This document shows positions 1 to 64,000 of a DNA stretch of 64,000 nucleotides, one piece after another. The first letter of the stretch is position 1; each line of letters begins with the position of its first letter. The position numbers and the translations under genes are program-made. The stretch lies in contig NZ_JATAAF010000001.1 of the NCBI RefSeq assembly GCF_030341905.1, forward strand, positions 62,001-126,000. Direction: 5' to 3'. The stretch is from Porticoccus sp. W117. Its GTDB lineage: Bacteria; Pseudomonadota; Gammaproteobacteria; Pseudomonadales; Porticoccaceae. The notes under the pieces are model-generated. The model saw nothing but the letters and a program-made list of their open reading frames with translations. It did not search any database and had not been told where the DNA came from.

Positions 1-703
1 CGCCGATGCAGACCCGGAACCCGCACTCTTTAAAGACATATCCCCCGCCTGGAGCAACGCCAATCTGCGTCACCTGGCGCGAGTCACCCGCAGTCGTTGC
101 ATCCTCGCCCACGTGCGTGCAGCCACCGCCGGATTACCGGTCACCTATACCAACTGTCACCCTTTCGAAGAAGGCCACTTAAGTTTTATGCACAACGGCG
201 AACTGAGCTGCTTTACCCACAAGCGGCGCCAGTGTTTAGCCATGCTCTCGGATCGCGCTTACGGAATTATCAAAGGCACTACCGACTCGGAATTTTTGTT
301 TGCACTTTTTCTGGATAACTACTGGAAACTGGCCAATATCGAAGAACCGCTACAGCGTATGCAGCAAGGCTTATCCGCCACAATCGAACAGGTAGCATCA
401 CTGTGTGACCAAAAGAGTTATGGCACCAGCACACTCAACTTGGTGGTGGCCGATGGCAGCCGCGCCGTTGCCAGCCGCTATACCGATGGCACCCCGGAAG
501 AAGCCAACTCTCTCTATGTGCAAAGTGGTGGCAGTTATTGCTGCGACGATGGCCATTGCAGTATGGAAACACAAGACAACAACCACCGCTCGGTGATTAT
601 TACGTCGGAAGGGCTAAATGACGACCCGCGTTGGCAGCGGGTGCCAGTGAATCATTTTGTGACGGTTGATGTTGAGTTGGAAGTGGGGATAACAGAAATT
701 TAG
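1..703 (+). CDS. Class II glutamine amidotransferase (5' end outside window)
   Basis: This open frame enters from the left edge and stops at 701-703, so the start and the N-terminal catalytic cysteine are not visible. The visible part has the conserved features of YafJ/EgtC-type class II glutamine amidotransferases: a HVRAAT strand, a TNCHPF turn and the HNGEL motif that forms the glutaminase pocket. In the family this domain releases ammonia from glutamine or hydrolyses gamma-glutamyl bonds; the acceptor substrate cannot be read from this fragment. No neighbour is visible upstream to place it in a pathway, so ergothioneine synthesis is only one possibility. It is followed by a heptamer repeat array, not by a co-oriented gene. 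Confidence 0.8.
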   Translation, partial: ADADPEPALFKDISPAWSNANLRHLARVTRSRCILAHVRAATAGLPVTYTNCHPFEEGHLSFMHNGELSCFTHKRRQCLAMLSDRAYGIIKGTTDSEFLFALFLDNYWKLANIEEPLQRMQQGLSATIEQVASLCDQKSYGTSTLNLVVADGSRAVASRYTDGTPEEANSLYVQSGGSYCCDDGHCSMETQDNNHRSVIITSEGLNDDPRWQRVPVNHFVTVDVELEVGITEI

Positions 704-706
704 CAG

Positions 707-746
707 TTTCGGGTTTCGGGTTTCGGGTTTCGGGTTTCGGGTTTCG
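707..746. repeat. Tandem heptamer array (cgggttt units)
   Basis: Just after the amidotransferase stop, the 7-base unit cgggttt is repeated about five and a half times. The inverse motif (cgcgaaacccg) occurs at about 847-857, beyond a REP-like palindrome, so the array and this motif flank the palindrome in inverted orientation. Confidence 0.85.
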
Positions 747-753
747 CAGACTT

Positions 754-825
754 TGTCATTCTGAGCGCAGCGAAGAATCTCTTACTTCGTATCCCTCAAT
801 ATCCTTCACTTACGCTCAGGATGAA
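754..825. repeat. REP-like palindrome (tgtcattctgagcg ... cgctcaggatga)
   Basis: An imperfect inverted repeat begins with tcattctgagcg and ends with cgctcaggatga, with a short asymmetric centre. It belongs to the same broad class as the copy at 35370-35454. It lies between a plus-strand gene end and a minus-strand gene end, where it may also work as a bidirectional terminator. Confidence 0.65.
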
Positions 826-871
826 AAATTGACTCGATCTGCCCGCAACGCGAAACCCGTAACTCGCAACC

Positions 872-2233
872 TTATTTTTTCCTCCGCAACGGCGCAAACC
901 CCTCTTCCTTACCACTATCATGAATCGGCTTTTTACCAGGCCGCCGCTTATTGGCCGCTTTTTTAGGAGTGGCGTTTTTGGCGGTTTTCTTTGCCAGCTT
1001 TTTCTTTTTCGTGCCAGCGGCCTTGCCGGAAGCCTTGAGTTTTTTCGGTCCTTTGTATTTGCCTTCCAGCCCCGCCACCACAAGTCGTTCAAAGCGAGTT
1101 TTCAGGTAGCGTTCGATAGACGCCATCAGGTTCCATTCGGTTGAGGTAATAAACGAAATGGCGGTGCCCTGCTCGCCGGCACGACCGGTACGACCAATGC
1201 GGTGCACATAGTCGTCACCGCTGCGGGCCATATCAAAGTTAATCACCAGGCCAACACCCTGTACGTCCAGGCCGCGAGCCGCTACATCGGTGGCCACCAG
1301 TACATCCAGTTGGCCGCGGCGCATCTGTTGCATCACGTGATTGCGTTCGTCCTGCAATAAATCTCCGTGCAAAATACCGGCGCGCAATTCACTGTTGTAA
1401 AGCCAGCCAACCAGTTTTTCCGCCCCAGCTATGGTGTTGGTAAACACTACGGTTTTTTGCGCGCTTTCTTGCTGCAGCAGTTTGAGCAACAGCTTTTGTT
1501 TGTGCTCAACATCGTCCGCCAACACAATTTGCTGCTGAATACTGCTGTGACGGGAGCGAACACTGTTCACTGCAATGGTTTGCGGGTTGTTGAGCACCGC
1601 ATCTGCCACCTTGCGAATACCGCGATGTTTCAAGGTGGCCGACAGCAACAGCGTTTGGCGCTGCAGGTTGCAAGCCTTGGCAATGGTCAGCACGTCTTCA
1701 CTAAAACCCATATCCAGCATGCGGTCGGCTTCGTCCAACACCAGCACTTCCAGATCGGAAAAGTCTGCTGAGCCTTTTTCCAAATGTTCCAAAATGCGCC
1801 CAGGCGTGGCGACAATAATCTCCGGGTTTTTGCGCAGCATGGCTTTTTGAAAGCGAAACTCCTGACCGCCGGTAATCACATCCGCTTTCAGGTGGGTCAT
1901 TTTTTTTAGCTTGATACAGTGCGCCAACACCTGTCGCGCCAACTCGCGAGTGGGGGCCAGCACCAGTGCCCGGGTGCCGCTTTTGGGGGCATCAGCTTGC
2001 AGAAAACGCTGCAACATGGGCAGCAAAAAAGCCGCACTTTTGCCACTGCCGGTTTCTGCGGTTACCAACAGATCCTGCCCTTGTAAGGCTGCAGGAATCA
2101 CTTGAGCCTGTACCGCTGTGGGTTCGCTGAAGCCCTCTTTGCCAACTGTCTCAAGCAGGCGCCCGTGAAGGCCAAAATCTTCGAACTGAGGCTGGGCTTT
2201 ACCTTTATTATCACTCACCGTTTCATCAACCAC
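872..2233 (-). CDS. DEAD-box ATP-dependent RNA helicase, RhlE-like
   Basis: The protein has the full DEAD-box helicase series: the Q-motif region (FSEPTAVQAQVIP), Walker A AETGSGKS near residue 60, PTRELA, DEAD, SAT and the C-terminal HRIGRTGRAG box. Family members unwind short RNA duplexes in ribosome assembly or mRNA decay. The last 60 residues are rich in lysine and alanine, a basic tail common in RhlE/SrmB relatives that binds RNA. I chose the GTG at 2231-2233 because GGAGG sits eight bases before it and because GTGGTTGA overlaps the bolA stop by eight bases, which suggests translational coupling. A GTG at 2216-2218 is an alternative. Longer versions starting upstream would lie inside bolA. 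The exact helicase subfamily is uncertain. Confidence 0.9.
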   Translation of the reverse strand: MVDETVSDNKGKAQPQFEDFGLHGRLLETVGKEGFSEPTAVQAQVIPAALQGQDLLVTAETGSGKSAAFLLPMLQRFLQADAPKSGTRALVLAPTRELARQVLAHCIKLKKMTHLKADVITGGQEFRFQKAMLRKNPEIIVATPGRILEHLEKGSADFSDLEVLVLDEADRMLDMGFSEDVLTIAKACNLQRQTLLLSATLKHRGIRKVADAVLNNPQTIAVNSVRSRHSSIQQQIVLADDVEHKQKLLLKLLQQESAQKTVVFTNTIAGAEKLVGWLYNSELRAGILHGDLLQDERNHVMQQMRRGQLDVLVATDVAARGLDVQGVGLVINFDMARSGDDYVHRIGRTGRAGEQGTAISFITSTEWNLMASIERYLKTRFERLVVAGLEGKYKGPKKLKASGKAAGTKKKKLAKKTAKNATPKKAANKRRPGKKPIHDSGKEEGFAPLRRKK

Positions 2234-2540
2234 CTTTACTGCCTCCCATACAATTGGGAGATGCCGGCGCCTCACTGACTTCCCCCCACTCTTCCGGGCT
2301 ATAGGTATGCAATGCCAGAGCGTGCACCTCCCCGGCCAGTTCTTCACTGAGAGTCCGGTATACCGCCTGATGGCGCTGCACCTGGCGTTTGCCGGTAAAG
2401 TTCTCTGTGGCCATCACCACTTTAAAATGGGTTTCCGAATTGGCGGGCACCGAGTGCATATGACTCTCGTTAATCACCTGCAGGTGGCTGGGGCTGAATT
2501 CCCGCTGCAATTTTTCTTCGATCTGTTGCTGAATGGACAT
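2226..2540 (-). CDS. bolA: BolA family protein
   Basis: This 104-residue protein matches the BolA fold, with the conserved SHMHSVPANSETHF segment and the RHQAVYRTL helix carrying the histidine used for iron-sulfur cluster binding with monothiol glutaredoxins. BolA proteins act in iron-sulfur trafficking and as stationary-phase and envelope morphology regulators. The last 20 residues (proline-, serine- and glycine-rich) extend beyond the usual domain. The gene is the first of a two-gene unit, and its stop overlaps the GTG start of the helicase downstream. Confidence 0.92.
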   Translation of the reverse strand: MSIQQQIEEKLQREFSPSHLQVINESHMHSVPANSETHFKVVMATENFTGKRQVQRHQAVYRTLSEELAGEVHALALHTYSPEEWGEVSEAPASPNCMGGSKGG

Positions 2541-2577
2541 AAATAAAATAACGTCGACGGCTGTAAAAAGGCCGCCA

Positions 2578-3474
2578 TTATACCGGTGCTGTCAGCCATT
2601 GGCGTAACTGTTGTATGGATTGTCGTCCGGATTTTCCTTCTGGTACCGCCAGATAATATGCCTGGTCACATTGCAAATCCTGTTCGCAAGCCCGAACCAG
2701 ACGCCCATCCGCCAGCTCATCGCGAACAAAATACCAAGGCATGATAGCCACACCCAAACCCTGCAGTGCCGCTTCCAACAGCAGCTGGAAATACTCCAGC
2801 CGCGGGCCCGGCAACTGCCCAATCTGAGCGGCACTTATGCCGGCATGCTGCAGCCAAAGGTGAGATGATGACAGTTCACCGGTTTGATGCAGCAGTGGCA
2901 TTTGAGCGATACCTTCCCGCTTGACCAATGGCTCGCCACCGTTTTTGACAAGCAAATCCGGGCTACATACCGCCAGCAAAGTCTCCGCCATCAACAACTG
3001 ACATTCCAGGCCGGGCCAATTGCCACTGCCAAATAAAATGGCCAGATCGTAATCTCGCGCTGCACCGTAGATGCGGCCCATATCCGTATCCAACTCGAAT
3101 TCCACCGGCGGCACACCGCCTTTGTCCCTGCCCTGCCCCATGCGCGGCAGCAACCAGCGGCTGACCAGCGCCGGTTCCGCCGCCAGCAACAATGGGCGAA
3201 CGCAGCCACTAGCGGCATCTGCGGTGGTGGCTTCCAGCTGATCCAGCAGCGGCTTCAAAGCCACAGCGTAGCTTGCTCCTTCGGCGCTCAGGGTCACACC
3301 CTGTTTGCTGCGCACAAACAATTGCATACCTAGAAATTGCTCCAGATTTTTTATCTGGCGACTTACCGCACTTTGGGTCAGGCACAGCTCGACACCAGCC
3401 TGGGTAAAGCTGAGGTGGCGAGCAGCGGATTCGAAACACTCCAGGGAAATCAGGCTGGGGATACGTCGCCTCAT
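2578..3474 (-). CDS. LysR-type transcriptional regulator (GcvA-like), likely regulator of aruIH
   Basis: The 298-residue product has an N-terminal winged helix-turn-helix (residues 1-65, with SFTQAGVELCLTQSAVSRQI as recognition region) and a C-terminal periplasmic-binding-protein-like effector domain, the LysR architecture. Its N-terminus (IPSLISLECFESAARHLSFT) most resembles the GcvA group. It is transcribed away from aruI-aruH across a 136-base gap holding a GGTCAT-N11-ATGACC dyad, so it is the obvious candidate controller of that operon. The effector is probably arginine or a breakdown product, by inference from context only. Confidence 0.85.
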   Translation of the reverse strand: MRRRIPSLISLECFESAARHLSFTQAGVELCLTQSAVSRQIKNLEQFLGMQLFVRSKQGVTLSAEGASYAVALKPLLDQLEATTADAASGCVRPLLLAAEPALVSRWLLPRMGQGRDKGGVPPVEFELDTDMGRIYGAARDYDLAILFGSGNWPGLECQLLMAETLLAVCSPDLLVKNGGEPLVKREGIAQMPLLHQTGELSSSHLWLQHAGISAAQIGQLPGPRLEYFQLLLEAALQGLGVAIMPWYFVRDELADGRLVRACEQDLQCDQAYYLAVPEGKSGRQSIQQLRQWLTAPV

Positions 3475-3508
3475 AAAGGCTCTCCTGCGGCTGGGCTAAG
3501 GTGGGCTT

Positions 3509-3531
3509 GGTCATGATATTTTGGAATGACC
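3509..3531. promoter_or_regulatory. Candidate LysR operator (T-N11-A dyad) between the regulator and aruI
   Basis: The sequence GGTCAT, eleven bases, then ATGACC is a perfect 6+6 dyad with the T-N11-A spacing of LysR-type binding boxes. It starts 35 bases upstream of the regulator start and ends 79 bases upstream of the aruI start, where it could serve both autorepression and activation. The match is seen; the function is inferred. Confidence 0.6.
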
Positions 3532-3610
3532 CTAACACAAACAATCGCTTGCCCGCTATCACCGCTTCGCTAAAGTATTCGCCATCAAAGAACAGCGAAC
3601 AGAGGCACCC

Positions 3611-5203
3611 ATGGCAACCTGCGGCGAAGTATTGGCAAAATATCTTGAGGCTTATGGCATCGACACCGCTTTTGGCATTCCCGGCACTCACACCATCGAG
3701 CTGTACCGAGGGCTGCCGCAAACCAGCATCCGCCACGTTACCCCGCGCCACGAGCAGGGAGCCGGATTTATGGCCGATGGTTACGCCCGCGTAACCGGCA
3801 AGCCAGCAGCCTGCATTACTGTGTCCGGCCCCGGCGCCTATAACATTGCCACTGCCATGGGTCAGGCACTGCAGGACTCTGTGCCCATGTTGGTGATTTC
3901 AGCGGACAACAACAGTTGGGAAAAAGGCCTCGGTGAAGGCCGTTTGCACGAAACTCGCAATCTGCAAGCGGCCATGGCGGAATGCTCGGTGTGGAGCCAC
4001 ACTTTGGCACGGCCGGAAGAACTGCCAAAAGTCATGGCCCGCGCTTTCGCCATATTCAATAGCCAGCGCCCCGGCCCGGTACACCTGACCTTGCCACTGA
4101 ATGTGATCACCGCCAACGCCGATCAGGTAGCGGTAGAAACCTGGGCTTTGCCCAGCCGCCCAGCCCCGGCGCAAGACGCTCTGGCCGCCGCAGCAGAACT
4201 GTTAAACAATGCCCAGCGCCCTGTACTCGCATTGGGTGGTGGTGCCGCAGATGCCGCAGAAGCGGTACAACAGCTGGCCGACACACTGGATGCCCCGGTC
4301 ACCCTGACCCACAACGCCAAGGGTTTGCTGCCGGCGGATCATCCGCTGCTGGTTAATACCAGTCCCTCTTACCAGCCGGTACGCGATCTTTACCAAAGCG
4401 CGGATGTGATCCTTGGCATCGGCACCGAATTCAGCGAAACCGATTACGACTTTTTCTTTAACGGCGAATTCCACTTGGGTGAAGCCAAGCTGGTGCGTAT
4501 CGATATCGACAGCACCCAGCTGACCCGCAACGTGCGCCCGGACGTTTCACTTTGCGCTGACTCCCGTAGCGCCATCGACGCCCTGCTACCGCTTTTGCAA
4601 CAAGGCAGCCGCAATGGCGCTGCCCGTACAGCTGCCGTCAAAGAACAACTCGCGCCCCTCAATCACAACGGTTACCAGGTGTTTCTCGACAGCATCCAGC
4701 AAGCCTTGCCCGGCGCCATTGTGATGGGTGATTCCACCCAGCCCGCCTACTTTGCCGCCGCTCAATACGACGCCCCAGCAACGCGACGTTTTGCCAGTGC
4801 CGCCACCGGCTATGGCACCCTGGGCTATGCCCTGCCCGCCGCGTTTGGCGCCAAGTTGGCGCAGCCGAATTTGCCTGTGGTGTGCCTGATTGGCGACGGT
4901 GGTTTGCAGTTCACCATCAACGATTTATCCACCGCCGTAGAGGCGCAGATTCCGGTAGTGATACTGGTATGGAACAACCAGCGCTACGAAATGATCGCCC
5001 AGAACTTTGAAACCGCAGGCATGGAGCCCATCGCCTGCGATATTCACACACCGGATTTTGTTGCCATCGCCAAAGGCTACGGTTGCCCGGCACAACAAGC
5101 CCACAACCTGGACGAATTGCAGCAACAGATGCAGGCCGCACAACAACAAAATGTGCCCACACTGATTGAAATTTGTGAACAAGACTTTATTGGGGAGCAG
5201 TAA
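3611..5203 (+). CDS. aruI: 5-guanidino-2-oxopentanoate decarboxylase (thiamine diphosphate enzyme)
   Basis: The product (530 residues) is a thiamine diphosphate decarboxylase of the acetolactate synthase/pyruvate decarboxylase fold. It has the N-terminal catalytic region GIPGTHTIELYRGL with RHEQGAGFMADGYAR, and the C-terminal cofactor site GDGG ... NN. From memory, these blocks match Pseudomonas aeruginosa AruI closely (GIPGVHTLELYRGLP, RHEQGAGFMADGYAR, HPTGYGTLGYGLPA). AruI decarboxylates 2-ketoarginine to 4-guanidinobutyraldehyde in the arginine transaminase route. The gene is two bases upstream of the AruH-like aminotransferase, which makes the assignment much stronger than 'acetolactate synthase large subunit', the likely automated call. 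The ATG at 3611 follows a GAGG motif. Confidence 0.85.
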   Translation: MATCGEVLAKYLEAYGIDTAFGIPGTHTIELYRGLPQTSIRHVTPRHEQGAGFMADGYARVTGKPAACITVSGPGAYNIATAMGQALQDSVPMLVISADNNSWEKGLGEGRLHETRNLQAAMAECSVWSHTLARPEELPKVMARAFAIFNSQRPGPVHLTLPLNVITANADQVAVETWALPSRPAPAQDALAAAAELLNNAQRPVLALGGGAADAAEAVQQLADTLDAPVTLTHNAKGLLPADHPLLVNTSPSYQPVRDLYQSADVILGIGTEFSETDYDFFFNGEFHLGEAKLVRIDIDSTQLTRNVRPDVSLCADSRSAIDALLPLLQQGSRNGAARTAAVKEQLAPLNHNGYQVFLDSIQQALPGAIVMGDSTQPAYFAAAQYDAPATRRFASAATGYGTLGYALPAAFGAKLAQPNLPVVCLIGDGGLQFTINDLSTAVEAQIPVVILVWNNQRYEMIAQNFETAGMEPIACDIHTPDFVAIAKGYGCPAQQAHNLDELQQQMQAAQQQNVPTLIEICEQDFIGEQ

Positions 5204-5205
5204 TC

Positions 5206-6405
5206 ATGAGCGTACAAGGCAGCACTTTCACACAAAGAATCAGCAATGTCGCCAAGCGCCTGGATGGCGATGCCAGTGAAGTTTGGGAAGTACACGATAA
5301 AGCCTGCGCCATGGCAGACAACGGCGAAGACGTACTGCTGCTGTCTGTAGGCGACCCGGATCTGGATACCCACCCGGACACTATCAATCATGTAATTGAT
5401 CGCCTCCGTGAAGGCCGCACCCACTATTCCCCCAGCAGCGGTGAAGACAGCCTGCGTCGCATTATCGCCGATGTGGAAGACCGTTCCGCCCGACGCCCCT
5501 GCTCCGTAGATGAGGTACTGATATTCCCCGGCGCCACCAACGCCATTTACGCGGTAATGCGCACCCTGCTTAACGAAGGCGACGAAGTGATTCTGGCGGA
5601 GCCCATGTACATCGGCTACCACGGTATTTTCGACAGTATTGGCGCCAAACAGGTGCGCATACCACTGAACGCCGCCGATAACTTTTCCCTGGACATGGAA
5701 AAGCTCAAAGCCTCCGTCACCGAAAAAACAAAGGTGATTTTTATTAACACTCCGGGGAATCCGGCGGGCAATATGCTCAGCGAAGCGGAGCTGCGGGAAC
5801 TGGCCGACTTCAGCTACCGAAATAACATCTGGCTGGTGAGCGACGAAGTGTATTCCATGATCACCTTCAAAGAGCGCCACACCTCATTGCGCAAAGCCGC
5901 TGAACACCTGGACAACATCATCGTTATCGACGGCCTGTCCAAGTCCCACGCCATGACTGGGTGGCGTATGGGCTGGACGGTGGCACCGGAAAGCATCAGC
6001 AAACACTTGCTGAACTTTTCTGCCAGCACCGTATTTGGCTGCTGCCAGTTCGTGCAAGACGCCGCCGCCTACGCCCTGCAAAACGACTCCGCTTATATGG
6101 AAGAAATTCGTGGCGAATACCAGTCCCGCCGCGATTACGTCTGTCAGCGAGTAGCCGCTATCCCAAAACTCAGCTGCCCCACGCCAGACGCCGGTATGTT
6201 TGTGATGGTAGATATCAGCCAAGTGGCCGAGGATGGACAAGACTTCGCTCACCGGTTGCTGGATGCGCAAGGTGTATCAGTATTGCCCGGCATTGGTTTT
6301 GGTGAAGTGACGCGGAATTTTGTGCGGATATCGCTGGCGCAACCGGTGGAGATTTTGGAACCGGCATTTGATCGGATTGAGGGGTTTATAAACAGCCTTT
6401 TATGA
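5206..6405 (+). CDS. aruH: Arginine--pyruvate transaminase
   Basis: This is a fold-type I PLP aminotransferase of 399 residues with a THYSP substrate loop, the AEPMY segment, the NTPGNPAGN cofactor region and the Schiff-base lysine in GLSKSHAMTGWRMGW. Several blocks (SKSHAMTGWR, GMFVMVDI, RLLDAQGVSVLPG) agree with P. aeruginosa AruH as I recall it. The enzyme moves the alpha-amino group of L-arginine to pyruvate, giving 2-ketoarginine and alanine, the substrate of AruI encoded just upstream. The start ATG lies two bases after the aruI stop and has GGGGAG eight bases upstream. About 30 residues at the N-terminus precede the conserved core. A plain aspartate-family aminotransferase is the alternative. 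Confidence 0.82.
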   Translation: MSVQGSTFTQRISNVAKRLDGDASEVWEVHDKACAMADNGEDVLLLSVGDPDLDTHPDTINHVIDRLREGRTHYSPSSGEDSLRRIIADVEDRSARRPCSVDEVLIFPGATNAIYAVMRTLLNEGDEVILAEPMYIGYHGIFDSIGAKQVRIPLNAADNFSLDMEKLKASVTEKTKVIFINTPGNPAGNMLSEAELRELADFSYRNNIWLVSDEVYSMITFKERHTSLRKAAEHLDNIIVIDGLSKSHAMTGWRMGWTVAPESISKHLLNFSASTVFGCCQFVQDAAAYALQNDSAYMEEIRGEYQSRRDYVCQRVAAIPKLSCPTPDAGMFVMVDISQVAEDGQDFAHRLLDAQGVSVLPGIGFGEVTRNFVRISLAQPVEILEPAFDRIEGFINSLL

Positions 6406-6417
6406 TGCACGAAAGCA

Positions 6418-6441
6418 GCCCCTCATAGAGGGGCCCTATTT
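6418..6441 (+). terminator. Intrinsic terminator of aruI-aruH
   Basis: A gcccctc/gaggggc stem with a three-base loop (6418-6434) is followed by a T-rich run (ctattttt), 12 bases past the aruH stop. The 3' end of the convergent orphan frame overlaps it. Confidence 0.75.
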
Positions 6442-6839
6442 TTCGAAAGTTTTTCATCAAGAATTTTTTCTACTCTTTGCGGTCTTTCATTAACAGCTTC
6501 AGAATAATATTTTTTCGCAACTTGATTTATAAAAATCATATCGAGCTGATCTTTTTTAAGGGAAATCAAATTTGAATCAGCAGCCATATTTTCTATAAGC
6601 CAGCGCTCAAACTCATGCGCTTCTTTCTCTTCATATGCTCTTAGCGTATAAACAGTCAAATCCAAGCGATCTACAATAGACTTTATACGGTTAATAACTT
6701 TTTGTTCATTTATAACAATACCCCAAAATAGTGAGGAAATAACTACACCTAGAAAAACATTAAAAAGCCTAGACTTTAAAAATCTATTCAGGATTAACAC
6801 AGCCACTTTCATCTCCATGTTGGTAGTATGTCGGAACAT
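6423..6839 (-). CDS. Hypothetical single-pass membrane protein, AT-rich islet
   Basis: I do not recognise this protein of up to 138 residues. It has one strong hydrophobic segment near the N-terminus (about residues 25-45, NVFLGVVISSLFWGIVI) and a charged, mainly helical remainder. ATG codons at 6839, 6818 and 6812 are possible starts and none has a clear ribosome site. Base composition is clearly more AT-rich than the neighbouring genes, with lysine- and isoleucine-rich coding, which suggests recent acquisition. Its 5' end overlaps the end of the next reading frame upstream, and its stop lies in the aruH terminator stem. The arrangement recalls immunity genes overlapping toxin tips, but no domain confirms that. 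Confidence 0.4.
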   Translation of the reverse strand: MFRHTTNMEMKVAVLILNRFLKSRLFNVFLGVVISSLFWGIVINEQKVINRIKSIVDRLDLTVYTLRAYEEKEAHEFERWLIENMAADSNLISLKKDQLDMIFINQVAKKYYSEAVNERPQRVEKILDEKLSKNRAPL

Positions 6840-7059
6840 TCGCTCTATTAGCTAACTGTTGCGCAGTTGCTCGAACACCTCCGGCGTTGTATGTGCGGCT
6901 TTTTGGAAAAGCAACCGCAATCCCCCTTCTTCCCTCAAACCGATCAATATCGTTCATCTGGCCTGTGAGATAGTTTCCATAAGGGTCTGTGACAGTAAAG
7001 TTACCCGTAATAGTAGTAGAAGGTGGCGTTCGTTCAATTGAATCCCATCTGTCTGTCAA
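6784..7059 (-). pseudogene. Orphan C-terminal fragment, possibly a polymorphic-toxin tip remnant
   Basis: This open frame ends at 6784 and is open back only to an in-frame TGA at about 7114-7116. Its only usable start is a TTG at 7059 with no ribosome site. The product (PYGNYLTGQMNDIDRFEGRR, then KSRTYNAGGVRATAQQLANR and NVPTYYQHGD) looks like the end of a larger protein and not a complete small one. The QQLANRxxVPxY run resembles, by eye, the tail of domains found at the C-terminus of Rhs-type or effector proteins; this is weak. It overlaps the following membrane-protein frame by 56 bases. I read it as a decayed or displaced fragment. Confidence 0.3.
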
Positions 7060-7454
7060 AAAACTTAAAAATGATTCATCAAGATATAGTAAAACTCCAG
7101 ATGGAACATCTCTTCAAGATAGACTGATGATTTCTATTGGTCTATTACAATGAATAAAAAGTAGAATAATACCGATTCACGAATATCCGTTTTACCCTGT
7201 TTAGATGCTCAATTGGCTAACCGACACTTACCGCTGAATGCAGAAGTGCCCCTGTTACCGATCATTTTTGTTAATGACGCTTTTAAAAATAGTGCAAGAT
7301 TTTTGTTTTTGCAGAATTTTATGAACAACAAAAATGACTAAAAATAAACTTTTAGTCACAACAGATTAAAACAGCCAAAAACAGTTGGAGCTGGACAAAA
7401 ATTTGAGCTCCTCACAAGATTCAATAAATCCTGGCAATAATTTTATGATTATTG
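7060..7454. other. AT-rich non-coding stretch
   Basis: This 395-base interval has no convincing reading frame on either strand and is noticeably AT-rich. It continues the composition of the orphan frames to its left and ends sharply at the VOC gene. I see no insertion-sequence ends, tRNA or attachment-site repeat in it. Confidence 0.5.
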
Positions 7455-7829
7455 TTACCCCACATGCTGATCAACCAGCACCACATTGCCGTCCGGGTCT
7501 GTCACCATAAAGCTGCCGGGCCCGGTACCGGATTCATCCACTGGATTAGTAATCTCCACACCTTGCTCTTTTAAGCTCTGCTGCAATTGGCGCACATCTG
7601 TGTATTGATCGGTGGGTTGCGCATCTTGATCCCAGCCGGGGTTAAAGGTAAGAATATTATTGTCAAACACTCCCTGGAACAGGCCAATAATATGATCGCC
7701 ATTTTTCAGGATTAACCAATTTTGCTCTGGCTCGCCGCAAAACACCGAAAAGCCCAGCTTTTCGTAAAATTGTTTTGAGGCTTCCAAGTCTTTTACTGCC
7801 AAGCTGACGGAAAACGCACCCAGATTCAT
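7455..7829 (-). CDS. VOC family (glyoxalase/bleomycin-resistance fold) protein
   Basis: The 124-residue protein shows the paired beta-alpha-beta-beta-beta modules of the vicinal-oxygen-chelate family: LAVKDLEASKQFYEKLGF at the N-terminus and MVTDPDGNVVLVDQ at the C-terminus. Members include glyoxalases, dioxygenases and antibiotic-binding proteins. The substrate cannot be told from sequence. Two ATG codons are adjacent; the second (7829) has AGGAG at six bases and is preferred. It is separated from the oad operon by a terminator and appears monocistronic. Confidence 0.8.
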   Translation of the reverse strand: MNLGAFSVSLAVKDLEASKQFYEKLGFSVFCGEPEQNWLILKNGDHIIGLFQGVFDNNILTFNPGWDQDAQPTDQYTDVRQLQQSLKEQGVEITNPVDESGTGPGSFMVTDPDGNVVLVDQHVG

Positions 7830-7889
7830 CATGTGCTCCTTTTATTTTTAGTACTCTTTGTATAGCACAGTAGAGTGCTACAAATAAAA

Positions 7890-7911
7890 AACGGGCCTGA
7901 AAAGGCCCGTT
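7890..7911 (-). terminator. Intrinsic terminator of the oadGAB operon
   Basis: A perfect stem of eight pairs (aacgggcc/ggcccgtt) with a six-base loop is followed on the minus strand by TTTTTTATTTG, 22 bases past the oadB stop. Confidence 0.85.
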
Positions 7912-7932
7912 CAGACAGTGCGTTTTGGCGTA

Positions 7933-9099
7933 TCACCCCACCATCGACAACATCACCCCCGCCGCTACCGCGGAACCAATCACACCGGCCACATTCGGCC
8001 CCATGGCATGCATCAACAGGAAGTTGTGAGGGTTAGCTTCCAGGCCCACCTTGTTGGACACCCGCGCTGCCATGGGCACAGCGGAAACACCGGCAGAGCC
8101 AATCAGTGGATTGATGGGGGTTTTGCCAAATTTGTTCATGGCTTTGGCCATCAGCACGCCACAGGCGGTGCCGATGCAGAAGGCCACCATACCCAGAGCC
8201 AGAATGCCGAGGGTTTCCCCGTTGAGGAATTTGTCGGCGCTCATTTTTGAGCCCACGCCCAGGCCCAGGAAGATAGTGACAATATTGATTAGCGCATTTT
8301 GGGTGGTATCGCTCAGGCGCGCCACCACGCCGCACTCTTTCATCAGGTTGCCAAAGCAGAACATGCCCAACAACGGCGCCGCACTGGGCAAGAACAACGC
8401 CACCAGCACCAACAGGGTCAGCGGGAAGACAATTTTTTCCGCTTTGGATACGTGACGCAGTTGTTCCATTTTGATCTGACGCTCTTGCGGGGTGGTGAGC
8501 GCTTTCATAATGGGTGGCTGGATAATGGGCACCAGTGCCATATAGGAATAGGCCGCTACCGCGATGGCTCCCAATAAATCTGGCGATAATTTACTGGTAA
8601 CAAAAATCGCTGTTGGCCCGTCGGCACCGCCGATAATGCCAATGGAAGCCGCATCTTGAATACTGAAATCAAAAATACCCGCCGCGCTTAACGCCACCGC
8701 GCCAATCACCGTTGTGAAAATACCGAACTGGGCCGCTGCCCCCAAAAACAGGGTTTTGGGGTTGGCAAGCATGGGGCCAAAGTCGGTCATGGCACCTACG
8801 CCCATAAAGATAATCAGCGGGAAGATGCCGGATTCAATGCCCACGTGGTAGATGTAGTACATCAAGCCGCCGGGGCTTTCCAGGTGACCCAGAGCGTCGT
8901 ACACCGGGGCCGCTTCAAAACCGGCGCCGGGAATATTGACCAGTACGGTACCAAAACCGATGGGCACCAACAGCAGCGGTTCAAAGCCTTTTTTGATGGC
9001 CAGAAACAGCAGACCCAGGCCCACCAGAATCATCACAAACTGGCCGCCGGAAAGTTGGGACAGGCCGGAGTCGGCCCACAAATTCAGCAGGGAGTCCAT
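7933..9099 (-). CDS. oadB: Sodium-translocating oxaloacetate decarboxylase beta subunit
   Basis: The 388-residue, very hydrophobic protein is the membrane subunit that decarboxylates carboxybiotin and couples it to sodium export. Diagnostic segments are [34 protein letters not shown] (the conserved sodium-site region with its aspartate), and [23 protein letters not shown] with [13 protein letters not shown] near the C-terminus. About ten membrane spans can be counted. The N-terminus is shorter than in some longer OadB proteins but begins normally at an ATG, and the gene is ten bases after oadA. With oadA and oadG it forms the complete pump. Confidence 0.95.
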
Positions 9100-9109
9100 A
9101 TTTTACCCC

Positions 9110-10915
9110 CTACGCTATGGTGGCCAGAGTGGCACCAACGGCGACGGAGTCGCCCTCTGCCACTTTGACATCGCCAATGGTTCCTGCCCTGGGCGCAGAT
9201 ACCGCGGTCTCCATTTTCATGGCTTCCAAAATAATGATGTTCTGACCTTCTGCCACCTGCTGCCCTGGAGACACCAGCACTTTGAAGATGTTGCCCGCTA
9301 ACGGCGATGGCACCGGGTCGCCACCGGTAGCTACTGGGGCACTTGGGACGGCAGGCGCACTGCCAGCATCGGCACCACCGCTACCGCTAACCGGCACAAT
9401 GCCGTTGACATCACCACCGGCGTTAACAGTCACCGTGTAGTCCGTACCTTCCACAGTGACAGTGTAGATTTCTTCGCCACTGTCGGTGGTGGGTACATCT
9501 TTACCGGTAGGAACGGGCTCAAAAGCAGAAGCATCGCCGCGGTTTTGCAGAAATTTGAGGCCGATTTGCGGGAACAAGGCGTAGGTAAGTACGTCGTCGA
9601 TACGGTTATCGCCTCCCACCATTTCAATGCCTTTTTCGGCGGTCAGTTTTTCCACTTCTTCCGTGAGTTTATCCAGCTCCGGTTCCAACAGGTCAGCGGG
9701 ACGGCAGGTCACTGGCTCAGCGCCATCCAACACCTTGGCTTGCAGTTCGCTGTTTACCGGCGCCGGGGTAGCGCCGTACTCCCCTTTCAGAACCCCCTGG
9801 GTTTCTTTGGAGATAGATTTGTAGCGCTCACCGGTCAGTACGTTAAGCACCGACTGGGTGCCGACAATTTGCGAGGTGGGAGTTACCAGGGGAATAAAGC
9901 CCAGGTCTTCCCGCACTTTGGGGATTTCCGCCAGTACTTCGTCAAACTTGTCTTCCGCGCCCTGGTCGCGCAGCTGGTTTTCCATATTGGTGAGCATGCC
10001 GCCGGGCACTTGCGCCACCAGGATGCGCGAGTCTACCCCTTTCAGTGAGCCTTCAAACTTGGCGTATTTTTTCCGTACCTCACGGAAGTAAGCAGCGATG
10101 TCTTCCAGCGGCCCCAGTTCCAATCCGGTATCACGCTCGGTACCTTGCAGCATAGCCACCAGGGATTCCGTGGGGCTGTGGCCGTAGGTCATGGACATAG
10201 AGGAGATAGCGGTATCCACGTTATCAATACCCGCTTCGATGCACTTCAGGGCGGTGGCGGTAGAAAGGCCAGTGGTGGCATGGGCGTGCAGGTGCACTCG
10301 CAAATCCGTTTCTGTTTTCAAGCGCTTGACCAACTCCTCGCCCGTATAAGGCTTCAGCAGCCCGGCCATATCTTTAATGCAAATAGAATCAGCACCCATG
10401 TCCTCAATGCGCTTGGCCATTTCCATCCAGGTATCGATGGTATGAACCGGGCTCAAGGTATAAGAAAGCGTACCTTGGGCGTGCATACCTACTTTCTTCA
10501 CAGCTTTGAGGGCGGTTTCCAGGTTGCGCATATCGTTCATGGCGTCGAACACCCGGAACACATCCACGCCGTTAACGGCGCAACGCTCCACAAACTTTTC
10601 CACCACATCATCGGCGTAGTGGCGGTAGCCGAGAATATTCTGCCCCCGGAACAGCATTTGCTGCGGGGTATTAGGCATGGCTTTTTTCAGTTCGCGAATG
10701 CGCTCCCATGGGTCTTCCCCCAAGTAGCGAATGCAGGCGTCAAAGGTCGCTCCGCCCCAGGTTTCCAGTGACCAGAAACCCACCTGATCCAGCTTTTCGG
10801 CAATGGGCAACATATCGTCAATACGCAGCCGGGTGGCGAACAGGGATTGATGCGAGTCACGCAATACCACATCGGTAATGGAAACTGGATTGTTTGCAGA
10901 AGTCGCTTCGGACAT
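9110..10915 (-). CDS. oadA: Oxaloacetate decarboxylase alpha subunit (biotin enzyme)
   Basis: This 601-residue cytosolic subunit has an N-terminal TIM-barrel carboxyltransferase domain ([15 protein letters not shown] with the metal-binding aspartate, [24 protein letters not shown]), a conserved middle domain and a C-terminal biotinyl domain with the lysine acceptor in EAMKMET (lysine 567). An alanine-proline linker of about 40 residues joins the last two. It moves the carboxyl group from oxaloacetate to biotin; OadB then releases it. The pump links fermentative or anaplerotic metabolism to a sodium gradient, as expected in a marine organism. A pyruvate carboxylase B subunit is similar but lacks oadB and oadG as neighbours. 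Confidence 0.96.
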
Positions 10916-10988
10916 AACGTGTTATTCCCCGGAAAGTGATTCAGTTGGTGCTTTTATAAGTGCTTTTAAAAGGTAAATTCTGTGAGGG

Positions 10989-11228
10989 CTAGTGGCGCCC
11001 GCGATGCTTATCCAGTGCCGCCTGGATAATCTGGACGACGCGTTTGTCCACTTGCCCCGCAGGTGCCACGACAGGCTCTGGTTCCGGCGCCACTTCTTCT
11101 GGAGACAATCGGTTTACCACTCGCGACATCACCGTGGTGGCCACCACCAGAATGGCAAGAAACACAAATACCGTGCCCATGCCCATCAGCATAAGGTTGG
11201 TTCCTTGCTGCAATAAGGAATCAGTCAT
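10989..11228 (-). CDS. oadG: Oxaloacetate decarboxylase gamma subunit
   Basis: The 79-residue protein has one N-terminal membrane span (residues 12-35, LMLMGMGTVFVFLAILVVATTVM), a proline-rich linker and a short histidine-containing tail (DKHRGRH). The tail is the family's zinc-binding end that contacts OadA. The ATG at 11226-11228 has a GGGG motif upstream; a longer frame upstream has no family similarity. It is the first gene of oadG-oadA-oadB, 73 bases before oadA. Confidence 0.92.
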   Translation of the reverse strand: MTDSLLQQGTNLMLMGMGTVFVFLAILVVATTVMSRVVNRLSPEEVAPEPEPVVAPAGQVDKRVVQIIQAALDKHRGRH

Positions 11229-11391
11229 AGTGGCCCCTTTTGTGGAATAGATTGTCGTTATAGGCGGAAAAAGGATTTGAATATAGCGGTAACAGGGGAG
11301 CGCTGGCAATCCCCTCTCCACTAAAGTCCAGAGCCGCCTTATCTAAATTTTAAAATTTCAATGACTTGCGGATAGCACAGTTCTTGACAGA

Positions 11392-11515
11392 GCCGTAGGG
11401 TGGATTAGCTGAAAGCGTAATCCACCAAGTGGTGACCACGCTCTCTGATTTAATTGCCAAAATTGACGTCTGGCTGGTGGATTACGCCGCTTTGCGGCTA
11501 ATCCACCCTACGGCA
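11392..11515. repeat. Inverted-repeat element (ccgtagggtggatta arms)
   Basis: The left arm begins ccgtagggtggattagc and continues to gcgtaatccacca (11393-11427). The right arm (11474-11514) is its inverse, ending gctaatccaccctacgg. About 45 bases of unrelated sequence lie between. A single-hairpin version occurs at 23951-23983, so this is a dispersed family. The stretch 11229-11605 between oadG and the next gene otherwise holds only the promoter side of oadG and a terminator. Confidence 0.8.
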
Positions 11516-11569
11516 ATAAGGGTGCTTCTAAAAATTGCTAGTGGCCTCTGACTACAGACTGGCAAACAA

Positions 11570-11595
11570 AAACCGGGCTGTTAAAAAGCCCGGTT
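11570..11595 (-). terminator. Intrinsic terminator after the M64 peptidase pair
   Basis: A ten-pair stem (aaaccgggct/agcccggttt) with a short loop is followed on the minus strand by a T-rich run (TTTGTTT), just past the small exported protein gene. Confidence 0.8.
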
Positions 11596-11605
11596 TGTTT
11601 GGATT

Positions 11606-12055
11606 TCACTGTAGAAAGCGGCTGAGGGGGATGGGGTCACTGTTGACATATTCGTCCGCTCTGTTGCTATCCGGGTAGGAAAGCTGCAGTGAGACAAGAT
11701 CGTCTGTATAGCCTGGGATGCGAATAAAGTACGTGCCCTTCGTCTCCACCAGATTTCGCTCGGCCAGGTTCTGGCGTTCTTCTTCACTCGCCAGCAGGCA
11801 GGCCTTAACGGCCAGAGCCGGGTAATCTACCTGGCCTGTGATTTCAATGCGCTGATTGGAATTCATCAGGTGGTAATCAATTTTCCGTCCCTGGCCAGGC
11901 CGCTGAAAATTCGGCGGGTAGTCTTGTTCCAACAGCCAGGCATCCACTACCTGGTGCTGCTCGCCATCAACCACCACCTTGACCATCAATGTCTGCGCCA
12001 GGCTAACCGGTGCACACAAAACAAGCACGACTGCCAGCAAGTAACGATTTTTCAT
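11606..12055 (-). CDS. Small exported protein of unknown function, partner of the M64 peptidase
   Basis: I do not recognise this 149-residue protein. It has a clear signal peptide (MKNRYLLAVVLVLCAPVSLAQ, cleavage after AQ). The mature part is soluble and beta-rich, with several acidic patches and a single cysteine (VKACLLAS). The ATG at 12053-12055 is preferred because AGGAG lies six bases upstream; an ATG six bases earlier sits directly on the AGGAG. It begins nine bases after the stop of the peptidase gene upstream and shares its terminator, so the two are almost certainly co-transcribed. An accessory or inhibitor role toward the peptidase is possible but not shown. Confidence 0.65.
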   Translation of the reverse strand: MKNRYLLAVVLVLCAPVSLAQTLMVKVVVDGEQHQVVDAWLLEQDYPPNFQRPGQGRKIDYHLMNSNQRIEITGQVDYPALAVKACLLASEEERQNLAERNLVETKGTYFIRIPGYTDDLVSLQLSYPDSNRADEYVNSDPIPLSRFLQ

Positions 12056-12064
12056 TGTCATCTC

Positions 12065-13810
12065 CTATTGAACGGTTACCGACCAGGTGTGGCTGTGTTC
12101 AGAAACATTTTGGCTGTCTTTGCGAATCAGCCCGGTGGCATCTTTCACCACCACTCTGACGGTGTAGCTGGTAGCGGGTGGATTGGCAACATCAAGAGAC
12201 AACATCTGTTGACCACCATCTGGCTGTAACTGATCGTTGATGTACCAGCTGATAGTCGACAAATTGCCATCGAACAGGGTCTCAATAGAGAATCTCGCTG
12301 TGCTACCGGTAGCCTGAACGACGTTTTCCTGACCGGGTGTCACACTGATAAAACCAGCGGCAACGGCGTTTACACTCAATGCCCAGGCCTCTGCATTCAC
12401 TGGCCCAAACGGTGAACCCAGATCCCGCATGACCGATGTATCCAGTGGCCGGTAATAATCCTTTTCACGGTAATAGGCGCCTTCAAACAGGCCGACACCG
12501 GTTTGCCCCGGTTGGGTGGGTACCGCCGACAGATCATCAATCCAATGGCGCCATTTGAGGGTGTTCACATCCGTATTGGTGGTGACGTTGACCTGAGATG
12601 GCTCAACCACATTGGTGTCGGTAGAGCCGTAGGAATATTCATCCGCCAGCCCGGCAAAGGAATGTCCCAGCTCGTGAATGGCAATATCACCGGCTGAATC
12701 AGCCAGAGAAAACGTCGCCGCCGGGCCACCGCTGCCTCCGTAGGTGGGCGAATTGACGATTACCGCAATCTGGTCGTACTGAGGCACCAGGCGCGCAGTA
12801 ACATCAACCACCCTGGCCGTATTCAAGCAAATCAGGCGGGCAATGTTATTGCACTGGAAGTGGCTATCAAACACCGTACTCACCGACACCCCGTCATTGG
12901 GAAAGTCACTGCCAGGCTCTTCGGAGACCGATTCAATCAAATGAACATTCCATATCTTGCCGTGAACCTTGATCGTATCTTCCTGCAAAAAGTGGTTCAT
13001 AAACTCTGTAGCGGCGCGGCGAAAATCACCCAGCTCACTGGCGGTAAAACCCTCTGCCAGCAGCACCAGATCGACACCCTTGCCATCACTGCGGCCGCGA
13101 AGGTTAGAGGTGGCAAATCGGGGCATCAAATGGATGGTCACAGTGGCACTGGCGGTTAGTCGATCATTGTCCGTCACAGTCACTTCCAGGGTCGCCTGCT
13201 GGTGAACAGGTACATTCGGTGCCGTAATAGTAAGATTTTCTGTGGTTGCCTCATCCACGCCCAGATCAGCACCGGACAATTGCTTCCACTGGTAACTGGC
13301 GATTTGGCCGTCCGGGTCACTGGCAGAAAGATGCAGTTGCGCACTGTTGCCGGTTATCAGATTAATGTTGTTTTGCACGAAGCCGACCTGTGGCGGCAGC
13401 TGTGTTGCCCGTGGCCTCACTGTTACCGTGGCTTCAGCCGCCTGACTGCTGGCGCCGTCGTCATCTTTTACCACCAACTGGATCACCAAACTTTGCTCTC
13501 TGCTGACCTGCGGTGCGGTCAACTTGATGGTTGGCTGATTCACAGACACCATGTTAATGGCCGGGCCAGATTTGCGGGACCACAGATATTCCGTCACTCT
13601 CCCATCGCTGTCACTGGCGCTGGCGGTTAAGGTGAATTCGTCCCCTGCGGTGACACTGAGCCCGGAGCTTTGCATCGACACCACAGGTGCCTGGTTGGGA
13701 GCAACAGGTGGTGTAATGGGCGCTGGGTCGGAACCGCCCCCGCCGCAGCCAACAAGCAGACTGGCCAAAAAAGCCATACAAAAGCAGCGCTTTATCATTC
13801 GGTATTCCAT
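12065..13810 (-). CDS. M64 (IgA peptidase-type) zinc metallopeptidase lipoprotein with Ig-like domains
   Basis: The protein starts with a lipoprotein signal (FLASLLVGC then GGGGS), so it is probably anchored to the outer membrane. Two PKD/cadherin-like beta domains follow (about residues 40-215; ASDSDGRVTEYLW and ASDPDGQIASYQW mark equivalent strands). The peptidase domain carries HELGHSFAGLADEY near residue 375, the HExxH zinc motif with the downstream aspartate/glutamate region of family M64. A further Ig-like segment ends the chain. The family was named from an IgA-cleaving enzyme, but environmental members have unknown targets. ATG codons at 13810 and 13798 are both plausible starts. The gene probably forms an operon with the small exported protein downstream. 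Confidence 0.85.
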   Translation of the reverse strand: MEYRMIKRCFCMAFLASLLVGCGGGGSDPAPITPPVAPNQAPVVSMQSSGLSVTAGDEFTLTASASDSDGRVTEYLWSRKSGPAINMVSVNQPTIKLTAPQVSREQSLVIQLVVKDDDGASSQAAEATVTVRPRATQLPPQVGFVQNNINLITGNSAQLHLSASDPDGQIASYQWKQLSGADLGVDEATTENLTITAPNVPVHQQATLEVTVTDNDRLTASATVTIHLMPRFATSNLRGRSDGKGVDLVLLAEGFTASELGDFRRAATEFMNHFLQEDTIKVHGKIWNVHLIESVSEEPGSDFPNDGVSVSTVFDSHFQCNNIARLICLNTARVVDVTARLVPQYDQIAVIVNSPTYGGSGGPAATFSLADSAGDIAIHELGHSFAGLADEYSYGSTDTNVVEPSQVNVTTNTDVNTLKWRHWIDDLSAVPTQPGQTGVGLFEGAYYREKDYYRPLDTSVMRDLGSPFGPVNAEAWALSVNAVAAGFISVTPGQENVVQATGSTARFSIETLFDGNLSTISWYINDQLQPDGGQQMLSLDVANPPATSYTVRVVVKDATGLIRKDSQNVSEHSHTWSVTVQ

Positions 13811-14011
13811 ATCTTCAACCTTGAAAACAACAACCCCTTTAAAAGGCACACAAGCCCATTAGTTGACTTGGGCCACTCCTGATTTTGAACATTGACCGAT
13901 AGACGCTTGAGCCCACTCGTCCCTCAACTCCTAACGCTATATTTAGCCAACGAAAAGCCCTACAATGCAGGCCTTTTTCACCCACCAAACTGGCCGACTT
14001 TCCCACACAGC

Positions 14012-15748
14012 ATGAGCATCAAACAGCAACTTTCCCAGCGCATTCAGGCGGCCATGGCAGCCTGTGACATTCCCGCCGAATGCGGTGCCAACATCACTCG
14101 CAGCACCAAACCGGAGTTTGGCGATTTTCAAGCCAACGGTGTGCTGGCTGCTGCCAAGCGCCTTAAAACTAACCCGCGCGAGTTGGCCCAGCGAGTGCTG
14201 GATGGGCTGGACATTAGCGATATAGCGTCAAAAGTAGAGCTGGCTGGGCCAGGCTTTATCAATATTCATCTGAGCGATGAATTCCTGGGCAATCAGCTGA
14301 ACGCTCTGTCCGGAGACGATCGCCTGGGTATCGCTGAGCAAACGCCACAGACTGTGGTGGTGGATTACTCAGCCCCCAACCTGGCAAAAGAGATGCACGT
14401 GGGCCACCTGCGTAGCACCATTATTGGCGACGCCGTGGTGCGCGCTCTGGAGTTTTTGGGCCACAAAGTGATTCGCCAAAATCACATGGGCGACTGGGGC
14501 ACTCAGTTTGGTATGTTGATTGCCGAACTGGAAGAACAACTGGGTGAAGGCGAACAGGCGGAACTGGCCCTGAAAGACCTGGAAAGTTTTTACCAGCAGT
14601 CAAAAAAACATTTTGATGACGACGAAGCCTTTGCCCAGAAAGCTCGTGATTACGTGGTCAAGCTGCAAAGCGGTGACGCTCACTGTCTGGCTCTGTGGCA
14701 GCAGTTTATCGATATCTCTGTGCAACACAGCGAAGAAATTTATCGAGCCCTGAACGTCACCCTCAGCCACGACCACATTAAACCGGAAAGTGCCTACAAC
14801 GACGCTTTGGCCGGTGTGATTGAAACTCTGGAAGAAAAAGGCCTGGCGGTGGATGACGACGGCGCCAAGGTGGTTTTTCTGGAAGAGCTGGCGGACAAGA
14901 ACGGCAATCCCAGCCCGATGATTGTGCAAAAATCCGGCGGCGGCTATCTGTACGCCACTACGGATCTGGCGGCGCTGGATTACCGCTGCAACCAGCTCAA
15001 TGCCGACCGTATTTTGCTGTTTATCGACGCCCGCCAATCCCTTCACATGAAGCAAGTAATTACCGCTGGCCGCAAAGCGGGATTTGCCAGCGAGCAGGTA
15101 AGTTTTGAGCACCACCCTTTTGGCACCATGATGGGCGCTGATGGCAAACCCTTTAAAACTCGCTCTGGGGGCACTGTTAAGTTAGCGGATTTGTTGGTAG
15201 AAGCGGTAGAACGTGCCGACAAACTGGTGGTAGAAAAGAATCCAGACATGCTTGCCGAACTGCGTGAGGAAGTAGCTCGCAAGGTAGGTATTGGCGCGGT
15301 GAAGTACGCCGACCTCAGTAAAACCCGCACCAATGATTACATCTTCAGCTGGGACAGTATGCTCAGTTTTGAGGGTAACACTGCACCCTACTTGCAGTAC
15401 GCTTACGCTCGCATTAACAGCATCTTCCGCAAGGCTGGCATCAACGCTGAAACGTTAAGCGGTGCTATTGGAATTAATGCTCCCCAGGAAAAAGCCCTGG
15501 CATTAAAACTGCTGCAGTTTGGTGAAGCCGTTGAGCAAGTGGCTGTTGAAGCCTATCCCCACGTACTCTGTAACTACCTCTACGAACTGGCCAGCCAGTA
15601 TATGAGCTTCTACGAACACTGCCCGGTACTGCGCAGCGATGTGGATGAAGCGACCCGCAACAGCCGCCTGCTGCTGTGCAAGCAAACCGCCACAACACTG
15701 GCGAAAGGGCTGGATTTGCTGGGTATTGAGGTGATGGAGCAAATGTGA
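14012..15748 (+). CDS. argS: Arginyl-tRNA synthetase
   Basis: This 578-residue class I synthetase has the N-terminal tRNA-recognition domain, the HIGH signature as HVGH in [20 protein letters not shown], the catalytic [11 protein letters not shown] block and the C-terminal anticodon-binding DALR domain. As in most ArgRS the KMSKS loop is degenerate (around [13 protein letters not shown]). It charges tRNA-Arg with arginine. The frame is open further upstream, but family alignment places the start at the ATG at 14012. It appears monocistronic and ends before a hairpin repeat. Confidence 0.97.
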
Positions 15749-15751
15749 ATA

Positions 15752-15816
15752 CGTGAGATGGGAGACGAGAGACGAGCCACTTTTCCATCTCTCATCTTTC
15801 ATCTCCCATCTGACGT
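15752..15816. repeat. Inverted repeat, gagatgggagacgag family (copy 1)
   Basis: The left arm reads acgtgagatgggagacgaga and the right arm the near inverse (ctctcatctttcatctccca then tctgacgt), with a short centre. It lies between the convergent ends of argS and a small minus-strand gene, where it could terminate both. A second copy lies at 19581-19676. Confidence 0.75.
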
Positions 15817-16079
15817 TATTGCAGCAACTCATGATCCTCTGGCAGCTGCCGGGATATCCACAGCGCCAGCTTGTGCTTCATATTGCGCTCGTCTTCGTGT
15901 TGCTTTGGCAGAGGCTGCAGCAGTTTGTCGTGCACCAGCAAGCGGTAGATGTATTCAATTTTATCGTGGGCGGAATCGGTGGCTTCAAACTTGGCGACGC
16001 CGCGTTTCTCCGCATAAATAATGCCTACACGAATCGCTTCTTTCACCAGCTGGTTTTCGTTTTTTATTTTTTTAAGCAC
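15816..16079 (-). CDS. Small conserved protein (DUF5062-like), coupled to the macrodomain gene
   Basis: The 87-residue soluble, mostly helical protein has the blocks KNENQLVKEAIRVGIIYAEK, KIEYIYRLLVHDKL and MKHKLALWISRQLP. From memory these resemble the DUF5062 family of gammaproteobacteria, whose function is unknown. The GTG at 16077-16079 has GGGAG six bases upstream, and its first codons overlap the macrodomain stop (GTGCTTAA), so the two are translationally coupled. A GTG 15 bases earlier is an alternative start. Confidence 0.65.
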   Translation of the reverse strand: MLKKIKNENQLVKEAIRVGIIYAEKRGVAKFEATDSAHDKIEYIYRLLVHDKLLQPLPKQHEDERNMKHKLALWISRQLPEDHELLQ

Positions 16080-16611
16080 TTCCTTCTCCCTCACTGCCAC
16101 CCTGGGGCACATGCAGTTTTTGGCGGTAACGTTCTGCCATGGCTTCGTCAAAGCAGCAAAATACCACATCTTCCAGGTTCTCATTGCTGGCCAGTGCCTT
16201 TACTGTCTCGCGCACGGCGATATCAACGGCCTGGTCAGGGGGGAAGCGATACACTCCGCAACTGATAGCGGGAAAGGCGATGCTTTGAAATTGCTCCGCA
16301 GCGGCCATGGTCATGGCATTGCGGTAACAGCTGGCCAACAAGTCGGCTTCGCCGTGATCACCACCCTGCCAGATGGGCCCAACCGCATGGAGCACATAGC
16401 GGGCGGGCAATTCAAAACCGTGGGTCATTTTTACTTGCCCGGTCGGGCAGCCATTCAGTGTCAGGCAGGCTTCCATCAATTGAGGGCCTGCAGCTCGATG
16501 TATGGCGCCATCCACGCCGCCACCACCGTTCAAGGCACTGTTGGCGGCATTAACGATGGCATCTACAGCAAGCTGGGTAATATCGCCCTGGTAAACCCGA
16601 ATCCGGTGCAT
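16072..16611 (-). CDS. Macro domain protein (O-acetyl-ADP-ribose / ADP-ribosyl hydrolase type)
   Basis: The 179-residue product is a single macrodomain of the YmdB/MacroD type: VNAANSALNGGGGVDGAIHRAAG forms the ADP-ribose pocket, followed by FELPARYVLHAVGP and the FPAISCGVYRFPP loop. Such enzymes hydrolyse O-acetyl-ADP-ribose or remove ADP-ribose from proteins or nucleic acids. The ATG at 16609-16611 has GAGGAG six bases upstream and is preferred to the ATG 21 bases earlier. The gene is coupled to the small DUF5062-like protein downstream and follows a REP element. Confidence 0.9.
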   Translation of the reverse strand: MHRIRVYQGDITQLAVDAIVNAANSALNGGGGVDGAIHRAAGPQLMEACLTLNGCPTGQVKMTHGFELPARYVLHAVGPIWQGGDHGEADLLASCYRNAMTMAAAEQFQSIAFPAISCGVYRFPPDQAVDIAVRETVKALASNENLEDVVFCCFDEAMAERYRQKLHVPQGGSEGEGSA

Positions 16612-16664
16612 GGCAAACTCCTCTTTTGCCATGAGTATAGGCGTTTTTTTCGACCTGGGCCCAC

Positions 16665-16760
16665 TCGTCATCGCGAGGAACGCAGTGACGCGGCGATCTC
16701 ATGCCATATGCCCATGAATCAGGAGATTGCCGCGTCGCCTTCGGCTCCTCGCAATGACGA
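16665..16760. repeat. REP-like palindrome, cgtcatcgcgagg family (copy 1)
   Basis: A roughly 96-base imperfect palindrome starts tcgtcatcgcgagg and ends cctcgcaatgacga, with ggcgatct and agattgcc as inner arms. The same design occurs at 21934-22031 and a half copy at about 28470-28492. Its right half encodes the last residues of the adjacent ABC-F protein. Confidence 0.85.
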
Positions 16761-18644
16761 TTTATTGAACTCCATTTGTTTGCTTTCCAGTAACTCTTGC
16801 AACTCCATCCAGCGCCCTTCACTTTCTTCCATAGCAGCCTTTAAGGTGCCCTGCTCTTTTAAAAGCTCGGTCATTTTGTTGGCGTTTTCAGATTCGTAAA
16901 GCGCAGGATCAGACAATTGTTGTTCCAGTTTGTCCAGTGCCTGCTGATTCTGTTCCAACTGCTTTTCCAGTTGGTTGATCTCCTTTTTGATAGGGCTGAG
17001 AGTGGCGCGAAATTCTGCTTCCAGACGTTTGCGCTCTTTGCGTTGCAGGGATGGCCCGGCAGCGCCCTGTTTTGTATCGGAGCTTTTGTCTGCCTTGAGT
17101 AACAACTTGTGATAGCTTTCCAGGTCGCCATCAAAGGGCACCACACTGCCATCAGCCACCAGATAAAACTCGTCCACGACGGTACTGAGCAAATGGCGGT
17201 CGTGAGATACCACCACTATCGCGCCGGTAAATGCCTGGATGGCGAATACCAAGGCTTCGCGCATATCCAGATCCAGGTGGTTGGTGGGCTCATCCAGCAA
17301 TAATAAGTTGGGTTGCTGCCACACCAGCAGTGCCAGCGCCAGGCGCGCTTTTTCGCCGCCGGAAAATGGCCCTACTGGATCACTGACTTTATCACCGCGG
17401 AAGCCGAAGCCACCGAGAAAATCTCGCAGCTGTTGTTCTCTGACATCCGGGGCCAGGCGCTGCAAGTGCAGCAACGGCGAACCATTGACATCCAGGGCTT
17501 CCAGCTGATGCTGGGCAAAATACCCTACCGACAAATTGGCGCCACGCACCAGTTCGCCACTTTGCGGCGCTAACGCACCGGCCAGTAATTTAATCAGCGT
17601 AGATTTACCCGCACCATTGCGCCCCAACAACCCTATTCGGTGCCCCGGCTGCAGGTTGAAATGAATTTTCTGGAGAATGACTTTTTCGCCGTAGCCCGCT
17701 GTTACTTGATCCAAGGATAACAGCGGCGAACTGAGCGCCTTCGGTTCGGCAAACTCAAAGTCAAAGCCACTGGCAGCCAACAGCGGTGCCGTGGCGGTGA
17801 GCTTTTCCAGCGCCTTGATACGGCTCTGGGCCTGGCGGGCTTTGGTGGCCTTGTAGCGGAATTTGTCGATGTACTTTTGCAGGTGCGCCTTCTGACGCTG
17901 CTCTTTTTCAAAGATGGCTTGCTGTTGCGCCAGACGCTTGCCGCGCTGGCGTTCAAAACTGGAATAGTTGCCGCTGTAGCTGAACAGCTGCTGATGCTCG
18001 ACATGAATAATGCCGTTAATCACCCGGTCAAGAAATTCCCGATCGTGGGAAATCAACAGCAATGTGCCGGGGTAGTTTTGCAACCAACTTTCCAGCCAAT
18101 AGATGGCATCCAGGTCCAGATGGTTGGTGGGTTCGTCCAACAACAGTAATTCGGACGGAACCAACAGCGCTCTGGCAAGGTTGACGCGCATCCTCCAACC
18201 TCCGGAAAAACTTGCAACCGTGCGCTTTTGGTCTGCGTCAGAAAAGCCCAGACCGTGGAGCAGCTTGCCAGCACGAGCTTCCATGGCATAGCCATCCATG
18301 GCTTCAAACTGGTGCATCAGCTCCGCCAGTTGCTCGCCCTCGGCGCTGGCCATGGCTTGTTGCAACTGGCGATAGTGAGTGTCTGCATCCAGAGTATGGG
18401 CGAGAACGGACTGTTCCAGTGCCGGGGTTTCCTGAGCCACATCGGCAATGCGCCATTCCGCCGGCAGGGAAACACTGCCCTGATCCACTTCCAATTCGCC
18501 CCGCAACAGGGCAAACAGTGTGGATTTACCGCAGCCGTTAGCACCTACCAGGCCGAATCGCTGGCCAGGGTGAATGGTGGCAGAACTGTCTTGCAGCAAG
18601 GCGCGGCCGCCGCGGCGCAGTTCGATATTTTCCAGGCGGATCAT
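16719..18644 (-). CDS. ABC-F family ATPase, YheS-like
   Basis: The 641-residue protein has two ABC domains without membrane segments, the ABC-F design: Walker A GANGCGKST (residue ~34) and GRNGAGKST (~345), signatures FSGGWRMR and FSGGEKAR, Walker B LLLLDEPTNHLDLD twice, a charged linker between the domains and a coiled-coil C-terminus. ABC-F factors bind the ribosomal E site and rescue or tune translation; the length and N-terminal sequence fit YheS. The last 12-14 residues (SLRGAEGDAAIS) are encoded by the REP element at 16665-16760, so the natural C-terminus was probably replaced by read-through into the repeat. The ATG start is unambiguous. Confidence 0.92.
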   Translation of the reverse strand: MIRLENIELRRGGRALLQDSSATIHPGQRFGLVGANGCGKSTLFALLRGELEVDQGSVSLPAEWRIADVAQETPALEQSVLAHTLDADTHYRQLQQAMASAEGEQLAELMHQFEAMDGYAMEARAGKLLHGLGFSDADQKRTVASFSGGWRMRVNLARALLVPSELLLLDEPTNHLDLDAIYWLESWLQNYPGTLLLISHDREFLDRVINGIIHVEHQQLFSYSGNYSSFERQRGKRLAQQQAIFEKEQRQKAHLQKYIDKFRYKATKARQAQSRIKALEKLTATAPLLAASGFDFEFAEPKALSSPLLSLDQVTAGYGEKVILQKIHFNLQPGHRIGLLGRNGAGKSTLIKLLAGALAPQSGELVRGANLSVGYFAQHQLEALDVNGSPLLHLQRLAPDVREQQLRDFLGGFGFRGDKVSDPVGPFSGGEKARLALALLVWQQPNLLLLDEPTNHLDLDMREALVFAIQAFTGAIVVVSHDRHLLSTVVDEFYLVADGSVVPFDGDLESYHKLLLKADKSSDTKQGAAGPSLQRKERKRLEAEFRATLSPIKKEINQLEKQLEQNQQALDKLEQQLSDPALYESENANKMTELLKEQGTLKAAMEESEGRWMELQELLESKQMEFNKSSLRGAEGDAAIS

Positions 18645-18661
18645 GGTTTTCGGGGATTCGT

Positions 18662-19540
18662 TCAGACGTTGACGACGTCGATGCGTTGAAACAGGGAATC
18701 GTCCACTTCTACCCGGCCCAGTTGCAGGCCTTTAAAGTCAAACAATTCAGCATCAGCCAATTGCGACGGCGCCACATTTTTGATGCTGGAAAAGATGGTT
18801 TCGATACGCCCCGGAAACTGTTTGTCCCAGCCGTGCAACATCTCTTTAATCACCTGGCGCTGCAGGTTTTCCTGGGAGCCACAGAGGTTGCAGGGAATAA
18901 TCGGGAATTCCTTGGCGTCGGCGTAACGGATCAAATCCGACTCTTTGCAGTAAGCCAGTGGCCGAATCACAATATTTTGCTTGTCGTCAGACAGCAACTT
19001 GGGCGGCATCGCCTTGAGCTTGCCGTTGTAGAACATGTTGAGGAACATGGTCTCAATGATGTCATCGCGATGGTGGCCCAGAGCAATTTTGGTGGCGCCG
19101 ATTTCCTGAGCGTAGCCATACAAGGTGCCACGCCTTAAGCGCGAACACAGTCCACAGGTGGTTTTGCCCTCAGGAATAACAGACTTCACCACACTGTAGG
19201 TGTCTTTCTCCAGGATGGTGTAAGGCACACCGATGCTGTCCAGATACTCCGGCAGGATATGTTCGGGGAAGCCCGGCTGCTTCTGATCCAGATTGACCGC
19301 GACAATCTCAAACTGCACCGGCGCGCTCTGCTGCAACCCCCGCAGAATATCCAGCATGGCGTAGGAATCTTTACCGCCGGACAGGCACACCATCACCTTG
19401 TCGCCGTCTTCAATCATGTTGTAGTCGGCGATGGCCTCCCCAACATGACGGCGCAGGCGTTTTTGCAATTTGTTGAATTCCAGGCGCTGTTTGCGACTAT
19501 CTTGTGAATGGCCGAGCGCTTGGTTATCGGTACTGAGCAT
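18662..19540 (-). CDS. ttcA: tRNA 2-thiocytidine(32) synthetase
   Basis: The 292-residue protein has the PP-loop [11 protein letters not shown] near residue 55 and the cysteines CGLC (about residues 135-138) plus NLCGS near 222 that hold the catalytic 4Fe-4S cluster in TtcA. It thiolates cytidine 32 of certain tRNAs. The ATG at 19538-19540 gives the usual length. It lies 17 bases upstream of the ABC-F gene, so they may be co-transcribed; both act on the translation apparatus. Confidence 0.95.
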
Positions 19541-19580
19541 GGGATTTAGCGGCTGATAAAGGGGGCGCTATTGTAGCGGA

Positions 19581-19676
19581 ACGGGAGATGGGAGACGAGA
19601 GATGGGAGACGGAAACAACAAGGGCGGCTCAAGCCGCCCTTACATCTCTCGTCTTTCGTCTCTCATCTGCCGTCTT
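19581..19676. repeat. Inverted repeat, gagatgggagacgag family (copy 2), with nested terminator
   Basis: The left arm (acgggagatgggagacgaga and so on) and right arm (tctcgtctttcgtctctcat and so on) are inverse copies and share sequence with 15752-15816. Between them lies a compact GC hairpin, agggcggct/agccgccct (19620-19640), that works as the terminator of the DUF547 gene. Confidence 0.8.
19620..19640 (-). terminator. Intrinsic terminator of the DUF547 gene
   Basis: A nine-pair GC-rich stem is followed on the minus strand by TTGTTGTTT. It sits inside the larger inverted repeat. Confidence 0.65.
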
Positions 19677-20487
19677 AGGGCGCGTTTAAGGCCAAATCCT
19701 GCTGATATTCAATCTCACCCTGAAAGCCCAACAGGTAGAGTGCCTTGCGATCATCCACGTAGTAGGCGAACAGTTTCAACAGGCCTGCCTGGTTCTGGGC
19801 AAAATCGGAGGAGTGGTCCGCGAATACTCGCGAAGCCTGCATTTTGCCTTTTTCCAGCTTCAGGCCACGGGGGTGGTTCAGGAACTCCCTGCCTGCCTGT
19901 TTCAACATGGCACGTACGGTACGGCCAGTATAAGCGCGAGGCTGCAGGTTAGGTGCTCCAAGAGAGCCATCCACCAGCGCAAAGTGAATGCGATGGTCAC
20001 GCCACAGGGGGCGCAATATCTGGTGCTCAATATCGTTCAGGCTGAGTTTCTGGCCTTGCACAACAATCCGCTTTTTATCCCACTGGCTGGCAGATTGCAT
20101 ATCCGCGATAGAAGCAATGGGATAATTCGCCAGAATTTGCTGCACCACCAAGGCGTTGTACAGGTTAATCCAGTACGCCTTTTGCTCTGGTTTGCGGTAT
20201 TGGCGCGGATCGATGGCAGTTAGCTGAGAAATATACTTGCCCAATGCCTTTTTATCCGCACCGCTTACATCTCCATAACGAAAGCGATTAATCTTTGACG
20301 GGTGATTGGCCACCACATATTTGTTGAGCAAACGGTTCCAGCGGCTGTGATCAATGGTTGCCGCACTTTGCTCATTGGAGGTTGCCCAAAATGGCTGCGA
20401 GAAATTGCCGCTGGGTTTGGAGCTGCTGTTGCAGCCAGCCAACACCGCTGTAGCAAGGAAAATAGCAATGATCGAGGATAGTTTCAC
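19675..20487 (-). CDS. DUF547 domain lipoprotein
   Basis: The 270-residue product has a lipoprotein signal (IAIFLATAVLAGC) and a DUF547 domain: WNRLLNKYVV, KQKAYWINLYNALVV (here EQKAYWINLYNAL) with the conserved asparagine, DIEHQILRP and RIHFALVDGSLGAPNLQPRAYT. DUF547 proteins are exported and resemble papain-like/transglutaminase folds, but no biochemical role is agreed. The start is a GTG at 20487 with GGGAG six bases upstream. It stands alone between repeats and a divergent bioA. Confidence 0.85.
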   Translation of the reverse strand: MKLSSIIAIFLATAVLAGCNSSSKPSGNFSQPFWATSNEQSAATIDHSRWNRLLNKYVVANHPSKINRFRYGDVSGADKKALGKYISQLTAIDPRQYRKPEQKAYWINLYNALVVQQILANYPIASIADMQSASQWDKKRIVVQGQKLSLNDIEHQILRPLWRDHRIHFALVDGSLGAPNLQPRAYTGRTVRAMLKQAGREFLNHPRGLKLEKGKMQASRVFADHSSDFAQNQAGLLKLFAYYVDDRKALYLLGFQGEIEYQQDLALNAP

Positions 20488-20621
20488 AATATACTCCCAC
20501 TTGTTGTTATTTTAGGCCAAAAATCCGGGCGCATCCGGCACCGCCTTTGGCACATTTTTAATGTGAACAGTCAATGGCTACCTTACAATTGCCATTTCCA
20601 CTTTTCCGGCAGCTTCACACC

Positions 20622-21926
20622 ATGGCATCGTTAACTTCATCACAAATTGAACGCATCGACCGCCAGCACACCTGGCACCCCTACTCCACCGTGGGCAGCG
20701 TCAACCTGCCGGTGGCCAGCGCCAGCGGTGTACGGTTGAAACTGGCGGATGGACGGGAGCTGATCGATGGCATGGCCTCCTGGTGGTCTGCCATGCACGG
20801 CTACAACCACCCTGCATTGAACAAAGCCGTTGAAACCCAGCTGGGCAAGATGGCCCATGTGATGTTCGGCGGCCTGTGCCACGAACCTGCTGCCCGGTTG
20901 GTGCAAACACTGGTTGAGATCACCCCGGAACCATTGCAGAAAATATTTCTGGCAGACTCCGGCTCGGTGAGTGTGGAAGTAGCCCTGAAGATGGCCATTC
21001 AGTTTTGGCAATCCCAGGGCCAGCCAGAGAAAAGTAAAATCCTCTCTCTGCGCAACGGTTACCACGGTGACACCTTCGGTGCCATGTCGGTGTGCGACCC
21101 GGTCACCGGTATGCACCACCTGTTTGCCAACAGCCTGCAGCAACAATTGTTCAGCGAAGCGCCTCAATGCGGTTTTTCTGAAGATTGGGATGAAAAATAC
21201 ATCGCTGATTTTTCCAGTCAGATTTCCGCGAACCATCAATCGTTGGCCGCGGTAATTCTGGAACCCGTTGTTCAAGGTACGGGCGGCATGCGTTTTTATT
21301 CCCCGTTCTATTTACAGCGGGTCAGAGAGCTGTGCGATCAATACAATGTGTTGTTGATTGCCGATGAAATTGCCACCGGTTTTGGCCGCACTGGAAAGCT
21401 GTTTGCCTGTGAGTGGGCAGACTCATCAGAGAAAGAAATGTCGCCAGACATTCTCTGTGTCGGCAAAGCCCTTACCGGTGGCTATATGACCCTGGCCGCC
21501 ACCCTCTGTACCGACAAAGTAGCGCAAGGCATCTGCGAGGGCGAAGCCGGCGTGTTTACGCACGGCCCCACTTTTATGGGCAACCCCCTAGCCTGCGCTG
21601 CCGCCAATGCCAATCTGAAATTGCTGCTGGAAAGCGATTGGCAGGCAAATATCCAGCGTATTCAACATGGGCTTGAAACCGGTTTGGCTCCCTGCCGAGA
21701 GATGCCCTCAGTAGCGGATGTTCGCGTGTTGGGTGCTATTGGTGTGGTGGAAATGAAACAGCCGGTAGACATGAAAACCCTTGTGCCAAAGTTTGTAGAA
21801 GCCGGTATCTGGATACGGCCCTTTGGCAAATTGATTTATACCATGCCGCCTTACGTAATTAGTGATGCGGATTTGGCAGAGTTAACAAAAAAAATGGCAA
21901 CTGTCATCGCCTCCCAGACTTCATAG
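20622..21926 (+). CDS. bioA: Adenosylmethionine-8-amino-7-oxononanoate aminotransferase
   Basis: This 434-residue class III aminotransferase has the BioA markers HTWHPYST near the N-terminus, MASWWSAMHGYNHP, HVMFGGLCHEPA, YHGDTFGAMSVCDP, DEIATGFGRTG and the PLP lysine in CVGKALTGGYMTLA. It makes 7,8-diaminopelargonate for biotin synthesis using S-adenosylmethionine as amino donor. No other biotin gene is adjacent. The ATG at 20622 aligns with family members; the open frame extends 16 codons upstream without similarity. Biotin is the cofactor of OadA elsewhere in this window. Confidence 0.95.
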   Translation: MASLTSSQIERIDRQHTWHPYSTVGSVNLPVASASGVRLKLADGRELIDGMASWWSAMHGYNHPALNKAVETQLGKMAHVMFGGLCHEPAARLVQTLVEITPEPLQKIFLADSGSVSVEVALKMAIQFWQSQGQPEKSKILSLRNGYHGDTFGAMSVCDPVTGMHHLFANSLQQQLFSEAPQCGFSEDWDEKYIADFSSQISANHQSLAAVILEPVVQGTGGMRFYSPFYLQRVRELCDQYNVLLIADEIATGFGRTGKLFACEWADSSEKEMSPDILCVGKALTGGYMTLAATLCTDKVAQGICEGEAGVFTHGPTFMGNPLACAAANANLKLLLESDWQANIQRIQHGLETGLAPCREMPSVADVRVLGAIGVVEMKQPVDMKTLVPKFVEAGIWIRPFGKLIYTMPPYVISDADLAELTKKMATVIASQTS

Positions 21927-21933
21927 GAAATAC

Positions 21934-22031
21934 TTGTCATCGCGAAGGAGCAAAGCGACTGCGGCGATCTCCAGCCAGCCACTCCGAAATCATGAGATTG
22001 CCACGTCGCCTACGGCTCCTCGCAATGACGA
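21934..22031. repeat. REP-like palindrome, cgtcatcgcgagg family (copy 2)
   Basis: A 98-base imperfect palindrome beginning ttgtcatcgcgaagg and ending cctcgcaatgacga, with the same inner arms as the copy at 16665-16760 and a variable centre. It separates bioA from the EamA transporter gene. Confidence 0.85.
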
Positions 22032-22043
22032 CCGCTGATTAGA

Positions 22044-22925
22044 ATGACCACAAAAAACCAAAAACAGGCGTTTCTTTTTGCCATCGGTGCCGTGTTGCTG
22101 TGGTCGACGGTAGCGACCGCCTTCAAAATCACTCTGAGCTATCTGACGCCAGTGCAAATGGTTTTTTATGCCAGTGCGGTATCTGCATTGGCGCTGCTGG
22201 TGATATCTATGGTGCAAGGCAAACTTCACCTGTTACCCAGCCACCTGAAGCAACGCCCGCTGTTTTATCTGGGGTTGGGCTTACTTAACCCATTGATTTA
22301 TTACCTGGTGCTGTTTAAATCCTACGATCTGCTACCCGCCTCCCAGGCACAGCCCCTCAACTACACCTGGGCCATTGCATTAACCCTGTTGTCCGTCCCA
22401 TTTCTGGGCCAGAAAATTCGCAATCGCGACTGGCAGGCCTGCGGGCTTGGTTATTTTGGCGTTGTGTTAATCGCTACCCAGGGCAACCTGCTGGCACTGA
22501 AATTTGAAAACCCACTGGGTGTGATGCTGGCACTGTTGAGTACTTTGTTGTGGGCCAGCTACTGGATTATCAATACTCGCAACAGCGGCGATCCAGTGGT
22601 GAGCGTTCTGCTGGCTTTTTTACTGTCGCTGCCCTTCTCCGCTGTTGTTTGTGGTCTTAGTGATGGCTTTGCACATCTCAACTGGCAAGCACTGGTGGCG
22701 GTTAGCTATGTAGGGCTGTTTGAGATGGGAGTGACATTTGTGCTGTGGCTGATGGCCATGAAAAAGGCGGAGAATACGTCGCGTATCAGCAATCTGATTT
22801 TTATCTCACCGTTTATTTCGTTGGTGTTGTTGGCGACGGTGATCGGTGAAACTATTCACCTTTCTACCGTCGCCGGTTTGTTACTTATCGTCTGTGGCCT
22901 ATTGATTCAAAACCGTTCAGCCTAA
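22044..22925 (+). CDS. EamA/DMT-superfamily transporter
   Basis: The 293-residue protein has about ten hydrophobic spans arranged as two EamA repeats (first: [20 protein letters not shown]; second: [19 protein letters not shown]). Such proteins are inner-membrane exporters or importers of metabolites; the substrate is unknown here. The ATG at 22044 begins 13 bases after a REP element. The 3' end overlaps the end of convergent trpS by nine bases. Confidence 0.85.
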
Positions 22926-23918
22926 CGGCCTTATGCCCACTGCTTCGCGCAGCTTCTGCAAAAACGGCGTGCTGTATTCACGGGCTTTCTCGGCGCCTTT
23001 TTTCAGCTCTTCTTCGATATAGCCGGGATTTTCCAGCAACTCATTGTAGCGTTCCCGGGCGTCTTTTAATTCGTCGTTAACCAGCTCGAACAACTGCTTT
23101 TTCGCCTCACCCCAGGCAATGCCGTTTTCGAACTCCTTGCGCATGGTGTCGGTTTGCTCTTGAGTAGCGAATGCGCGCCAAATCTGGAACACGGTGGCGG
23201 TATCCGGGTCTTTCGGCTCGCCGGGTTCCAACAAATTGGTTTTGATTTTGTTGATGTGTTTCTTCAGCTGTTTTTCTGGCAGGAACAGTGGGATGGTATT
23301 GCCGTAGCTCTTGCTCATTTTGCGGCCATCCAGACCTTGCAGCACGGCTACGTGGTCATCCACTTTGGCTTCCGGCAATACAAAGTGCTCACCGTAGTGG
23401 TGGTTAAAACGCGCGGCAATATCCCGCGCCATTTCCACGTGTTGAATCTGGTCTTTGCCGACGGGCACTTCGTGGGCATTAAACATAAGGATATCTGCCG
23501 CCATCAGTACCGGATAGCTGAACAGCCCCATGGTAATGGCGTAATCCGGGTCTTCCCCCGACTCCTCATTGGCCTGCACCGCCGCTTTGTAGGCGTGGGC
23601 ACGGTTCATCAAACCTTTGGCGGCCTGGCAAGTGAGCAGCCAGGTGAGTTCGGGAATTTCCGGGATATCGGACTGACGATAAAACACCGCGTTATCCGTA
23701 TCCAACCCCAACGCCAGCCAGGTAGCGGCAATTTCACGGGTGGATTGCTGCACCGCCTGTGGGTCCTGGGATTTAATCAGGGCGTGAAAATCCGCCAGGA
23801 AAAAATAGGGTTTTACGTCGCCGCGACGGCTGCTGTTGATGGCGGGTTTAATAGCTCCCACGTAATTGCCCAAATGGGGTGTTCCGGTAGTGGTGATGCC
23901 GGTCAAAACTGTTTTCAT
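22917..23918 (-). CDS. trpS: Tryptophanyl-tRNA synthetase
   Basis: The 333-residue class I synthetase has the HIGH-like [11 protein letters not shown] at the N-terminus, [24 protein letters not shown] and the [15 protein letters not shown] signature. It charges tRNA-Trp. The length and start fit the family. The C-terminus (AVGIRPLG) runs nine bases into the convergent transporter gene. Confidence 0.97.
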
Positions 23919-23950
23919 TTTGTATAGCTCTAGAATGACAAATTGATCAT

Positions 23951-23983
23951 TGGTGGATTACGCTGCGCTAATCCACCCTACGG
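23951..23983. repeat. Short hairpin of the ccgtagggtggatta family
   Basis: The stem tggtggatta...taatccaccctacgg with a cgctgcgc centre is a compact member of the family seen at 11392-11515. Its left part encodes the last four residues of the dehydrogenase gene. Confidence 0.75.
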
Positions 23984-24846
23984 AATTTTTGTAAACGGGC
24001 AAGCAGGCTGGATGTATCCCAGCGATTGCCGCCCATCTGTTGTACTTCGCTGTAGAACTGGTCCACCAGTGCGGTCAAAGGCAGGTTTACGCCACTGGCA
24101 CGAGCTTCGTCCAGAACAATGCCCAAGTCCTTGCGCATCCAGTCTACCGCAAAGCCAAAATCGTATTCGCCGTCGATCATGGTGCTGTGGCGGTTTTCCA
24201 TCTGCCAGGAGCCTGCGGCGCCCTGTGCCAACAACGGAAACAGTTGCTTGCCATCCAGTCCGGCCTGCTCTGCAAAAAGCACCGCTTCTGACAAGCCCTG
24301 AACCACGCCGGCGATGCATATCTGATTAACCATTTTCGCCAGTTGACCACTGCCCACCGGGCCCAACAGTTGCGTTGCACGGGCGTAGTGCTCTAAAACC
24401 GGACGGGCTCTTTGAAAGTGTTGATCTTCACCGCCACACATAATGGTCAGTACGCCATTTTCCGCACCTGCCTGACCACCAGAAACCGGTGCATCCATAA
24501 AACCGATCTGCCGCTGTTGTGCTTCGTCCGCAAGCTCTCTGGCCAACTGTGCCGAGGCCGTGGTGTGGTCAATAAACAAAGAGCCAGAAGCCATTGCGTG
24601 GAAAGCGCCTTCGGCACCCACGGTAACCTGACGCACATCGGCGTCATTACCCACACAGGCGAAAACCAACTCAGCCCCGTCTGCTGCTTCTGCAGGGGTA
24701 GCTGCGCTGCGGCCGCCATACTGCCCTACCCACTGCTCAGCTTTTGATGCAGTGCGGTTGTACACCACCACATCCAACCCAGCCTGTTTGAGGTGCCCTG
24801 CCATGGGGTAACCCATAACCCCCAAACCCAAAAATGCAACGCGCAT
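23968..24846 (-). CDS. NAD(P)-dependent beta-hydroxyacid dehydrogenase (3-hydroxyisobutyrate dehydrogenase family)
   Basis: The 292-residue protein starts with the Rossmann motif FLGLGVMGYPMAGHL and has the substrate-binding DAPVSGGQAGAENGVLTIM and the GSGQLAKMVNQIC helix with the catalytic lysine. The family oxidises 3-hydroxyisobutyrate or reduces tartronate or succinic semialdehyde, so the substrate is open. The C-terminal residues RRVD and the stop are read from a dispersed repeat (23951-23983). It lies upstream of trpS and downstream of uppP on the same strand, with no functional link evident. Confidence 0.85.
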   Translation of the reverse strand: MRVAFLGLGVMGYPMAGHLKQAGLDVVVYNRTASKAEQWVGQYGGRSAATPAEAADGAELVFACVGNDADVRQVTVGAEGAFHAMASGSLFIDHTTASAQLARELADEAQQRQIGFMDAPVSGGQAGAENGVLTIMCGGEDQHFQRARPVLEHYARATQLLGPVGSGQLAKMVNQICIAGVVQGLSEAVLFAEQAGLDGKQLFPLLAQGAAGSWQMENRHSTMIDGEYDFGFAVDWMRKDLGIVLDEARASGVNLPLTALVDQFYSEVQQMGGNRWDTSSLLARLQKFRRVD

Positions 24847-24855
24847 AATCTATTT

Positions 24856-25653
24856 TTACCCCAGTGCGATATATAGCAACACGACGCCTAACGCCAGTCG
24901 GTACCAAACAAAAGGCATCATGCCGACTTTTTCAATCCAGCGCAGGAATAAGGCGATGCAGATATAGGCGGTAATTCCCGACAATAGCGCGCCAATGCCA
25001 ATTTCCAGCCAAGGGGTGTTGGTCTGCCCTATCAGCTCCAAAGTCTTCAGACCGCCACTCAGCAAAATGACCGGTATAGACAGCAAAAAGGAGAAGCGCG
25101 CTGCGGTCACCCGGTTAAACCCCAAGGCCAGAGCCGCTGTCATGGTAATACCTGATCGCGATGTGCCCGGTATCAGCGCCAGTGCCTGGGCAGCGCCGAT
25201 AAACAACACAGAACGCCAATTCAGTTGGCTGATATCGCGGTTCTCGCTGGCCTTGCGATCTGCCAGGCCCAGCAGCACACCAAATACTATGGTTGTAGCG
25301 GCAATCACCAGCACAGTGCGCAGATGATTTTCAATCAAATCCCCCAACAGCAGCCCGCAAAGACCAGCGGGAATGGTACCCAGAACAATGTACCAGCAAA
25401 GATGACTCTGCTGGCTGTGTTGGCGATGTACTAAGCTGGCAAAGAACGCAGCAATGAGCTCCTGCAAATCCCGGCGGAAGTAAATCACCACCGCAGCCAG
25501 AGAGCCCACGTGAACTGCCACATCAAAGGCCAATCCCTGATCCGGCCAGCCCAGGATTTTCGAAGGCAAAATCAAATGCGCCGAACTGGAGATGGGTAAA
25601 AATTCTGACAACCCCTGAACAATAGCCAGGATGATTACTTGAAATAGGTCCAC
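24856..25653 (-). CDS. uppP: Undecaprenyl-diphosphate phosphatase
   Basis: This 265-residue integral membrane protein has the UppP/BacA signatures GLSEFLPISSSAHLIL (residues ~14-29) and LIPGTSRSGITMTAAL, with eight or so membrane spans. It recycles undecaprenyl diphosphate, the lipid carrier of cell-wall and envelope glycan synthesis, and gives bacitracin resistance when overproduced. The start is a GTG at 25651-25653 with AAGGAA upstream. The gene is 18 bases after tsaB. Confidence 0.95.
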   Translation of the reverse strand: MDLFQVIILAIVQGLSEFLPISSSAHLILPSKILGWPDQGLAFDVAVHVGSLAAVVIYFRRDLQELIAAFFASLVHRQHSQQSHLCWYIVLGTIPAGLCGLLLGDLIENHLRTVLVIAATTIVFGVLLGLADRKASENRDISQLNWRSVLFIGAAQALALIPGTSRSGITMTAALALGFNRVTAARFSFLLSIPVILLSGGLKTLELIGQTNTPWLEIGIGALLSGITAYICIALFLRWIEKVGMMPFVWYRLALGVVLLYIALG

Positions 25654-25671
25654 TGTGCTTTCCTTAAATGG

Positions 25672-26379
25672 TTAAACCTTAGCAGGCCTTAAACGCTCGC
25701 GCTTTTTCCAGGAAACGGTATCCCTGAGATAAAACAATTGCGCCTGTTCCACAGCAACAGCGGCATCCATATTGGCCGCAGCCAGGCTAAGGGCATCAAT
25801 AGCTTCGGGGTACAGTGACTCATGAATGGCGCCAGGTTGCAGGGGAAACTGCTGCGCCAGATGCCAGCCCTCTCCCACTCCGACCAGGTTCTCAGCCGGG
25901 AAAATATTGGCTATGTTCATAGCCACTTCTTCCGGTGAGGTCAGGCAGTCTTCGGCAATGGTTTTCGGCTGAGCCGCCGTTGTCTGGTATGCGCCCCAGT
26001 ACACTTCTGACATGCGGGCATCAAATGCCGGAATCACCACCATGCCCTCTGACACAGGTAACTGGCGCTGGGCACCCACAGCCAGTGTGTGCAGGGATGA
26101 CACCGCAATTACCGGCAAATCACAGGCAAACGCCAGCCCCTGAACCACACCGAAGCCGATCCTCAGGCCGGTAAAAGATCCCGGTCCTGCGGTATAAGCA
26201 ATGGCGTCCAACTGCGAAGGGGACAAATCGGCATCGGCCAGCAGCTTGTCTACCATCGGCAGCAGCAAACGGGTGTGCGAGCGCGGCTCCAGGGTTATTT
26301 CCTGGCGCGTTTCACCATCAACCATCAGGGCGGCTGAACAGGCCTGAGTCGCCGTATCTATAGCCAGTAAAACAGACAA
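25672..26379 (-). CDS. tsaB: tRNA threonylcarbamoyladenosine biosynthesis protein TsaB
   Basis: The product (235 residues) is an ASKHA-fold protein with LLAIDTATQACSAAL at the N-terminus, PRSHTRLLLPMVD and the family hallmark TAGPGSFTGLRIG. TsaB is the scaffold that activates TsaD for t6A37 formation on ANN-decoding tRNAs. I set the start at the TTG at 26377-26379, where GGGGGA lies five bases upstream and the family N-terminus begins; an upstream TTG at 26397 would add six unmatched residues. It follows the terminator of algP. Confidence 0.93.
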   Translation of the reverse strand: MSVLLAIDTATQACSAALMVDGETRQEITLEPRSHTRLLLPMVDKLLADADLSPSQLDAIAYTAGPGSFTGLRIGFGVVQGLAFACDLPVIAVSSLHTLAVGAQRQLPVSEGMVVIPAFDARMSEVYWGAYQTTAAQPKTIAEDCLTSPEEVAMNIANIFPAENLVGVGEGWHLAQQFPLQPGAIHESLYPEAIDALSLAAANMDAAVAVEQAQLFYLRDTVSWKKRERLRPAKV

Positions 26380-26397
26380 AAAAATCCCCCAATACAA

Positions 26398-26426
26398 AAT
26401 CCCCCGATACAGGGTACCGGGGGATT
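26398..26426 (-). terminator. Intrinsic terminator after the AlgP-like gene
   Basis: A nine-pair stem (aatcccccg/cgggggatt) with an 11-base loop is followed on the minus strand by TTTTGTATT. It lies just upstream of the tsaB start. Confidence 0.7.
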
Positions 26427-26476
26427 CTAACGGTTTGGCGCTCTGAAAAGAACGCCAATCAGTCTTTAGGCGCTAT

Positions 26477-27397
26477 TTACTTTTTCTTTGCCGGGCGACC
26501 GCGCTTGGCTGGAGCCTTCTTCGCAGGTGCTTTTTTGGCTATTGCTTTTTTAGCGGGAGCCTTTTTCGCTGGCGCCTTTTTAACGGCAGCGGCTTTGGCT
26601 GGGCGACCGCGCTTGGCCGGAGCCTTGGCAGCAGCAGGTTTGGCTTTAGCGGGGCGACCACGCTTGGCCGGGGCTTTAGCAGCAGCGGGCTTGGCCTTGG
26701 CAGGACGACCACGTTTGGCAGGGGCTTTCTTTGGAGCCGCCGCTTTTTTAGCCTTGGCCGCTGCCTGCTTGGCAATGGATTTGGCGGTTTGCTCGGCCTT
26801 TTTCTCTGCCGCTTTAACGGAAGCAGTGGCCTTCTTCTGAGCCGCTTTTACTTTTTTCGCATCAGCAGCGCTGCGAGTTTTCTCCCAGCGAGCAGCAAAT
26901 TTTTCCACCGCAGCTTTCAGGTCGGCCTTGCTCTTGGCAGCCAAGCGCTTCTCAGTTGCGGCAACTTTGGCAGCGGCTTTCTTCTCAGCCGCAGCAACAG
27001 CGGCTTTGGCTTTGGCAACTTTTGCGTCTACTTTTGCTTGATTGACTTTGTCACGCAAAGCGGCAGCAGCGGCAGCACCGGCTTTTACATCCGCGCGGGC
27101 CTTAACCAGAGCAGCTTCACGAGCTTTGGTAGATTTCTGAGCCACTTGGGCACGCAGGGTTTTTACTTTGGCGCGAGCACGGGTGAGGCTGGTGCTTTGT
27201 GCTTTGAGTTCTTTCTGAGCAGCTGCCAACGCTTTTGCAGCAGCGGCATCCGGAGATACAGTTTTTGCTGGCGCTTTTTTAGCAGCAGCTTTTTTCGCAG
27301 GTGCTTTCTTAACAGGTGGCTTACGAGTGGCTTTCTTGGCGGCCGGCTTTTTAGCGGCCGGCTTTTTTGGGGAAGGTTTTTTAGCGGCAGCTGCCAT
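26477..27397 (-). CDS. algP: AlgP-like histone H1-type lysine/alanine-rich protein with KRGRPAK repeats
   Basis: The 306-residue protein is made mostly of lysine, alanine and proline. A basic N-terminal tail (KKPAAKK-type units) is followed by a long charged, probably coiled helical region (about residues 55-200). A C-terminal tail has four KRGRPAK units, which resemble AT-hook cores, separated by alanine- and proline-rich linkers. This matches AlgP/AlgR3, a histone-like DNA-binding regulator of alginate genes in Pseudomonas, although low complexity makes homology by alignment uncertain. The ATG at 27395-27397 has GAGGAG upstream. It is likely a separate unit, with its own AT-rich upstream region and terminator. 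Confidence 0.75.
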   Translation of the reverse strand: MAAAAKKPSPKKPAAKKPAAKKATRKPPVKKAPAKKAAAKKAPAKTVSPDAAAAKALAAAQKELKAQSTSLTRARAKVKTLRAQVAQKSTKAREAALVKARADVKAGAAAAAALRDKVNQAKVDAKVAKAKAAVAAAEKKAAAKVAATEKRLAAKSKADLKAAVEKFAARWEKTRSAADAKKVKAAQKKATASVKAAEKKAEQTAKSIAKQAAAKAKKAAAPKKAPAKRGRPAKAKPAAAKAPAKRGRPAKAKPAAAKAPAKRGRPAKAAAVKKAPAKKAPAKKAIAKKAPAKKAPAKRGRPAKKK

Positions 27398-27656
27398 TTG
27401 TTTTCTCCTCAAGACTTATAGAATTTGTCAGCAAAAAAACAACCCTACAGCAAACGGATTGACAGAAAGTTGGTCACCACCGCTCGGGTTTGGATAAAGT
27501 TTAAGGAATATTTTTTTTATTTCCACTAAAAAGCGGCTCTAGCGCACAAAAAACTGGCTTTTTTTACGATTTTTTAAAAAAAGCTTGCCCATTTTGATTG
27601 TTTTTTCTGTTTTCAGTTTTTCTTCGCTTGAAATACATCATTTTAGCCAGGCACAA
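27398..27656. other. AT-rich intergenic region upstream of the AlgP-like gene
   Basis: About 260 bases without a reading frame, with runs of A and T between 27510 and 27620. The algP promoter must lie here, but I could not identify a convincing -35/-10 pair. The curved, A-tract character could itself bind nucleoid proteins. Confidence 0.4.
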
Positions 27657-27680
27657 AAAAGGCTCCCGCAGGAGCCTTTT
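27657..27680 (-). terminator. Intrinsic terminator of adk
   Basis: A ten-pair stem aaaaggctcc/ggagcctttt with a cgca loop, followed on the minus strand by TTTTTTGTG, lies 18 bases past the adk stop. Confidence 0.88.
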
Positions 27681-27697
27681 CAAAGTATCTGTGCAAT

Positions 27698-28447
<750 letters not shown>

Positions 28448-28469
28448 CTACCACAACCGAGACAATGGT

Positions 28470-28492
28470 CTTAGGCTCCTCGGAATGACACT
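28470..28492. repeat. Half copy of the cgtcatcgcgagg REP family
   Basis: The string ggctcctcggaatgac matches the right end of the palindromes at 16665-16760 and 21934-22031 with one difference. The left half is not visible. Confidence 0.5.
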
Positions 28493-28507
28493 GGCTGTAG
28501 CCGATTT

Positions 28508-29335
28508 TCAGGGCGTCTTCGCCTCTTCCCACAATCTGTCCATTTCCTCAAGGCTGAGTTCTTCCACCGCTTTACCCTGACTTGTGGCTGCCTCCTCAAT
28601 ACTGTGAAAGCGTTGTTCGAATTTAGCCGTTGTGGCCCGCAAAGCGGATTCGCATTCCACACCTAAGTGCCGCCCCAGATTAATACAGCTGAACAGCAGG
28701 TCGCCAAACTCCGCTTTGATATCCACATCCCTTCCAGAGGTAACAGCGGATTGTAACTCCGCAGCTTCTTCATTGATTTTTGCCACAACGCCGGCTGTAT
28801 CTGGCCAGTCAAAACCGACACCTGAAGCGCGCTTCTGAATTTTCTGCGCGCGAGTGACTGCTGGCAGACCCAGGGGGATATCATCCAACACACTGCTCTT
28901 TCCCTTGGCGCCACGTTCCTCTTTCTTCAAGTCTTCCCATGTTTGCTTAATGGCCGACTCATCCGCTTCGTCCCCCTGCCCGCGACGACTGGACAATGTG
29001 CCATCGGGAAATACGTGGGGATGGCGAGACACCAGTTTTTCCACCAACGTCGAAACCACCTGGTGGAAATCAAAGCGGCCTTCTTCCCTACCCAGCTGGC
29101 TGTAAAAAACCACCTGAAACAACAGATCACCCAATTCTTCCCGCAGGTGGTCGTAATCACCTCGCTCAATGGTGTCCGCTACTTCGTAGGCTTCTTCCAG
29201 AGTATAGGGAACAATGGTTTTGTAGCTCTGTTGGCAATCCCAGGGGCAACCATCCTCAGGGTCGCGCAAGCGCGCCATTAAATAGAGCATGTCGTCGATG
29301 CTGTAACCGGGGGAGTTTCTGGAAGCAACACTCAT
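28508..29335 (-). CDS. mazG: Nucleoside triphosphate pyrophosphohydrolase
   Basis: The 275-residue protein carries two MazG domains. The first has RDPEDGCPWDCQQSYKT and the metal-binding EEAYEVADTIE with EELGDLLFQV; the second has INEEAAELQSA and EFGDLLFSCINL. It hydrolyses NTPs to NMP and pyrophosphate and can lower the (p)ppGpp response by removing precursors. Its ATG overlaps the relA stop (ATGA), the classical relA-mazG coupling. The C-terminus ends normally (LWEEAKTP). Confidence 0.95.
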   Translation of the reverse strand: MSVASRNSPGYSIDDMLYLMARLRDPEDGCPWDCQQSYKTIVPYTLEEAYEVADTIERGDYDHLREELGDLLFQVVFYSQLGREEGRFDFHQVVSTLVEKLVSRHPHVFPDGTLSSRRGQGDEADESAIKQTWEDLKKEERGAKGKSSVLDDIPLGLPAVTRAQKIQKRASGVGFDWPDTAGVVAKINEEAAELQSAVTSGRDVDIKAEFGDLLFSCINLGRHLGVECESALRATTAKFEQRFHSIEEAATSQGKAVEELSLEEMDRLWEEAKTP

Positions 29336-31587
29336 GATTCGTGCACCCTTTCTATATCAATCAAGTTTGCCAGTTGTCGCAACTTGCCCATGACTTCACT
29401 GAGTTGTTCCAGACCGGTGACTTCCAAACGCATATTGACGTTGAACACCAAGTCGCCGCCATCGGTTTTACGATGAGCTGACAGATCGACAATCTGCACC
29501 CCAAGGCGATCCAGCACCGCGGAAATATCACGCATCAATCCGGAGCGCTCGTAGGCGGTGGCGCGGATATTTACAGGGTAAACCTGCTGGGGCGCTCCGC
29601 CCCACTGCACCTGAATAACTCGCTCCGGTTCCTCTATTTGCAGACGCAACAGATTGCCGCAGTCGGCGCGATGAACACTGACACCGCGCCCCTGTGTAAT
29701 GTAACCACTGATGGCTTCGCCAGGTACCGGATTACAGCACTGGGCCATATGGGACATCAGGTTGCCAACACCGTGAATATACACATCGGATTGCTGGTAG
29801 CGGCTGGTGCCCTCAGCACGCTTAATGGGCAGAAATTCAGATTCCCGATCACTGCCCAGCTGCGCCTGCACGGCATTGAGAAATTGCACCAGACCAATAT
29901 CACCGGCGCCAATGGCAGCGTAGATGCCCTCCTCGCCCTGCTTGTTAAAGCGCTTTGCCAGCGGTTCGAAATCCGGGTTGCCAATACCAAGCTGTTTTAA
30001 TTCGCGGCTGACAATGGCGCGCCCGGCCTGAATGTTTTTGTCACGATCCTGATGGCGAAACCACTGCTGCACCTTACCGCGGGCGCTGGCGGTGTGCAGA
30101 TAGCCCAGTGACGGCAACAGCCAGTCGCGGCTGGGGGCCTCTTGGGAGCCGGTAATAATGGTGACCTGATCCGAGGTTTTCAGGGGAGTATTCAACGGCA
30201 ACATACGGCCATTGACCTTGGCACCGCGACAGCTGTGGCCAACCTGGGTGTGGATACGGTAGGCAAAATCCAGGGGCGTAGAGCCCAGCGGCAAGTCGAT
30301 GACATGGCCGTCGGGGGTAAATACGTAAATACGGTCTGGCTGGCTCGCTGACTGCAGCAAATCCTGCACTTCCTGGCCACCTTCAATTTCTTCGTGCCAT
30401 TCCAGCACCTGGCGCAGCCAGGACACTTTTTCCTCGTAGCTGTCCGCGGAAGATTTTTTATCGCTGCCTTTGTAGCGCCAGTGAGCGCATACCCCCAGCT
30501 CCGCCTCCTCGTGCATCTCGTGAGTACGAATCTGTATTTCCAGCACCTTGCTGTGAGGCCCGATCACTGCTGTGTGCAGTGAGCGGTAGCCGTTTTCTTT
30601 TGGCGAGGCTATGTAATCATCAAACTCGTGAGGCACATTGCGCCACAGGGAGTGGACGATACCGAGCACGCCATAGCACTCAGCCTGGCTGTACACCAAC
30701 ACCCGCACCGCACGAATGTCATAAACCTGGGAAAAGCTGATTTGCTTGCGCTGCATTTTTCGCCAAATGCTGTATATGTGCTTGGCGCGGCCGTTAATTT
30801 CCCCCTCAATGCCCGCTTCCGCCAGTTCCCGGTTAAGCGTATTCAGTACATCTTCGATAAATTCCTGGCGGTCGATGCGACGTTCATCCAGCAAGCGGGC
30901 AATATGCTTGTATTCCTCCGGGTTGAGGTAGCGAAATGCCATATCCTCCAGTTCCCACTTGAGGTGGCCAATACCCAGGCGATGAGCCAGGGGCGCATAC
31001 ACATCAAAGATTTCCCGCGCTACCCGCACACGTTTTTCTTCAGGGGCATTTTTGGCAGCGCGAATCGCGCAGGCGCGCTCGGAAATTTTAATCAGCGCCA
31101 CACGCACATCATCGATAACCGATACGAGCATTTCGCGCACTTTGGCCGCTTGCTGACCGCGCTCGTGGCCAAATACCCGGTCACCGGAATCGTTGCGCAG
31201 GGTACTGACAACCGCCATCTGCAAAACGCTGCCAATGAGCTTCGCCACCGTGGCACCAAAGTATTTTTCCACCACTTGCAGGGGCACTTTGTCTTCCCGC
31301 ACTGCGCGATACAGAATCGCGGCGCTCAGGCCTGCGCAGTCAAGGTGTAAATCCGCCAGTATAACCGCCATCTCCAAGCCCGCAGGAAGTGTGCTGATGC
31401 CGGGAGCCAGTGCCTTGCTGTCGTCGCTGTTTTGCAGTTCCACCTGCTGGACAAATTCGCAGGCACGAAGCAATTCTGCACGCTCGTCATTTTCAAGGCG
31501 CGCGTTCTCTGCCAGCAAATCCACCCAGTAGCCGGGATCGATCTCACCAGCGTAATTCAGTGGGTGGTTGTCGCGTATTTGAACCAT
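29332..31587 (-). CDS. relA: GTP pyrophosphokinase (RelA)
   Basis: The 751-residue protein has the RelA/SpoT layout: N-terminal hydrolase-like domain, synthetase domain (SPKENGYRSLHTAVIGP), TGS domain (IYVFTPDGHVIDLPLGSTPLDFAYRIHT), zinc-finger/helical region with HMAQCCNPVPGE, and a C-terminal ACT domain. The synthetase has EFDDYIA, the acidic EXDD version typical of monofunctional RelA. The hydrolase HDxxED motif is replaced (ILYRAVREDKVP), so this is the ribosome-bound synthase and not SpoT. It starts directly after the recO stop and overlaps mazG. Confidence 0.96.
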   Translation of the reverse strand: MVQIRDNHPLNYAGEIDPGYWVDLLAENARLENDERAELLRACEFVQQVELQNSDDSKALAPGISTLPAGLEMAVILADLHLDCAGLSAAILYRAVREDKVPLQVVEKYFGATVAKLIGSVLQMAVVSTLRNDSGDRVFGHERGQQAAKVREMLVSVIDDVRVALIKISERACAIRAAKNAPEEKRVRVAREIFDVYAPLAHRLGIGHLKWELEDMAFRYLNPEEYKHIARLLDERRIDRQEFIEDVLNTLNRELAEAGIEGEINGRAKHIYSIWRKMQRKQISFSQVYDIRAVRVLVYSQAECYGVLGIVHSLWRNVPHEFDDYIASPKENGYRSLHTAVIGPHSKVLEIQIRTHEMHEEAELGVCAHWRYKGSDKKSSADSYEEKVSWLRQVLEWHEEIEGGQEVQDLLQSASQPDRIYVFTPDGHVIDLPLGSTPLDFAYRIHTQVGHSCRGAKVNGRMLPLNTPLKTSDQVTIITGSQEAPSRDWLLPSLGYLHTASARGKVQQWFRHQDRDKNIQAGRAIVSRELKQLGIGNPDFEPLAKRFNKQGEEGIYAAIGAGDIGLVQFLNAVQAQLGSDRESEFLPIKRAEGTSRYQQSDVYIHGVGNLMSHMAQCCNPVPGEAISGYITQGRGVSVHRADCGNLLRLQIEEPERVIQVQWGGAPQQVYPVNIRATAYERSGLMRDISAVLDRLGVQIVDLSAHRKTDGGDLVFNVNMRLEVTGLEQLSEVMGKLRQLANLIDIERVHES

Positions 31588-32307
31588 TTATTGATTAACT
31601 TCCTGTAGTGACTGGCGAAAGAGTTCCCGACTCTGCAACGGCTTACCGCCCAAGTGGGGCGCCAGTGCCAGCCGCAACAATCGCTTGGCGCTCTTTACTA
31701 TTTCCGGTTGGCTGTATTCAGACTGTGATATGGCCAATAAGTGCTGCCCTTCAAATAGCTGTTTTGGGTTGGCAACACGGTTATCAAAATCACTTTGCAG
31801 ACCCAATTGTGGGTCATAAAAATAGTGTTGTTGTGGCACAACGGGCTCGCCACTGTCTGCCGTAGTTGTTAGTACCAGCTCGTAACCCAGAGAGTGTAAC
31901 AGTGCCATTTCAAATTGGCGCAGCTGCGGTTGTACGTCGAAACCACTGGCCAATTGGGGCAGCAAGCGGCTGTAGTGATAAAACACGTTGCTGTGAGCGT
32001 CCTGCTCCGGCAGGGTGCGCAACAGCAATTCATTCAGGTAAAAGCCAGTAAACAGCTGTTCGCCTTTGAGAGTGGTCGGCAAGCCTTCAGTTTCAGTGGA
32101 ATAAAGACTTTTCAAATCGCTGCGACCGCCCCATGCAACATTCAGCTGCACAAAGGGAGACAGTGGTGTGCCGCCCTTGCGGCGCTGGCTTCCCTTGGCA
32201 ACAGCGCGAACCCGCCCGTGATTAAAGGTGAACAACTCCACCAGTTGGCTGGTCTCCCGGTAAGGCCGGGTGTGTAACACATAGGCGGGTTCGGCTTCGA
32301 TTCTCAT
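31588..32307 (-). CDS. recO: DNA repair protein RecO
   Basis: The 239-residue protein has the RecO OB-fold N-terminus (AYVLHTRPYRETSQLVELFTFNHGRVRAVAKG) and the helical domain with ELLLRTLPEQDAHSNVF and FEMALLHSLGYEL. It helps load RecA on SSB-coated gaps with RecR. It follows era as in most gammaproteobacteria, but relA is next where pdxJ is usually found. Confidence 0.93.
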   Translation of the reverse strand: MRIEAEPAYVLHTRPYRETSQLVELFTFNHGRVRAVAKGSQRRKGGTPLSPFVQLNVAWGGRSDLKSLYSTETEGLPTTLKGEQLFTGFYLNELLLRTLPEQDAHSNVFYHYSRLLPQLASGFDVQPQLRQFEMALLHSLGYELVLTTTADSGEPVVPQQHYFYDPQLGLQSDFDNRVANPKQLFEGQHLLAISQSEYSQPEIVKSAKRLLRLALAPHLGGKPLQSRELFRQSLQEVNQ

Positions 32308-32367
32308 TGGGTATCTTTAAACAGCTAACAGTTTCGAGTAGCGGGCTTTGGCACTTCGCAGCAACAG

Positions 32368-32486
32368 GCCAGATGTCGGAAGTCAGACGTCTGACGCAGT
32401 TGGGCTACGCCCAACGGGCCGGTTTAGGGGTTTTGCAGCCGCAGGCTGCCGCGTCCGACTTCAGACCTCCGGCATCCAGCCTCTCG
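32368..32486. repeat. Long imperfect hairpin between recO and era
   Basis: The left arm (agatgtcggaagtcagacg, 32371 on) pairs with a right arm around 32451-32476 (cgtccgacttcagacctccg). Inside lie two smaller hairpins, gttgggc/gcccaac and gcagccgcaggctgc. No similar copy was seen elsewhere in the window. Confidence 0.65.
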
Positions 32487-32515
32487 AAGGCCACGGCCAG
32501 TTTCCAGCCTGTAGG

Positions 32516-33448
32516 CTACTCATCCCGAAAACCAAGACTATGCAACGCGCGCTCGTCGTCAGACCAACCGCTGCGCACTTTCACCCAGAGATTGAGCATA
32601 ACTTTTTCATCGAACAGGGTTTCCATATCAGTGCGCGATTGCTGGCCAATTTTTTTAATGCGGTCGCCCTTGTCACCGATGATAATTTTTTTCTGGCCAT
32701 CCCGCTCCACCAGAATCAGTGCGCTGATGTGAATAACCGGTTTGCCTTTGTTTTTTCCTTTATTACTGGTTTCACGGCGAAATTCTTCAACCTCCACCGC
32801 CACCTGATAAGGCAGTTCTGCGCCCAGTTGCCGGGTGATTTTTTCCCGCACCAGCTCCGCCGCCAGAAAACGTTCGGTGCGGTCGGTAATCTGGTCTTCG
32901 GGGAAATAATAATCGCCCTCGGGAATGTGCTTGTTGATTTCCTTTTCCAGCACATCCAAGTTGTGACCGTGCAACGCAGAGACAGGCACAATAGCCGCTG
33001 GTTGCAGATTTTTTTCAAGTTCCTGCAACCACGGCAACATGGCTTTTTTGTCGTCTACCCGATCCACTTTATTCAGCGCCAGAATAATCGGCGAACGCAC
33101 ATTGTGAAGCTGGTCGATTACCGCCTGATCCGCTTCCGTCCAGGTGGTGCGATCCAATACCACAACCACCACATCCACATCGCGCACAGCGCTGCTGGCA
33201 GCGCGATTCATGTAGCGGTTGATGGCTTTATCCTGATTGGTGTGCATACCGGGGGTATCCACAAAAATCAGTTGGCTTCCACCTTCGGTTTTAATGCCCA
33301 ACAGGTTGTGACGAGTGGTTTGCGGCTTGCGTGAGGTGATGCTGAGCTTCTGCCCCATCAGGTGATTGAGCAGTGTGGATTTGCCCACATTGGGGCGGCC
33401 AACAATGGCCACAAAGCCACATTTTTGGGGAGTATTCGTTTCAGACAT
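32516..33448 (-). CDS. era: GTPase Era
   Basis: The 310-residue protein has G1 [11 protein letters not shown], the DTPG G3, ALNKVDRV (NKxD) and a C-terminal KH domain ([23 protein letters not shown]). It binds the 3' end of 16S rRNA and acts in 30S maturation. It lies six bases after rnc, whose product processes the same rRNA precursor. Confidence 0.97.
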
Positions 33449-33454
33449 AATGTT

Positions 33455-34141
33455 TCAGGACTGTAGTTTTTTCAAAGCCAATTCGGCGGCACGCTGTTCG
33501 GCTTTGCGACGATTGGAACCAGTGGCGGTTACCGGCTCCGGTAACATGCCCACCCGGCAACTCACGGTGAACTGTTGATTGTGCGCCTCTCCACTGACGC
33601 TTTCCACGTCATAGTCAGGCAGTGCTTTACCACGGGCCTGTAAAAATTCCTGCAGGCGGGTCTTGGCGTCTTTGGCGCTGTTCTCAAGATCGCCATTGTC
33701 GAGCAATTGCTGCAGGCGCGGTTGCAACCATTGCTCGATACAGGTTCTCGCGGTTTCCAGGCCCGCGTCCAGGTAAATTGCGCCGATAATCGCTTCTACG
33801 GCGTCGGCGAGAATCGAGTCGCGACGATGGCCACCGCTTTTGCGCTCACCACCACCCAGGCGAAGATGCTCACCCAATTCCAGCTCTTTTGCCACCTGAG
33901 CCAGCGATGTACCTTTTACCAGAGAGGAACGCACCCGGCTCATATCCCCTTCTCTCGCCAACGGGAATGCGCGATACAGGTAGTCGCTGATCACCACCCC
34001 CAGCACCGAATCGCCGAGAAATTCCAGACGTTCGTTATTGTGGCTGCCGTGGCTGCGATGGGTCAGAGCCAGATCGAGAAGGGACTGGTCGGTAAAGGAA
34101 TGACCGAGGCGATTGAGCAAGCGTTGGCGGGCAATGTCCAT
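33455..34141 (-). CDS. rnc: Ribonuclease III
   Basis: The 228-residue enzyme has the RNase III signature NERLEFLGDSVLGVVIS near residue 40, a second acidic site (DAVEAIIGAIYLDAG) and a C-terminal double-stranded RNA-binding domain. It processes rRNA precursors and structured mRNAs. It is part of the lepA-lepB-DUF4845-rnc-era-recO order. Confidence 0.97.
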   Translation of the reverse strand: MDIARQRLLNRLGHSFTDQSLLDLALTHRSHGSHNNERLEFLGDSVLGVVISDYLYRAFPLAREGDMSRVRSSLVKGTSLAQVAKELELGEHLRLGGGERKSGGHRRDSILADAVEAIIGAIYLDAGLETARTCIEQWLQPRLQQLLDNGDLENSAKDAKTRLQEFLQARGKALPDYDVESVSGEAHNQQFTVSCRVGMLPEPVTATGSNRRKAEQRAAELALKKLQS

Positions 34142-34156
34142 AAAGGGGTTAAGCGA

Positions 34157-34537
34157 CTACTTCTTCTTGCCTTCGCTGCTGTCTATTTTGTGACTGAAGC
34201 GAACCGCCACATCCAGATTGCCGAGAAATTCGACGCGCTTTTCGTAATCCAGAGTGAGAATCACCGTATCTCTTTTGCGGTCGATCTTGATTTGTTTGGT
34301 GGAAATATCGCGCACCCCATCCACAGTAAAGTAACGGCTGATCTGGCTGCGAATTTCACTGTTGGACATATTTTCAAGGTCATCATCCCTGAGCTTATCC
34401 AATGAGCTGCCTACGAAAGAGTCATCCAGATACAGTGGCCCTACCCGAAAAGCGCAGAGTAAGAAAAATGCGGCGATACCGATAATCAGTAGCAGTCCTA
34501 AACTGGACATGCCACGTTGTGATTTAACACTTTTCAT
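34157..34537 (-). CDS. DUF4845 family membrane protein
   Basis: The 126-residue protein has one N-terminal membrane span (GMSSLGLLLIIGIAAFFLLCAFRVGPLYL) and a small extracytoplasmic domain (DLENMSNSEIRSQISRYF; LDYEKRVEFLGNLDVAVRF). It matches the DUF4845 family found between lepB and rnc in many gammaproteobacteria. Its function is not known; the position suggests a link to export or envelope quality control. It ends in a charged SEGKKK tail. Confidence 0.85.
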   Translation of the reverse strand: MKSVKSQRGMSSLGLLLIIGIAAFFLLCAFRVGPLYLDDSFVGSSLDKLRDDDLENMSNSEIRSQISRYFTVDGVRDISTKQIKIDRKRDTVILTLDYEKRVEFLGNLDVAVRFSHKIDSSEGKKK

Positions 34538-34571
34538 TTTCGACTCCTTCCCAGTTATCTTCAGGGCTTTA

Positions 34572-35339
34572 TTATTGTATGGAGCGGGCTTGAGTAAAAT
34601 CCGGCCAGCTTAAAAATTTATCCCAGTGCATCCACACCGCAACCGCTTTGCCGACGATATTTTCTTCGGGCACGGTCTTTACTTCCCAGCTGCGACTGTC
34701 GTTGCTGTTATCTCTGTTGTCCCCGACCATAAAATAGCGTCCATTGGGGACTTTTGCCACAAATGAAAAACTTGCACGATTAGTTGGATTCTTTACCCTT
34801 TGAATAACGTGTTCAACCCCATCAAGGTTTTCTAACTGAATAATACAGTCTTTCAAACCCATCTGGGTGCAAGTGTCATTGTCCGCTTTAATATCAGCGT
34901 ATGCGGATTGTTTCATCTCTTGGCCATTAACAAATAAGACTCCACGGCGCATTTCCACAATATCTCCAGGGAGCCCTACCACCCTCTTAATATAGTGCTG
35001 CTTTTTATGAGGTGGAATAAACACCATCACATCGCCGCGCTTCGGTTCGCCGATATCCACCACTTTAGTGCCACTCACTGGCAGGCGCAAACCGTAGGCG
35101 TATTTGTTTACCAGGATAAAATCCCCCACTTTTAGAGTGGGAATCATGGAGCCGGAGGGAATCTGGAAAGGCTCAAACAAGAAAGAGCGCAACACCAACA
35201 CCAGTGCTACAACGGAAAACAGCGAGCCGAAAAACTCTACCGTTTTACCGGCGATTTCAACATTCAGCTTGTGAAGCACCCAGCATATACCGGTGATAAG
35301 AAAGGCAATTACCAGCACTAGGGAAAAATCAAAATCCAT
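34572..35339 (-). CDS. lepB: Signal peptidase I
   Basis: The 255-residue inner-membrane protease has two N-terminal membrane spans, the catalytic serine in IPSGSMIPTLKVGD (near residue 90), the general-base lysine in HYIKRVVGLPGD and the GDNRDNSNDSR box. It removes signal peptides of exported proteins at the periplasmic face. It follows lepA in the usual order, but a REP element lies between them here. Confidence 0.96.
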   Translation of the reverse strand: MDFDFSLVLVIAFLITGICWVLHKLNVEIAGKTVEFFGSLFSVVALVLVLRSFLFEPFQIPSGSMIPTLKVGDFILVNKYAYGLRLPVSGTKVVDIGEPKRGDVMVFIPPHKKQHYIKRVVGLPGDIVEMRRGVLFVNGQEMKQSAYADIKADNDTCTQMGLKDCIIQLENLDGVEHVIQRVKNPTNRASFSFVAKVPNGRYFMVGDNRDNSNDSRSWEVKTVPEENIVGKAVAVWMHWDKFLSWPDFTQARSIQ

Positions 35340-35369
35340 TACTTTTTATCCGTCTTTAAGTCTCGTTTA

Positions 35370-35454
35370 CGTCATCCTGAGGAGCACAGCGACGTGAGGA
35401 TATCCAAACATCAACCTGTGAAATCCTCACGCCGCTACGCGGCTCAGGATGACG
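35370..35454. repeat. REP-like palindrome between lepA and lepB
   Basis: The element starts cgtcatcctgagg and ends ctcaggatgacg, with gtgagga/tcctcac inner arms and a gccgctacgcggc hairpin on the right. It resembles the element at 754-825. It sits within an otherwise conserved operon, so it may dampen or process the transcript. Confidence 0.8.
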
Positions 35455-35461
35455 GTTACGT

Positions 35462-37261
35462 TTAACTATCAGTTTTCAACACAGCAAGGAAGGCATCCTG
35501 TGGAATCTCCACATTACCTACCTGTTTCATGCGTTTTTTACCGGCTTTCTGCTTCTCAAGCAGCTTTTTCTTCCGCGACACGTCGCCACCATAACATTTC
35601 GCGGTGACATTTTTGCGTAACGCCTTCACAGTGGTGCGAGCGATGATATGCCCCCCCAGTGCCGCCTGAATGGCCACGTCGAACATCTGCCGGGGAATCA
35701 GCTCTTTCATTTTTTCGGTGAGCACCCTGCCCTTTGACTGAGCCAGATCCCGGTGCACGATCAACGCCAAGGCATCTACCTTGTCGCCATTGATGAGTAC
35801 ATCCATCTTCACCAGTGGCGCTGCCTGGAAGTGGGTAAAGCTGTAATCCAGAGATGCAAAACCGCGACTCACGGATTTGAGGCGGTCGAAGAAGTCCATT
35901 ACCACTTCGCTCATAGGCAGGTCGTAGCGGATCTGTACCTGGCCACCGACAAACTGCATGTCTTTCTGCACACCGCGCTTTTCTACGCACAGGGAGATCA
36001 CATTGCCCACGTAATCCTTGGGTACCAGAATATTGGCCTCGCAGATGGGCTCACGCATTTCATCAATGCGGCCGGGGTCTGGCAGTGCTGACGGGCTGGA
36101 CACCTGAACCACTTCGCCGTCGCTTTGCACAACCTCGTACACCACTGTGGGCGCCGTGGTAATCAAATCCAGGTCGTATTCCCGTTCCAGGCGCTCCTGG
36201 ATAATTTCCATATGGAGCATGCCCAAAAAGCCGCAGCGGAAGCCGAACCCCAATGCGTCGGAAGACTCCGGCTCAAAGAACAGCGAGGCGTCATTGAGGG
36301 TCAATTTGGCCAGGGCTTCGCGAAAGTCTTCAAAATCGTCGGAGCTCACCGGGAACATACCCGCATACACTTGCGGCTTCACCTTCTGGAAGCCAGGCAC
36401 TGCCTCCACATCCGGGCTCTGCTGGTGGGTGATGGTATCCCCCACTGGAGCGCCGTGAATGTCTTTAATACCCGCTACCACAAAGCCCACTTCACCGGCT
36501 TTTAGCTCACCGGTTTCGTGACGCTTGGGGGTAAATACGCCGATGCTGTCCACCACATGAGCTTTGCCCAGGGTCTTGGTGATAATGCGGTCTTTTTTGC
36601 GCAGGGTACCCTGCTTAACCCGCACCAATGAGACAACACCCAAATAATTGTCGAACCAGGAATCGATAATCAACGCCTGTAATGGGGCATCCACATTGCC
36701 TTCCGGGGGCGGTACTTTGTTGACCAGCTCTTCCAGCACATCCTCAATGCCGAGGCCGGATTTGGCGCTGCAGCGCACCGCATCGGTTGCATCGATGCCG
36801 ATAATGTCTTCGATTTCCTCACTGACCCGCTCTGGCTCTGCTTGAGGCAGATCCATTTTGTTCAGTACCGGAATCACTTCCAGGCCTTCGTTGATGGCGG
36901 TGTAGCAATTGGCTACGGATTGGGCTTCAACACCCTGGGCCGCATCCACCACCAACAGCGCCCCTTCACAGGCGGACAGGGAGCGAGACACCTCGTAGGT
37001 GAAATCCACGTGACCGGGGGTATCAATAAAGTTGAGCTGGTAGGTTTTACCGTCACGGGCGGTGTAATCCAGAGTCACACTCTGGGCCTTGATGGTGATG
37101 CCCCGCTCCCGCTCGATATCCATGGAATCCAGCACCTGGGCCGCCATTTCGCGCTCACTAAGGCCGCCGCACACCTGAATAAAACGGTCGGCAATGGTGG
37201 ATTTGCCGTGATCGATATGAGCAATAATAGAGAAGTTGCGAATATGGCTGAGGTCTGACAC
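35462..37261 (-). CDS. lepA: Translation elongation factor 4 (LepA)
   Basis: The 599-residue GTPase has [25 protein letters not shown] and NKMDLP in the G domain, EF-G-like domains II, III and V, and the LepA-specific C-terminal domain. It acts in 30S biogenesis and back-translocation. The start is a GTG at 37259-37261 aligned with the family [20 protein letters not shown]; the ribosome site is weak. Three near-identical 15-base units lie just upstream. Confidence 0.97.
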
Positions 37262-37280
37262 TGGGGTGAGGCTTCCGTTT

Positions 37281-37325
37281 AGGTAAATAGCGGATAGATA
37301 AATAGCGGGTAGGCAAACAAGGCGG
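37281..37325. repeat. Three 15-base tandem repeats in the lepA leader
   Basis: The units aggtaaatagcggat, agataaatagcgggt and aggcaaacaaggcgg follow one another without gaps between the mucD terminator and the lepA start. The first two differ at two positions; the third is more diverged. Confidence 0.65.
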
Positions 37326-37380
37326 GGATTTTAGTGGAAAGGCCTTGTTATATCTACTGCACCCGCCTTACACGCCACCA

Positions 37381-37412
37381 AAAACGCCACCTTGAGCACA
37401 AGGTGGCGTTTT
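37381..37412 (-). terminator. Intrinsic terminator after mucD
   Basis: A 13-pair stem (aaaacgccacctt/aaggtggcgtttt) with a six-base loop and a terminal T run lies 25 bases past the mucD stop and ends the rpoE operon. Confidence 0.88.
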
Positions 37413-37436
37413 CGACAGTACATTTTCTATATCCGT

Positions 37437-38789
37437 TTACAGAGTAACTACGATATAGCCGGGGCGACCGTTGCGATATACCTTAAAGGCCACACCGCGC
37501 CCCTCGGGCATCGCCTGGGCCAGCTTGCGATAATCACTGACACTGGTCACCCGACCACGGCCAATTTTAACAATCACATCACCTGCCCTGATATCTGCCT
37601 CGGCAGCCGGTGAGTCCTGCCCTACTTGGGTGACTTTGACACCGTAACGAATGCGCCACTGGGCCAGCTCATCTGCCGTCATGGCCGTTACCGCCAAACC
37701 CAGGCGATCCAGATTACTGCCCGCTGCACCACCGGCACCTGCCAGCTCTGCCCGGGATCCCACGGTCACATCAATGGATTTTCTTTTACCCTCGCGCATA
37801 ACCACTACAGCCACTTCCTTGCCAGGAGCGATATTACTGACGATATGGAACACATCCCGGTCGGTGATCACTTTTTTGCCATCAATGGAAACAATCACGT
37901 CTTCTTCTTCCAGGCCCGCCTCTTCTGCAGGGGTTCCCTCGGTCACACTGTTGATAATAGCGCCTTGAGCTTTTTTCAAACCAAACGCCTCTGCCAATTC
38001 AGCAGTGACCGACTCGATGCCCACACCCAGATAACCGCGATCCACCGAACCACTATCTTTTAACTGCTCGATCACACGGGTTGCCACATGAGATGGAATG
38101 GAAAAAGAAATGCCATTGGAGCCGCCAGAGCGAGTATAAATCTGCGAGTTGATGCCCACTACGTCACCGTTCAGATTAAACAACGGGCCGCCGGAATTGC
38201 CGGGGTTTATGGCCACATCGGTCTGAATAAAAGGCACGAAATTGTCATTCGGCAAGCTGCGGCCAATAGCGCTGACGATGCCCACGCTGGCGGAGTAGTC
38301 CAAACCAAATGGCGAGCCGATAGCTACCACCCACTCACCAACTTTTAAATTTTCCGAGTCACCAAATTCGAGAGTAGGCAAATCTTTGGCATCGATTTTC
38401 AGCAATGCCAAATCCGTTTCTCGATCCGTACCGATTATCTCTGCGGTAAACTCTTCGCGGTCGCTGAAACGTACAGTAATGGTATCGCCGTTTTCTACCA
38501 CGTGGTTGTTGGTGAGGATATAACCGTCATCGGACACCACAAAACCAGAACCCGAAGAACGCCGTGGTTGCTGCTGCCTCGGCGCACCGCGCTGGCCGAA
38601 GAAACGCCGCAGCATTTCTTCCATCTGCTCTTGCTGAGAACTGCTGGCTGCCTTGCCTTCCACTTCAATTTTCACCACCGCAGGAGAACTTTCCTCAATC
38701 AACTGAGTGAAATCCGGCAGCTCCGCAGAAGCACTGACAGATACCGTTACCAGCGTAATAAAAAACAGTTTTACCAACTTGTTCAGCAT
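37437..38789 (-). CDS. mucD: Periplasmic serine protease/chaperone, DegP family (MucD)
   Basis: The 450-residue protein has a signal peptide (KLFFITLVTVSVSASA), a trypsin-like domain with histidine in ILTNNHVVEN, aspartate in DLALLKI and serine in INPGNSGGPLF, and two PDZ domains (GYLGVGIESV; IRYGVKVTQV). It degrades or refolds damaged envelope proteins and dampens the sigma-E response. It closes the rpoE-mucA-mucB-rseC-mucD series, 26 bases after rseC. Confidence 0.96.
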   Translation of the reverse strand: MLNKLVKLFFITLVTVSVSASAELPDFTQLIEESSPAVVKIEVEGKAASSSQQEQMEEMLRRFFGQRGAPRQQQPRRSSGSGFVVSDDGYILTNNHVVENGDTITVRFSDREEFTAEIIGTDRETDLALLKIDAKDLPTLEFGDSENLKVGEWVVAIGSPFGLDYSASVGIVSAIGRSLPNDNFVPFIQTDVAINPGNSGGPLFNLNGDVVGINSQIYTRSGGSNGISFSIPSHVATRVIEQLKDSGSVDRGYLGVGIESVTAELAEAFGLKKAQGAIINSVTEGTPAEEAGLEEEDVIVSIDGKKVITDRDVFHIVSNIAPGKEVAVVVMREGKRKSIDVTVGSRAELAGAGGAAGSNLDRLGLAVTAMTADELAQWRIRYGVKVTQVGQDSPAAEADIRAGDVIVKIGRGRVTSVSDYRKLAQAMPEGRGVAFKVYRNGRPGYIVVTL

Positions 38790-38815
38790 ACATTTACTCC
38801 ATCAAAGAACAGTTT

Positions 38816-39259
38816 TTATTCAATATCAGATTCTGTTGCCATCAGCACAGGGCTGTAATCTCTGCTGCGGCGCAGTGCGTAACGGCGTACACCCCAGGCC
38901 CCCAAACACAAACCCGTTAAGGCACTGGCGGCCACCAGCCAATCACTCCAACCGATAACAGTGGCGGCACCGCTGAGTGCCATCATGGCCACAATCGGCA
39001 GCAGGTAAAGGGTGACTGAACCAGATACCAACATCGCTTCTGACACACCCACTTGCACCTGATCCCCAACGTTCAGGGAGCGGTTAAAACCGGCAGCCAA
39101 AGGCACTCGCACCAGGTTGGGTTTGGCCATCAATTTTCCCAACAGGCGTTGCCCACAACCACTGCGAGCGGCGCAGGCTCCGCAAGCACTTTTGGGCGTA
39201 GCCTCCACCCAAATGCAGTCTTTTTCAACGGCGCCAATAGTAACGGTTTCGCAAATCAT
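38816..39259 (-). CDS. rseC: SoxR-reducing system protein RseC family (MucC)
   Basis: The 147-residue membrane protein has a cysteine-rich N-terminal cytoplasmic part (CGACAARSGCGQRLLG) and two central membrane spans (about residues 80-125). The family modulates SoxR reduction and sigma-E activity. It sits between mucB and mucD as in other gammaproteobacteria. Confidence 0.92.
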   Translation of the reverse strand: MICETVTIGAVEKDCIWVEATPKSACGACAARSGCGQRLLGKLMAKPNLVRVPLAAGFNRSLNVGDQVQVGVSEAMLVSGSVTLYLLPIVAMMALSGAATVIGWSDWLVAASALTGLCLGAWGVRRYALRRSRDYSPVLMATESDIE

Positions 39260-39327
39260 CTGTGCACGGTAGTTAAGTAAAACAGTGTTAACTTCTGCAA
39301 GGTTTTATAGGTGCAGGAATTTGAAAT

Positions 39328-40293
39328 TCAAGGTGCAACTTCACTGACTGAACGCACCAACCGTTTTGCCAGCGGCATGGGAATTTCTCCCACCACCGAC
39401 ACCGAGTAGAGGCGCTGTTGCGAATCTCTCAAGTAACTGACACACAGCACCGTTGCCCCCCGAAAGCCGTGGCAATCTGCGGTCGCTTTTTGGGCCGGTT
39501 CAATAAATACCGAAAACGACGCCATACCGTCAGAGTAAAGCAGTTTTTCACCACCTTCCTGCTGGCGCACATTCGACAACACAAACCCTTTCGGCGGTTG
39601 ATCGATTTGCCAGCGGCCTAAATCTATCGTTTGCTCACCATCGCAGGGCAACAAATCCACAGGTAACCGTTCAACGCCGCTTTGTTCGCTATCTGGTAGT
39701 GGCGAAAAATCCGAGCCAATGGACAGGTCAATAAACTGGAAACGTTCCAGCAAGCTGCCGCCCTTGTGGCGACTGAACACTTCTGCTTTCAGCACCAGGC
39801 CAGTGTCACTGTCTAACCATAAACGGTAGCCGTTACGGGCAAAATCTCTGGGTTGCAAACGCAGTTTATCGGCGATACGCCCAGCTACCCGCTCCTGACC
39901 TTGATGGATCACTTTATAAAGGCTTTCCATCTGCTCACTCTGGGCCAGCAGCGTTTCGCCCATCCGTTTGCAATGCAGTGGATTGCCGGGGCGTATAAAC
40001 ACCTGCTCGTTGCCATCCAGGCGGCTCAGGGATTCAAACTCCTTGCCATCTTCAACCCAGTGGGTCACCCGGAATGAATCCAGCTGGCTACCCTGCTGGT
40101 AAGTGAACACGCCCTGGTAATTGGTTTGTCGGGAGGATTGCCACAGTCGCGCCAGCATTTGCTGCGCAGCAACGTCTTTTTGAGCGGAATCATCCGCCGC
40201 AACAGCGGGCAATGACAAAAACGTAAAAAACCCGCAGATCAGAACCGGAAGTAACCGGGTAATCTGCGGGCATCGATAAGAAAACAACTGCAT
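39328..40293 (-). CDS. rseB: Sigma-E regulatory protein RseB/MucB
   Basis: The 321-residue periplasmic protein has a signal peptide ending AVAA and the LolA-like N-terminal domain (SSRQTNYQGVFTYQQGSQLDSFRVTHW) followed by the small C-terminal domain. It senses lipoprotein/LPS stress and protects the anti-sigma factor from cleavage. It is 28 bases after mucA. Confidence 0.94.
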   Translation of the reverse strand: MQLFSYRCPQITRLLPVLICGFFTFLSLPAVAADDSAQKDVAAQQMLARLWQSSRQTNYQGVFTYQQGSQLDSFRVTHWVEDGKEFESLSRLDGNEQVFIRPGNPLHCKRMGETLLAQSEQMESLYKVIHQGQERVAGRIADKLRLQPRDFARNGYRLWLDSDTGLVLKAEVFSRHKGGSLLERFQFIDLSIGSDFSPLPDSEQSGVERLPVDLLPCDGEQTIDLGRWQIDQPPKGFVLSNVRQQEGGEKLLYSDGMASFSVFIEPAQKATADCHGFRGATVLCVSYLRDSQQRLYSVSVVGEIPMPLAKRLVRSVSEVAP

Positions 40294-40321
40294 CTATTTG
40301 CCTGGATTTATTTACCTGGGC

Positions 40322-40939
40322 TTATTTACCTGAGTTCTGACCTTCCTCAGGTTTAGTTTCCGGCAAACGGGCGTGGGGTATTAACCCTTGGCCACCATTG
40401 AGGGATGCATCGTCCGTGTGTTGATTCATCAACTCGTTAAGACGCTCTTCCAGCTCTTTTTTGGCCGTATCGTCCAGCTCGGAAGGTGGCTCTACGACCA
40501 GTTCGCCATAACCAACCGGTGCCGTAGGTATAGGCTGGGAGAACTCATTGGTAACAGGAGGAACTGCATCGTTGTTGGCAGCAATTTCCGCACTGCCTGC
40601 AGGATTGCCAGGTTGATTAAACTGTTGTACACCAATCACGATAGCCAAAGTAACTGAGGCGGCAATAGCTACACGGCCCAGAGTTTTCATCGCTCCGCCG
40701 GTGGCTTTGTGGGCGGGCTCTGAATCGATGGCTGCAGCCACAGAAGCGGACAGATCCATGGTGCGTGCCGGAACATCATTGCGCAGGGCACTGCGAGCCA
40801 GCTGATAGCGCTCCCAGGTATTACGCAGTTCGTCATCGTCGGCAGCGGCTTTGAGTACGCGCTGGAGCTCCAGTTCGTCAGCGGAGTCATCCATCAATGC
40901 GGACAGTGATTCCCTCAGGCGATTGTCGTGGTCGCTCAT
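40322..40939 (-). CDS. rseA: Anti-sigma-E factor RseA/MucA
   Basis: The 205-residue protein has the N-terminal sigma-binding domain (RESLSALMDDSADELELQRVLKAAADDDELRNTWERYQLARS), one membrane span (TLGRVAIAASVTLAIVIGVQQF, about residues 85-106) and a periplasmic tail. Regulated proteolysis frees sigma-E. The gene is 172 bases after rpoE, an unusually long gap for this pair, holding a small gcgcct/aggcgt hairpin near 40994. Confidence 0.94.
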   Translation of the reverse strand: MSDHDNRLRESLSALMDDSADELELQRVLKAAADDDELRNTWERYQLARSALRNDVPARTMDLSASVAAAIDSEPAHKATGGAMKTLGRVAIAASVTLAIVIGVQQFNQPGNPAGSAEIAANNDAVPPVTNEFSQPIPTAPVGYGELVVEPPSELDDTAKKELEERLNELMNQHTDDASLNGGQGLIPHARLPETKPEEGQNSGK

Positions 40940-41111
40940 TAAATCTGTACCTCTGTTGAATCTTAAAACGGTTACTTCACAATGGGTTAATTAGCGCCTG
41001 TAAGGCGTCATTCCTGCAGATCAGACATACCCTGTAGCAATTGGTTCCAGCATGACTGCAATTTTTTGTAAAAATATTTGCACCAGCTATTTCGCACCAA
41101 CTTTGCAATAA

Positions 41112-41705
41112 CTACAGAGCACCACTCATCAGTGCCTTCACCTTCTGATCAATGGCCTCCCGAGCGCGGAAAATCCGCGAACGCACGGTACCTACCGGGC
41201 AATCCATCACATTGGCAATATCTTCGTAGCTGAGCCCTTCAAACTCCCGCAAAGTCACCGCTGAGCGCAGCTCTTCCGGCAGGTTGGTAATGGCTTCATC
41301 CACCACTACTTTTAGCTCATCACGAAACAGCTTTTGCTCCGGGCTGGCAATATCCTTGAGGCTGTCGCTGCCAGAGTAATATTCCGCATCACCCACATCC
41401 ACATCACTGGCCGGGGGGCGTCGGCTGCGGGCCACCAGGTGGTTTTTAGCCGTATTGACGGCAATACGATATAGCCAGGTATAAAACTGGCTGTCGCCGC
41501 GGAAATTCTTCAGCGCCCGGTAGGCCTTGATAAAAGCCTCCTGTGATACGTCGTTCACTTCTTCGAAATCGTTGATGTAGCGACTCACGATAGCGCCCAC
41601 CTTGTGCTGGTATTTCAGCACCAACAGGTCAAAGGCGCGCTTATCACCCTTCTGGACTCGGCTGACCAACTGTTTGTCTGTCACTTGGGCCGATTCTACT
41701 GCCAT
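41112..41705 (-). CDS. rpoE: Extracytoplasmic-function sigma factor RpoE/AlgU
   Basis: The 197-residue ECF sigma factor shows region 2 (NDFEEVNDVSQEAFIKAYRALKNF and FYTWLYRIAVNTAKNHL) and region 4 (LPEELRSAVTLREFEGLSYEDIANVMDCPVGTVRSRIFRAR). It directs transcription of envelope-stress and, in pseudomonads, alginate genes. It heads the mucA-mucB-rseC-mucD series and is divergent from nadB, a conserved arrangement. A candidate own-sigma promoter lies 54-80 bases upstream. Confidence 0.97.
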   Translation of the reverse strand: MAVESAQVTDKQLVSRVQKGDKRAFDLLVLKYQHKVGAIVSRYINDFEEVNDVSQEAFIKAYRALKNFRGDSQFYTWLYRIAVNTAKNHLVARSRRPPASDVDVGDAEYYSGSDSLKDIASPEQKLFRDELKVVVDEAITNLPEELRSAVTLREFEGLSYEDIANVMDCPVGTVRSRIFRAREAIDQKVKALMSGAL

Positions 41706-41758
41706 GGATGTTCCTTATTTTTATCAATCAATTTACAAGCTGGCGAAAAAGTCTGTCA

Positions 41759-41785
41759 TGGGACTCACGGTGATTCAATAAGTTC
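41759..41785 (-). promoter_or_regulatory. Candidate sigma-E autoregulatory promoter of rpoE
   Basis: On the minus strand a perfect GAACTT (41785-41780) is followed after 16 bases by TCCCA (41763-41759), close to the AlgU/RpoE consensus GAACTT-N16/17-TCTGA. The start codon follows about 54 bases downstream of the -10. The -35 match is strong and the -10 match partial. Confidence 0.5.
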
Positions 41786-41821
41786 AACGGCAAACGGGCC
41801 ACTTTGACCAAGCTCAGTGGC

Positions 41822-41931
41822 GATCAGCAGTGGGCAGTATTTTCCCAGACACGCTGTGAATACATCCTTGTAAGCTCCTCTGCGGCATCCATGCCGCAGA
41901 AGGTCTGGCAAAATACTGCCCACTGCTGATC
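41822..41931. repeat. Core-plus-palindromic-arm element, copy 1
   Basis: A 110-base element has 29-base arms (41822-41850 and 41903-41931) that are inverse copies with one mismatch. The arms begin gatcagcagtgggcagtatt and end at cagac/gtctg. Between them is a 52-base core with acgctgtg, catccttgtaagctcc and an inner gcggcat/atgccgc hairpin. The core matches that of the element at 41981-42103 read on the other strand, while the outer 22-24 bases of the arms do not. Confidence 0.85.
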
Positions 41932-41980
41932 TTCATATTAACTTTCTGTAGCTTTCAAGCAGGTACCACCCAACTTGCTA

Positions 41981-42103
41981 CACCATAAGGTAGTGGGGTT
42001 AGCAGACCTTTGGCAGCAGGGATAGAGGCCAAGGAGCCTACAAGGATGCTTACTTATTTCAACGAAAGCACAGCGTGTCTGCTAACCCCACTACCTTATG
42101 GTG
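41981..42103. repeat. Core-plus-palindromic-arm element, copy 2 (inverted orientation)
   Basis: The arms 41981-42007 and 42077-42103 are perfect 27-base inverse copies (starting caccataaggtagtggggtt). The 69-base core, read on the minus strand, contains acgctgtg, then catccttgtaggctcc, and ends aag before gtctg, as in copy 1. It is 17 bases longer between the first two motifs. The right arm ends 77 bases before the nadB start. The whole 41706-42179 gap otherwise holds only promoter signals. Confidence 0.85.
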
Positions 42104-42179
42104 CCGTGGCACAAGCTATATATCTATGGCGCGCTATACTATCATGCCAGCCAAAATTCGACCTAAGCAGTTCAATTTA

Positions 42180-43805
42180 ATGGCAAAACGGAATCAATTT
42201 GACGTACTGGTGGTAGGCAGTGGTGCCGCCGGTTTAACTGCCGCCCTGCAGTTGGCGGAACACCTTCAAGTAGGGCTGATCTGCAAAGGCGAGCTGCTCA
42301 GTGGCTCCACCATGTGGGCTCAAGGCGGCATTGCCGGGGTGTTCGACCAGAATGACAGCGTCGACCTGCACGTAGAAGACACCGCCCGCGCCGGTGCCGG
42401 CTTATGCCATATGGATTCCGTGCGTTTTACCGCCGAAAACGGCCCCTCTGCCCTGCATTGGCTGATCGACCAACAAGTGGAATTTACCCGCAGTGAAGAA
42501 CCCGGCAGCAACGGCTATCACCTCACCAAAGAAGGTGGCCACAGCCACCGGCGCATTCTTCACAGCGCCGATGCCACGGGCAAAGCCATATCCAACGCCT
42601 TGGTAGACAAAGCCCGCCAGCACCCCAATATCCATATTCACCAGCATCATGCAGTGATTGACCTGATTACCGACGCCGACCCCAACTCGCGCAAGCTGCG
42701 TTGTATCGGCGCCTATGTGCTCGATGTAAAGTCTGGCAGCAGCGCAGTGATGCAGGCAAAAGCGGTGGTACTGGCCACTGGCGGCGCCAGCAAGGCCTAT
42801 CTGTACACCAGCAACCCGGATGGCGCCAGCGGCGACGGTATTGCCGTGGCCTGGCGGCGCGGCTGCCGGGTGGCCAATATGGAATTCAACCAGTTCCACC
42901 CTACCTGCCTGTACCACCCGGAAGCGCGCACCTTTCTGATTACCGAAGCGCTGCGCGGCGAAGGCGCCTATCTGCTGTTACCGAACGGCGAACGCTTTAT
43001 GCCGCGCTTTCATCCGGATGCGGAACTGGCACCACGGGATATTGTGGCCCGCGCTATAGACCACGAGATGAAACGCCTGGGCTGCGAGTGCCTCTATCTG
43101 GATATTTCCCACAGGCCCGCTGAATTTATCGAGAAACACTTCCCCACTGTGCGCAAACGCTGCCTGAAATACGGCATCGACATCACTCGCGAACCCATAC
43201 CCGTGGTACCCGCTGCCCACTACACCTGCGGCGGCATAATGGTGGATAGCTACGGAAGAACGGACTTGCAAAATCTCTACGCTGTGGGCGAAGCGGCCTT
43301 TACCGGCCTGCACGGCGCCAACCGCCTGGCCAGCAATTCGCTGCTGGAATGTGTGGTGTATGCCCGCGCCGCTGCCGAGCACATAAAGAGTGTATTTTCC
43401 GGAATTGCCGAACTCAGCAAAGCCGCTCTGTGGGACGAATCGCAAGTGACCCACTCCGATGAAGATGTGGTGTTGTCTCACAACTGGGACGAGCTGCGCC
43501 GTTTTATGTGGGACTACGTGGGCATTGTGCGTACCGACAAACGCCTGGAACGCGCCCTGCACCGGGTTCAGGTATTGCAGAAGGAAATTCACGAGTACTA
43601 CAGCAACTACAAGATCAGCAAGAACCTCTTGGAAGTGCGCAACCTTACTATGGTGGCTGAGCTGATTATTCGCTCAGCAGCACGTCGCAAAGAGAGCCGT
43701 GGCTTGCACTACACCCTCGACTACCCGGAACTGGCACCGGTGGCCAAAGACACCATTATGGTGCCGGACAACTACGCCGGGCAGGATATTATTGTTAGCA
43801 GCTGA
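42180..43805 (+). CDS. nadB: L-aspartate oxidase
   Basis: The 541-residue flavoprotein has the dinucleotide-binding VVGSGAAGLTAALQLAEH, STMWAQGGIAGVF, the active-site HTxGG-type region as EGGHSHRRILH, NMEFNQFHPTCLY and PAAHYTCGGIMVD, with the C-terminal helical domain. It oxidises aspartate to iminoaspartate in NAD synthesis. The ATG at 42180 fits the family; the open frame extends 35 codons upstream into the hairpin element. Its end overlaps convergent ygfX by 11 bases. Confidence 0.96.
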   Translation: MAKRNQFDVLVVGSGAAGLTAALQLAEHLQVGLICKGELLSGSTMWAQGGIAGVFDQNDSVDLHVEDTARAGAGLCHMDSVRFTAENGPSALHWLIDQQVEFTRSEEPGSNGYHLTKEGGHSHRRILHSADATGKAISNALVDKARQHPNIHIHQHHAVIDLITDADPNSRKLRCIGAYVLDVKSGSSAVMQAKAVVLATGGASKAYLYTSNPDGASGDGIAVAWRRGCRVANMEFNQFHPTCLYHPEARTFLITEALRGEGAYLLLPNGERFMPRFHPDAELAPRDIVARAIDHEMKRLGCECLYLDISHRPAEFIEKHFPTVRKRCLKYGIDITREPIPVVPAAHYTCGGIMVDSYGRTDLQNLYAVGEAAFTGLHGANRLASNSLLECVVYARAAAEHIKSVFSGIAELSKAALWDESQVTHSDEDVVLSHNWDELRRFMWDYVGIVRTDKRLERALHRVQVLQKEIHEYYSNYKISKNLLEVRNLTMVAELIIRSAARRKESRGLHYTLDYPELAPVAKDTIMVPDNYAGQDIIVSS

Positions 43806-44187
43806 GCCTTAGCACGACTCCCAGGCGACGGTATTGGTCGGCACTCAAGCTATCAAAGGGAATCACCAAACGGCGCTTTTGCCCCTCTGCCCTGACAGGG
43901 ATGACCGTTAGCCAACGGCTGATATAACAAGGCGCACACAACATCAACTCACACTGAGTACCATCCTGCTTCTGCAGTAGCCAAGAATCACCACTGGCCA
44001 GCATCTGCGGTGTTTTGCGATAGCTTTTCAGCGAAATGCAAAAACTGAGAGGCACAATAATCGTCAGTGAAATTGGTAACCACAGAGGCACTGGCGCCAG
44101 CCAGCTTGCCAGAAGCACAAGCAGATGCAGCACGTATAAATACAGCAAAAGACTGCGAGAGGGAGTTAAGTGGAATTCCTGCCTCAC
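43795..44187 (-). CDS. ygfX: YgfX/CptA family membrane protein
   Basis: The 130-residue protein has two adjacent membrane spans (about residues 13-50), a short cytoplasmic domain and a C-terminal block (RRLVIPFDSLSADQYRRLGVVLRL) typical of YgfX. In E. coli this partner of SdhE was described as a toxin (CptA) affecting cytoskeletal proteins, although that role is debated. Its ATG overlaps the sdhE stop by four bases. Confidence 0.82.
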   Translation of the reverse strand: MRQEFHLTPSRSLLLYLYVLHLLVLLASWLAPVPLWLPISLTIIVPLSFCISLKSYRKTPQMLASGDSWLLQKQDGTQCELMLCAPCYISRWLTVIPVRAEGQKRRLVIPFDSLSADQYRRLGVVLRLSC

Positions 44188-44441
44188 AAGCTCTGACGTT
44201 TAATCTGCGAGCGGGTGTCACGAATAATTCGGACAATCTTCAACAACTCCCCGTTCTCCGGATCGTTGCGCTTCATCAGCCAGGCAAACAAGTCTTGATC
44301 CTGCTCTTCCAGCAACTGGTGATAGCGCTCCTGGTCTTCCGTTTCCAACGTGGGGTAAATCTGTTCCACAAAAGGCAGCAATATCAGATCCAGTTCCAAC
44401 ATGCCCCGGCGGCTGCCCCAAAACAAGCGATTCTTATCCAT
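44184..44441 (-). CDS. sdhE: FAD assembly factor SdhE
   Basis: The 85-residue protein has the RGMLELDLIL motif (RRGMLELD near residue 10) and FAWLMKRNDPENGEL, the SdhE/YgfY hallmarks. It promotes covalent FAD attachment to succinate dehydrogenase. The ATG at 44439-44441 is preferred over a start 14 codons upstream that would intrude on the promoter. The order ygfZ / sdhE-ygfX is the same as in E. coli. Confidence 0.93.
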   Translation of the reverse strand: MDKNRLFWGSRRGMLELDLILLPFVEQIYPTLETEDQERYHQLLEEQDQDLFAWLMKRNDPENGELLKIVRIIRDTRSQIKRQSL

Positions 44442-44538
44442 CTGCGTTTTACCCACTCTGACAACGAAAATTTGAAGCCGCATTATAGGGTAAGGCTGGT
44501 AATATACGCCCCCACAATTGCATGATTTTGGCGACTTT

Positions 44539-45627
44539 ATGGATTCTTGGCATCACTTTCTACAGCAAAAAGGTCTGCAACCAAAAGGTTTACAACAGCA
44601 GGGCGCGCAATTTGATGGCGACCAGCTGATTGGCTTTGGCGAGCAGGCGGCTGACTATCCGGCATTGCTCAATACCACGTTGTTATTCCCTCTTCAGCAC
44701 TGGGCCACTTTGACCTTGCAAGATGGCGCCTTGGAAAACGGCAGCCACAAACTGCTGCAGGGGCAGCTTACCTGCGACCTGGATAAACTGGCGTCAGACT
44801 CCACTCTGTTCGGCGCTCACTGCACTCCTAAAGGGCGCGCGGTCGCTAACTTCCATTTAGTGCAAAACAACAGGGGCCATATCACTCTGATACTGCCTGT
44901 TGACCAACTGGAAAGCACTACCGCCAGCCTGAATAAATACGCACCATTTTTTCGGGCAACTCTGGAAGCAGGCTCCTGGAGCTTGCTGGGCTTGGCAGGT
45001 GAACAAACTCGCCCTTTGTGCGAAAACGTACTGGGGATAGCACCTGAATCACCTGGACAGGCCGTGCATTGCAAACAGGGAACAGCCATTTGTCTGGAAG
45101 ACAATCACTTGCTGTTACTGGTAGCCCCGGAACACCGCCAAAACATCTGGGAACAGTTATCCAACAGTGCCACACCCGCCGGTCCAGAATTATGGGAATT
45201 GCTGAATATTCGCGCAGGCATTGGCCACATCCGTGCTGCCACCAGCGAAGAATTTATCCCGCAAATGCTCAATATGCAGGCCAGCCACGGCAAGAATGGC
45301 GCCATCAGTTTCAAGAAAGGCTGTTACACCGGCCAGGAAGTGGTGGCGCGCATGCATTATCTGGGCAAGCTAAAACGACGCATGTACCGCTTGCAAACCC
45401 AACAGACAGACATCGCCATTGGCGACCACTGCTATCTGCCGGATCAAACCCAGAGCCAGGGCAATGTGGTTAACGTTGCCCGTAGTGATCAAGGCGTGAC
45501 AGAGTTGCTGGCGGTAATGACAGAAAAAGCTGCCGCCAGTGAACAGTTGGCGTTCGGCACCAGCGCCGACAACGCGCAACCAATGGCAGTGTCACAACTG
45601 CCACTGCCCTACGCTCTGGAGCCCTGA
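44539..45627 (+). CDS. ygfZ: tRNA-modifying / iron-sulfur assembly protein YgfZ
   Basis: The 362-residue folate-binding protein of the GcvT fold has the YgfZ signature KGCYTGQEVVARMHYLGKLKR near residue 260 with the essential cysteine. It supports folate-dependent maintenance of iron-sulfur enzymes such as MiaB. The ATG at 44539 is used; a TTG seven codons upstream is possible. It is divergent from sdhE. Confidence 0.93.
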   Translation: MDSWHHFLQQKGLQPKGLQQQGAQFDGDQLIGFGEQAADYPALLNTTLLFPLQHWATLTLQDGALENGSHKLLQGQLTCDLDKLASDSTLFGAHCTPKGRAVANFHLVQNNRGHITLILPVDQLESTTASLNKYAPFFRATLEAGSWSLLGLAGEQTRPLCENVLGIAPESPGQAVHCKQGTAICLEDNHLLLLVAPEHRQNIWEQLSNSATPAGPELWELLNIRAGIGHIRAATSEEFIPQMLNMQASHGKNGAISFKKGCYTGQEVVARMHYLGKLKRRMYRLQTQQTDIAIGDHCYLPDQTQSQGNVVNVARSDQGVTELLAVMTEKAAASEQLAFGTSADNAQPMAVSQLPLPYALEP

Positions 45628-45631
45628 GTCC

Positions 45632-46063
45632 ATGGCAGATCTGCTGCAATATCTGCAACAGCATCAGGAGCTGCTCACCTGGTTGGGAGTGGCCTCGCTG
45701 TTTACTTTTGTGGTGAGCCTGCTGTCCCTACCCTGGCTGGTATCGCGCATACCGGAAGATTACTTTCTGCCTAAAAAGCGCCAACCCAGCGACTGGAAAG
45801 AACAGCGCCCTTTGGTACGCAGCCTGTTATTAATTGGCAAAAATATTCTGGGGGCAATCCTGTTGATAGGCGGCTTTTTGATGCTGTTTCTGCCGGGCCA
45901 AGGGCTGCTCACCATCGCCATGGGCCTACTGCTGATGGATTACCCAGGCAAGTTCAAACTGGAGCGGCGCATCGCCACTATGCCAGCCATCTTTAATGGC
46001 CTGAACTGGCTGCGGGCCAAAGCCAAACACCCGCCGCTGCAATCACCAAGCAAGGAATTGTAG
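45632..46063 (+). CDS. Small inner-membrane protein, PGPGW-like
   Basis: The 143-residue protein has two hydrophobic regions: residues 15-37 (WLGVASLFTFVVSLLSLPWLV) and a longer hairpin at 65-100 (LGAILLIGGFLMLFLPGQGLLTIAMGLLLMD). The second corresponds to the PGPGW motif region of a family of unknown function, with LPGQG here. It starts four bases after ygfZ and is probably co-transcribed with it. Confidence 0.7.
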   Translation: MADLLQYLQQHQELLTWLGVASLFTFVVSLLSLPWLVSRIPEDYFLPKKRQPSDWKEQRPLVRSLLLIGKNILGAILLIGGFLMLFLPGQGLLTIAMGLLLMDYPGKFKLERRIATMPAIFNGLNWLRAKAKHPPLQSPSKEL

Positions 46064-46081
46064 GTCGGCCTTCAGGCCGAC
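46064..46081. terminator. Hairpin between convergent genes
   Basis: A perfect eight-pair stem gtcggcct/aggccgac with a two-base loop lies between the membrane protein gene and the end of ung. The T run is short on both strands, so terminator strength is uncertain. Confidence 0.55.
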
Positions 46082-46084
46082 AAT

Positions 46085-46759
46085 TTATCCCACCGACCAA
46101 TCGATAGCCTGTTCACCTCGTTCCTGCAAGTAGTCATTGGCTTTGGAGAAATGCTTACAACCAAAGAAGCCCCGATGCGCCGACAACGGCGATGGGTGCG
46201 GCGCCCTCAATACCAAGTGTTTGTTACCATCAATCAAGGCACCCTTGCGCTGAGCGTAGCTGCCCCACAGCATAAATACCAAACCTTCGCGCTGCTGATT
46301 GAGTTCGGTGATAGCGCGGTCGGTAAACTCCTCCCAGCCCTTGCCTTGATGAGCCCCCGCCCTGCCCTGTTCGACGGTCAGGGTTGCGTTTAACAACAAC
46401 ACCCCCTGGCGAGCCCAGTTCGTCAAGCAACCGTGCTGAGGAAAGGGAACACTAACATCCGCCTCAATTTCCTTATAGATATTTATCAGCGATGGTGGAA
46501 TTCGTACACCCGGCAATACGGAGAAACAAAGGCCATGAGCTTGTCCAGGCCCGTGATAAGGGTCTTGACCGAGGATCACCACTTTTACCTGATCAAAAGG
46601 CGTATTGTCAAAGGCAGCAAACCACTGGCTGCCTTTAGGGTAAATAATTTTTCCAGCGTCTTTTTCCGTTTTCAGAAACGCCTTTAAGGCTGCCATGTAA
46701 GGCTGTTGAAAATCCGCTTCCAACACCTGCAACCAGGATTCGTGCAACTGAATGGCCAT
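46085..46759 (-). CDS. ung: Uracil-DNA glycosylase (family 1)
   Basis: The 225-residue enzyme has the water-activating [18 protein letters not shown] motif, [16 protein letters not shown] and the DNA-intercalation loop [18 protein letters not shown]. It removes uracil from DNA. The ATG at 46757-46759 has GGGGAG eight bases upstream; the frame is open 25 codons further but without similarity. Confidence 0.96.
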
Positions 46760-46820
46760 CGCCATAACTCCCCGCTGTGTCATAAATTCAGGCAGTGAAT
46801 AGTAACCCAAGCGCCGTTGT

Positions 46821-46834
46821 TTGACGCACATCAA
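46821..46834. promoter_or_regulatory. Anr/Fnr-like box upstream of the cytochrome c gene
   Basis: TTGACGCACATCAA matches the TTGAT-N4-ATCAA consensus at nine of ten positions. It is centred about 60 bases before the cytochrome start, compatible with a class II activator position. It lies between divergent ung and cytochrome c genes. Confidence 0.5.
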
Positions 46835-46887
46835 AAAGCACCTTGGCTACTGCTGTTGAAATAGCGACAGAAAACTTGGAGTAGACG

Positions 46888-47199
46888 ATGAAAACACAAC
46901 TAATTGCCGCCACCCTTCTCGCCCTGCCCTTACTCGCAGGCAACGCCCTGGCCGGTGACGCCGCCGCAGGCAAAACCAAAGCCACTACCTGCATCGCCTG
47001 CCACGGCCCCCAAGGCATCAGCCCCAACGACCAATGGCCCAACCTGGCGGGGCAGAAAAAGGGTTATCTGGTTAAACAGATCAAAGCATTTCGCGACGGC
47101 GAACGGGAAGACCCGCTGATGAAACCTATGGTGCAGAACTTAACCGATGAGGATATTGAGAATCTGGCGGAGTATTTTTCCGGGTTGAAAGGCAGCTAG
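46888..47199 (+). CDS. Small periplasmic class I cytochrome c
   Basis: The 103-residue protein has a Sec signal peptide (LLALPLLAGNALA), one haem site TTCIACHG (CxxCH) and the axial methionine region DPLMKPMVQNL, ending in the ENLAEYFSGL helix. It matches the cytochrome c4/c553-like electron carriers. Its redox partner is unknown, since no oxidase or reductase is adjacent. GGAG precedes the ATG and an Anr-like box lies upstream. Confidence 0.9.
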   Translation: MKTQLIAATLLALPLLAGNALAGDAAAGKTKATTCIACHGPQGISPNDQWPNLAGQKKGYLVKQIKAFRDGEREDPLMKPMVQNLTDEDIENLAEYFSGLKGS

Positions 47200-48038
47200 T
47201 CTGCTGAACCAATCTTCGACAAATACCAGCCGATGCCGAAGGTGAGAGTCACGGAAGATGTGCTTTCGACCAGTGGACTGTCTTCGAACGTGGCGCCACC
47301 CAGATAGTCAAAGCGCAACGACCCTCCCATCCAAAGGCGATCCACTCGCTGTCTCAAACCGACTCTGAAAACTGAACCGCTGTAGCCTGAGCTGGCATTA
47401 AAACGTTGGCGGTCAGCAGTTTCAAAGGCCGGAGCCACCTCGTAGAAATAATCGTGGTAACGCTCGCTGCCATACAGCAAACCCGCTTGCGCTACCACAT
47501 CCCAATTGCCGATATAACCCTTCTGACGAAAAGCGATGTGAGGGTTTGCCACCCAGCCGATGTAATCGATTTCACTAAAATCGCTAGCCACCACTGTGCG
47601 TACAGGCAGGTGCAATGCCCAGCCCTCACGCACCGTATCACCGCTGAGGTTGACCACCAGATCGGGCCCCAACTCAAACGTAGGTAGTAACTCTGGCATA
47701 CCGCGGCGCAAAGTATCATCGTCATCATCCTGAGCCAATGACAACTCGGCACTGACATTCAGTTCAAAGCGGTTATCCGCAAAAAATTCCCCACGAATAC
47801 CTTCGTCATCCGCTTTAAGAAAATCACCGTTGTAGTTAACCAGCGGAAAGGGTGCCAGACGCAATTGATACTCATCGGAGCCACGATAAGCGGGCAATGC
47901 CTGCCCACCTATACCAATGCCCAACTCCCATTCTGGTTTGGCGTTTTTTGCATCTTCGGCAACAACTAAAAATGGCGCAGCGGTCAACAAACCGCAGAAC
48001 AGCCACTTTATACGTTCAGGGAAACCAGAGTGAGTCAT
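47196..48038 (-). CDS. MipA/OmpV family outer-membrane protein
   Basis: The 280-residue product has a signal peptide, begins the mature part with WELGIGIGGQALPAYRGSDEY (the family's N-terminal block) and ends in alternating beta strands with a C-terminal region LTFGIGWYLSKIG. MipA/OmpV proteins are beta-barrels linked to peptidoglycan machinery or osmotic and antibiotic response. Its end overlaps the cytochrome stop by four bases on the other strand. Confidence 0.88.
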   Translation of the reverse strand: MTHSGFPERIKWLFCGLLTAAPFLVVAEDAKNAKPEWELGIGIGGQALPAYRGSDEYQLRLAPFPLVNYNGDFLKADDEGIRGEFFADNRFELNVSAELSLAQDDDDDTLRRGMPELLPTFELGPDLVVNLSGDTVREGWALHLPVRTVVASDFSEIDYIGWVANPHIAFRQKGYIGNWDVVAQAGLLYGSERYHDYFYEVAPAFETADRQRFNASSGYSGSVFRVGLRQRVDRLWMGGSLRFDYLGGATFEDSPLVESTSSVTLTFGIGWYLSKIGSAD

Positions 48039-48058
48039 ATCAATTCCTATCGATTTGC

Positions 48059-48631
48059 CTATTTGTTGTAAGACGCGTACCTGGAAAAGTCTTTGGCGAT
48101 ATCTTCCAACATCCGGTTGTCCGTAGCACCGATGGACCAGGCGCCACTATTGGCTCGACCGATACGTTGATATTCTGGCCAGGCAACCGATTCGCCGGTA
48201 GCCACATCAACAAATTGCGCTTCCATAACCACCACGGAGCTTCCCGCCATTGCACCAACAAAAAAGCGGGCGCCGCCGCCAATAAACTTGATTTGGCGAA
48301 TATGTGGCTTAATGATCAGAGCGTGATCTTTGTTAGCCTCCATCTTTTCCGCACCCTCATGGGATATTTTTTCCAGTTTGGGAAACACCTGGCGCATGTT
48401 GCGGAATAAAACTTCACCGATTCTTTTAGCGGCTTTTTCATTGGCTGACTGCCCGGCGTATTCTTCCGCCATGGAAATATCAGCGAGGTAAACGTTGTCG
48501 TATGAGCCCAGCGGCACGGTGGATCGTTCCGGTATAGCCAAGGCCGGCTGCTCTATTTTTGTCGCGCAGCCCGACAACAGAACGAAAGAACAAATGGCCA
48601 GAAGCGCACGGTAATAAGTAGATATCTTCAT
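48059..48631 (-). CDS. DUF3313-type lipoprotein
   Basis: The 190-residue product has a lipoprotein signal (LLAICSFVLLSGC) and a compact alpha/beta domain (PLGSYDNVYLADISMAEEYA; VVMEAQFVDVATGESVAW) resembling the DUF3313 family of outer-membrane lipoproteins. Its function is unknown. It is 20 bases upstream of the MipA/OmpV gene, so the two probably share a transcript. Confidence 0.7.
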   Translation of the reverse strand: MKISTYYRALLAICSFVLLSGCATKIEQPALAIPERSTVPLGSYDNVYLADISMAEEYAGQSANEKAAKRIGEVLFRNMRQVFPKLEKISHEGAEKMEANKDHALIIKPHIRQIKFIGGGARFFVGAMAGSSVVVMEAQFVDVATGESVAWPEYQRIGRANSGAWSIGATDNRMLEDIAKDFSRYASYNK

Positions 48632-48687
48632 AGTCTATTTCCTTATAAATTGCGTTAAATATTCTTATTGCGTCATTCTCAACTGGT

Positions 48688-49398
48688 TTACTCTGGGCGC
48701 ATGGCAACCAAATTGATCAACGTTTCTTCCCGATCTTCCGGAACCTTAAAACCGAATTTTTCAAACAGCCCCAAATCTTCCCGGCTCCACCACAGGTACG
48801 GCCGGGAAATTTGTTCCTCTGGCACTTCAAACCCGGCACCGCGAATCAACGCCACATATTCGTCATCGGTTTTCTGAACATCCATTGGGTGGCGAAATAG
48901 CAGGCGAATCATCAACGAATGGATATAGCGTTTGCAGGATTCTGCAAACAGCATGACGCCGCCCGGTTTTAAAACGCGGTAGAACTCTTGAATGGCACGC
49001 TCGTGATCCACCAGATGATGAAATGTCTGATGGCAAAACAGCATATCTACGGATTGATCGGGCAACGGCAATGCTGCCGCATCGCACAAATGAGTCTCTA
49101 CCTGGCTGCGACAGTGGCCGATATTGGCTTTTGCCCGACCTTCCGCTTTCGGGTCCACATCCACACCGATCAGCCTGTTCGGCGAATATCTTTCATCGAG
49201 GAGTTTCAGGGAGTGCCCGTGGCCATAACCAATATCAAGAATCACCGAAAACTCTCGCTCTTTTAAAGGATAGAGCGATTCCAGATTATTGAGTGCTCGG
49301 GTTAACACATGGACGATCCAGGTATCCGTACCTAGAAACCACACACCAAAGCGGGATTCCTTTACCCATGAGCCACCATTGTTAGTCGGCTGGCTCAT
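48688..49398 (-). CDS. Class I SAM-dependent methyltransferase
   Basis: The 236-residue enzyme has the SAM motif I VILDIGYGHGHSLKLLD, an acidic loop (LIGVDVDPKA) and DMLFCHQTFHHLVDHERAIQEFYRVLKPGGVMLF. Its target is not evident. Aryl-polyene clusters often carry a methyltransferase that O-methylates the aryl head, so its place next to that cluster is suggestive, although two genes and a terminator separate it from the main operon. Confidence 0.85.
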   Translation of the reverse strand: MSQPTNNGGSWVKESRFGVWFLGTDTWIVHVLTRALNNLESLYPLKEREFSVILDIGYGHGHSLKLLDERYSPNRLIGVDVDPKAEGRAKANIGHCRSQVETHLCDAAALPLPDQSVDMLFCHQTFHHLVDHERAIQEFYRVLKPGGVMLFAESCKRYIHSLMIRLLFRHPMDVQKTDDEYVALIRGAGFEVPEEQISRPYLWWSREDLGLFEKFGFKVPEDREETLINLVAMRPE

Positions 49399-49436
49399 AA
49401 AACAGCCCTCAACACTCTACGCACAGTCATTCATTA

Positions 49437-50399
49437 TCACCCCAGGAATAGGTCAATAATCAGAGTATTCCAACGGGCCTCTTTAGAGCTTTCTCCAGCC
49501 CATCGCTCACGCTGCTCCTGCAAAAACTCCTTACTTTTTTGGGAACCAATATCGCCAATGGCCTTCAGAGCCATACCCCGATCTTGCCAACTGTCTGCGC
49601 CGTTATAGATTGGTTTTAAAAATTCGATTTGCTCATCGTTTCCCAAAATACCTATAGCCGATATAGCCGCCAGACGAATATATTCCCTCTTAGACGTTGC
49701 AAATTCCAACAGATGAGGCAATGCCTCTTTGTTATTCGAAAAACCCAGCTCGTACACATCAAGATAGGACAGTTTATCTTTACCGCTGTTTTCCCGAATG
49801 GTATTGGCAATAGCGTTCACTTCAGTGGTAGGCAGCGAATAGCTAAACAATTGCTTATTGATTTTTGCTGCAATTTCTTTGACCAGTAATTCCAGGGGCT
49901 GGTTATAACAGGGCTCGTTAATTTCTGTCATCGTCCATACTGGCAATTTGCCTCGTTTGACGAATGCCGCCAAGCGCGTGGAACCTCCTGTATCATCCAA
50001 CAAATCTACTTTGGCAGAAGACAGAGTTACCCAAGGCGAAAAACCGTTGGAACGATGATTCAGGATATTTAAATCTTTCAGCTCAACAACAACTCCGCTA
50101 TCACCCGAAAAGTCTATAGGAAGGTTCCTAGCCAGAAGTTCCTTTTGTAGAGATTCGGTAAATAAAGAACCGGCTTCAAGTGCTTTACCATCCAACTTCA
50201 GGTGGACTGTCACCACACCTGAAGAAGCGTTATGACCGGTAGGCAGTGCGCTGCGCAATGCCATTTGCCGCTGAACAAGCTCCCCTGATTGCTCGTAGCC
50301 GCGAGAGGACGTCGCCGGGGCATCCAACGGCACCGTTAACGAACAGGCCTGACAGAGCAGTACAATTCCAGAACACAATAGAAGGCTGACTTTTTTCAT
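49437..50399 (-). CDS. HEAT-repeat lipoprotein of unknown function
   Basis: The 320-residue protein has a lipoprotein signal (SLLLCSGIVLLCQAC) and an N-terminal beta domain with a GNA1162-like or assembly-lipoprotein look (VVVELKDLNILNHRSNGF). Its C-terminal HEAT-like helices (LPHLLEFATSKREYIRLAAISAIGIL and DRGMALKAIGDIGS) suggest protein binding. I cannot name the family. The ATG at 50397-50399 is preferred because GGAGA lies five bases upstream. Confidence 0.65.
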   Translation of the reverse strand: MKKVSLLLCSGIVLLCQACSLTVPLDAPATSSRGYEQSGELVQRQMALRSALPTGHNASSGVVTVHLKLDGKALEAGSLFTESLQKELLARNLPIDFSGDSGVVVELKDLNILNHRSNGFSPWVTLSSAKVDLLDDTGGSTRLAAFVKRGKLPVWTMTEINEPCYNQPLELLVKEIAAKINKQLFSYSLPTTEVNAIANTIRENSGKDKLSYLDVYELGFSNNKEALPHLLEFATSKREYIRLAAISAIGILGNDEQIEFLKPIYNGADSWQDRGMALKAIGDIGSQKSKEFLQEQRERWAGESSKEARWNTLIIDLFLG

Positions 50400-50418
50400 T
50401 ATTTTCTCCATAAAAATA

Positions 50419-50441
50419 CTGTGAGTGTTAAAAACTCACAG
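50419..50441 (-). terminator. Intrinsic terminator at the end of the aryl-polyene operon
   Basis: An eight-pair stem ctgtgagt/actcacag with an A-rich loop, followed on the minus strand by TATTTTTAT, lies 18 bases past the last ketosynthase gene. Confidence 0.7.
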
Positions 50442-50458
50442 AATGCTGTTCATAAAAA

Positions 50459-51685
50459 CTAAGAATTTTTCTTAAAGATCAATGATGTATTAATACCGCC
50501 AAAGGCAAAGTTATTGCTCATAACATATTCGCAATCCAGGTTGCGCTCTTCCCCGACAATGTAATCCAGATCCCCACACTCCGGGTCGCGATCGGTGAGA
50601 TTCAAAGTGGCGTGAAACCACCCCTCATTCATCATATGAATAGCTGTCCAGGCCTCCAGTACTCCGCAAGCGCCAAGGGTGTGGCCGGTAAAACTTTTCA
50701 AGGCACTGATGGGCGTAGAGCTGCCAAATACTTTTTCCGTCGCCTGGGTTTCCGCTACGTCTCCGCGATCTGTTGCGGTGCCATGAGCGCTGATATAGCC
50801 AATGCTAGCCGGGGAGAGCTGTGCATCCTGCAGGGCAAGCTCCATGGCCACTTTCATGGTGTCCTGTGATGGCTGGGTAATGTGGGCACCATCGGAGTTA
50901 CTGCCAAAGCCGACGATCTCAGCATAAATTTTTGCACCCCTGGCGCGGGCGTGTTCCAGTTCTTCCAGAATCAGAGTGCCAGCACCCTCGCCGATCACCA
51001 ATCCGTCGCGGTTACGATCAAAAGGCGAAGGGGTTGATTGCGGGGAATCATTGCGGGTACTGGTGGCAAACAGAGTGTCAAAAACAGCGGCCTCGGTAGC
51101 GCACAATTCTTCGCCACCACCGGCAACCATCAATTTCTGGCGGCCGTACTTGATTGCTTCATAGGCATAACCAATACCCTGGCTGCCAGATGTGCAAGCG
51201 CTGGAGGTGGTTATAACGCGCCCTTTTAAACCAAAAAACACACCGATATTGACCGCCGCTGTATGGCTCATCATGCGGATATACGACGAGGCATTAAGGC
51301 CGTCAGTGGAATGGTGAAGCAGCATTTTGCCGAAGTCAGCAATAGCATCGGTACTGCCGGTGGAAGAACCGTAGGAAACCCCCATGCGGCCATCCTGTAT
51401 GACCGGGTCGCCAAGCAATCCCGCATCTTCCAGGGCCAGCTCCGTAGCACGGGTAGCCATTATGGCAACCCGGCCCATGCCCCTGGTTGCCTTGCGGCTG
51501 TAGTGAGCGGGTTTTTGAAAATCGGACACCGGGCCACCCAGGCGGGTATTCAAGCCCTCGTACTTGTCCCAGTCTTCAATGTAGCGAATACCACTTTGTC
51601 CGGCACGAAGATTGTCGGATACCCTCGACCAATCCTGCCCAATAGGAGACAGCCCTGCCATTCCGGTAACGACCACTCTTTTCAT
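50459..51685 (-). CDS. Beta-ketoacyl-ACP synthase II-type (aryl-polyene ketosynthase)
   Basis: The 408-residue ketosynthase keeps the full catalytic triad: cysteine 164 in SSACTSGSQG, histidine 301 in ISAHGTATDRGD and histidine 335 in FTGHTLGACG. The C-terminus has NNFAFGGINTS. It condenses malonyl-ACP units. The position after the ketoreductase, at the operon end, matches the ketosynthase of aryl-polyene clusters. The ATG shares one base with the ketoreductase stop (TAATG). Confidence 0.92.
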   Translation of the reverse strand: MKRVVVTGMAGLSPIGQDWSRVSDNLRAGQSGIRYIEDWDKYEGLNTRLGGPVSDFQKPAHYSRKATRGMGRVAIMATRATELALEDAGLLGDPVIQDGRMGVSYGSSTGSTDAIADFGKMLLHHSTDGLNASSYIRMMSHTAAVNIGVFFGLKGRVITTSSACTSGSQGIGYAYEAIKYGRQKLMVAGGGEELCATEAAVFDTLFATSTRNDSPQSTPSPFDRNRDGLVIGEGAGTLILEELEHARARGAKIYAEIVGFGSNSDGAHITQPSQDTMKVAMELALQDAQLSPASIGYISAHGTATDRGDVAETQATEKVFGSSTPISALKSFTGHTLGACGVLEAWTAIHMMNEGWFHATLNLTDRDPECGDLDYIVGEERNLDCEYVMSNNFAFGGINTSLIFKKNS

Positions 51686-52410
51686 TAACACATACCACCA
51701 TTAATCGAGATCACCTGCCGCGTGATATACGCTGCGCCTTCTGACATCAAAAAGCTGACTGCTGAAGCCACCTCTTCCGGCTTGCCCAAACGACGGCAAG
51801 GGATTATCTTGCTGATTTCATCCACCGGCAGTTCACCAAGCATTTCCGTTTCAATCAGTCCCGGCGCCACACAATTGACCGTAATATTGCGTTTCGCCAA
51901 CTCCAACGCCAGCGCTTTGGTGGCACCGATAATGCCCGCTTTTGCCGCGCTGTAGTTAACCTGGCCGCGATTGCCCATCACTCCGGAAACAGACGACATG
52001 GTCACAACCCTGCCGGGTTCCCGGCGTCGAATCATCGGCATAACCAGAGGATTAAGAACGTTGTAGAAACTGTCCAGATTGGTGTGCAGCACCTGATCCC
52101 ACTCATCGCCAGTCAAACTGGGGAAGGCATTGTCGCGAGCAATACCAGCGTTGCATACCACACCGTAATAGGCGCCGTGCTGCTCAACATCCGCCAGCAA
52201 AGCCGCTTCTGTTGCCGCGCGGTCAGACACATCGAAACGCAGTATCCGGGCCTCGCGCCCCATGGCAGCAATGGCTGCTCGAACGTCTTCGGCCGCATCC
52301 GCAGAGTTGCGATGGTGGATAACCAGGTCGTAACCATCAGAGGCCAATTTGAGCGCTACAGCGCGACCAATACCTCTGCTGGAGCCAGTGACCAAAACTG
52401 TTTTTGTCAT
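51685..52410 (-). CDS. 3-oxoacyl-ACP reductase (FabG-like, aryl-polyene ketoreductase)
   Basis: This 241-residue short-chain dehydrogenase has the NADPH motif TGSSRGIGRAVA, NAG in CNAGIARDN, the catalytic serine in MSSVSGVMG and YxxxK in YSAAKAG. It reduces the beta-keto intermediate during polyene growth. The ATG at 52410 is used; a longer frame overlaps the dehydratase gene. It lies 22 bases after that gene. Confidence 0.93.
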   Translation of the reverse strand: MTKTVLVTGSSRGIGRAVALKLASDGYDLVIHHRNSADAAEDVRAAIAAMGREARILRFDVSDRAATEAALLADVEQHGAYYGVVCNAGIARDNAFPSLTGDEWDQVLHTNLDSFYNVLNPLVMPMIRRREPGRVVTMSSVSGVMGNRGQVNYSAAKAGIIGATKALALELAKRNITVNCVAPGLIETEMLGELPVDEISKIIPCRRLGKPEEVASAVSFLMSEGAAYITRQVISINGGMC

Positions 52411-52432
52411 ACATTGTCCATTCGATTCAAGA

Positions 52433-52879
52433 TTACTGCTGTTCCAGAAACTGCTCGACGTCTTCAGGCTGAAACACATTGAGGTTCGCGGTCAGCGAGT
52501 AGCCATCGCCATTGATTTCGCACTCAAATACACTCAAGCCATTCTCACCGCAAAGCACCTCATCCACGTTGACGGTCAGTTGCTCGCCGCAGCGAAAATG
52601 ATCCCGCGGGCTCTGGTAGCGACGGGTACCCACCAAAAAACCCAGCTTGACTGGCTCTCCGGCCTTTTTGGCTCTGATACCGGCAAAAGCCGCAATAGTT
52701 TGGGCCATATATTCGATACCCAACCAGGCGGGAACACGGCCATCAACATCAAACAATCCGTCTTCGCGAACACTGAGGGCTACGGTGACACCTTTGTCGC
52801 GAGATTCCAGTACCTCGTCCAGCAAAATCATATCGCCACCGTGGGGCACCAGTTCATCCACAGGCCAAAATTCACTCAT
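52433..52879 (-). CDS. Hotdog-fold 3-hydroxyacyl-ACP dehydratase (ApeP-like)
   Basis: The 148-residue single hotdog domain has the catalytic-region histidine in LVPHGGDMILLDEV and the acidic residue in LGIEYMAQTIAAF, typical of the dehydratases in aryl-polyene and flexirubin clusters. It would remove water to extend the conjugated chain. Its ATG overlaps the ketosynthase stop upstream by eight bases. Confidence 0.85.
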   Translation of the reverse strand: MSEFWPVDELVPHGGDMILLDEVLESRDKGVTVALSVREDGLFDVDGRVPAWLGIEYMAQTIAAFAGIRAKKAGEPVKLGFLVGTRRYQSPRDHFRCGEQLTVNVDEVLCGENGLSVFECEINGDGYSLTANLNVFQPEDVEQFLEQQ

Positions 52880-54083
52880 AGTTGTCTCCCAAGCCTCGCC
52901 CCAGAGCCACAGATATATTGTTGCCCCCAAAAGCAAAAGAGTTACTCAAACAGAGTTTAACGGCTCTATTGAGGCTATCCCCCTGCGCCACAAAGTTGAG
53001 TTCCGGCAAAGAGTCATCTCTAATGCCATCCCACAAATGAGGGGGCAACGCGCCATCCTTGCGATTCAGTGCCAGCCAACAAAAGGCCGCTTCTATCGCC
53101 CCGGCAGCACCCAGGGTGTGGCCCACCATCGGCTTGCTAGAGCTGCAGGCCAGATCACTGCCAAACAGCTGCTCCACGGCCAAACTTTCCATGGCGTCAT
53201 TCTGCCGTGTCGCTGTGCCATGAAGGTTGAGATAGTCTACCTGATCAGCGGATACTCCGGCATCCTGCAATGCCAATTGCATGGCGCGAAACGCGCCATT
53301 ACCGGTGGGGTCAGGGCCGGAGATATGATAAGCATCGGAGCTTGAGCCCGCCCCCAGGAAAGCCACATTTGCAGGCTCTTTGGTCATCAGAAAAAGTCCT
53401 GCCCCTTCTCCTATGTTAATACCGTCCCGGTTGGCACTGAACGGATTGCAGTGGCTGGCAGAAACCGCCTCCAAGGCGGAAAAACCCTGAACCGTCATGC
53501 CACACAGGCTGTCGGCACCACCGGCAATCACCGCATCGCACACACCCAGTGCCAACAACCTGCGGGCAGACACCAACGCCCGGGCTCCGGATGAGCAGGC
53601 GGTTGAAAGGGTAAACGCCGGCCCGCTGGTTCCCAGATATCGCCGTACTAATTCCGCTGGAGTACCAACAGCCTGCTGCAGGTAGCTATAACCTTCTGGC
53701 AATTCACCGGTGCCATGATAAGCCCTGTGGGCTGCTTCCCCTTGGGCGATTCCGGAAGTACTGGTGCCAATTACCACACCAATGCGATGGTGCCCATATT
53801 TAGCCAGGCAGATATCCAGTGAGGGCTGTATCTCCTGCAAAGCCGCCATTAGCAACTGGCTGTTGCGGCTTTGAAATTCAAGCAATTCCGCTGGCACGCT
53901 GGGCAGATCAGCGCGTACCTCACCCACAACCACGCCCTCTGGCAGCGTATCCCCCTGAGGGCTGTACCGGTCGCTAAAACGCATGCCTTCCCGGCAACCC
54001 CGAAACAAGGCTTCCGACACCTGGTCTTTGCCCTGACCTAACGCACAGACCACACCGAGATCATTGAGATAACAGCTGGTCAC
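52872..54083 (-). CDS. Beta-ketoacyl-ACP synthase (second aryl-polyene ketosynthase)
   Basis: The 403-residue ketosynthase has cysteine 163 in STACSSGARA, histidine 288 in LNLHGTATRQND and histidine 322 in VGHTLGAAGA, so it is catalytically intact and not a chain-length factor. The C-terminus has NSFAFGGNNISV. It differs clearly from the other ketosynthase and fits the priming or elongating partner in these clusters. Its ATG overlaps the stop of the DUF3261 gene by four bases. Confidence 0.92.
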   Translation of the reverse strand: MTSCYLNDLGVVCALGQGKDQVSEALFRGCREGMRFSDRYSPQGDTLPEGVVVGEVRADLPSVPAELLEFQSRNSQLLMAALQEIQPSLDICLAKYGHHRIGVVIGTSTSGIAQGEAAHRAYHGTGELPEGYSYLQQAVGTPAELVRRYLGTSGPAFTLSTACSSGARALVSARRLLALGVCDAVIAGGADSLCGMTVQGFSALEAVSASHCNPFSANRDGINIGEGAGLFLMTKEPANVAFLGAGSSSDAYHISGPDPTGNGAFRAMQLALQDAGVSADQVDYLNLHGTATRQNDAMESLAVEQLFGSDLACSSSKPMVGHTLGAAGAIEAAFCWLALNRKDGALPPHLWDGIRDDSLPELNFVAQGDSLNRAVKLCLSNSFAFGGNNISVALGRGLGDNYE

Positions 54084-54655
54084 AGTGTCGCGGTCTCCAG
54101 AGTTTTGACCTGAAGCCTGTAACCATAAAGGTGGTTCACCAATTGATACTCTCCATCTTTTGCAAGGGGCTTTCCCTGGGTATAGATCACTGTGGCACGC
54201 AACCGGCCACGTTCAAACAACTTGCGCTCAACCCCTGAATGCTGCAACTGCCAATCGCTGGGTAGCCGGGCAATAATTTTCTCCGCCGGCCAAAGAGCCA
54301 ACTGAATATCGTTCAACACCTGGACCGGTTGCAGCTGCTCTGGCACCCAGCGGCTGCGGTTCTGCTGCACGGTATCACCGTCGTACTGCAGGGCAAACAG
54401 CTTTATTCCCTGGGGCGACAGGGCCGCTAGGCTGAGGGTATCTGAATTCACTTCCAGAACACAAAGCATCTCGTGTCGTTTACCTGCGTATTCGCCAGTA
54501 ACCCGTTGCTGCAGTTGCACTGAACTCGCAAAATCAGCGGGCGCCAATAGCGGCATTGTCCCGTGTTTCGGAAAATGCTGCTGAGGCGCGTTTTTGCACC
54601 CTGCCAACAGCATGGTGGCAAGCAATAACGTGGTAAATAGTATTCGCAAATTCAA
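54080..54655 (-). CDS. DUF3261 lipoprotein of the aryl-polyene cluster
   Basis: The 191-residue product has a lipoprotein signal (ILFTTLLLATMLLAGC) and a beta-rich domain with MLCVLEVNSDTLSLAALSPQGIKLFALQYD, the DUF3261 pattern seen in aryl-polyene clusters. It is probably an outer-membrane-localisation or acyl-transfer helper, alongside the LolA-like protein. The start is inferred as TTG at 54653-54655, with GAGG seven bases upstream and a TTGA overlap with the oxidoreductase stop. Confidence 0.78.
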   Translation of the reverse strand: MNLRILFTTLLLATMLLAGCKNAPQQHFPKHGTMPLLAPADFASSVQLQQRVTGEYAGKRHEMLCVLEVNSDTLSLAALSPQGIKLFALQYDGDTVQQNRSRWVPEQLQPVQVLNDIQLALWPAEKIIARLPSDWQLQHSGVERKLFERGRLRATVIYTQGKPLAKDGEYQLVNHLYGYRLQVKTLETATL

Positions 54656-55893
54656 ACCATAGCCTCGCGGCAAACTTTGGCCAACACATCCAGCCGCCCT
54701 CTGGAGCTACGCACGAACGGGTTTTTATTGTCCCAGGCATAACCGGCCAAAATGGAGCAAATTTGCGCCCGTAAAATACGGTCTGCACCGGGATAGAAAA
54801 ATATATCCTGCAATTTGCCCTCGTACCACATCTCAACAAAGGCGCGGAATGTATCCACTCCGCACTGCAGTGGCTGGGAGTAGTCGGCCTCCCAATCCAC
54901 CGGCTCACCTCGCAACTCTCTGGTCAATGCCTCCGCTGCCAACTTGGCGGACTTCATGGCGATGGTGACCCCGGAAGAGAATACCGGATCGAGAAACTCA
55001 CCGGCATTCCCCAATAGGGCAAAGCGAGGGCCCCACAAACGGGAAACGTTGGCAGAGTAACCAACAATGGTATTGACTGGCGTATCGTAACGGGCTTGCT
55101 TTAAATGGCGTGACAGCACCGGATCCTGATGAATCAAATCGCACAAAATACCCTGATCGTCGCCTTCGAATTCCGCAAAAAATGCATCTTCAGCAACAAC
55201 ACCCACAGAGCTTCGGCCATTGGCAAACGGAATCAGCCAGTACCAGACATCCCGGCGATCCGGATGCACGGTAATCAGTATTTTGTCGCGATCAAAATCC
55301 GGGGAGTCAATGCAATCCTCAACATGAGTAAAAAGCGACCGCCTCGACGGAAAGCTGGAAGGCCTGTCCAGGTCCAATAAACGTGGCAATACCCGGCCAA
55401 AACCACTGGCATCCAGCAAAAATCGGCCTGTACAAACAAAAGTTTCACCGCTGCTATTACGGGCATGCACCGTGCAACCATCGTCGTCAAACGCAACTTG
55501 CTCGATTGTCCGGTCGTAATAGATATCCACGCCTTGAGAAGCAGCGCAGTCCGCAAGAACCTTGTCGAAGCTGGCACGCTCTACCTGGTAGGTGGTTCCC
55601 CAACCAGGGGAAATTTTATCGCTGAAATTAAAATCGGTGTAACGCTCGCGCCAGTTAAACGCTGCGCCATTTTTGAGCTGAAAACCAGCGGCTTTCACCG
55701 CATCCAACATCCCCGCTTGTTCGATAAATTCCATACATTGAGGCAACAGACTCTCACCGATGGAAAACCGGGGGAAGTGTTCTTTTTCAAGAACAATAAC
55801 GCTAAAGCCTTGTTGTTTAAGCAACGCTGCTGCCACAGCACCCGACGGCCCTGCGCCAATCACCAGCACATCGCTGTGCAGTTTATTCCCCAT
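54652..55893 (-). CDS. FAD-dependent oxidoreductase (halogenase/geranylgeranyl-reductase-like)
   Basis: The 413-residue flavoprotein has the FAD-binding VLVIGAGPSGAVAAALLKQ, the PRFSIGESLLPQCMEF block shared with tryptophan-halogenase-like proteins, and LLGNAGEFLDPVFSSGV. I see no halogenase WxWxIP motif, so halogenation is not indicated. In aryl-polyene and related clusters such enzymes are thought to hydroxylate or oxidise the aryl head. The ATG at 55893 overlaps the MMPL stop. Confidence 0.85.
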   Translation of the reverse strand: MGNKLHSDVLVIGAGPSGAVAAALLKQQGFSVIVLEKEHFPRFSIGESLLPQCMEFIEQAGMLDAVKAAGFQLKNGAAFNWRERYTDFNFSDKISPGWGTTYQVERASFDKVLADCAASQGVDIYYDRTIEQVAFDDDGCTVHARNSSGETFVCTGRFLLDASGFGRVLPRLLDLDRPSSFPSRRSLFTHVEDCIDSPDFDRDKILITVHPDRRDVWYWLIPFANGRSSVGVVAEDAFFAEFEGDDQGILCDLIHQDPVLSRHLKQARYDTPVNTIVGYSANVSRLWGPRFALLGNAGEFLDPVFSSGVTIAMKSAKLAAEALTRELRGEPVDWEADYSQPLQCGVDTFRAFVEMWYEGKLQDIFFYPGADRILRAQICSILAGYAWDNKNPFVRSSRGRLDVLAKVCREAMV

Positions 55894-58216
55894 TCCTTTG
55901 CTCCTGTAACCTGGCGGCCACCGGTGACAGTAGCAGCGCAACCGCAATGCCGATCAGCAATGTTTGCCCAAACGACCTCACCGCCCCGGTATCACTCACT
56001 GACAGCAGGCCAAAAGCCAGCAAAGTGGTGATTGCCGACAAACCGATTGCCAGCGCTGTATGGGCGGCCAAATGGCGTTGGCGAACCGCAAAAATGCCAA
56101 AGTCCGCACCAATACCCAACAACAGCAGCAAGGCAAATATTCGAAACAGATTGAGGGTTTCACCCAACCAACCCAGCGCCCCAAGAGTAATCGCAATCGC
56201 GACAGCAGGAACACCAATGGCGAGCAAGGCACGCCTTTTGCCCAACCAAAAACTCAACAATACGGCTGCAGCCACAATGCCGAGCAACAACAAAAGCGAT
56301 GCTTTCTGGCGATACGTTGCCATCACATCGGATACGTCATTTACCGTATCCACAAAATACACGCCAGCTGGCAATTGCAGCTGCTGCAAGGCGGTTACAT
56401 CACGTACCCCCTGCAAACGCACGATAGAACGGCAGTTGCTCCCTTCACAACCCAGAAACAGGGTTTTCCAATGATCCGGGGCAACAGCCATTAACTCGCC
56501 CAATGACAAGATGCGTTCGCCGGACTGTTTAAATGCGCTGATTTCCGCGGCAATCAGTTTGTCGTCAAAGCCCAAATCCGCCAAGTAGCCAGCAACCGCA
56601 CCTCTGTCGTACAGGCCCTGTTGTAACAAACGATAGTTTTCACGCTGTTTTTGCTTGTTGGGGAGCAGTTGAGACAGGCCTTGATAGCCAGAGATATCCC
56701 CTTCCCTTTGCAGGTTTTGCAGCCCTTTGGCGAATTTTCTTTCCCGATCAAGTAGCTCAGTTTCAGAGGTGCCTTCAACCACAAAAAAACGGCTGTCGAA
56801 GTTCGATGGCAACGCGGATTTAATCGACTCCTCCTGAGCTTTCAAATCCGCATTCGGCATCTGCAGCTGGCGCACATCATCTTCACTGTGCAACCAGACG
56901 CTTCCCAAAATCACTGCGAGCACCAGTGGCATTGCAAACCATCGCCTCGCCACCACACACTGTCCCCAGCGCTCTGCCAGGCCGCTTGCCGCTGATAACA
57001 AATGCTGGCGGCGAGGCCAGCAGAAGCGACGCAGAAAAAACGGAAATAACAGCACCACCGTCAACCAGGAAAACACCAGACCAGTTGCCGAAAAAACCGC
57101 CATTTGCCTTAAGCCCGGAAACGGAGCCGACGCCATGGTGAGATAGGCCACCACCGTGGTAACCAGGGCCAAGGTCATACTGCGCACCACCTGGCGTCGC
57201 CTTGTGCTACTCCCCTCATAACCAACCGCACCAGGTAAGTGGCTGCAAAAATAATGCAGGCAGTAATCCACAGCGACACCCACCAGACTGGCACCAAATA
57301 CCAAGGTCAGAATATGCAGCTGGCCAAATAAAAAACCACTCAGGGTCCAGGCAGCACCGATACCGGTAGCAATGGCCAATATTGCCAGCAGCAAAGGTCG
57401 AATGGCTGCAAAGGTGGCGATTAACAGCAATACAACGCCAACCAGGGAACCCATGCCCACCAGGCGAATTTCCCGCTGTGCACGGTTGGAACCGGACGCC
57501 GCGTACACCGGCAAACCGGTGACATGCAGATTCAGGTCGCCAGCCAGCTCGGCACGCAGGGTCTGAATCAGCGCTAACAAACGCTCCTGCTGATCCAGAT
57601 CGAAAGCTCCCTTGTCGACTTCGGCAACCACCAGCCCGTGATAAACGCCAGCCGACTCCCCAAGCAGAACGCCTTTGTTAGCATTCAATGAAGCTGGAAA
57701 CAGCTGCTCAAAATAGCTGCCAAACAAGTACAGAGGGTCGCGTTCAAGGCTGCGTGTACGGGCGAACGCCGCGGGGCTGTACAACAGCTGTTTGCTATCT
57801 TGCAGGTATTTTTCAGGCTCCCGCTCCAGTTGATCGACGATTGCCCCGGTCAACAATTGATAGCGGTATGGAAGGAGTTGTTGGTAGAAATCAGCTGCCT
57901 GCTGCTGAGCAACTGACTGATCCAGCAATTGCAGAAAACCCGATTGCCGAATTGTACTTTGTACCTGCACGCCCGCATCGGTAACGTCGCTGCGCTTATC
58001 GCCGGTTACCATAAACAGCACTCGGCGTTCCGCGGTTTCCGCCAAACGTTTGCGCCCCTGATTCACCGCTGGCTGCTGATCCACAGAAGGCAGTAATTGC
58101 ATCAGGTCGGTTTCAACGCGATACAAGTCGGCACCCTTGCACCACACTAACGCGGCCCCCAGTAACACAGCCAACAGCCATACAATGGCGCCACGTTTTT
58201 CTCCGGTCAACATCAC
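55883..58216 (-). CDS. MMPL/RND-type lipid exporter
   Basis: The 777-residue inner-membrane protein has two sets of membrane spans separated by large periplasmic domains, typical of MMPL. The first bundle includes VGVAVDYCLHYFCSHL and the second GIGADFGIFAVRQRHL, each with the conserved acidic residue of the proton path. MMPL proteins in aryl-polyene clusters move the lipid product or precursor across the inner membrane. The gene overlaps the LolA-like stop by four bases. Confidence 0.92.
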   Translation of the reverse strand: MMLTGEKRGAIVWLLAVLLGAALVWCKGADLYRVETDLMQLLPSVDQQPAVNQGRKRLAETAERRVLFMVTGDKRSDVTDAGVQVQSTIRQSGFLQLLDQSVAQQQAADFYQQLLPYRYQLLTGAIVDQLEREPEKYLQDSKQLLYSPAAFARTRSLERDPLYLFGSYFEQLFPASLNANKGVLLGESAGVYHGLVVAEVDKGAFDLDQQERLLALIQTLRAELAGDLNLHVTGLPVYAASGSNRAQREIRLVGMGSLVGVVLLLIATFAAIRPLLLAILAIATGIGAAWTLSGFLFGQLHILTLVFGASLVGVAVDYCLHYFCSHLPGAVGYEGSSTRRRQVVRSMTLALVTTVVAYLTMASAPFPGLRQMAVFSATGLVFSWLTVVLLFPFFLRRFCWPRRQHLLSAASGLAERWGQCVVARRWFAMPLVLAVILGSVWLHSEDDVRQLQMPNADLKAQEESIKSALPSNFDSRFFVVEGTSETELLDRERKFAKGLQNLQREGDISGYQGLSQLLPNKQKQRENYRLLQQGLYDRGAVAGYLADLGFDDKLIAAEISAFKQSGERILSLGELMAVAPDHWKTLFLGCEGSNCRSIVRLQGVRDVTALQQLQLPAGVYFVDTVNDVSDVMATYRQKASLLLLLGIVAAAVLLSFWLGKRRALLAIGVPAVAIAITLGALGWLGETLNLFRIFALLLLLGIGADFGIFAVRQRHLAAHTALAIGLSAITTLLAFGLLSVSDTGAVRSFGQTLLIGIAVALLLSPVAARLQEQRNGE

Positions 58217-58845
58217 TGCGCAGGTTGACCCACGATCTGAAGAAATTCGCTTTTCTCCGTGTCACTTAACAACGGCTTATGGCTGACGTTGTCAATTGAC
58301 ACGACTGTGCGATCACCACCGTTTTCATGGATTTCGATAGAGCGCACAGCCCTGTCACCGTTGACACTTATTTCCCGAACAACCTGTTGCCACTGGTCGG
58401 AATGAGGTGTCAGGGTAAGGCTCCACTGGCTATCAACAGTCGTTGCTTTCACCTGAAAATGGTGACTGAGCTGTTCACTATCAATCAGCAACAACGCCAA
58501 TAGCAGCTGACCAAACTCCTCGGCCATGGGCTGGCCCTGCTCCGAGGTAAATACCTTACCTTCGGCGGTTATATGGATCGTGGATGGATAAGGTTGAACA
58601 ACTCGCCAGCGAGCGCCGAGATTTTGTTGGAAGTAAAAATCACCAGTTGATGTCAGCGGGCGACTGAGTATTTTCAAATAGCGGTGCTGAACAAACTCAC
58701 CTCGCACCGTATCGGAGCGATGCAGCCGTTGCGAGATATCCTGCAAAGTCGCTAAAGATTGTTCTTCTGCCGTTTGCGCAACCGCAGAAAAGCACATCAA
58801 CAACGCCAACATCCCTGAAACCAGCACACGCAATAAGGCACGCAA
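58213..58845 (-). CDS. LolA-like outer-membrane lipoprotein carrier domain protein
   Basis: The 211-residue periplasmic protein has a signal peptide (RALLRVLVSGMLALLMCFSAVAQ) and the LolA/RseB-like half-barrel (LSRPLTSTGDFYFQQNLGARWRVVQPYPSTIHIT). It probably carries the hydrophobic product between membranes. I infer a TTG start at 58843-58845, because GGAGAG lies seven bases upstream and the signal peptide begins there. Longer starts would overlap the thioesterase gene. Confidence 0.8.
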   Translation of the reverse strand: MRALLRVLVSGMLALLMCFSAVAQTAEEQSLATLQDISQRLHRSDTVRGEFVQHRYLKILSRPLTSTGDFYFQQNLGARWRVVQPYPSTIHITAEGKVFTSEQGQPMAEEFGQLLLALLLIDSEQLSHHFQVKATTVDSQWSLTLTPHSDQWQQVVREISVNGDRAVRSIEIHENGGDRTVVSIDNVSHKPLLSDTEKSEFLQIVGQPAQ

Positions 58846-58849
58846 TGTT

Positions 58850-59287
58850 CTACTCTCCACCCATCTCAGCATCTACTTCAACGCCCAGGCGATCGTAAAG
58901 TACCTGAGGACTTGCGAAGCACATTTCACGGCTGGCTATATCCACTGCGACTTGGCAGGTGTGCCCTTTGGTGAGTCTGGCACCACTGGCCTGATCAAAA
59001 ATGGTGTAGTTGATCTTCAAGCGGTTCTCGTATTCGGCAATTTCCGCCAACACCCTTATGGCAGCACCAAAATACGCAGGTCGTGCGTAGCGAACATGCA
59101 AGTCAATCACTGGCCATGCGTAACCAGACGCCTTCATTTGCCGGTAGTTGTAATCGAGTTTGTCCAACAACGCGCAGCGGGCAATTTCAAAATATTTTAC
59201 GTAGTGGCCGTGCCAGGCCACTTCCATCATATCCACGTCGTGGAAGGGTATTTCAAGCACCACTTCCGCCTGCCAGTCAGGCTTCAT
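58850..59287 (-). CDS. 4-hydroxybenzoyl-CoA thioesterase-like hotdog protein
   Basis: The 145-residue hotdog protein has VLEIPFHDVDMMEVAWHGHYVKYFEIAR, including the D..x..HxxxYxxYFE pattern of YbgC/4HBT thioesterases. It would release a carrier-bound acyl chain or edit a starter in this cluster. Two ATG codons are adjacent; the second (59285-59287) has GGGAG seven bases upstream. The start overlaps the ammonia-lyase stop. Confidence 0.85.
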   Translation of the reverse strand: MKPDWQAEVVLEIPFHDVDMMEVAWHGHYVKYFEIARCALLDKLDYNYRQMKASGYAWPVIDLHVRYARPAYFGAAIRVLAEIAEYENRLKINYTIFDQASGARLTKGHTCQVAVDIASREMCFASPQVLYDRLGVEVDAEMGGE

Positions 59288-60830
59288 CATACAGCTCCCA
59301 GTTTCGCTGACGCACTTCATCAAGTCCTTGGCGCAGCTCTTTTTCAAGAGCACGATCTTCCTTAAGGAATGGAGTCACCTCACGTATTTGCGCCACCGTG
59401 TCTGCCAGTTCTGCAGGCAGTTCGCTCTGCAGCTGCCCCTGGGCAGAGCGCAACTCCACCCCCTGAGCCGCTGCGTACAACACCGCCACTGCCACCTGCT
59501 CAGTGAGTTCCAATACCCGCAAACAGTCACGGGCAGCAATGGTGCCCATACTGACTTTGTCCTGGTTGTGGCATTCCGTGCTGCGTGAAAACACGCTGGC
59601 GGGCATGGTCAGTTTCAACGCCTCTGCCGTCCAGGCGGACACACCAATCTGTACAGCTTTGAAACCGTGATTGATCATGGCGGTATCGCTGTCAGCACCG
59701 GAAAGGTTGGCGGGCAAACCGTGGTTAAAACGCACGTCCACCATCTGCGCCATTTGCCTGTCCAGCAGATCGGCGATATTGGCAACGGCAGTTTTCAGAC
59801 CATCCATGGCAAAGGCAATATGGCCACCATAAAAGTGACCGCCGTGGAGAACGTGCTCCCCTTCGCCATCAATAATCGGGTTGTCGTTAGCGCTGTTCAG
59901 CTCCCCTTCAATAAATTGCCGCAACCAGGGCAATGAATCTTCCAGCACACCAATAACATGGGGCGCACAGCGCAGTGAATAACGATCCTGCAAACGATGG
60001 CTGTGCCTGGGAGCTTCCCCCACATGCAGATCCTGGCGAATGCGTTCCGCCACTTTCATCTGCCCATGGTGGGGTTTTACCGAAAACAGCAATTCATCAA
60101 AATGGTAGCGGTTACCGGCCAGTGCAACCGATGCCAATGAGGTAATTCGGCAAGCCAGCTGACTAAGGTATTCCGCGCGCTTGTAGGCAAGGCAAGCCAG
60201 CGCCGTCATCACTGCAGTACCGTTCATAATCGCCAGAGCTTCTTTGGGGCGAAACTTCAGCGGTTCTATACCCAATTCGGAAAACACCTCTGCGGTGTTG
60301 CGGCGCTGACCGTTAAAATGCACTTCACGCTCGCCAGCCAGTACCGCTGCCAAATACGACAACGGCGTTAAATCGCCACTGGCCCCCACCGAGCCTTCCT
60401 CGGGAATCACCGGCAAAATATCGTGCTCCAACAGTTGCGCAATTTGCTGCAGCAGTCGATAGCGAACACCGGAATAGCCCCTTGTCAGGCTGGTTAGTCT
60501 GACTGCCAGTACAGCGCGAACCTGAGCGGCATCCAACTCTGCACCCAAACCACAACCGTGGAATGTATAGAGGTGCTGGGGCAGAGCCTCCACCATGTGC
60601 AGGGGAACTTCGACCGTACAGGAGTCCCCATAGCCGGTGGTCACCCCGTAAACCATACCTTCCTCTTCCAGCAGTTGTTCCAGAAAGTTGGAACCCCGGC
60701 GGATGTAGTCGACAAACTCCTGATCGTCACTCAATCTGGAAATGGCTTTGCTTTCGGCAACCGCCACAACCTGTTCGATGGTCAACGGCGTAGTATCGAA
60801 TACCACCGCCGGTTTAGTTTCAGTGCTCAC
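59277..60830 (-). CDS. Aromatic amino acid ammonia-lyase (HAL/PAL/TAL family)
   Basis: The 518-residue enzyme has the MIO-forming Ala-Ser-Gly at residues 150-152 (GSVGASGDLTPLSYLA), the catalytic tyrosine in VYGVTTGYG (Tyr 61) and NDNPII. The two residues that govern substrate choice are Phe 90-His 91 in TFHGCGLGA. Histidine lyases have Ser-His here, tyrosine lyases His-Leu and phenylalanine lyases Phe-Leu, so specificity cannot be read directly. Context favours making a coumaric- or cinnamic-type starter, not histidine degradation. The start is a GTG at 60828-60830, within the acyltransferase 3' end. Confidence 0.92.
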   Translation of the reverse strand: MSTETKPAVVFDTTPLTIEQVVAVAESKAISRLSDDQEFVDYIRRGSNFLEQLLEEEGMVYGVTTGYGDSCTVEVPLHMVEALPQHLYTFHGCGLGAELDAAQVRAVLAVRLTSLTRGYSGVRYRLLQQIAQLLEHDILPVIPEEGSVGASGDLTPLSYLAAVLAGEREVHFNGQRRNTAEVFSELGIEPLKFRPKEALAIMNGTAVMTALACLAYKRAEYLSQLACRITSLASVALAGNRYHFDELLFSVKPHHGQMKVAERIRQDLHVGEAPRHSHRLQDRYSLRCAPHVIGVLEDSLPWLRQFIEGELNSANDNPIIDGEGEHVLHGGHFYGGHIAFAMDGLKTAVANIADLLDRQMAQMVDVRFNHGLPANLSGADSDTAMINHGFKAVQIGVSAWTAEALKLTMPASVFSRSTECHNQDKVSMGTIAARDCLRVLELTEQVAVAVLYAAAQGVELRSAQGQLQSELPAELADTVAQIREVTPFLKEDRALEKELRQGLDEVRQRNWELYDEA

Positions 60831-61776
60831 GTGAATCGGATCCCTGCCAAAAATCAAAAAAGTTATACCACTGTAATGGCGCCTGCTGGCAGTAATGGGA
60901 CAGCCGATCGGCGTACTGCTGAGCGTATTCTGCCAACGCCGACTGACGCGCCCCCCTCGGCAATACCAGTTGCTCTGCAAAATGCTCTATGTAAACCCGG
61001 TAGCCTTTTTTCTGGCGTAGACAGAACAGGCTGTACACCGGACATTTCAGCAGTGCAGCGAGTATATACGGCCCTTGCGGGAAAGGCGCTGTGCGCCCCA
61101 GAAAATTGGCTTGCGTACGACGCCCTTCAACGCCCACCGGCGTTCTGTCGGCAGCAATCGCCAGCAATTCGCCATTGGCAACCCGTTGCGACAGCATGGC
61201 GGCAACCGCCGCGTCCAGCTCGGTTACTTCCAACAGCTCCACTTGCCGGTGGCCGTTCACCTTTTCCAGCAACTTATTAAAACTTTCTGCATGGCGGGTA
61301 TGTACCAATATATTGAGCCGGGCACCGTTATCGACCATAGAGAGAACACGGCACATTTCAGTGTTCCCCAAGTGTGAGATAAACAGCACCGCGCCCTGCT
61401 GCCGAGCTTGCAGTTGGGTAAACACATCCCGCTGTGGAAACTGCACGGTTCTTTCGGTAACACCACCAATCCAGGCAGAAAATTTTTCCAGTAAATTTTG
61501 CGCAAAACTGAGCAGGTGCCGATAACTGTTCCACCAACTGCTTTTTGGAGTTTTACCGTCACTGGCAATATGCAACAGCCGCAGATAATCCAGGGATGCC
61601 CGCCGGGCTTTGCCGGCGAGCAAAAAGTAGTACAGCACTACCGGGCAGGCCAACAGCCAAAACAGTGGCAGCCCACCGTAGCGATAGCAAAACAGCAATA
61701 TGCGAATCCCCAGAGGGTTGGCGATTTCCTGCTGCTCTGACCAGTGTTGCTCTTTGTGGGAATTGGCGTCGTTCAT
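60820..61776 (-). CDS. LpxL-like lipid acyltransferase
   Basis: The 318-residue inner-membrane enzyme has an N-terminal hydrophobic anchor (about residues 30-55) and the HX4E acyltransferase site in SHLGNTEMCR, followed by LLAIAADRTPVGVEGRR and FPQGPYILAALLKCPVYSLFC. Related enzymes acylate lipid A or lysophospholipids. In aryl-polyene clusters the homologue is thought to help build the lipid anchor. The ATG overlaps the glycosyltransferase stop (ATGA). Confidence 0.85.
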   Translation of the reverse strand: MNDANSHKEQHWSEQQEIANPLGIRILLFCYRYGGLPLFWLLACPVVLYYFLLAGKARRASLDYLRLLHIASDGKTPKSSWWNSYRHLLSFAQNLLEKFSAWIGGVTERTVQFPQRDVFTQLQARQQGAVLFISHLGNTEMCRVLSMVDNGARLNILVHTRHAESFNKLLEKVNGHRQVELLEVTELDAAVAAMLSQRVANGELLAIAADRTPVGVEGRRTQANFLGRTAPFPQGPYILAALLKCPVYSLFCLRQKKGYRVYIEHFAEQLVLPRGARQSALAEYAQQYADRLSHYCQQAPLQWYNFFDFWQGSDSREH

Positions 61777-62543
61777 GAGTAGCACTTGCGCCCCAGTAAC
61801 TTACGCCCTAACAGCATAGGCAGCCGAATCAGCATGCCAACAAAAAGTCTGGCGTGCATAGCGGATATGGCCACATTGTCTCGCCACAAATCAAAATGGG
61901 AAACGCCATCCAAAGGATAACTAACTGCCGTTTTCAGCGGTAATACATCCACACCCCGCCAACTGAGGCGCACCAGTATTTCCGTATCAAAATCCATTCG
62001 TTTGCCAAGATTGACGTTTTCCGTCAACTCAACCACTGTTGCCAACGGGTATATGCGAAAACCGCACATGGTATCGCCAATGGCCGTAGACAATGTATTG
62101 ATCCATACCCACACGTGGGTCAGGTAACGGCCGTAAAAGCGTACCTTGGGCACCGATTCATCAAAACGGGGTTCGCCGTTAATGACGGATCCGGGGTTCC
62201 CCTGTGCATGCTCTATAAAACGAGGCACATCAGCCACATCATGCTGGCCGTCGGCATCAATCTGAAGAACGTGGCTGTAACCCTGACGCCAGGCTTCTTC
62301 AAAGCCAGACATAACTGCAGCGCCCTTGCCGCCATTCACTTCCCTACGCACCAGACTCACCTTTGGCTGAGTTGCCAGCTGATCAAGCACTGCAGCACAA
62401 CGGGCATTGCTGCCATCGTCAACCAGTATGCAGGGCAGTTGATGATTCAATAACTGCGCGACAACGGTGCCAATCGCTTCTTCGTGGTTGTATACCGGCA
62501 CCACGGCACATAGCTTGAATGTTGCGCGGCTGCTTTCAGACAA
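61773..62543 (-). CDS. Family 2 glycosyltransferase
   Basis: The 256-residue enzyme has the GT-A fold beginning CAVVPVYNHEEAIG, CILVDDGSNARC, VLQIDADGQHD (metal-binding DxD) and DTMCGFRIYPL, with a hydrophobic C-terminal segment that may associate with the membrane. It probably sugar-modifies the lipid anchor. The start is TTG at 62541-62543, with GGAGG seven bases upstream and an eight-base overlap with the ligase stop. Confidence 0.88.
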   Translation of the reverse strand: MSESSRATFKLCAVVPVYNHEEAIGTVVAQLLNHQLPCILVDDGSNARCAAVLDQLATQPKVSLVRREVNGGKGAAVMSGFEEAWRQGYSHVLQIDADGQHDVADVPRFIEHAQGNPGSVINGEPRFDESVPKVRFYGRYLTHVWVWINTLSTAIGDTMCGFRIYPLATVVELTENVNLGKRMDFDTEILVRLSWRGVDVLPLKTAVSYPLDGVSHFDLWRDNVAISAMHARLFVGMLIRLPMLLGRKLLGRKCYS

Positions 62544-64000
62544 ACTTCAGCCTCCCCTGGCTGTGCACACCATTGTCGGATTGCAGGCAAAAAGTGATCG
62601 TCTTTTTGGTTTCGTCGAAGGTCAATGTCAGTTGAAAATCGGTTTCCGGGCGCAGTACTTTCTGAAATTTGATCGCTTCCATAGACGCAAAAACGCCCAG
62701 CGGAAATTGCTGTCGGCTGAAGTGATCCGCCCAGCGAATTTGCACCACACCGGGCACAATGGGCGTCGAAGGGAAATGACCTGGCAGGTACGCCAGATCC
62801 GACTCAACACGCAGATTGAGTGTCACACTGTTATCCAGGCGCTGCTCCGACAAAATAAGAGGCAGGGTTTTTAATTTCTGTTTTGAATGCACGGTTTTAT
62901 GTTCCATAGAGGGCTCAACAAACAACGCTTGCAACTTATTTTGCAGCAGTTTGCCTTGTGAATTCATGGGCATTTGCTCGACAAATCGCCATTTTCTCGG
63001 CAGCAAAACCGCTTCGTAGTAAAAACCCAGTTGCGATTTTAACTGACGTACCAGCGCCGCCTTTCCCTGCTTTTTGTAGTCAACCTGACCTTTATCGCTC
63101 AACACAACCACAGCACCAACCTGTTGGCGCCCGCCTTGCTCAAGTAACAGCATGCGCGCTTCCTGCACACTGGAATCTTGTTGCAAACGGTTTTCCAGCT
63201 CTGGCAACGACAATCGCTTGCCTTCGATTTTCACAATGCGATCCAGGCGGCCGAGCAATTGGAATTTGTTTTCGCCGGTTATCTTCACGGCGTCTGCCAT
63301 GACGAGTGTGACATTTTCAGGCAGATGCGGTGAACGCAGCTGCAATTCCCCTCGCTCGCCCTGGGACAACTCGACGCCCGGAAAAGCCTGCCAATCATCA
63401 GAACAACTCCGGTCGCACCACTGCTGGCGCCAAGCAATGCCGCCACTCTCGGTGCTGCCATACACTTCTATCGGGGGCTCACCTAACCATTGTTGCAACT
63501 GCCCAGCACTGTCAGCTGGCAACAGTCCACCGGAAGAAAACAAGGCCGTTAAATGGTATTTTGCTGTATTCCAGGGAAGCGCCTCGTGCAATCGCTTGAG
63601 GTGAGCCGGGCTCGCCACCCAATTTATAGAGGGGTAGTTACTGGCATCTTCGAGAAGCGTTTGAGGGTCCTGATAACTGTTGCTGACAAAGGCTCTGCCC
63701 GCTGCAAGCGGCCAAAGCACTTTGAACAACAGTCCGTATATATGCTGGTGGCTGACAGTGGCGACGGTAACCGCATTACCCAGACGATTGCCCCAGCTGT
63801 TTTGCAGCGTTTCCAGCTCCGCAAAAATTTGCTTGAGTTGCTTTACTTCGCACTTGGGTTCTCCGGTGGAACCGGAAGTAAACAGTTCCAGAGTTTGCGT
63901 GGCATTCAGCTCTGCAAATAGAAATTCTGAGTGATTATTAGAGGAGTCAATCAGCTGCTTGATGTTGTTTACCGTGACACCATCAGCGGCTTCAAAATCC
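62536..64000 (-). CDS. Acyl-CoA/ACP ligase fused to a hotdog dehydratase (5' end outside window)
   Basis: The frame is open to the right edge, and the adenylation P-loop ELFTSGSTGEPK is encoded near 63860-63900, so the true start lies outside the window. Adenylate-forming features continue: IEVYGSTESGG, QLLGRLDRIVKIEGKRLSLPELE and MPMNSQGKLLQNKL. The last 110 residues form a FabA/FabZ-like hotdog domain with LPGHFPSTPIVPGVVQIRWADHF, the catalytic histidine site. The ligase (ApeH-like) would activate the aryl starter and the dehydratase (ApeI-like) would act in chain extension; here both are in one chain. Confidence 0.88.
   Translation of the reverse strand, partial: DFEAADGVTVNNIKQLIDSSNNHSEFLFAELNATQTLELFTSGSTGEPKCEVKQLKQIFAELETLQNSWGNRLGNAVTVATVSHQHIYGLLFKVLWPLAAGRAFVSNSYQDPQTLLEDASNYPSINWVASPAHLKRLHEALPWNTAKYHLTALFSSGGLLPADSAGQLQQWLGEPPIEVYGSTESGGIAWRQQWCDRSCSDDWQAFPGVELSQGERGELQLRSPHLPENVTLVMADAVKITGENKFQLLGRLDRIVKIEGKRLSLPELENRLQQDSSVQEARMLLLEQGGRQQVGAVVVLSDKGQVDYKKQGKAALVRQLKSQLGFYYEAVLLPRKWRFVEQMPMNSQGKLLQNKLQALFVEPSMEHKTVHSKQKLKTLPLILSEQRLDNSVTLNLRVESDLAYLPGHFPSTPIVPGVVQIRWADHFSRQQFPLGVFASMEAIKFQKVLRPETDFQLTLTFDETKKTITFCLQSDNGVHSQGRLKFV

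Follow-up and report, generated by a model that had tools for sequence, protein, structure and literature searches.

The 475-bp gap between the divergent genes rpoE (41112-41705, minus strand; TIGR02939 above cut-off) and nadB (42180-43805, plus strand; PRK09077 / TIGR00551 above cut-off) holds two large hairpins, and the question that this locus raises is how two elements with a common core can each be closed by matched arms when the arms of one copy are not those of the other. Positions are those of the window, by which we mean the whole 64,000-nt stretch of DNA that was analysed, and the two neighbour genes are given for context only. Copy 1, of the A type, occupies 41822-41931, and its folded strand (the GGA strand, opposite to the CATCC strand) is the minus strand, pointing toward rpoE, as judged from the inverted repeat, the fold and RF01731. 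Its 29-nt outer arms (41822-41850 and 41903-41931) are 97% complementary, with a single mismatch, and enclose hairpin 1 (41861-41872, minus strand; UAC-AAGGAU-GUA, a CsrA-type GGA loop) and hairpin 2 (41879-41900, minus strand; UCUGCGGC-AUGGAU-GCCGCAGA, the second GGA loop), both read from sequence and fold. Copy 2, of the B type, occupies 41981-42103 with the plus strand as its GGA strand (inverted repeat, fold and core comparison); its 27-nt outer arms (41981-42007 and 42077-42103) are 100% complementary, hairpin 2 lies at 42008-42035 (plus strand; sequence and core comparison) with its GGA at 42020-42022, and the GGA of hairpin 1, identified by sequence in a ACAAGGAUG context, lies at 42044-42046 on the same strand. 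The core pieces common to the two copies, in opposite orientation, are CAGACACGCTGTG (13/13) and CATCCTTGTA(A/G)GCTCC(T) (94%). Against dinucleotide shuffles the fold z-score is -13.1 for copy 1 and -9.2 for copy 2, and the core pattern has two matches in the 64-kb window and none in 100 shuffles. The first-pass annotation had described just this arrangement of inverted hairpins with a common core and self-complementary arms, down to the one mismatch in 29 nt and the perfect 27 nt; its outer-arm length of about 22-24 bases is refined here to a near-fixed stem of about 26-29 bp. Copy 2 and two copies elsewhere (L103, near 1315, plus strand; L110, near 1279, plus strand) have 15-18 nt extra between hairpin 1 and the junction, which may form a small additional hairpin and possibly define a sub-class.

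Both copies lie upstream of the promoter-like word GCTATACTATCATG (42133-42146, plus strand), which precedes nadB, is kept in same-genus and many same-family relatives and starts 30 nt past copy 2, the hairpin nearer nadB; they are therefore probably outside the nadB mRNA, and a leader function is not claimed here. A cis-regulatory leader was rejected on this ground and because the elements are oriented at random with respect to genes (++43, --35, +-22, -+21, with gene context taken from rough ORF calling).

The two hairpins are members of a high-copy, chromosomal family found across many Gammaproteobacteria. With up to three mismatches allowed, the core has 36 matches in the genome (4 for the reversed-pattern control) and 27 and 15 in the two genomes from the same genus, where each control gave 1; a few of these hits are not real elements. 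A pattern scan of GTDB returned more than 80 loci at least, in Marinobacter, Microbulbifer, Stenotrophomonas, Pseudomonas, Zobellella, Sedimenticola and other genera, and five named genomes have 15 to 56 matches each; all copy numbers are lower bounds from pattern and model searches. The search of the genome and its relatives with the core, which the first-pass annotation had proposed, recovered copies whose arms pair within each copy and differ between copies, so that neither outcome named there as a refutation, the same arms in every copy or a core confined to this locus, occurred. The layout is near-constant, with a stem of about 26-29 bp, a core of 49-69 nt and copy-specific arms. Fourteen of 16 close pairs have the same inverted arrangement as the pair in the window, with the GGA strands outward, and the linker between the two hairpins (41932-41980 here) differs among pairs in an alignment of five. 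No ends are conserved family-wide, and flanks such as GTGGC and TTCATAT are common to some subfamilies. The plasmid and phage records searched gave partial weak matches only and no convincing copy, and no copy was found in the E. coli genomes searched at one setting. Copies also occur in MAGs labelled Klebsiella pneumoniae (L125, L127, L147, L166 and L173), a doubtful label, and a Saccharophagus MAG (L117, 2179-2513, at the edge of the stretch) contains a head-to-tail series of at least three core matches with a period of about 153 bp.

How the arms behave can be read from 138 copies. Within a genome, the identity between copies in the outermost 13 bp of the arms is near chance, at 28-31%, whereas the two core halves reach 64-81%; nevertheless, these 13 bp are paired at 95.5% in the own genus and at 93.7% in the named genomes, a level that falls to about 44% if the right arms are reassigned at random to other copies and to 35-45% if the arms are slid. 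In a gap-free alignment of 49 copies, 95.2% of cells are paired against 61.4% after shuffling (0/500 as high) and 32-44% after sliding, and all 26 arm pairs have two-sided changes; on this alignment RNAalifold predicted 41 pairs, 37 of them with two-sided compensatory change. The arms are locus-specific, with perfect pairing over 27-34 bp in some copies, and the same-genus genome G001 provides an example in L095 and L097, which have identical 52-nt cores and inner arms and outer arms that differ and are still paired. The observation that structure is kept while arm sequence is not, made first on two copies, is thus general over 138. That the arms are unrelated applies to their outer halves but not throughout: 8-10 bp on the inner side are semi-conserved, and within one subfamily the arms are recognisably related. 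The fold, its strand specificity and arms that are free in sequence yet held in pairing can be taken as practically certain.

The way in which the arms change is visible at orthologous sites compared in 30 Stenotrophomonas genomes, whose adjacent gene is 94-97% identical. Compensated substitution is exemplified by GGGCGGATGGGCATGGGGGCAGCGCAGAAC versus GGGCGGATGGGCGTGGGGCCAGCGCAAAAC, with the right arm matching in each case. Exchange of nested blocks is seen at one site in two different cores within the same arms GGCCGGGCGGGCTGCGCAGGAC, in a near-identical core found in different arms, and at another site in several inner arms enclosed by one outer arm word, GATGGCGGGG; L236 and L249, with the left arm of one type and the right arm of another, represent failed exchanges. 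The changes scored relative to the cluster consensus comprise 13 doubles that are compensated, 21 singles that create a mismatch and 13 + 11 singles of the wobble type; in these counts block exchange is not fully separable from repeated substitution. Arms turn over by both compensated substitution and the exchange of nested blocks. In the same genus, unrelated repeats sit inside loop 1 (L231, L239, L241, L242, L246 and L254) or loop 2 (L237, L238, L240, L249 and L258), reflecting either loop-targeted insertion or the spread of one interrupted core by exchange.

The mismatches that the arms do contain point to one strand. Read on the CATCC strand, the 138 copies have 165 A:C against 36 G:T mismatches. 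A DNA palindrome under neutral decay would give equal numbers of both types. The A:C excess on the CATCC strand means that its complement, the GGA strand, tolerates G-U wobble, and this bias indicates that the acting molecule is a single folded strand, as modelled by Rfam TwoAYGGAY; the simplest reading is that this strand is RNA. Read-through from flanking genes was ruled out as the cause, the bias being unchanged where neighbour genes are anti-oriented (49:12) rather than co-oriented with the GGA strand (56:9). G-T pairs are tolerated in DNA hairpins too, so that folded single-stranded DNA could yield a similar bias. Among the recent wobble-type singles in the arms of Stenotrophomonas no such bias is seen (13 versus 11), so the bias of old copies must either build slowly or act on which copies spread, and each resident copy may be only weakly selected. 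The two-sided covariation together with the one-strand wobble bias bears out the suggestion of the first-pass annotation that arm pairing is under strong selection in RNA or DNA.

On the GGA strand the core folds into two hairpins, and a clamp of 26-29 bp closes their junction. Of the 138 copies, 135 have GGA in loop 1, a conservation that is ascertained, the search pattern having included the loop-1 motif, and 133 have it in loop 2, which was in no search pattern; it is kept there even though the hairpin-2 stems comprise more than 20 sequences. The motif ACANGGAYGU occurs on the GGA strand in 113 of the 138 copies, 58 of which have exact UACARGGAUGU, and of the 127 copies with both ANGGA sites, 108 have them at a distance of 23 nt. 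Two such GGA loops can be bridged by one CsrA dimer. The genome has two csrA genes; CsrA is very widespread, so that the presence of csrA in a host is little proof. The CsrA SELEX consensus is RUACARGGAUGU, with GGA within a hairpin loop (PMC4347634).

Among known systems, the closest to these hairpins, for which the first-pass annotation could name no family, is the TwoAYGGAY RNA motif (Rfam RF01731; Weinberg et al. 2010, PMC2864571), yet its gathering cut-off of 43 bits is reached by none of the 18 named loci scored: copy 1 scores 35.1 bits (minus strand) and the best genome copy 40.6. Like the elements described here, TwoAYGGAY has two hairpins with AYGGAY-type loops in a long, sequence-variable outer stem, on the same strand and in Gammaproteobacteria; unlike it, our elements are dispersed in tens of copies per genome, have copy-specific arms and often carry A, G or U before GGA in loop 1. 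The element would appear from these features to be a high-copy, sub-threshold relative of TwoAYGGAY, which agrees with it in anatomy and falls short of Rfam membership in score. For TwoAYGGAY, a motif study of 2014 put forward CsrA as a binding partner and remarked that the external stem is not well conserved (PMC4333381). CsrA-sequestering sRNAs of the CsrB/RsmZ type also present several GGA hairpin loops, and the loop consensus found here fits the CsrA ligand (PMC4347634), but such sRNAs come from a single dedicated gene or a small number of them, whereas the family here is repetitive, with a long clamp and exactly two loops in each copy. Ysr224 (RF02770) has the same core word in its model, on the opposite strand, with a best score of 37.7 bits against a cut-off of 70; it is annotated as a single CATCC-strand sRNA, and we found no dispersed family described in the literature that we read. 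Sub-threshold matches of this model to the CATCC strand were obtained for L230, L234, L089 and copy 1 of the window, and the Ysr224 sRNA may itself be a member of the hairpin family. Matches to miRNA families were likewise sub-threshold and reflect long hairpins. REP/BIME elements with their RAYT transposases (for example GTAG/CGTC REPs, PMC3733652) resemble the family in that a genome contains many such palindromes between its genes, frequently as inverted pairs, but REPs have common stems and a terminal tag, whereas here the stems are copy-specific and there is neither a tag nor a linked RAYT. Identity with REPs was rejected given an outer-arm identity of only 0.28-0.31 and the distribution of RAYT genes discussed below.

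Several explanations compete for these observations. In both same-genus relatives (G001 and G002) the whole stretch with both hairpins is absent from the orthologous rpoE–nadB site, and neither arm has a match there better than random; most simply, the hairpin pair is an arrival in this lineage, arms included and without a flank-copied arm, although the exact insertion borders are unreadable at the divergence of these relatives. This bears directly on the idea, raised in the first-pass annotation, that each element captures an inverted copy of adjacent DNA through template switching or snap-back synthesis, one arm being the ancestral flank. Locus-specific arms that are perfect over 27-34 bp in some copies would fit such copying, and template switching could still aid arm repair, but the comparison of empty sites, from which the ancestral arm was to be recognised, found neither arm above chance, and the arms are of fixed length, are related within subfamilies and change at orthologous Stenotrophomonas sites by paired substitutions and exchange of nested blocks; we consider this origin highly improbable. 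Ordinary terminators or mRNA 3'-end stabilisers, with a core common by chance or descent, would account for very stable intergenic hairpins, for the match of the CATCC strand to the Yersinia sRNA model Ysr224 and for a T enrichment after the stem on that strand (0.31 vs 0.22, with at least four T in 6 nt in 12 of 138 copies). On the GGA strand, which carries the wobble bias, a T tract follows in 0/138 copies, which rules out an intrinsic terminator on the folded strand; moreover, convergent intergenic regions are not preferred and conserved GGA loops at a fixed spacing are not needed for termination, making this reading improbable as well.

A REP/MITE-like mobile DNA repeat deserves more weight. 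Here the GGA strand would be a single-stranded DNA substrate of a putative transposase, whose needs would conserve the loops and the pairing, and the copies would be neutral once inserted. The dispersal of the copies with random orientation to genes, the absence of the pair from both same-genus relatives, the single inverted arrangement of 14 of the 16 close pairs, reminiscent of BIMEs, the missing strand bias among recent single changes and the known tolerance of DNA hairpins for G-T pairs are all consistent with it. However, RAYT (Pfam Y1_Tnp) is missing from G001 and G002, both of which have copies, and in G000, the genome of the window, RAYT is not near copies; no convincing copy appeared among the plasmid and phage records searched; the loops are like a known RNA-protein site; and old copies are still paired while their arms are near chance identity, which long-neutral insertions would not be expected to show unless all of them are young. 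We hold a mobile repeat to be a serious rival, though somewhat less likely than not.

The best explanation, to which we give about even credence, is that the hairpins are structured RNA elements that may act as decoys for CsrA/RsmA. In this explanation the GGA strand folds into a long clamp of 26-29 bp closing a junction with two short hairpins that have A-N-G-G-A-Y loops. Pairing of the arms is selected and their sequence left free, and drift by compensated change and swaps of nested blocks between copies leave, under this selection, every copy with self-complementary arms of its own. A transcript of the GGA strand would bind one CsrA/RsmA dimer through both loops of each copy, and each copy may then serve as a decoy or a local CsrA dock, the arms being a sequence-neutral clamp; transcription, CsrA binding and any effect on the cell are deduced here from sequence features. 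A decoy RNA and a mobile DNA repeat are compatible, since a mobile element may bind CsrA too. The two could combine in chromosome-bound, self-propagating repeats in which selection acts on a folded single strand whose arms are particular to the copy and are renewed by exchange of nested palindromic blocks, the copies together forming a distributed CsrA sponge or docking array in Gammaproteobacteria at large, a conjecture that we regard as rather unlikely in this full form.

The behaviour of the arms provides a clean natural case of palindromes whose halves continue to match as their sequence is replaced. Our data suggest that TwoAYGGAY, an orphan motif since 2010, represents one side of a large family of dispersed repeats. 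The rules for strand, fold and arms established over 138 copies make the CsrA hypothesis directly testable, and if it is true, there would be tens of scattered CsrA docks per genome, and CsrA regulation would have to be re-read with these repeats in mind.
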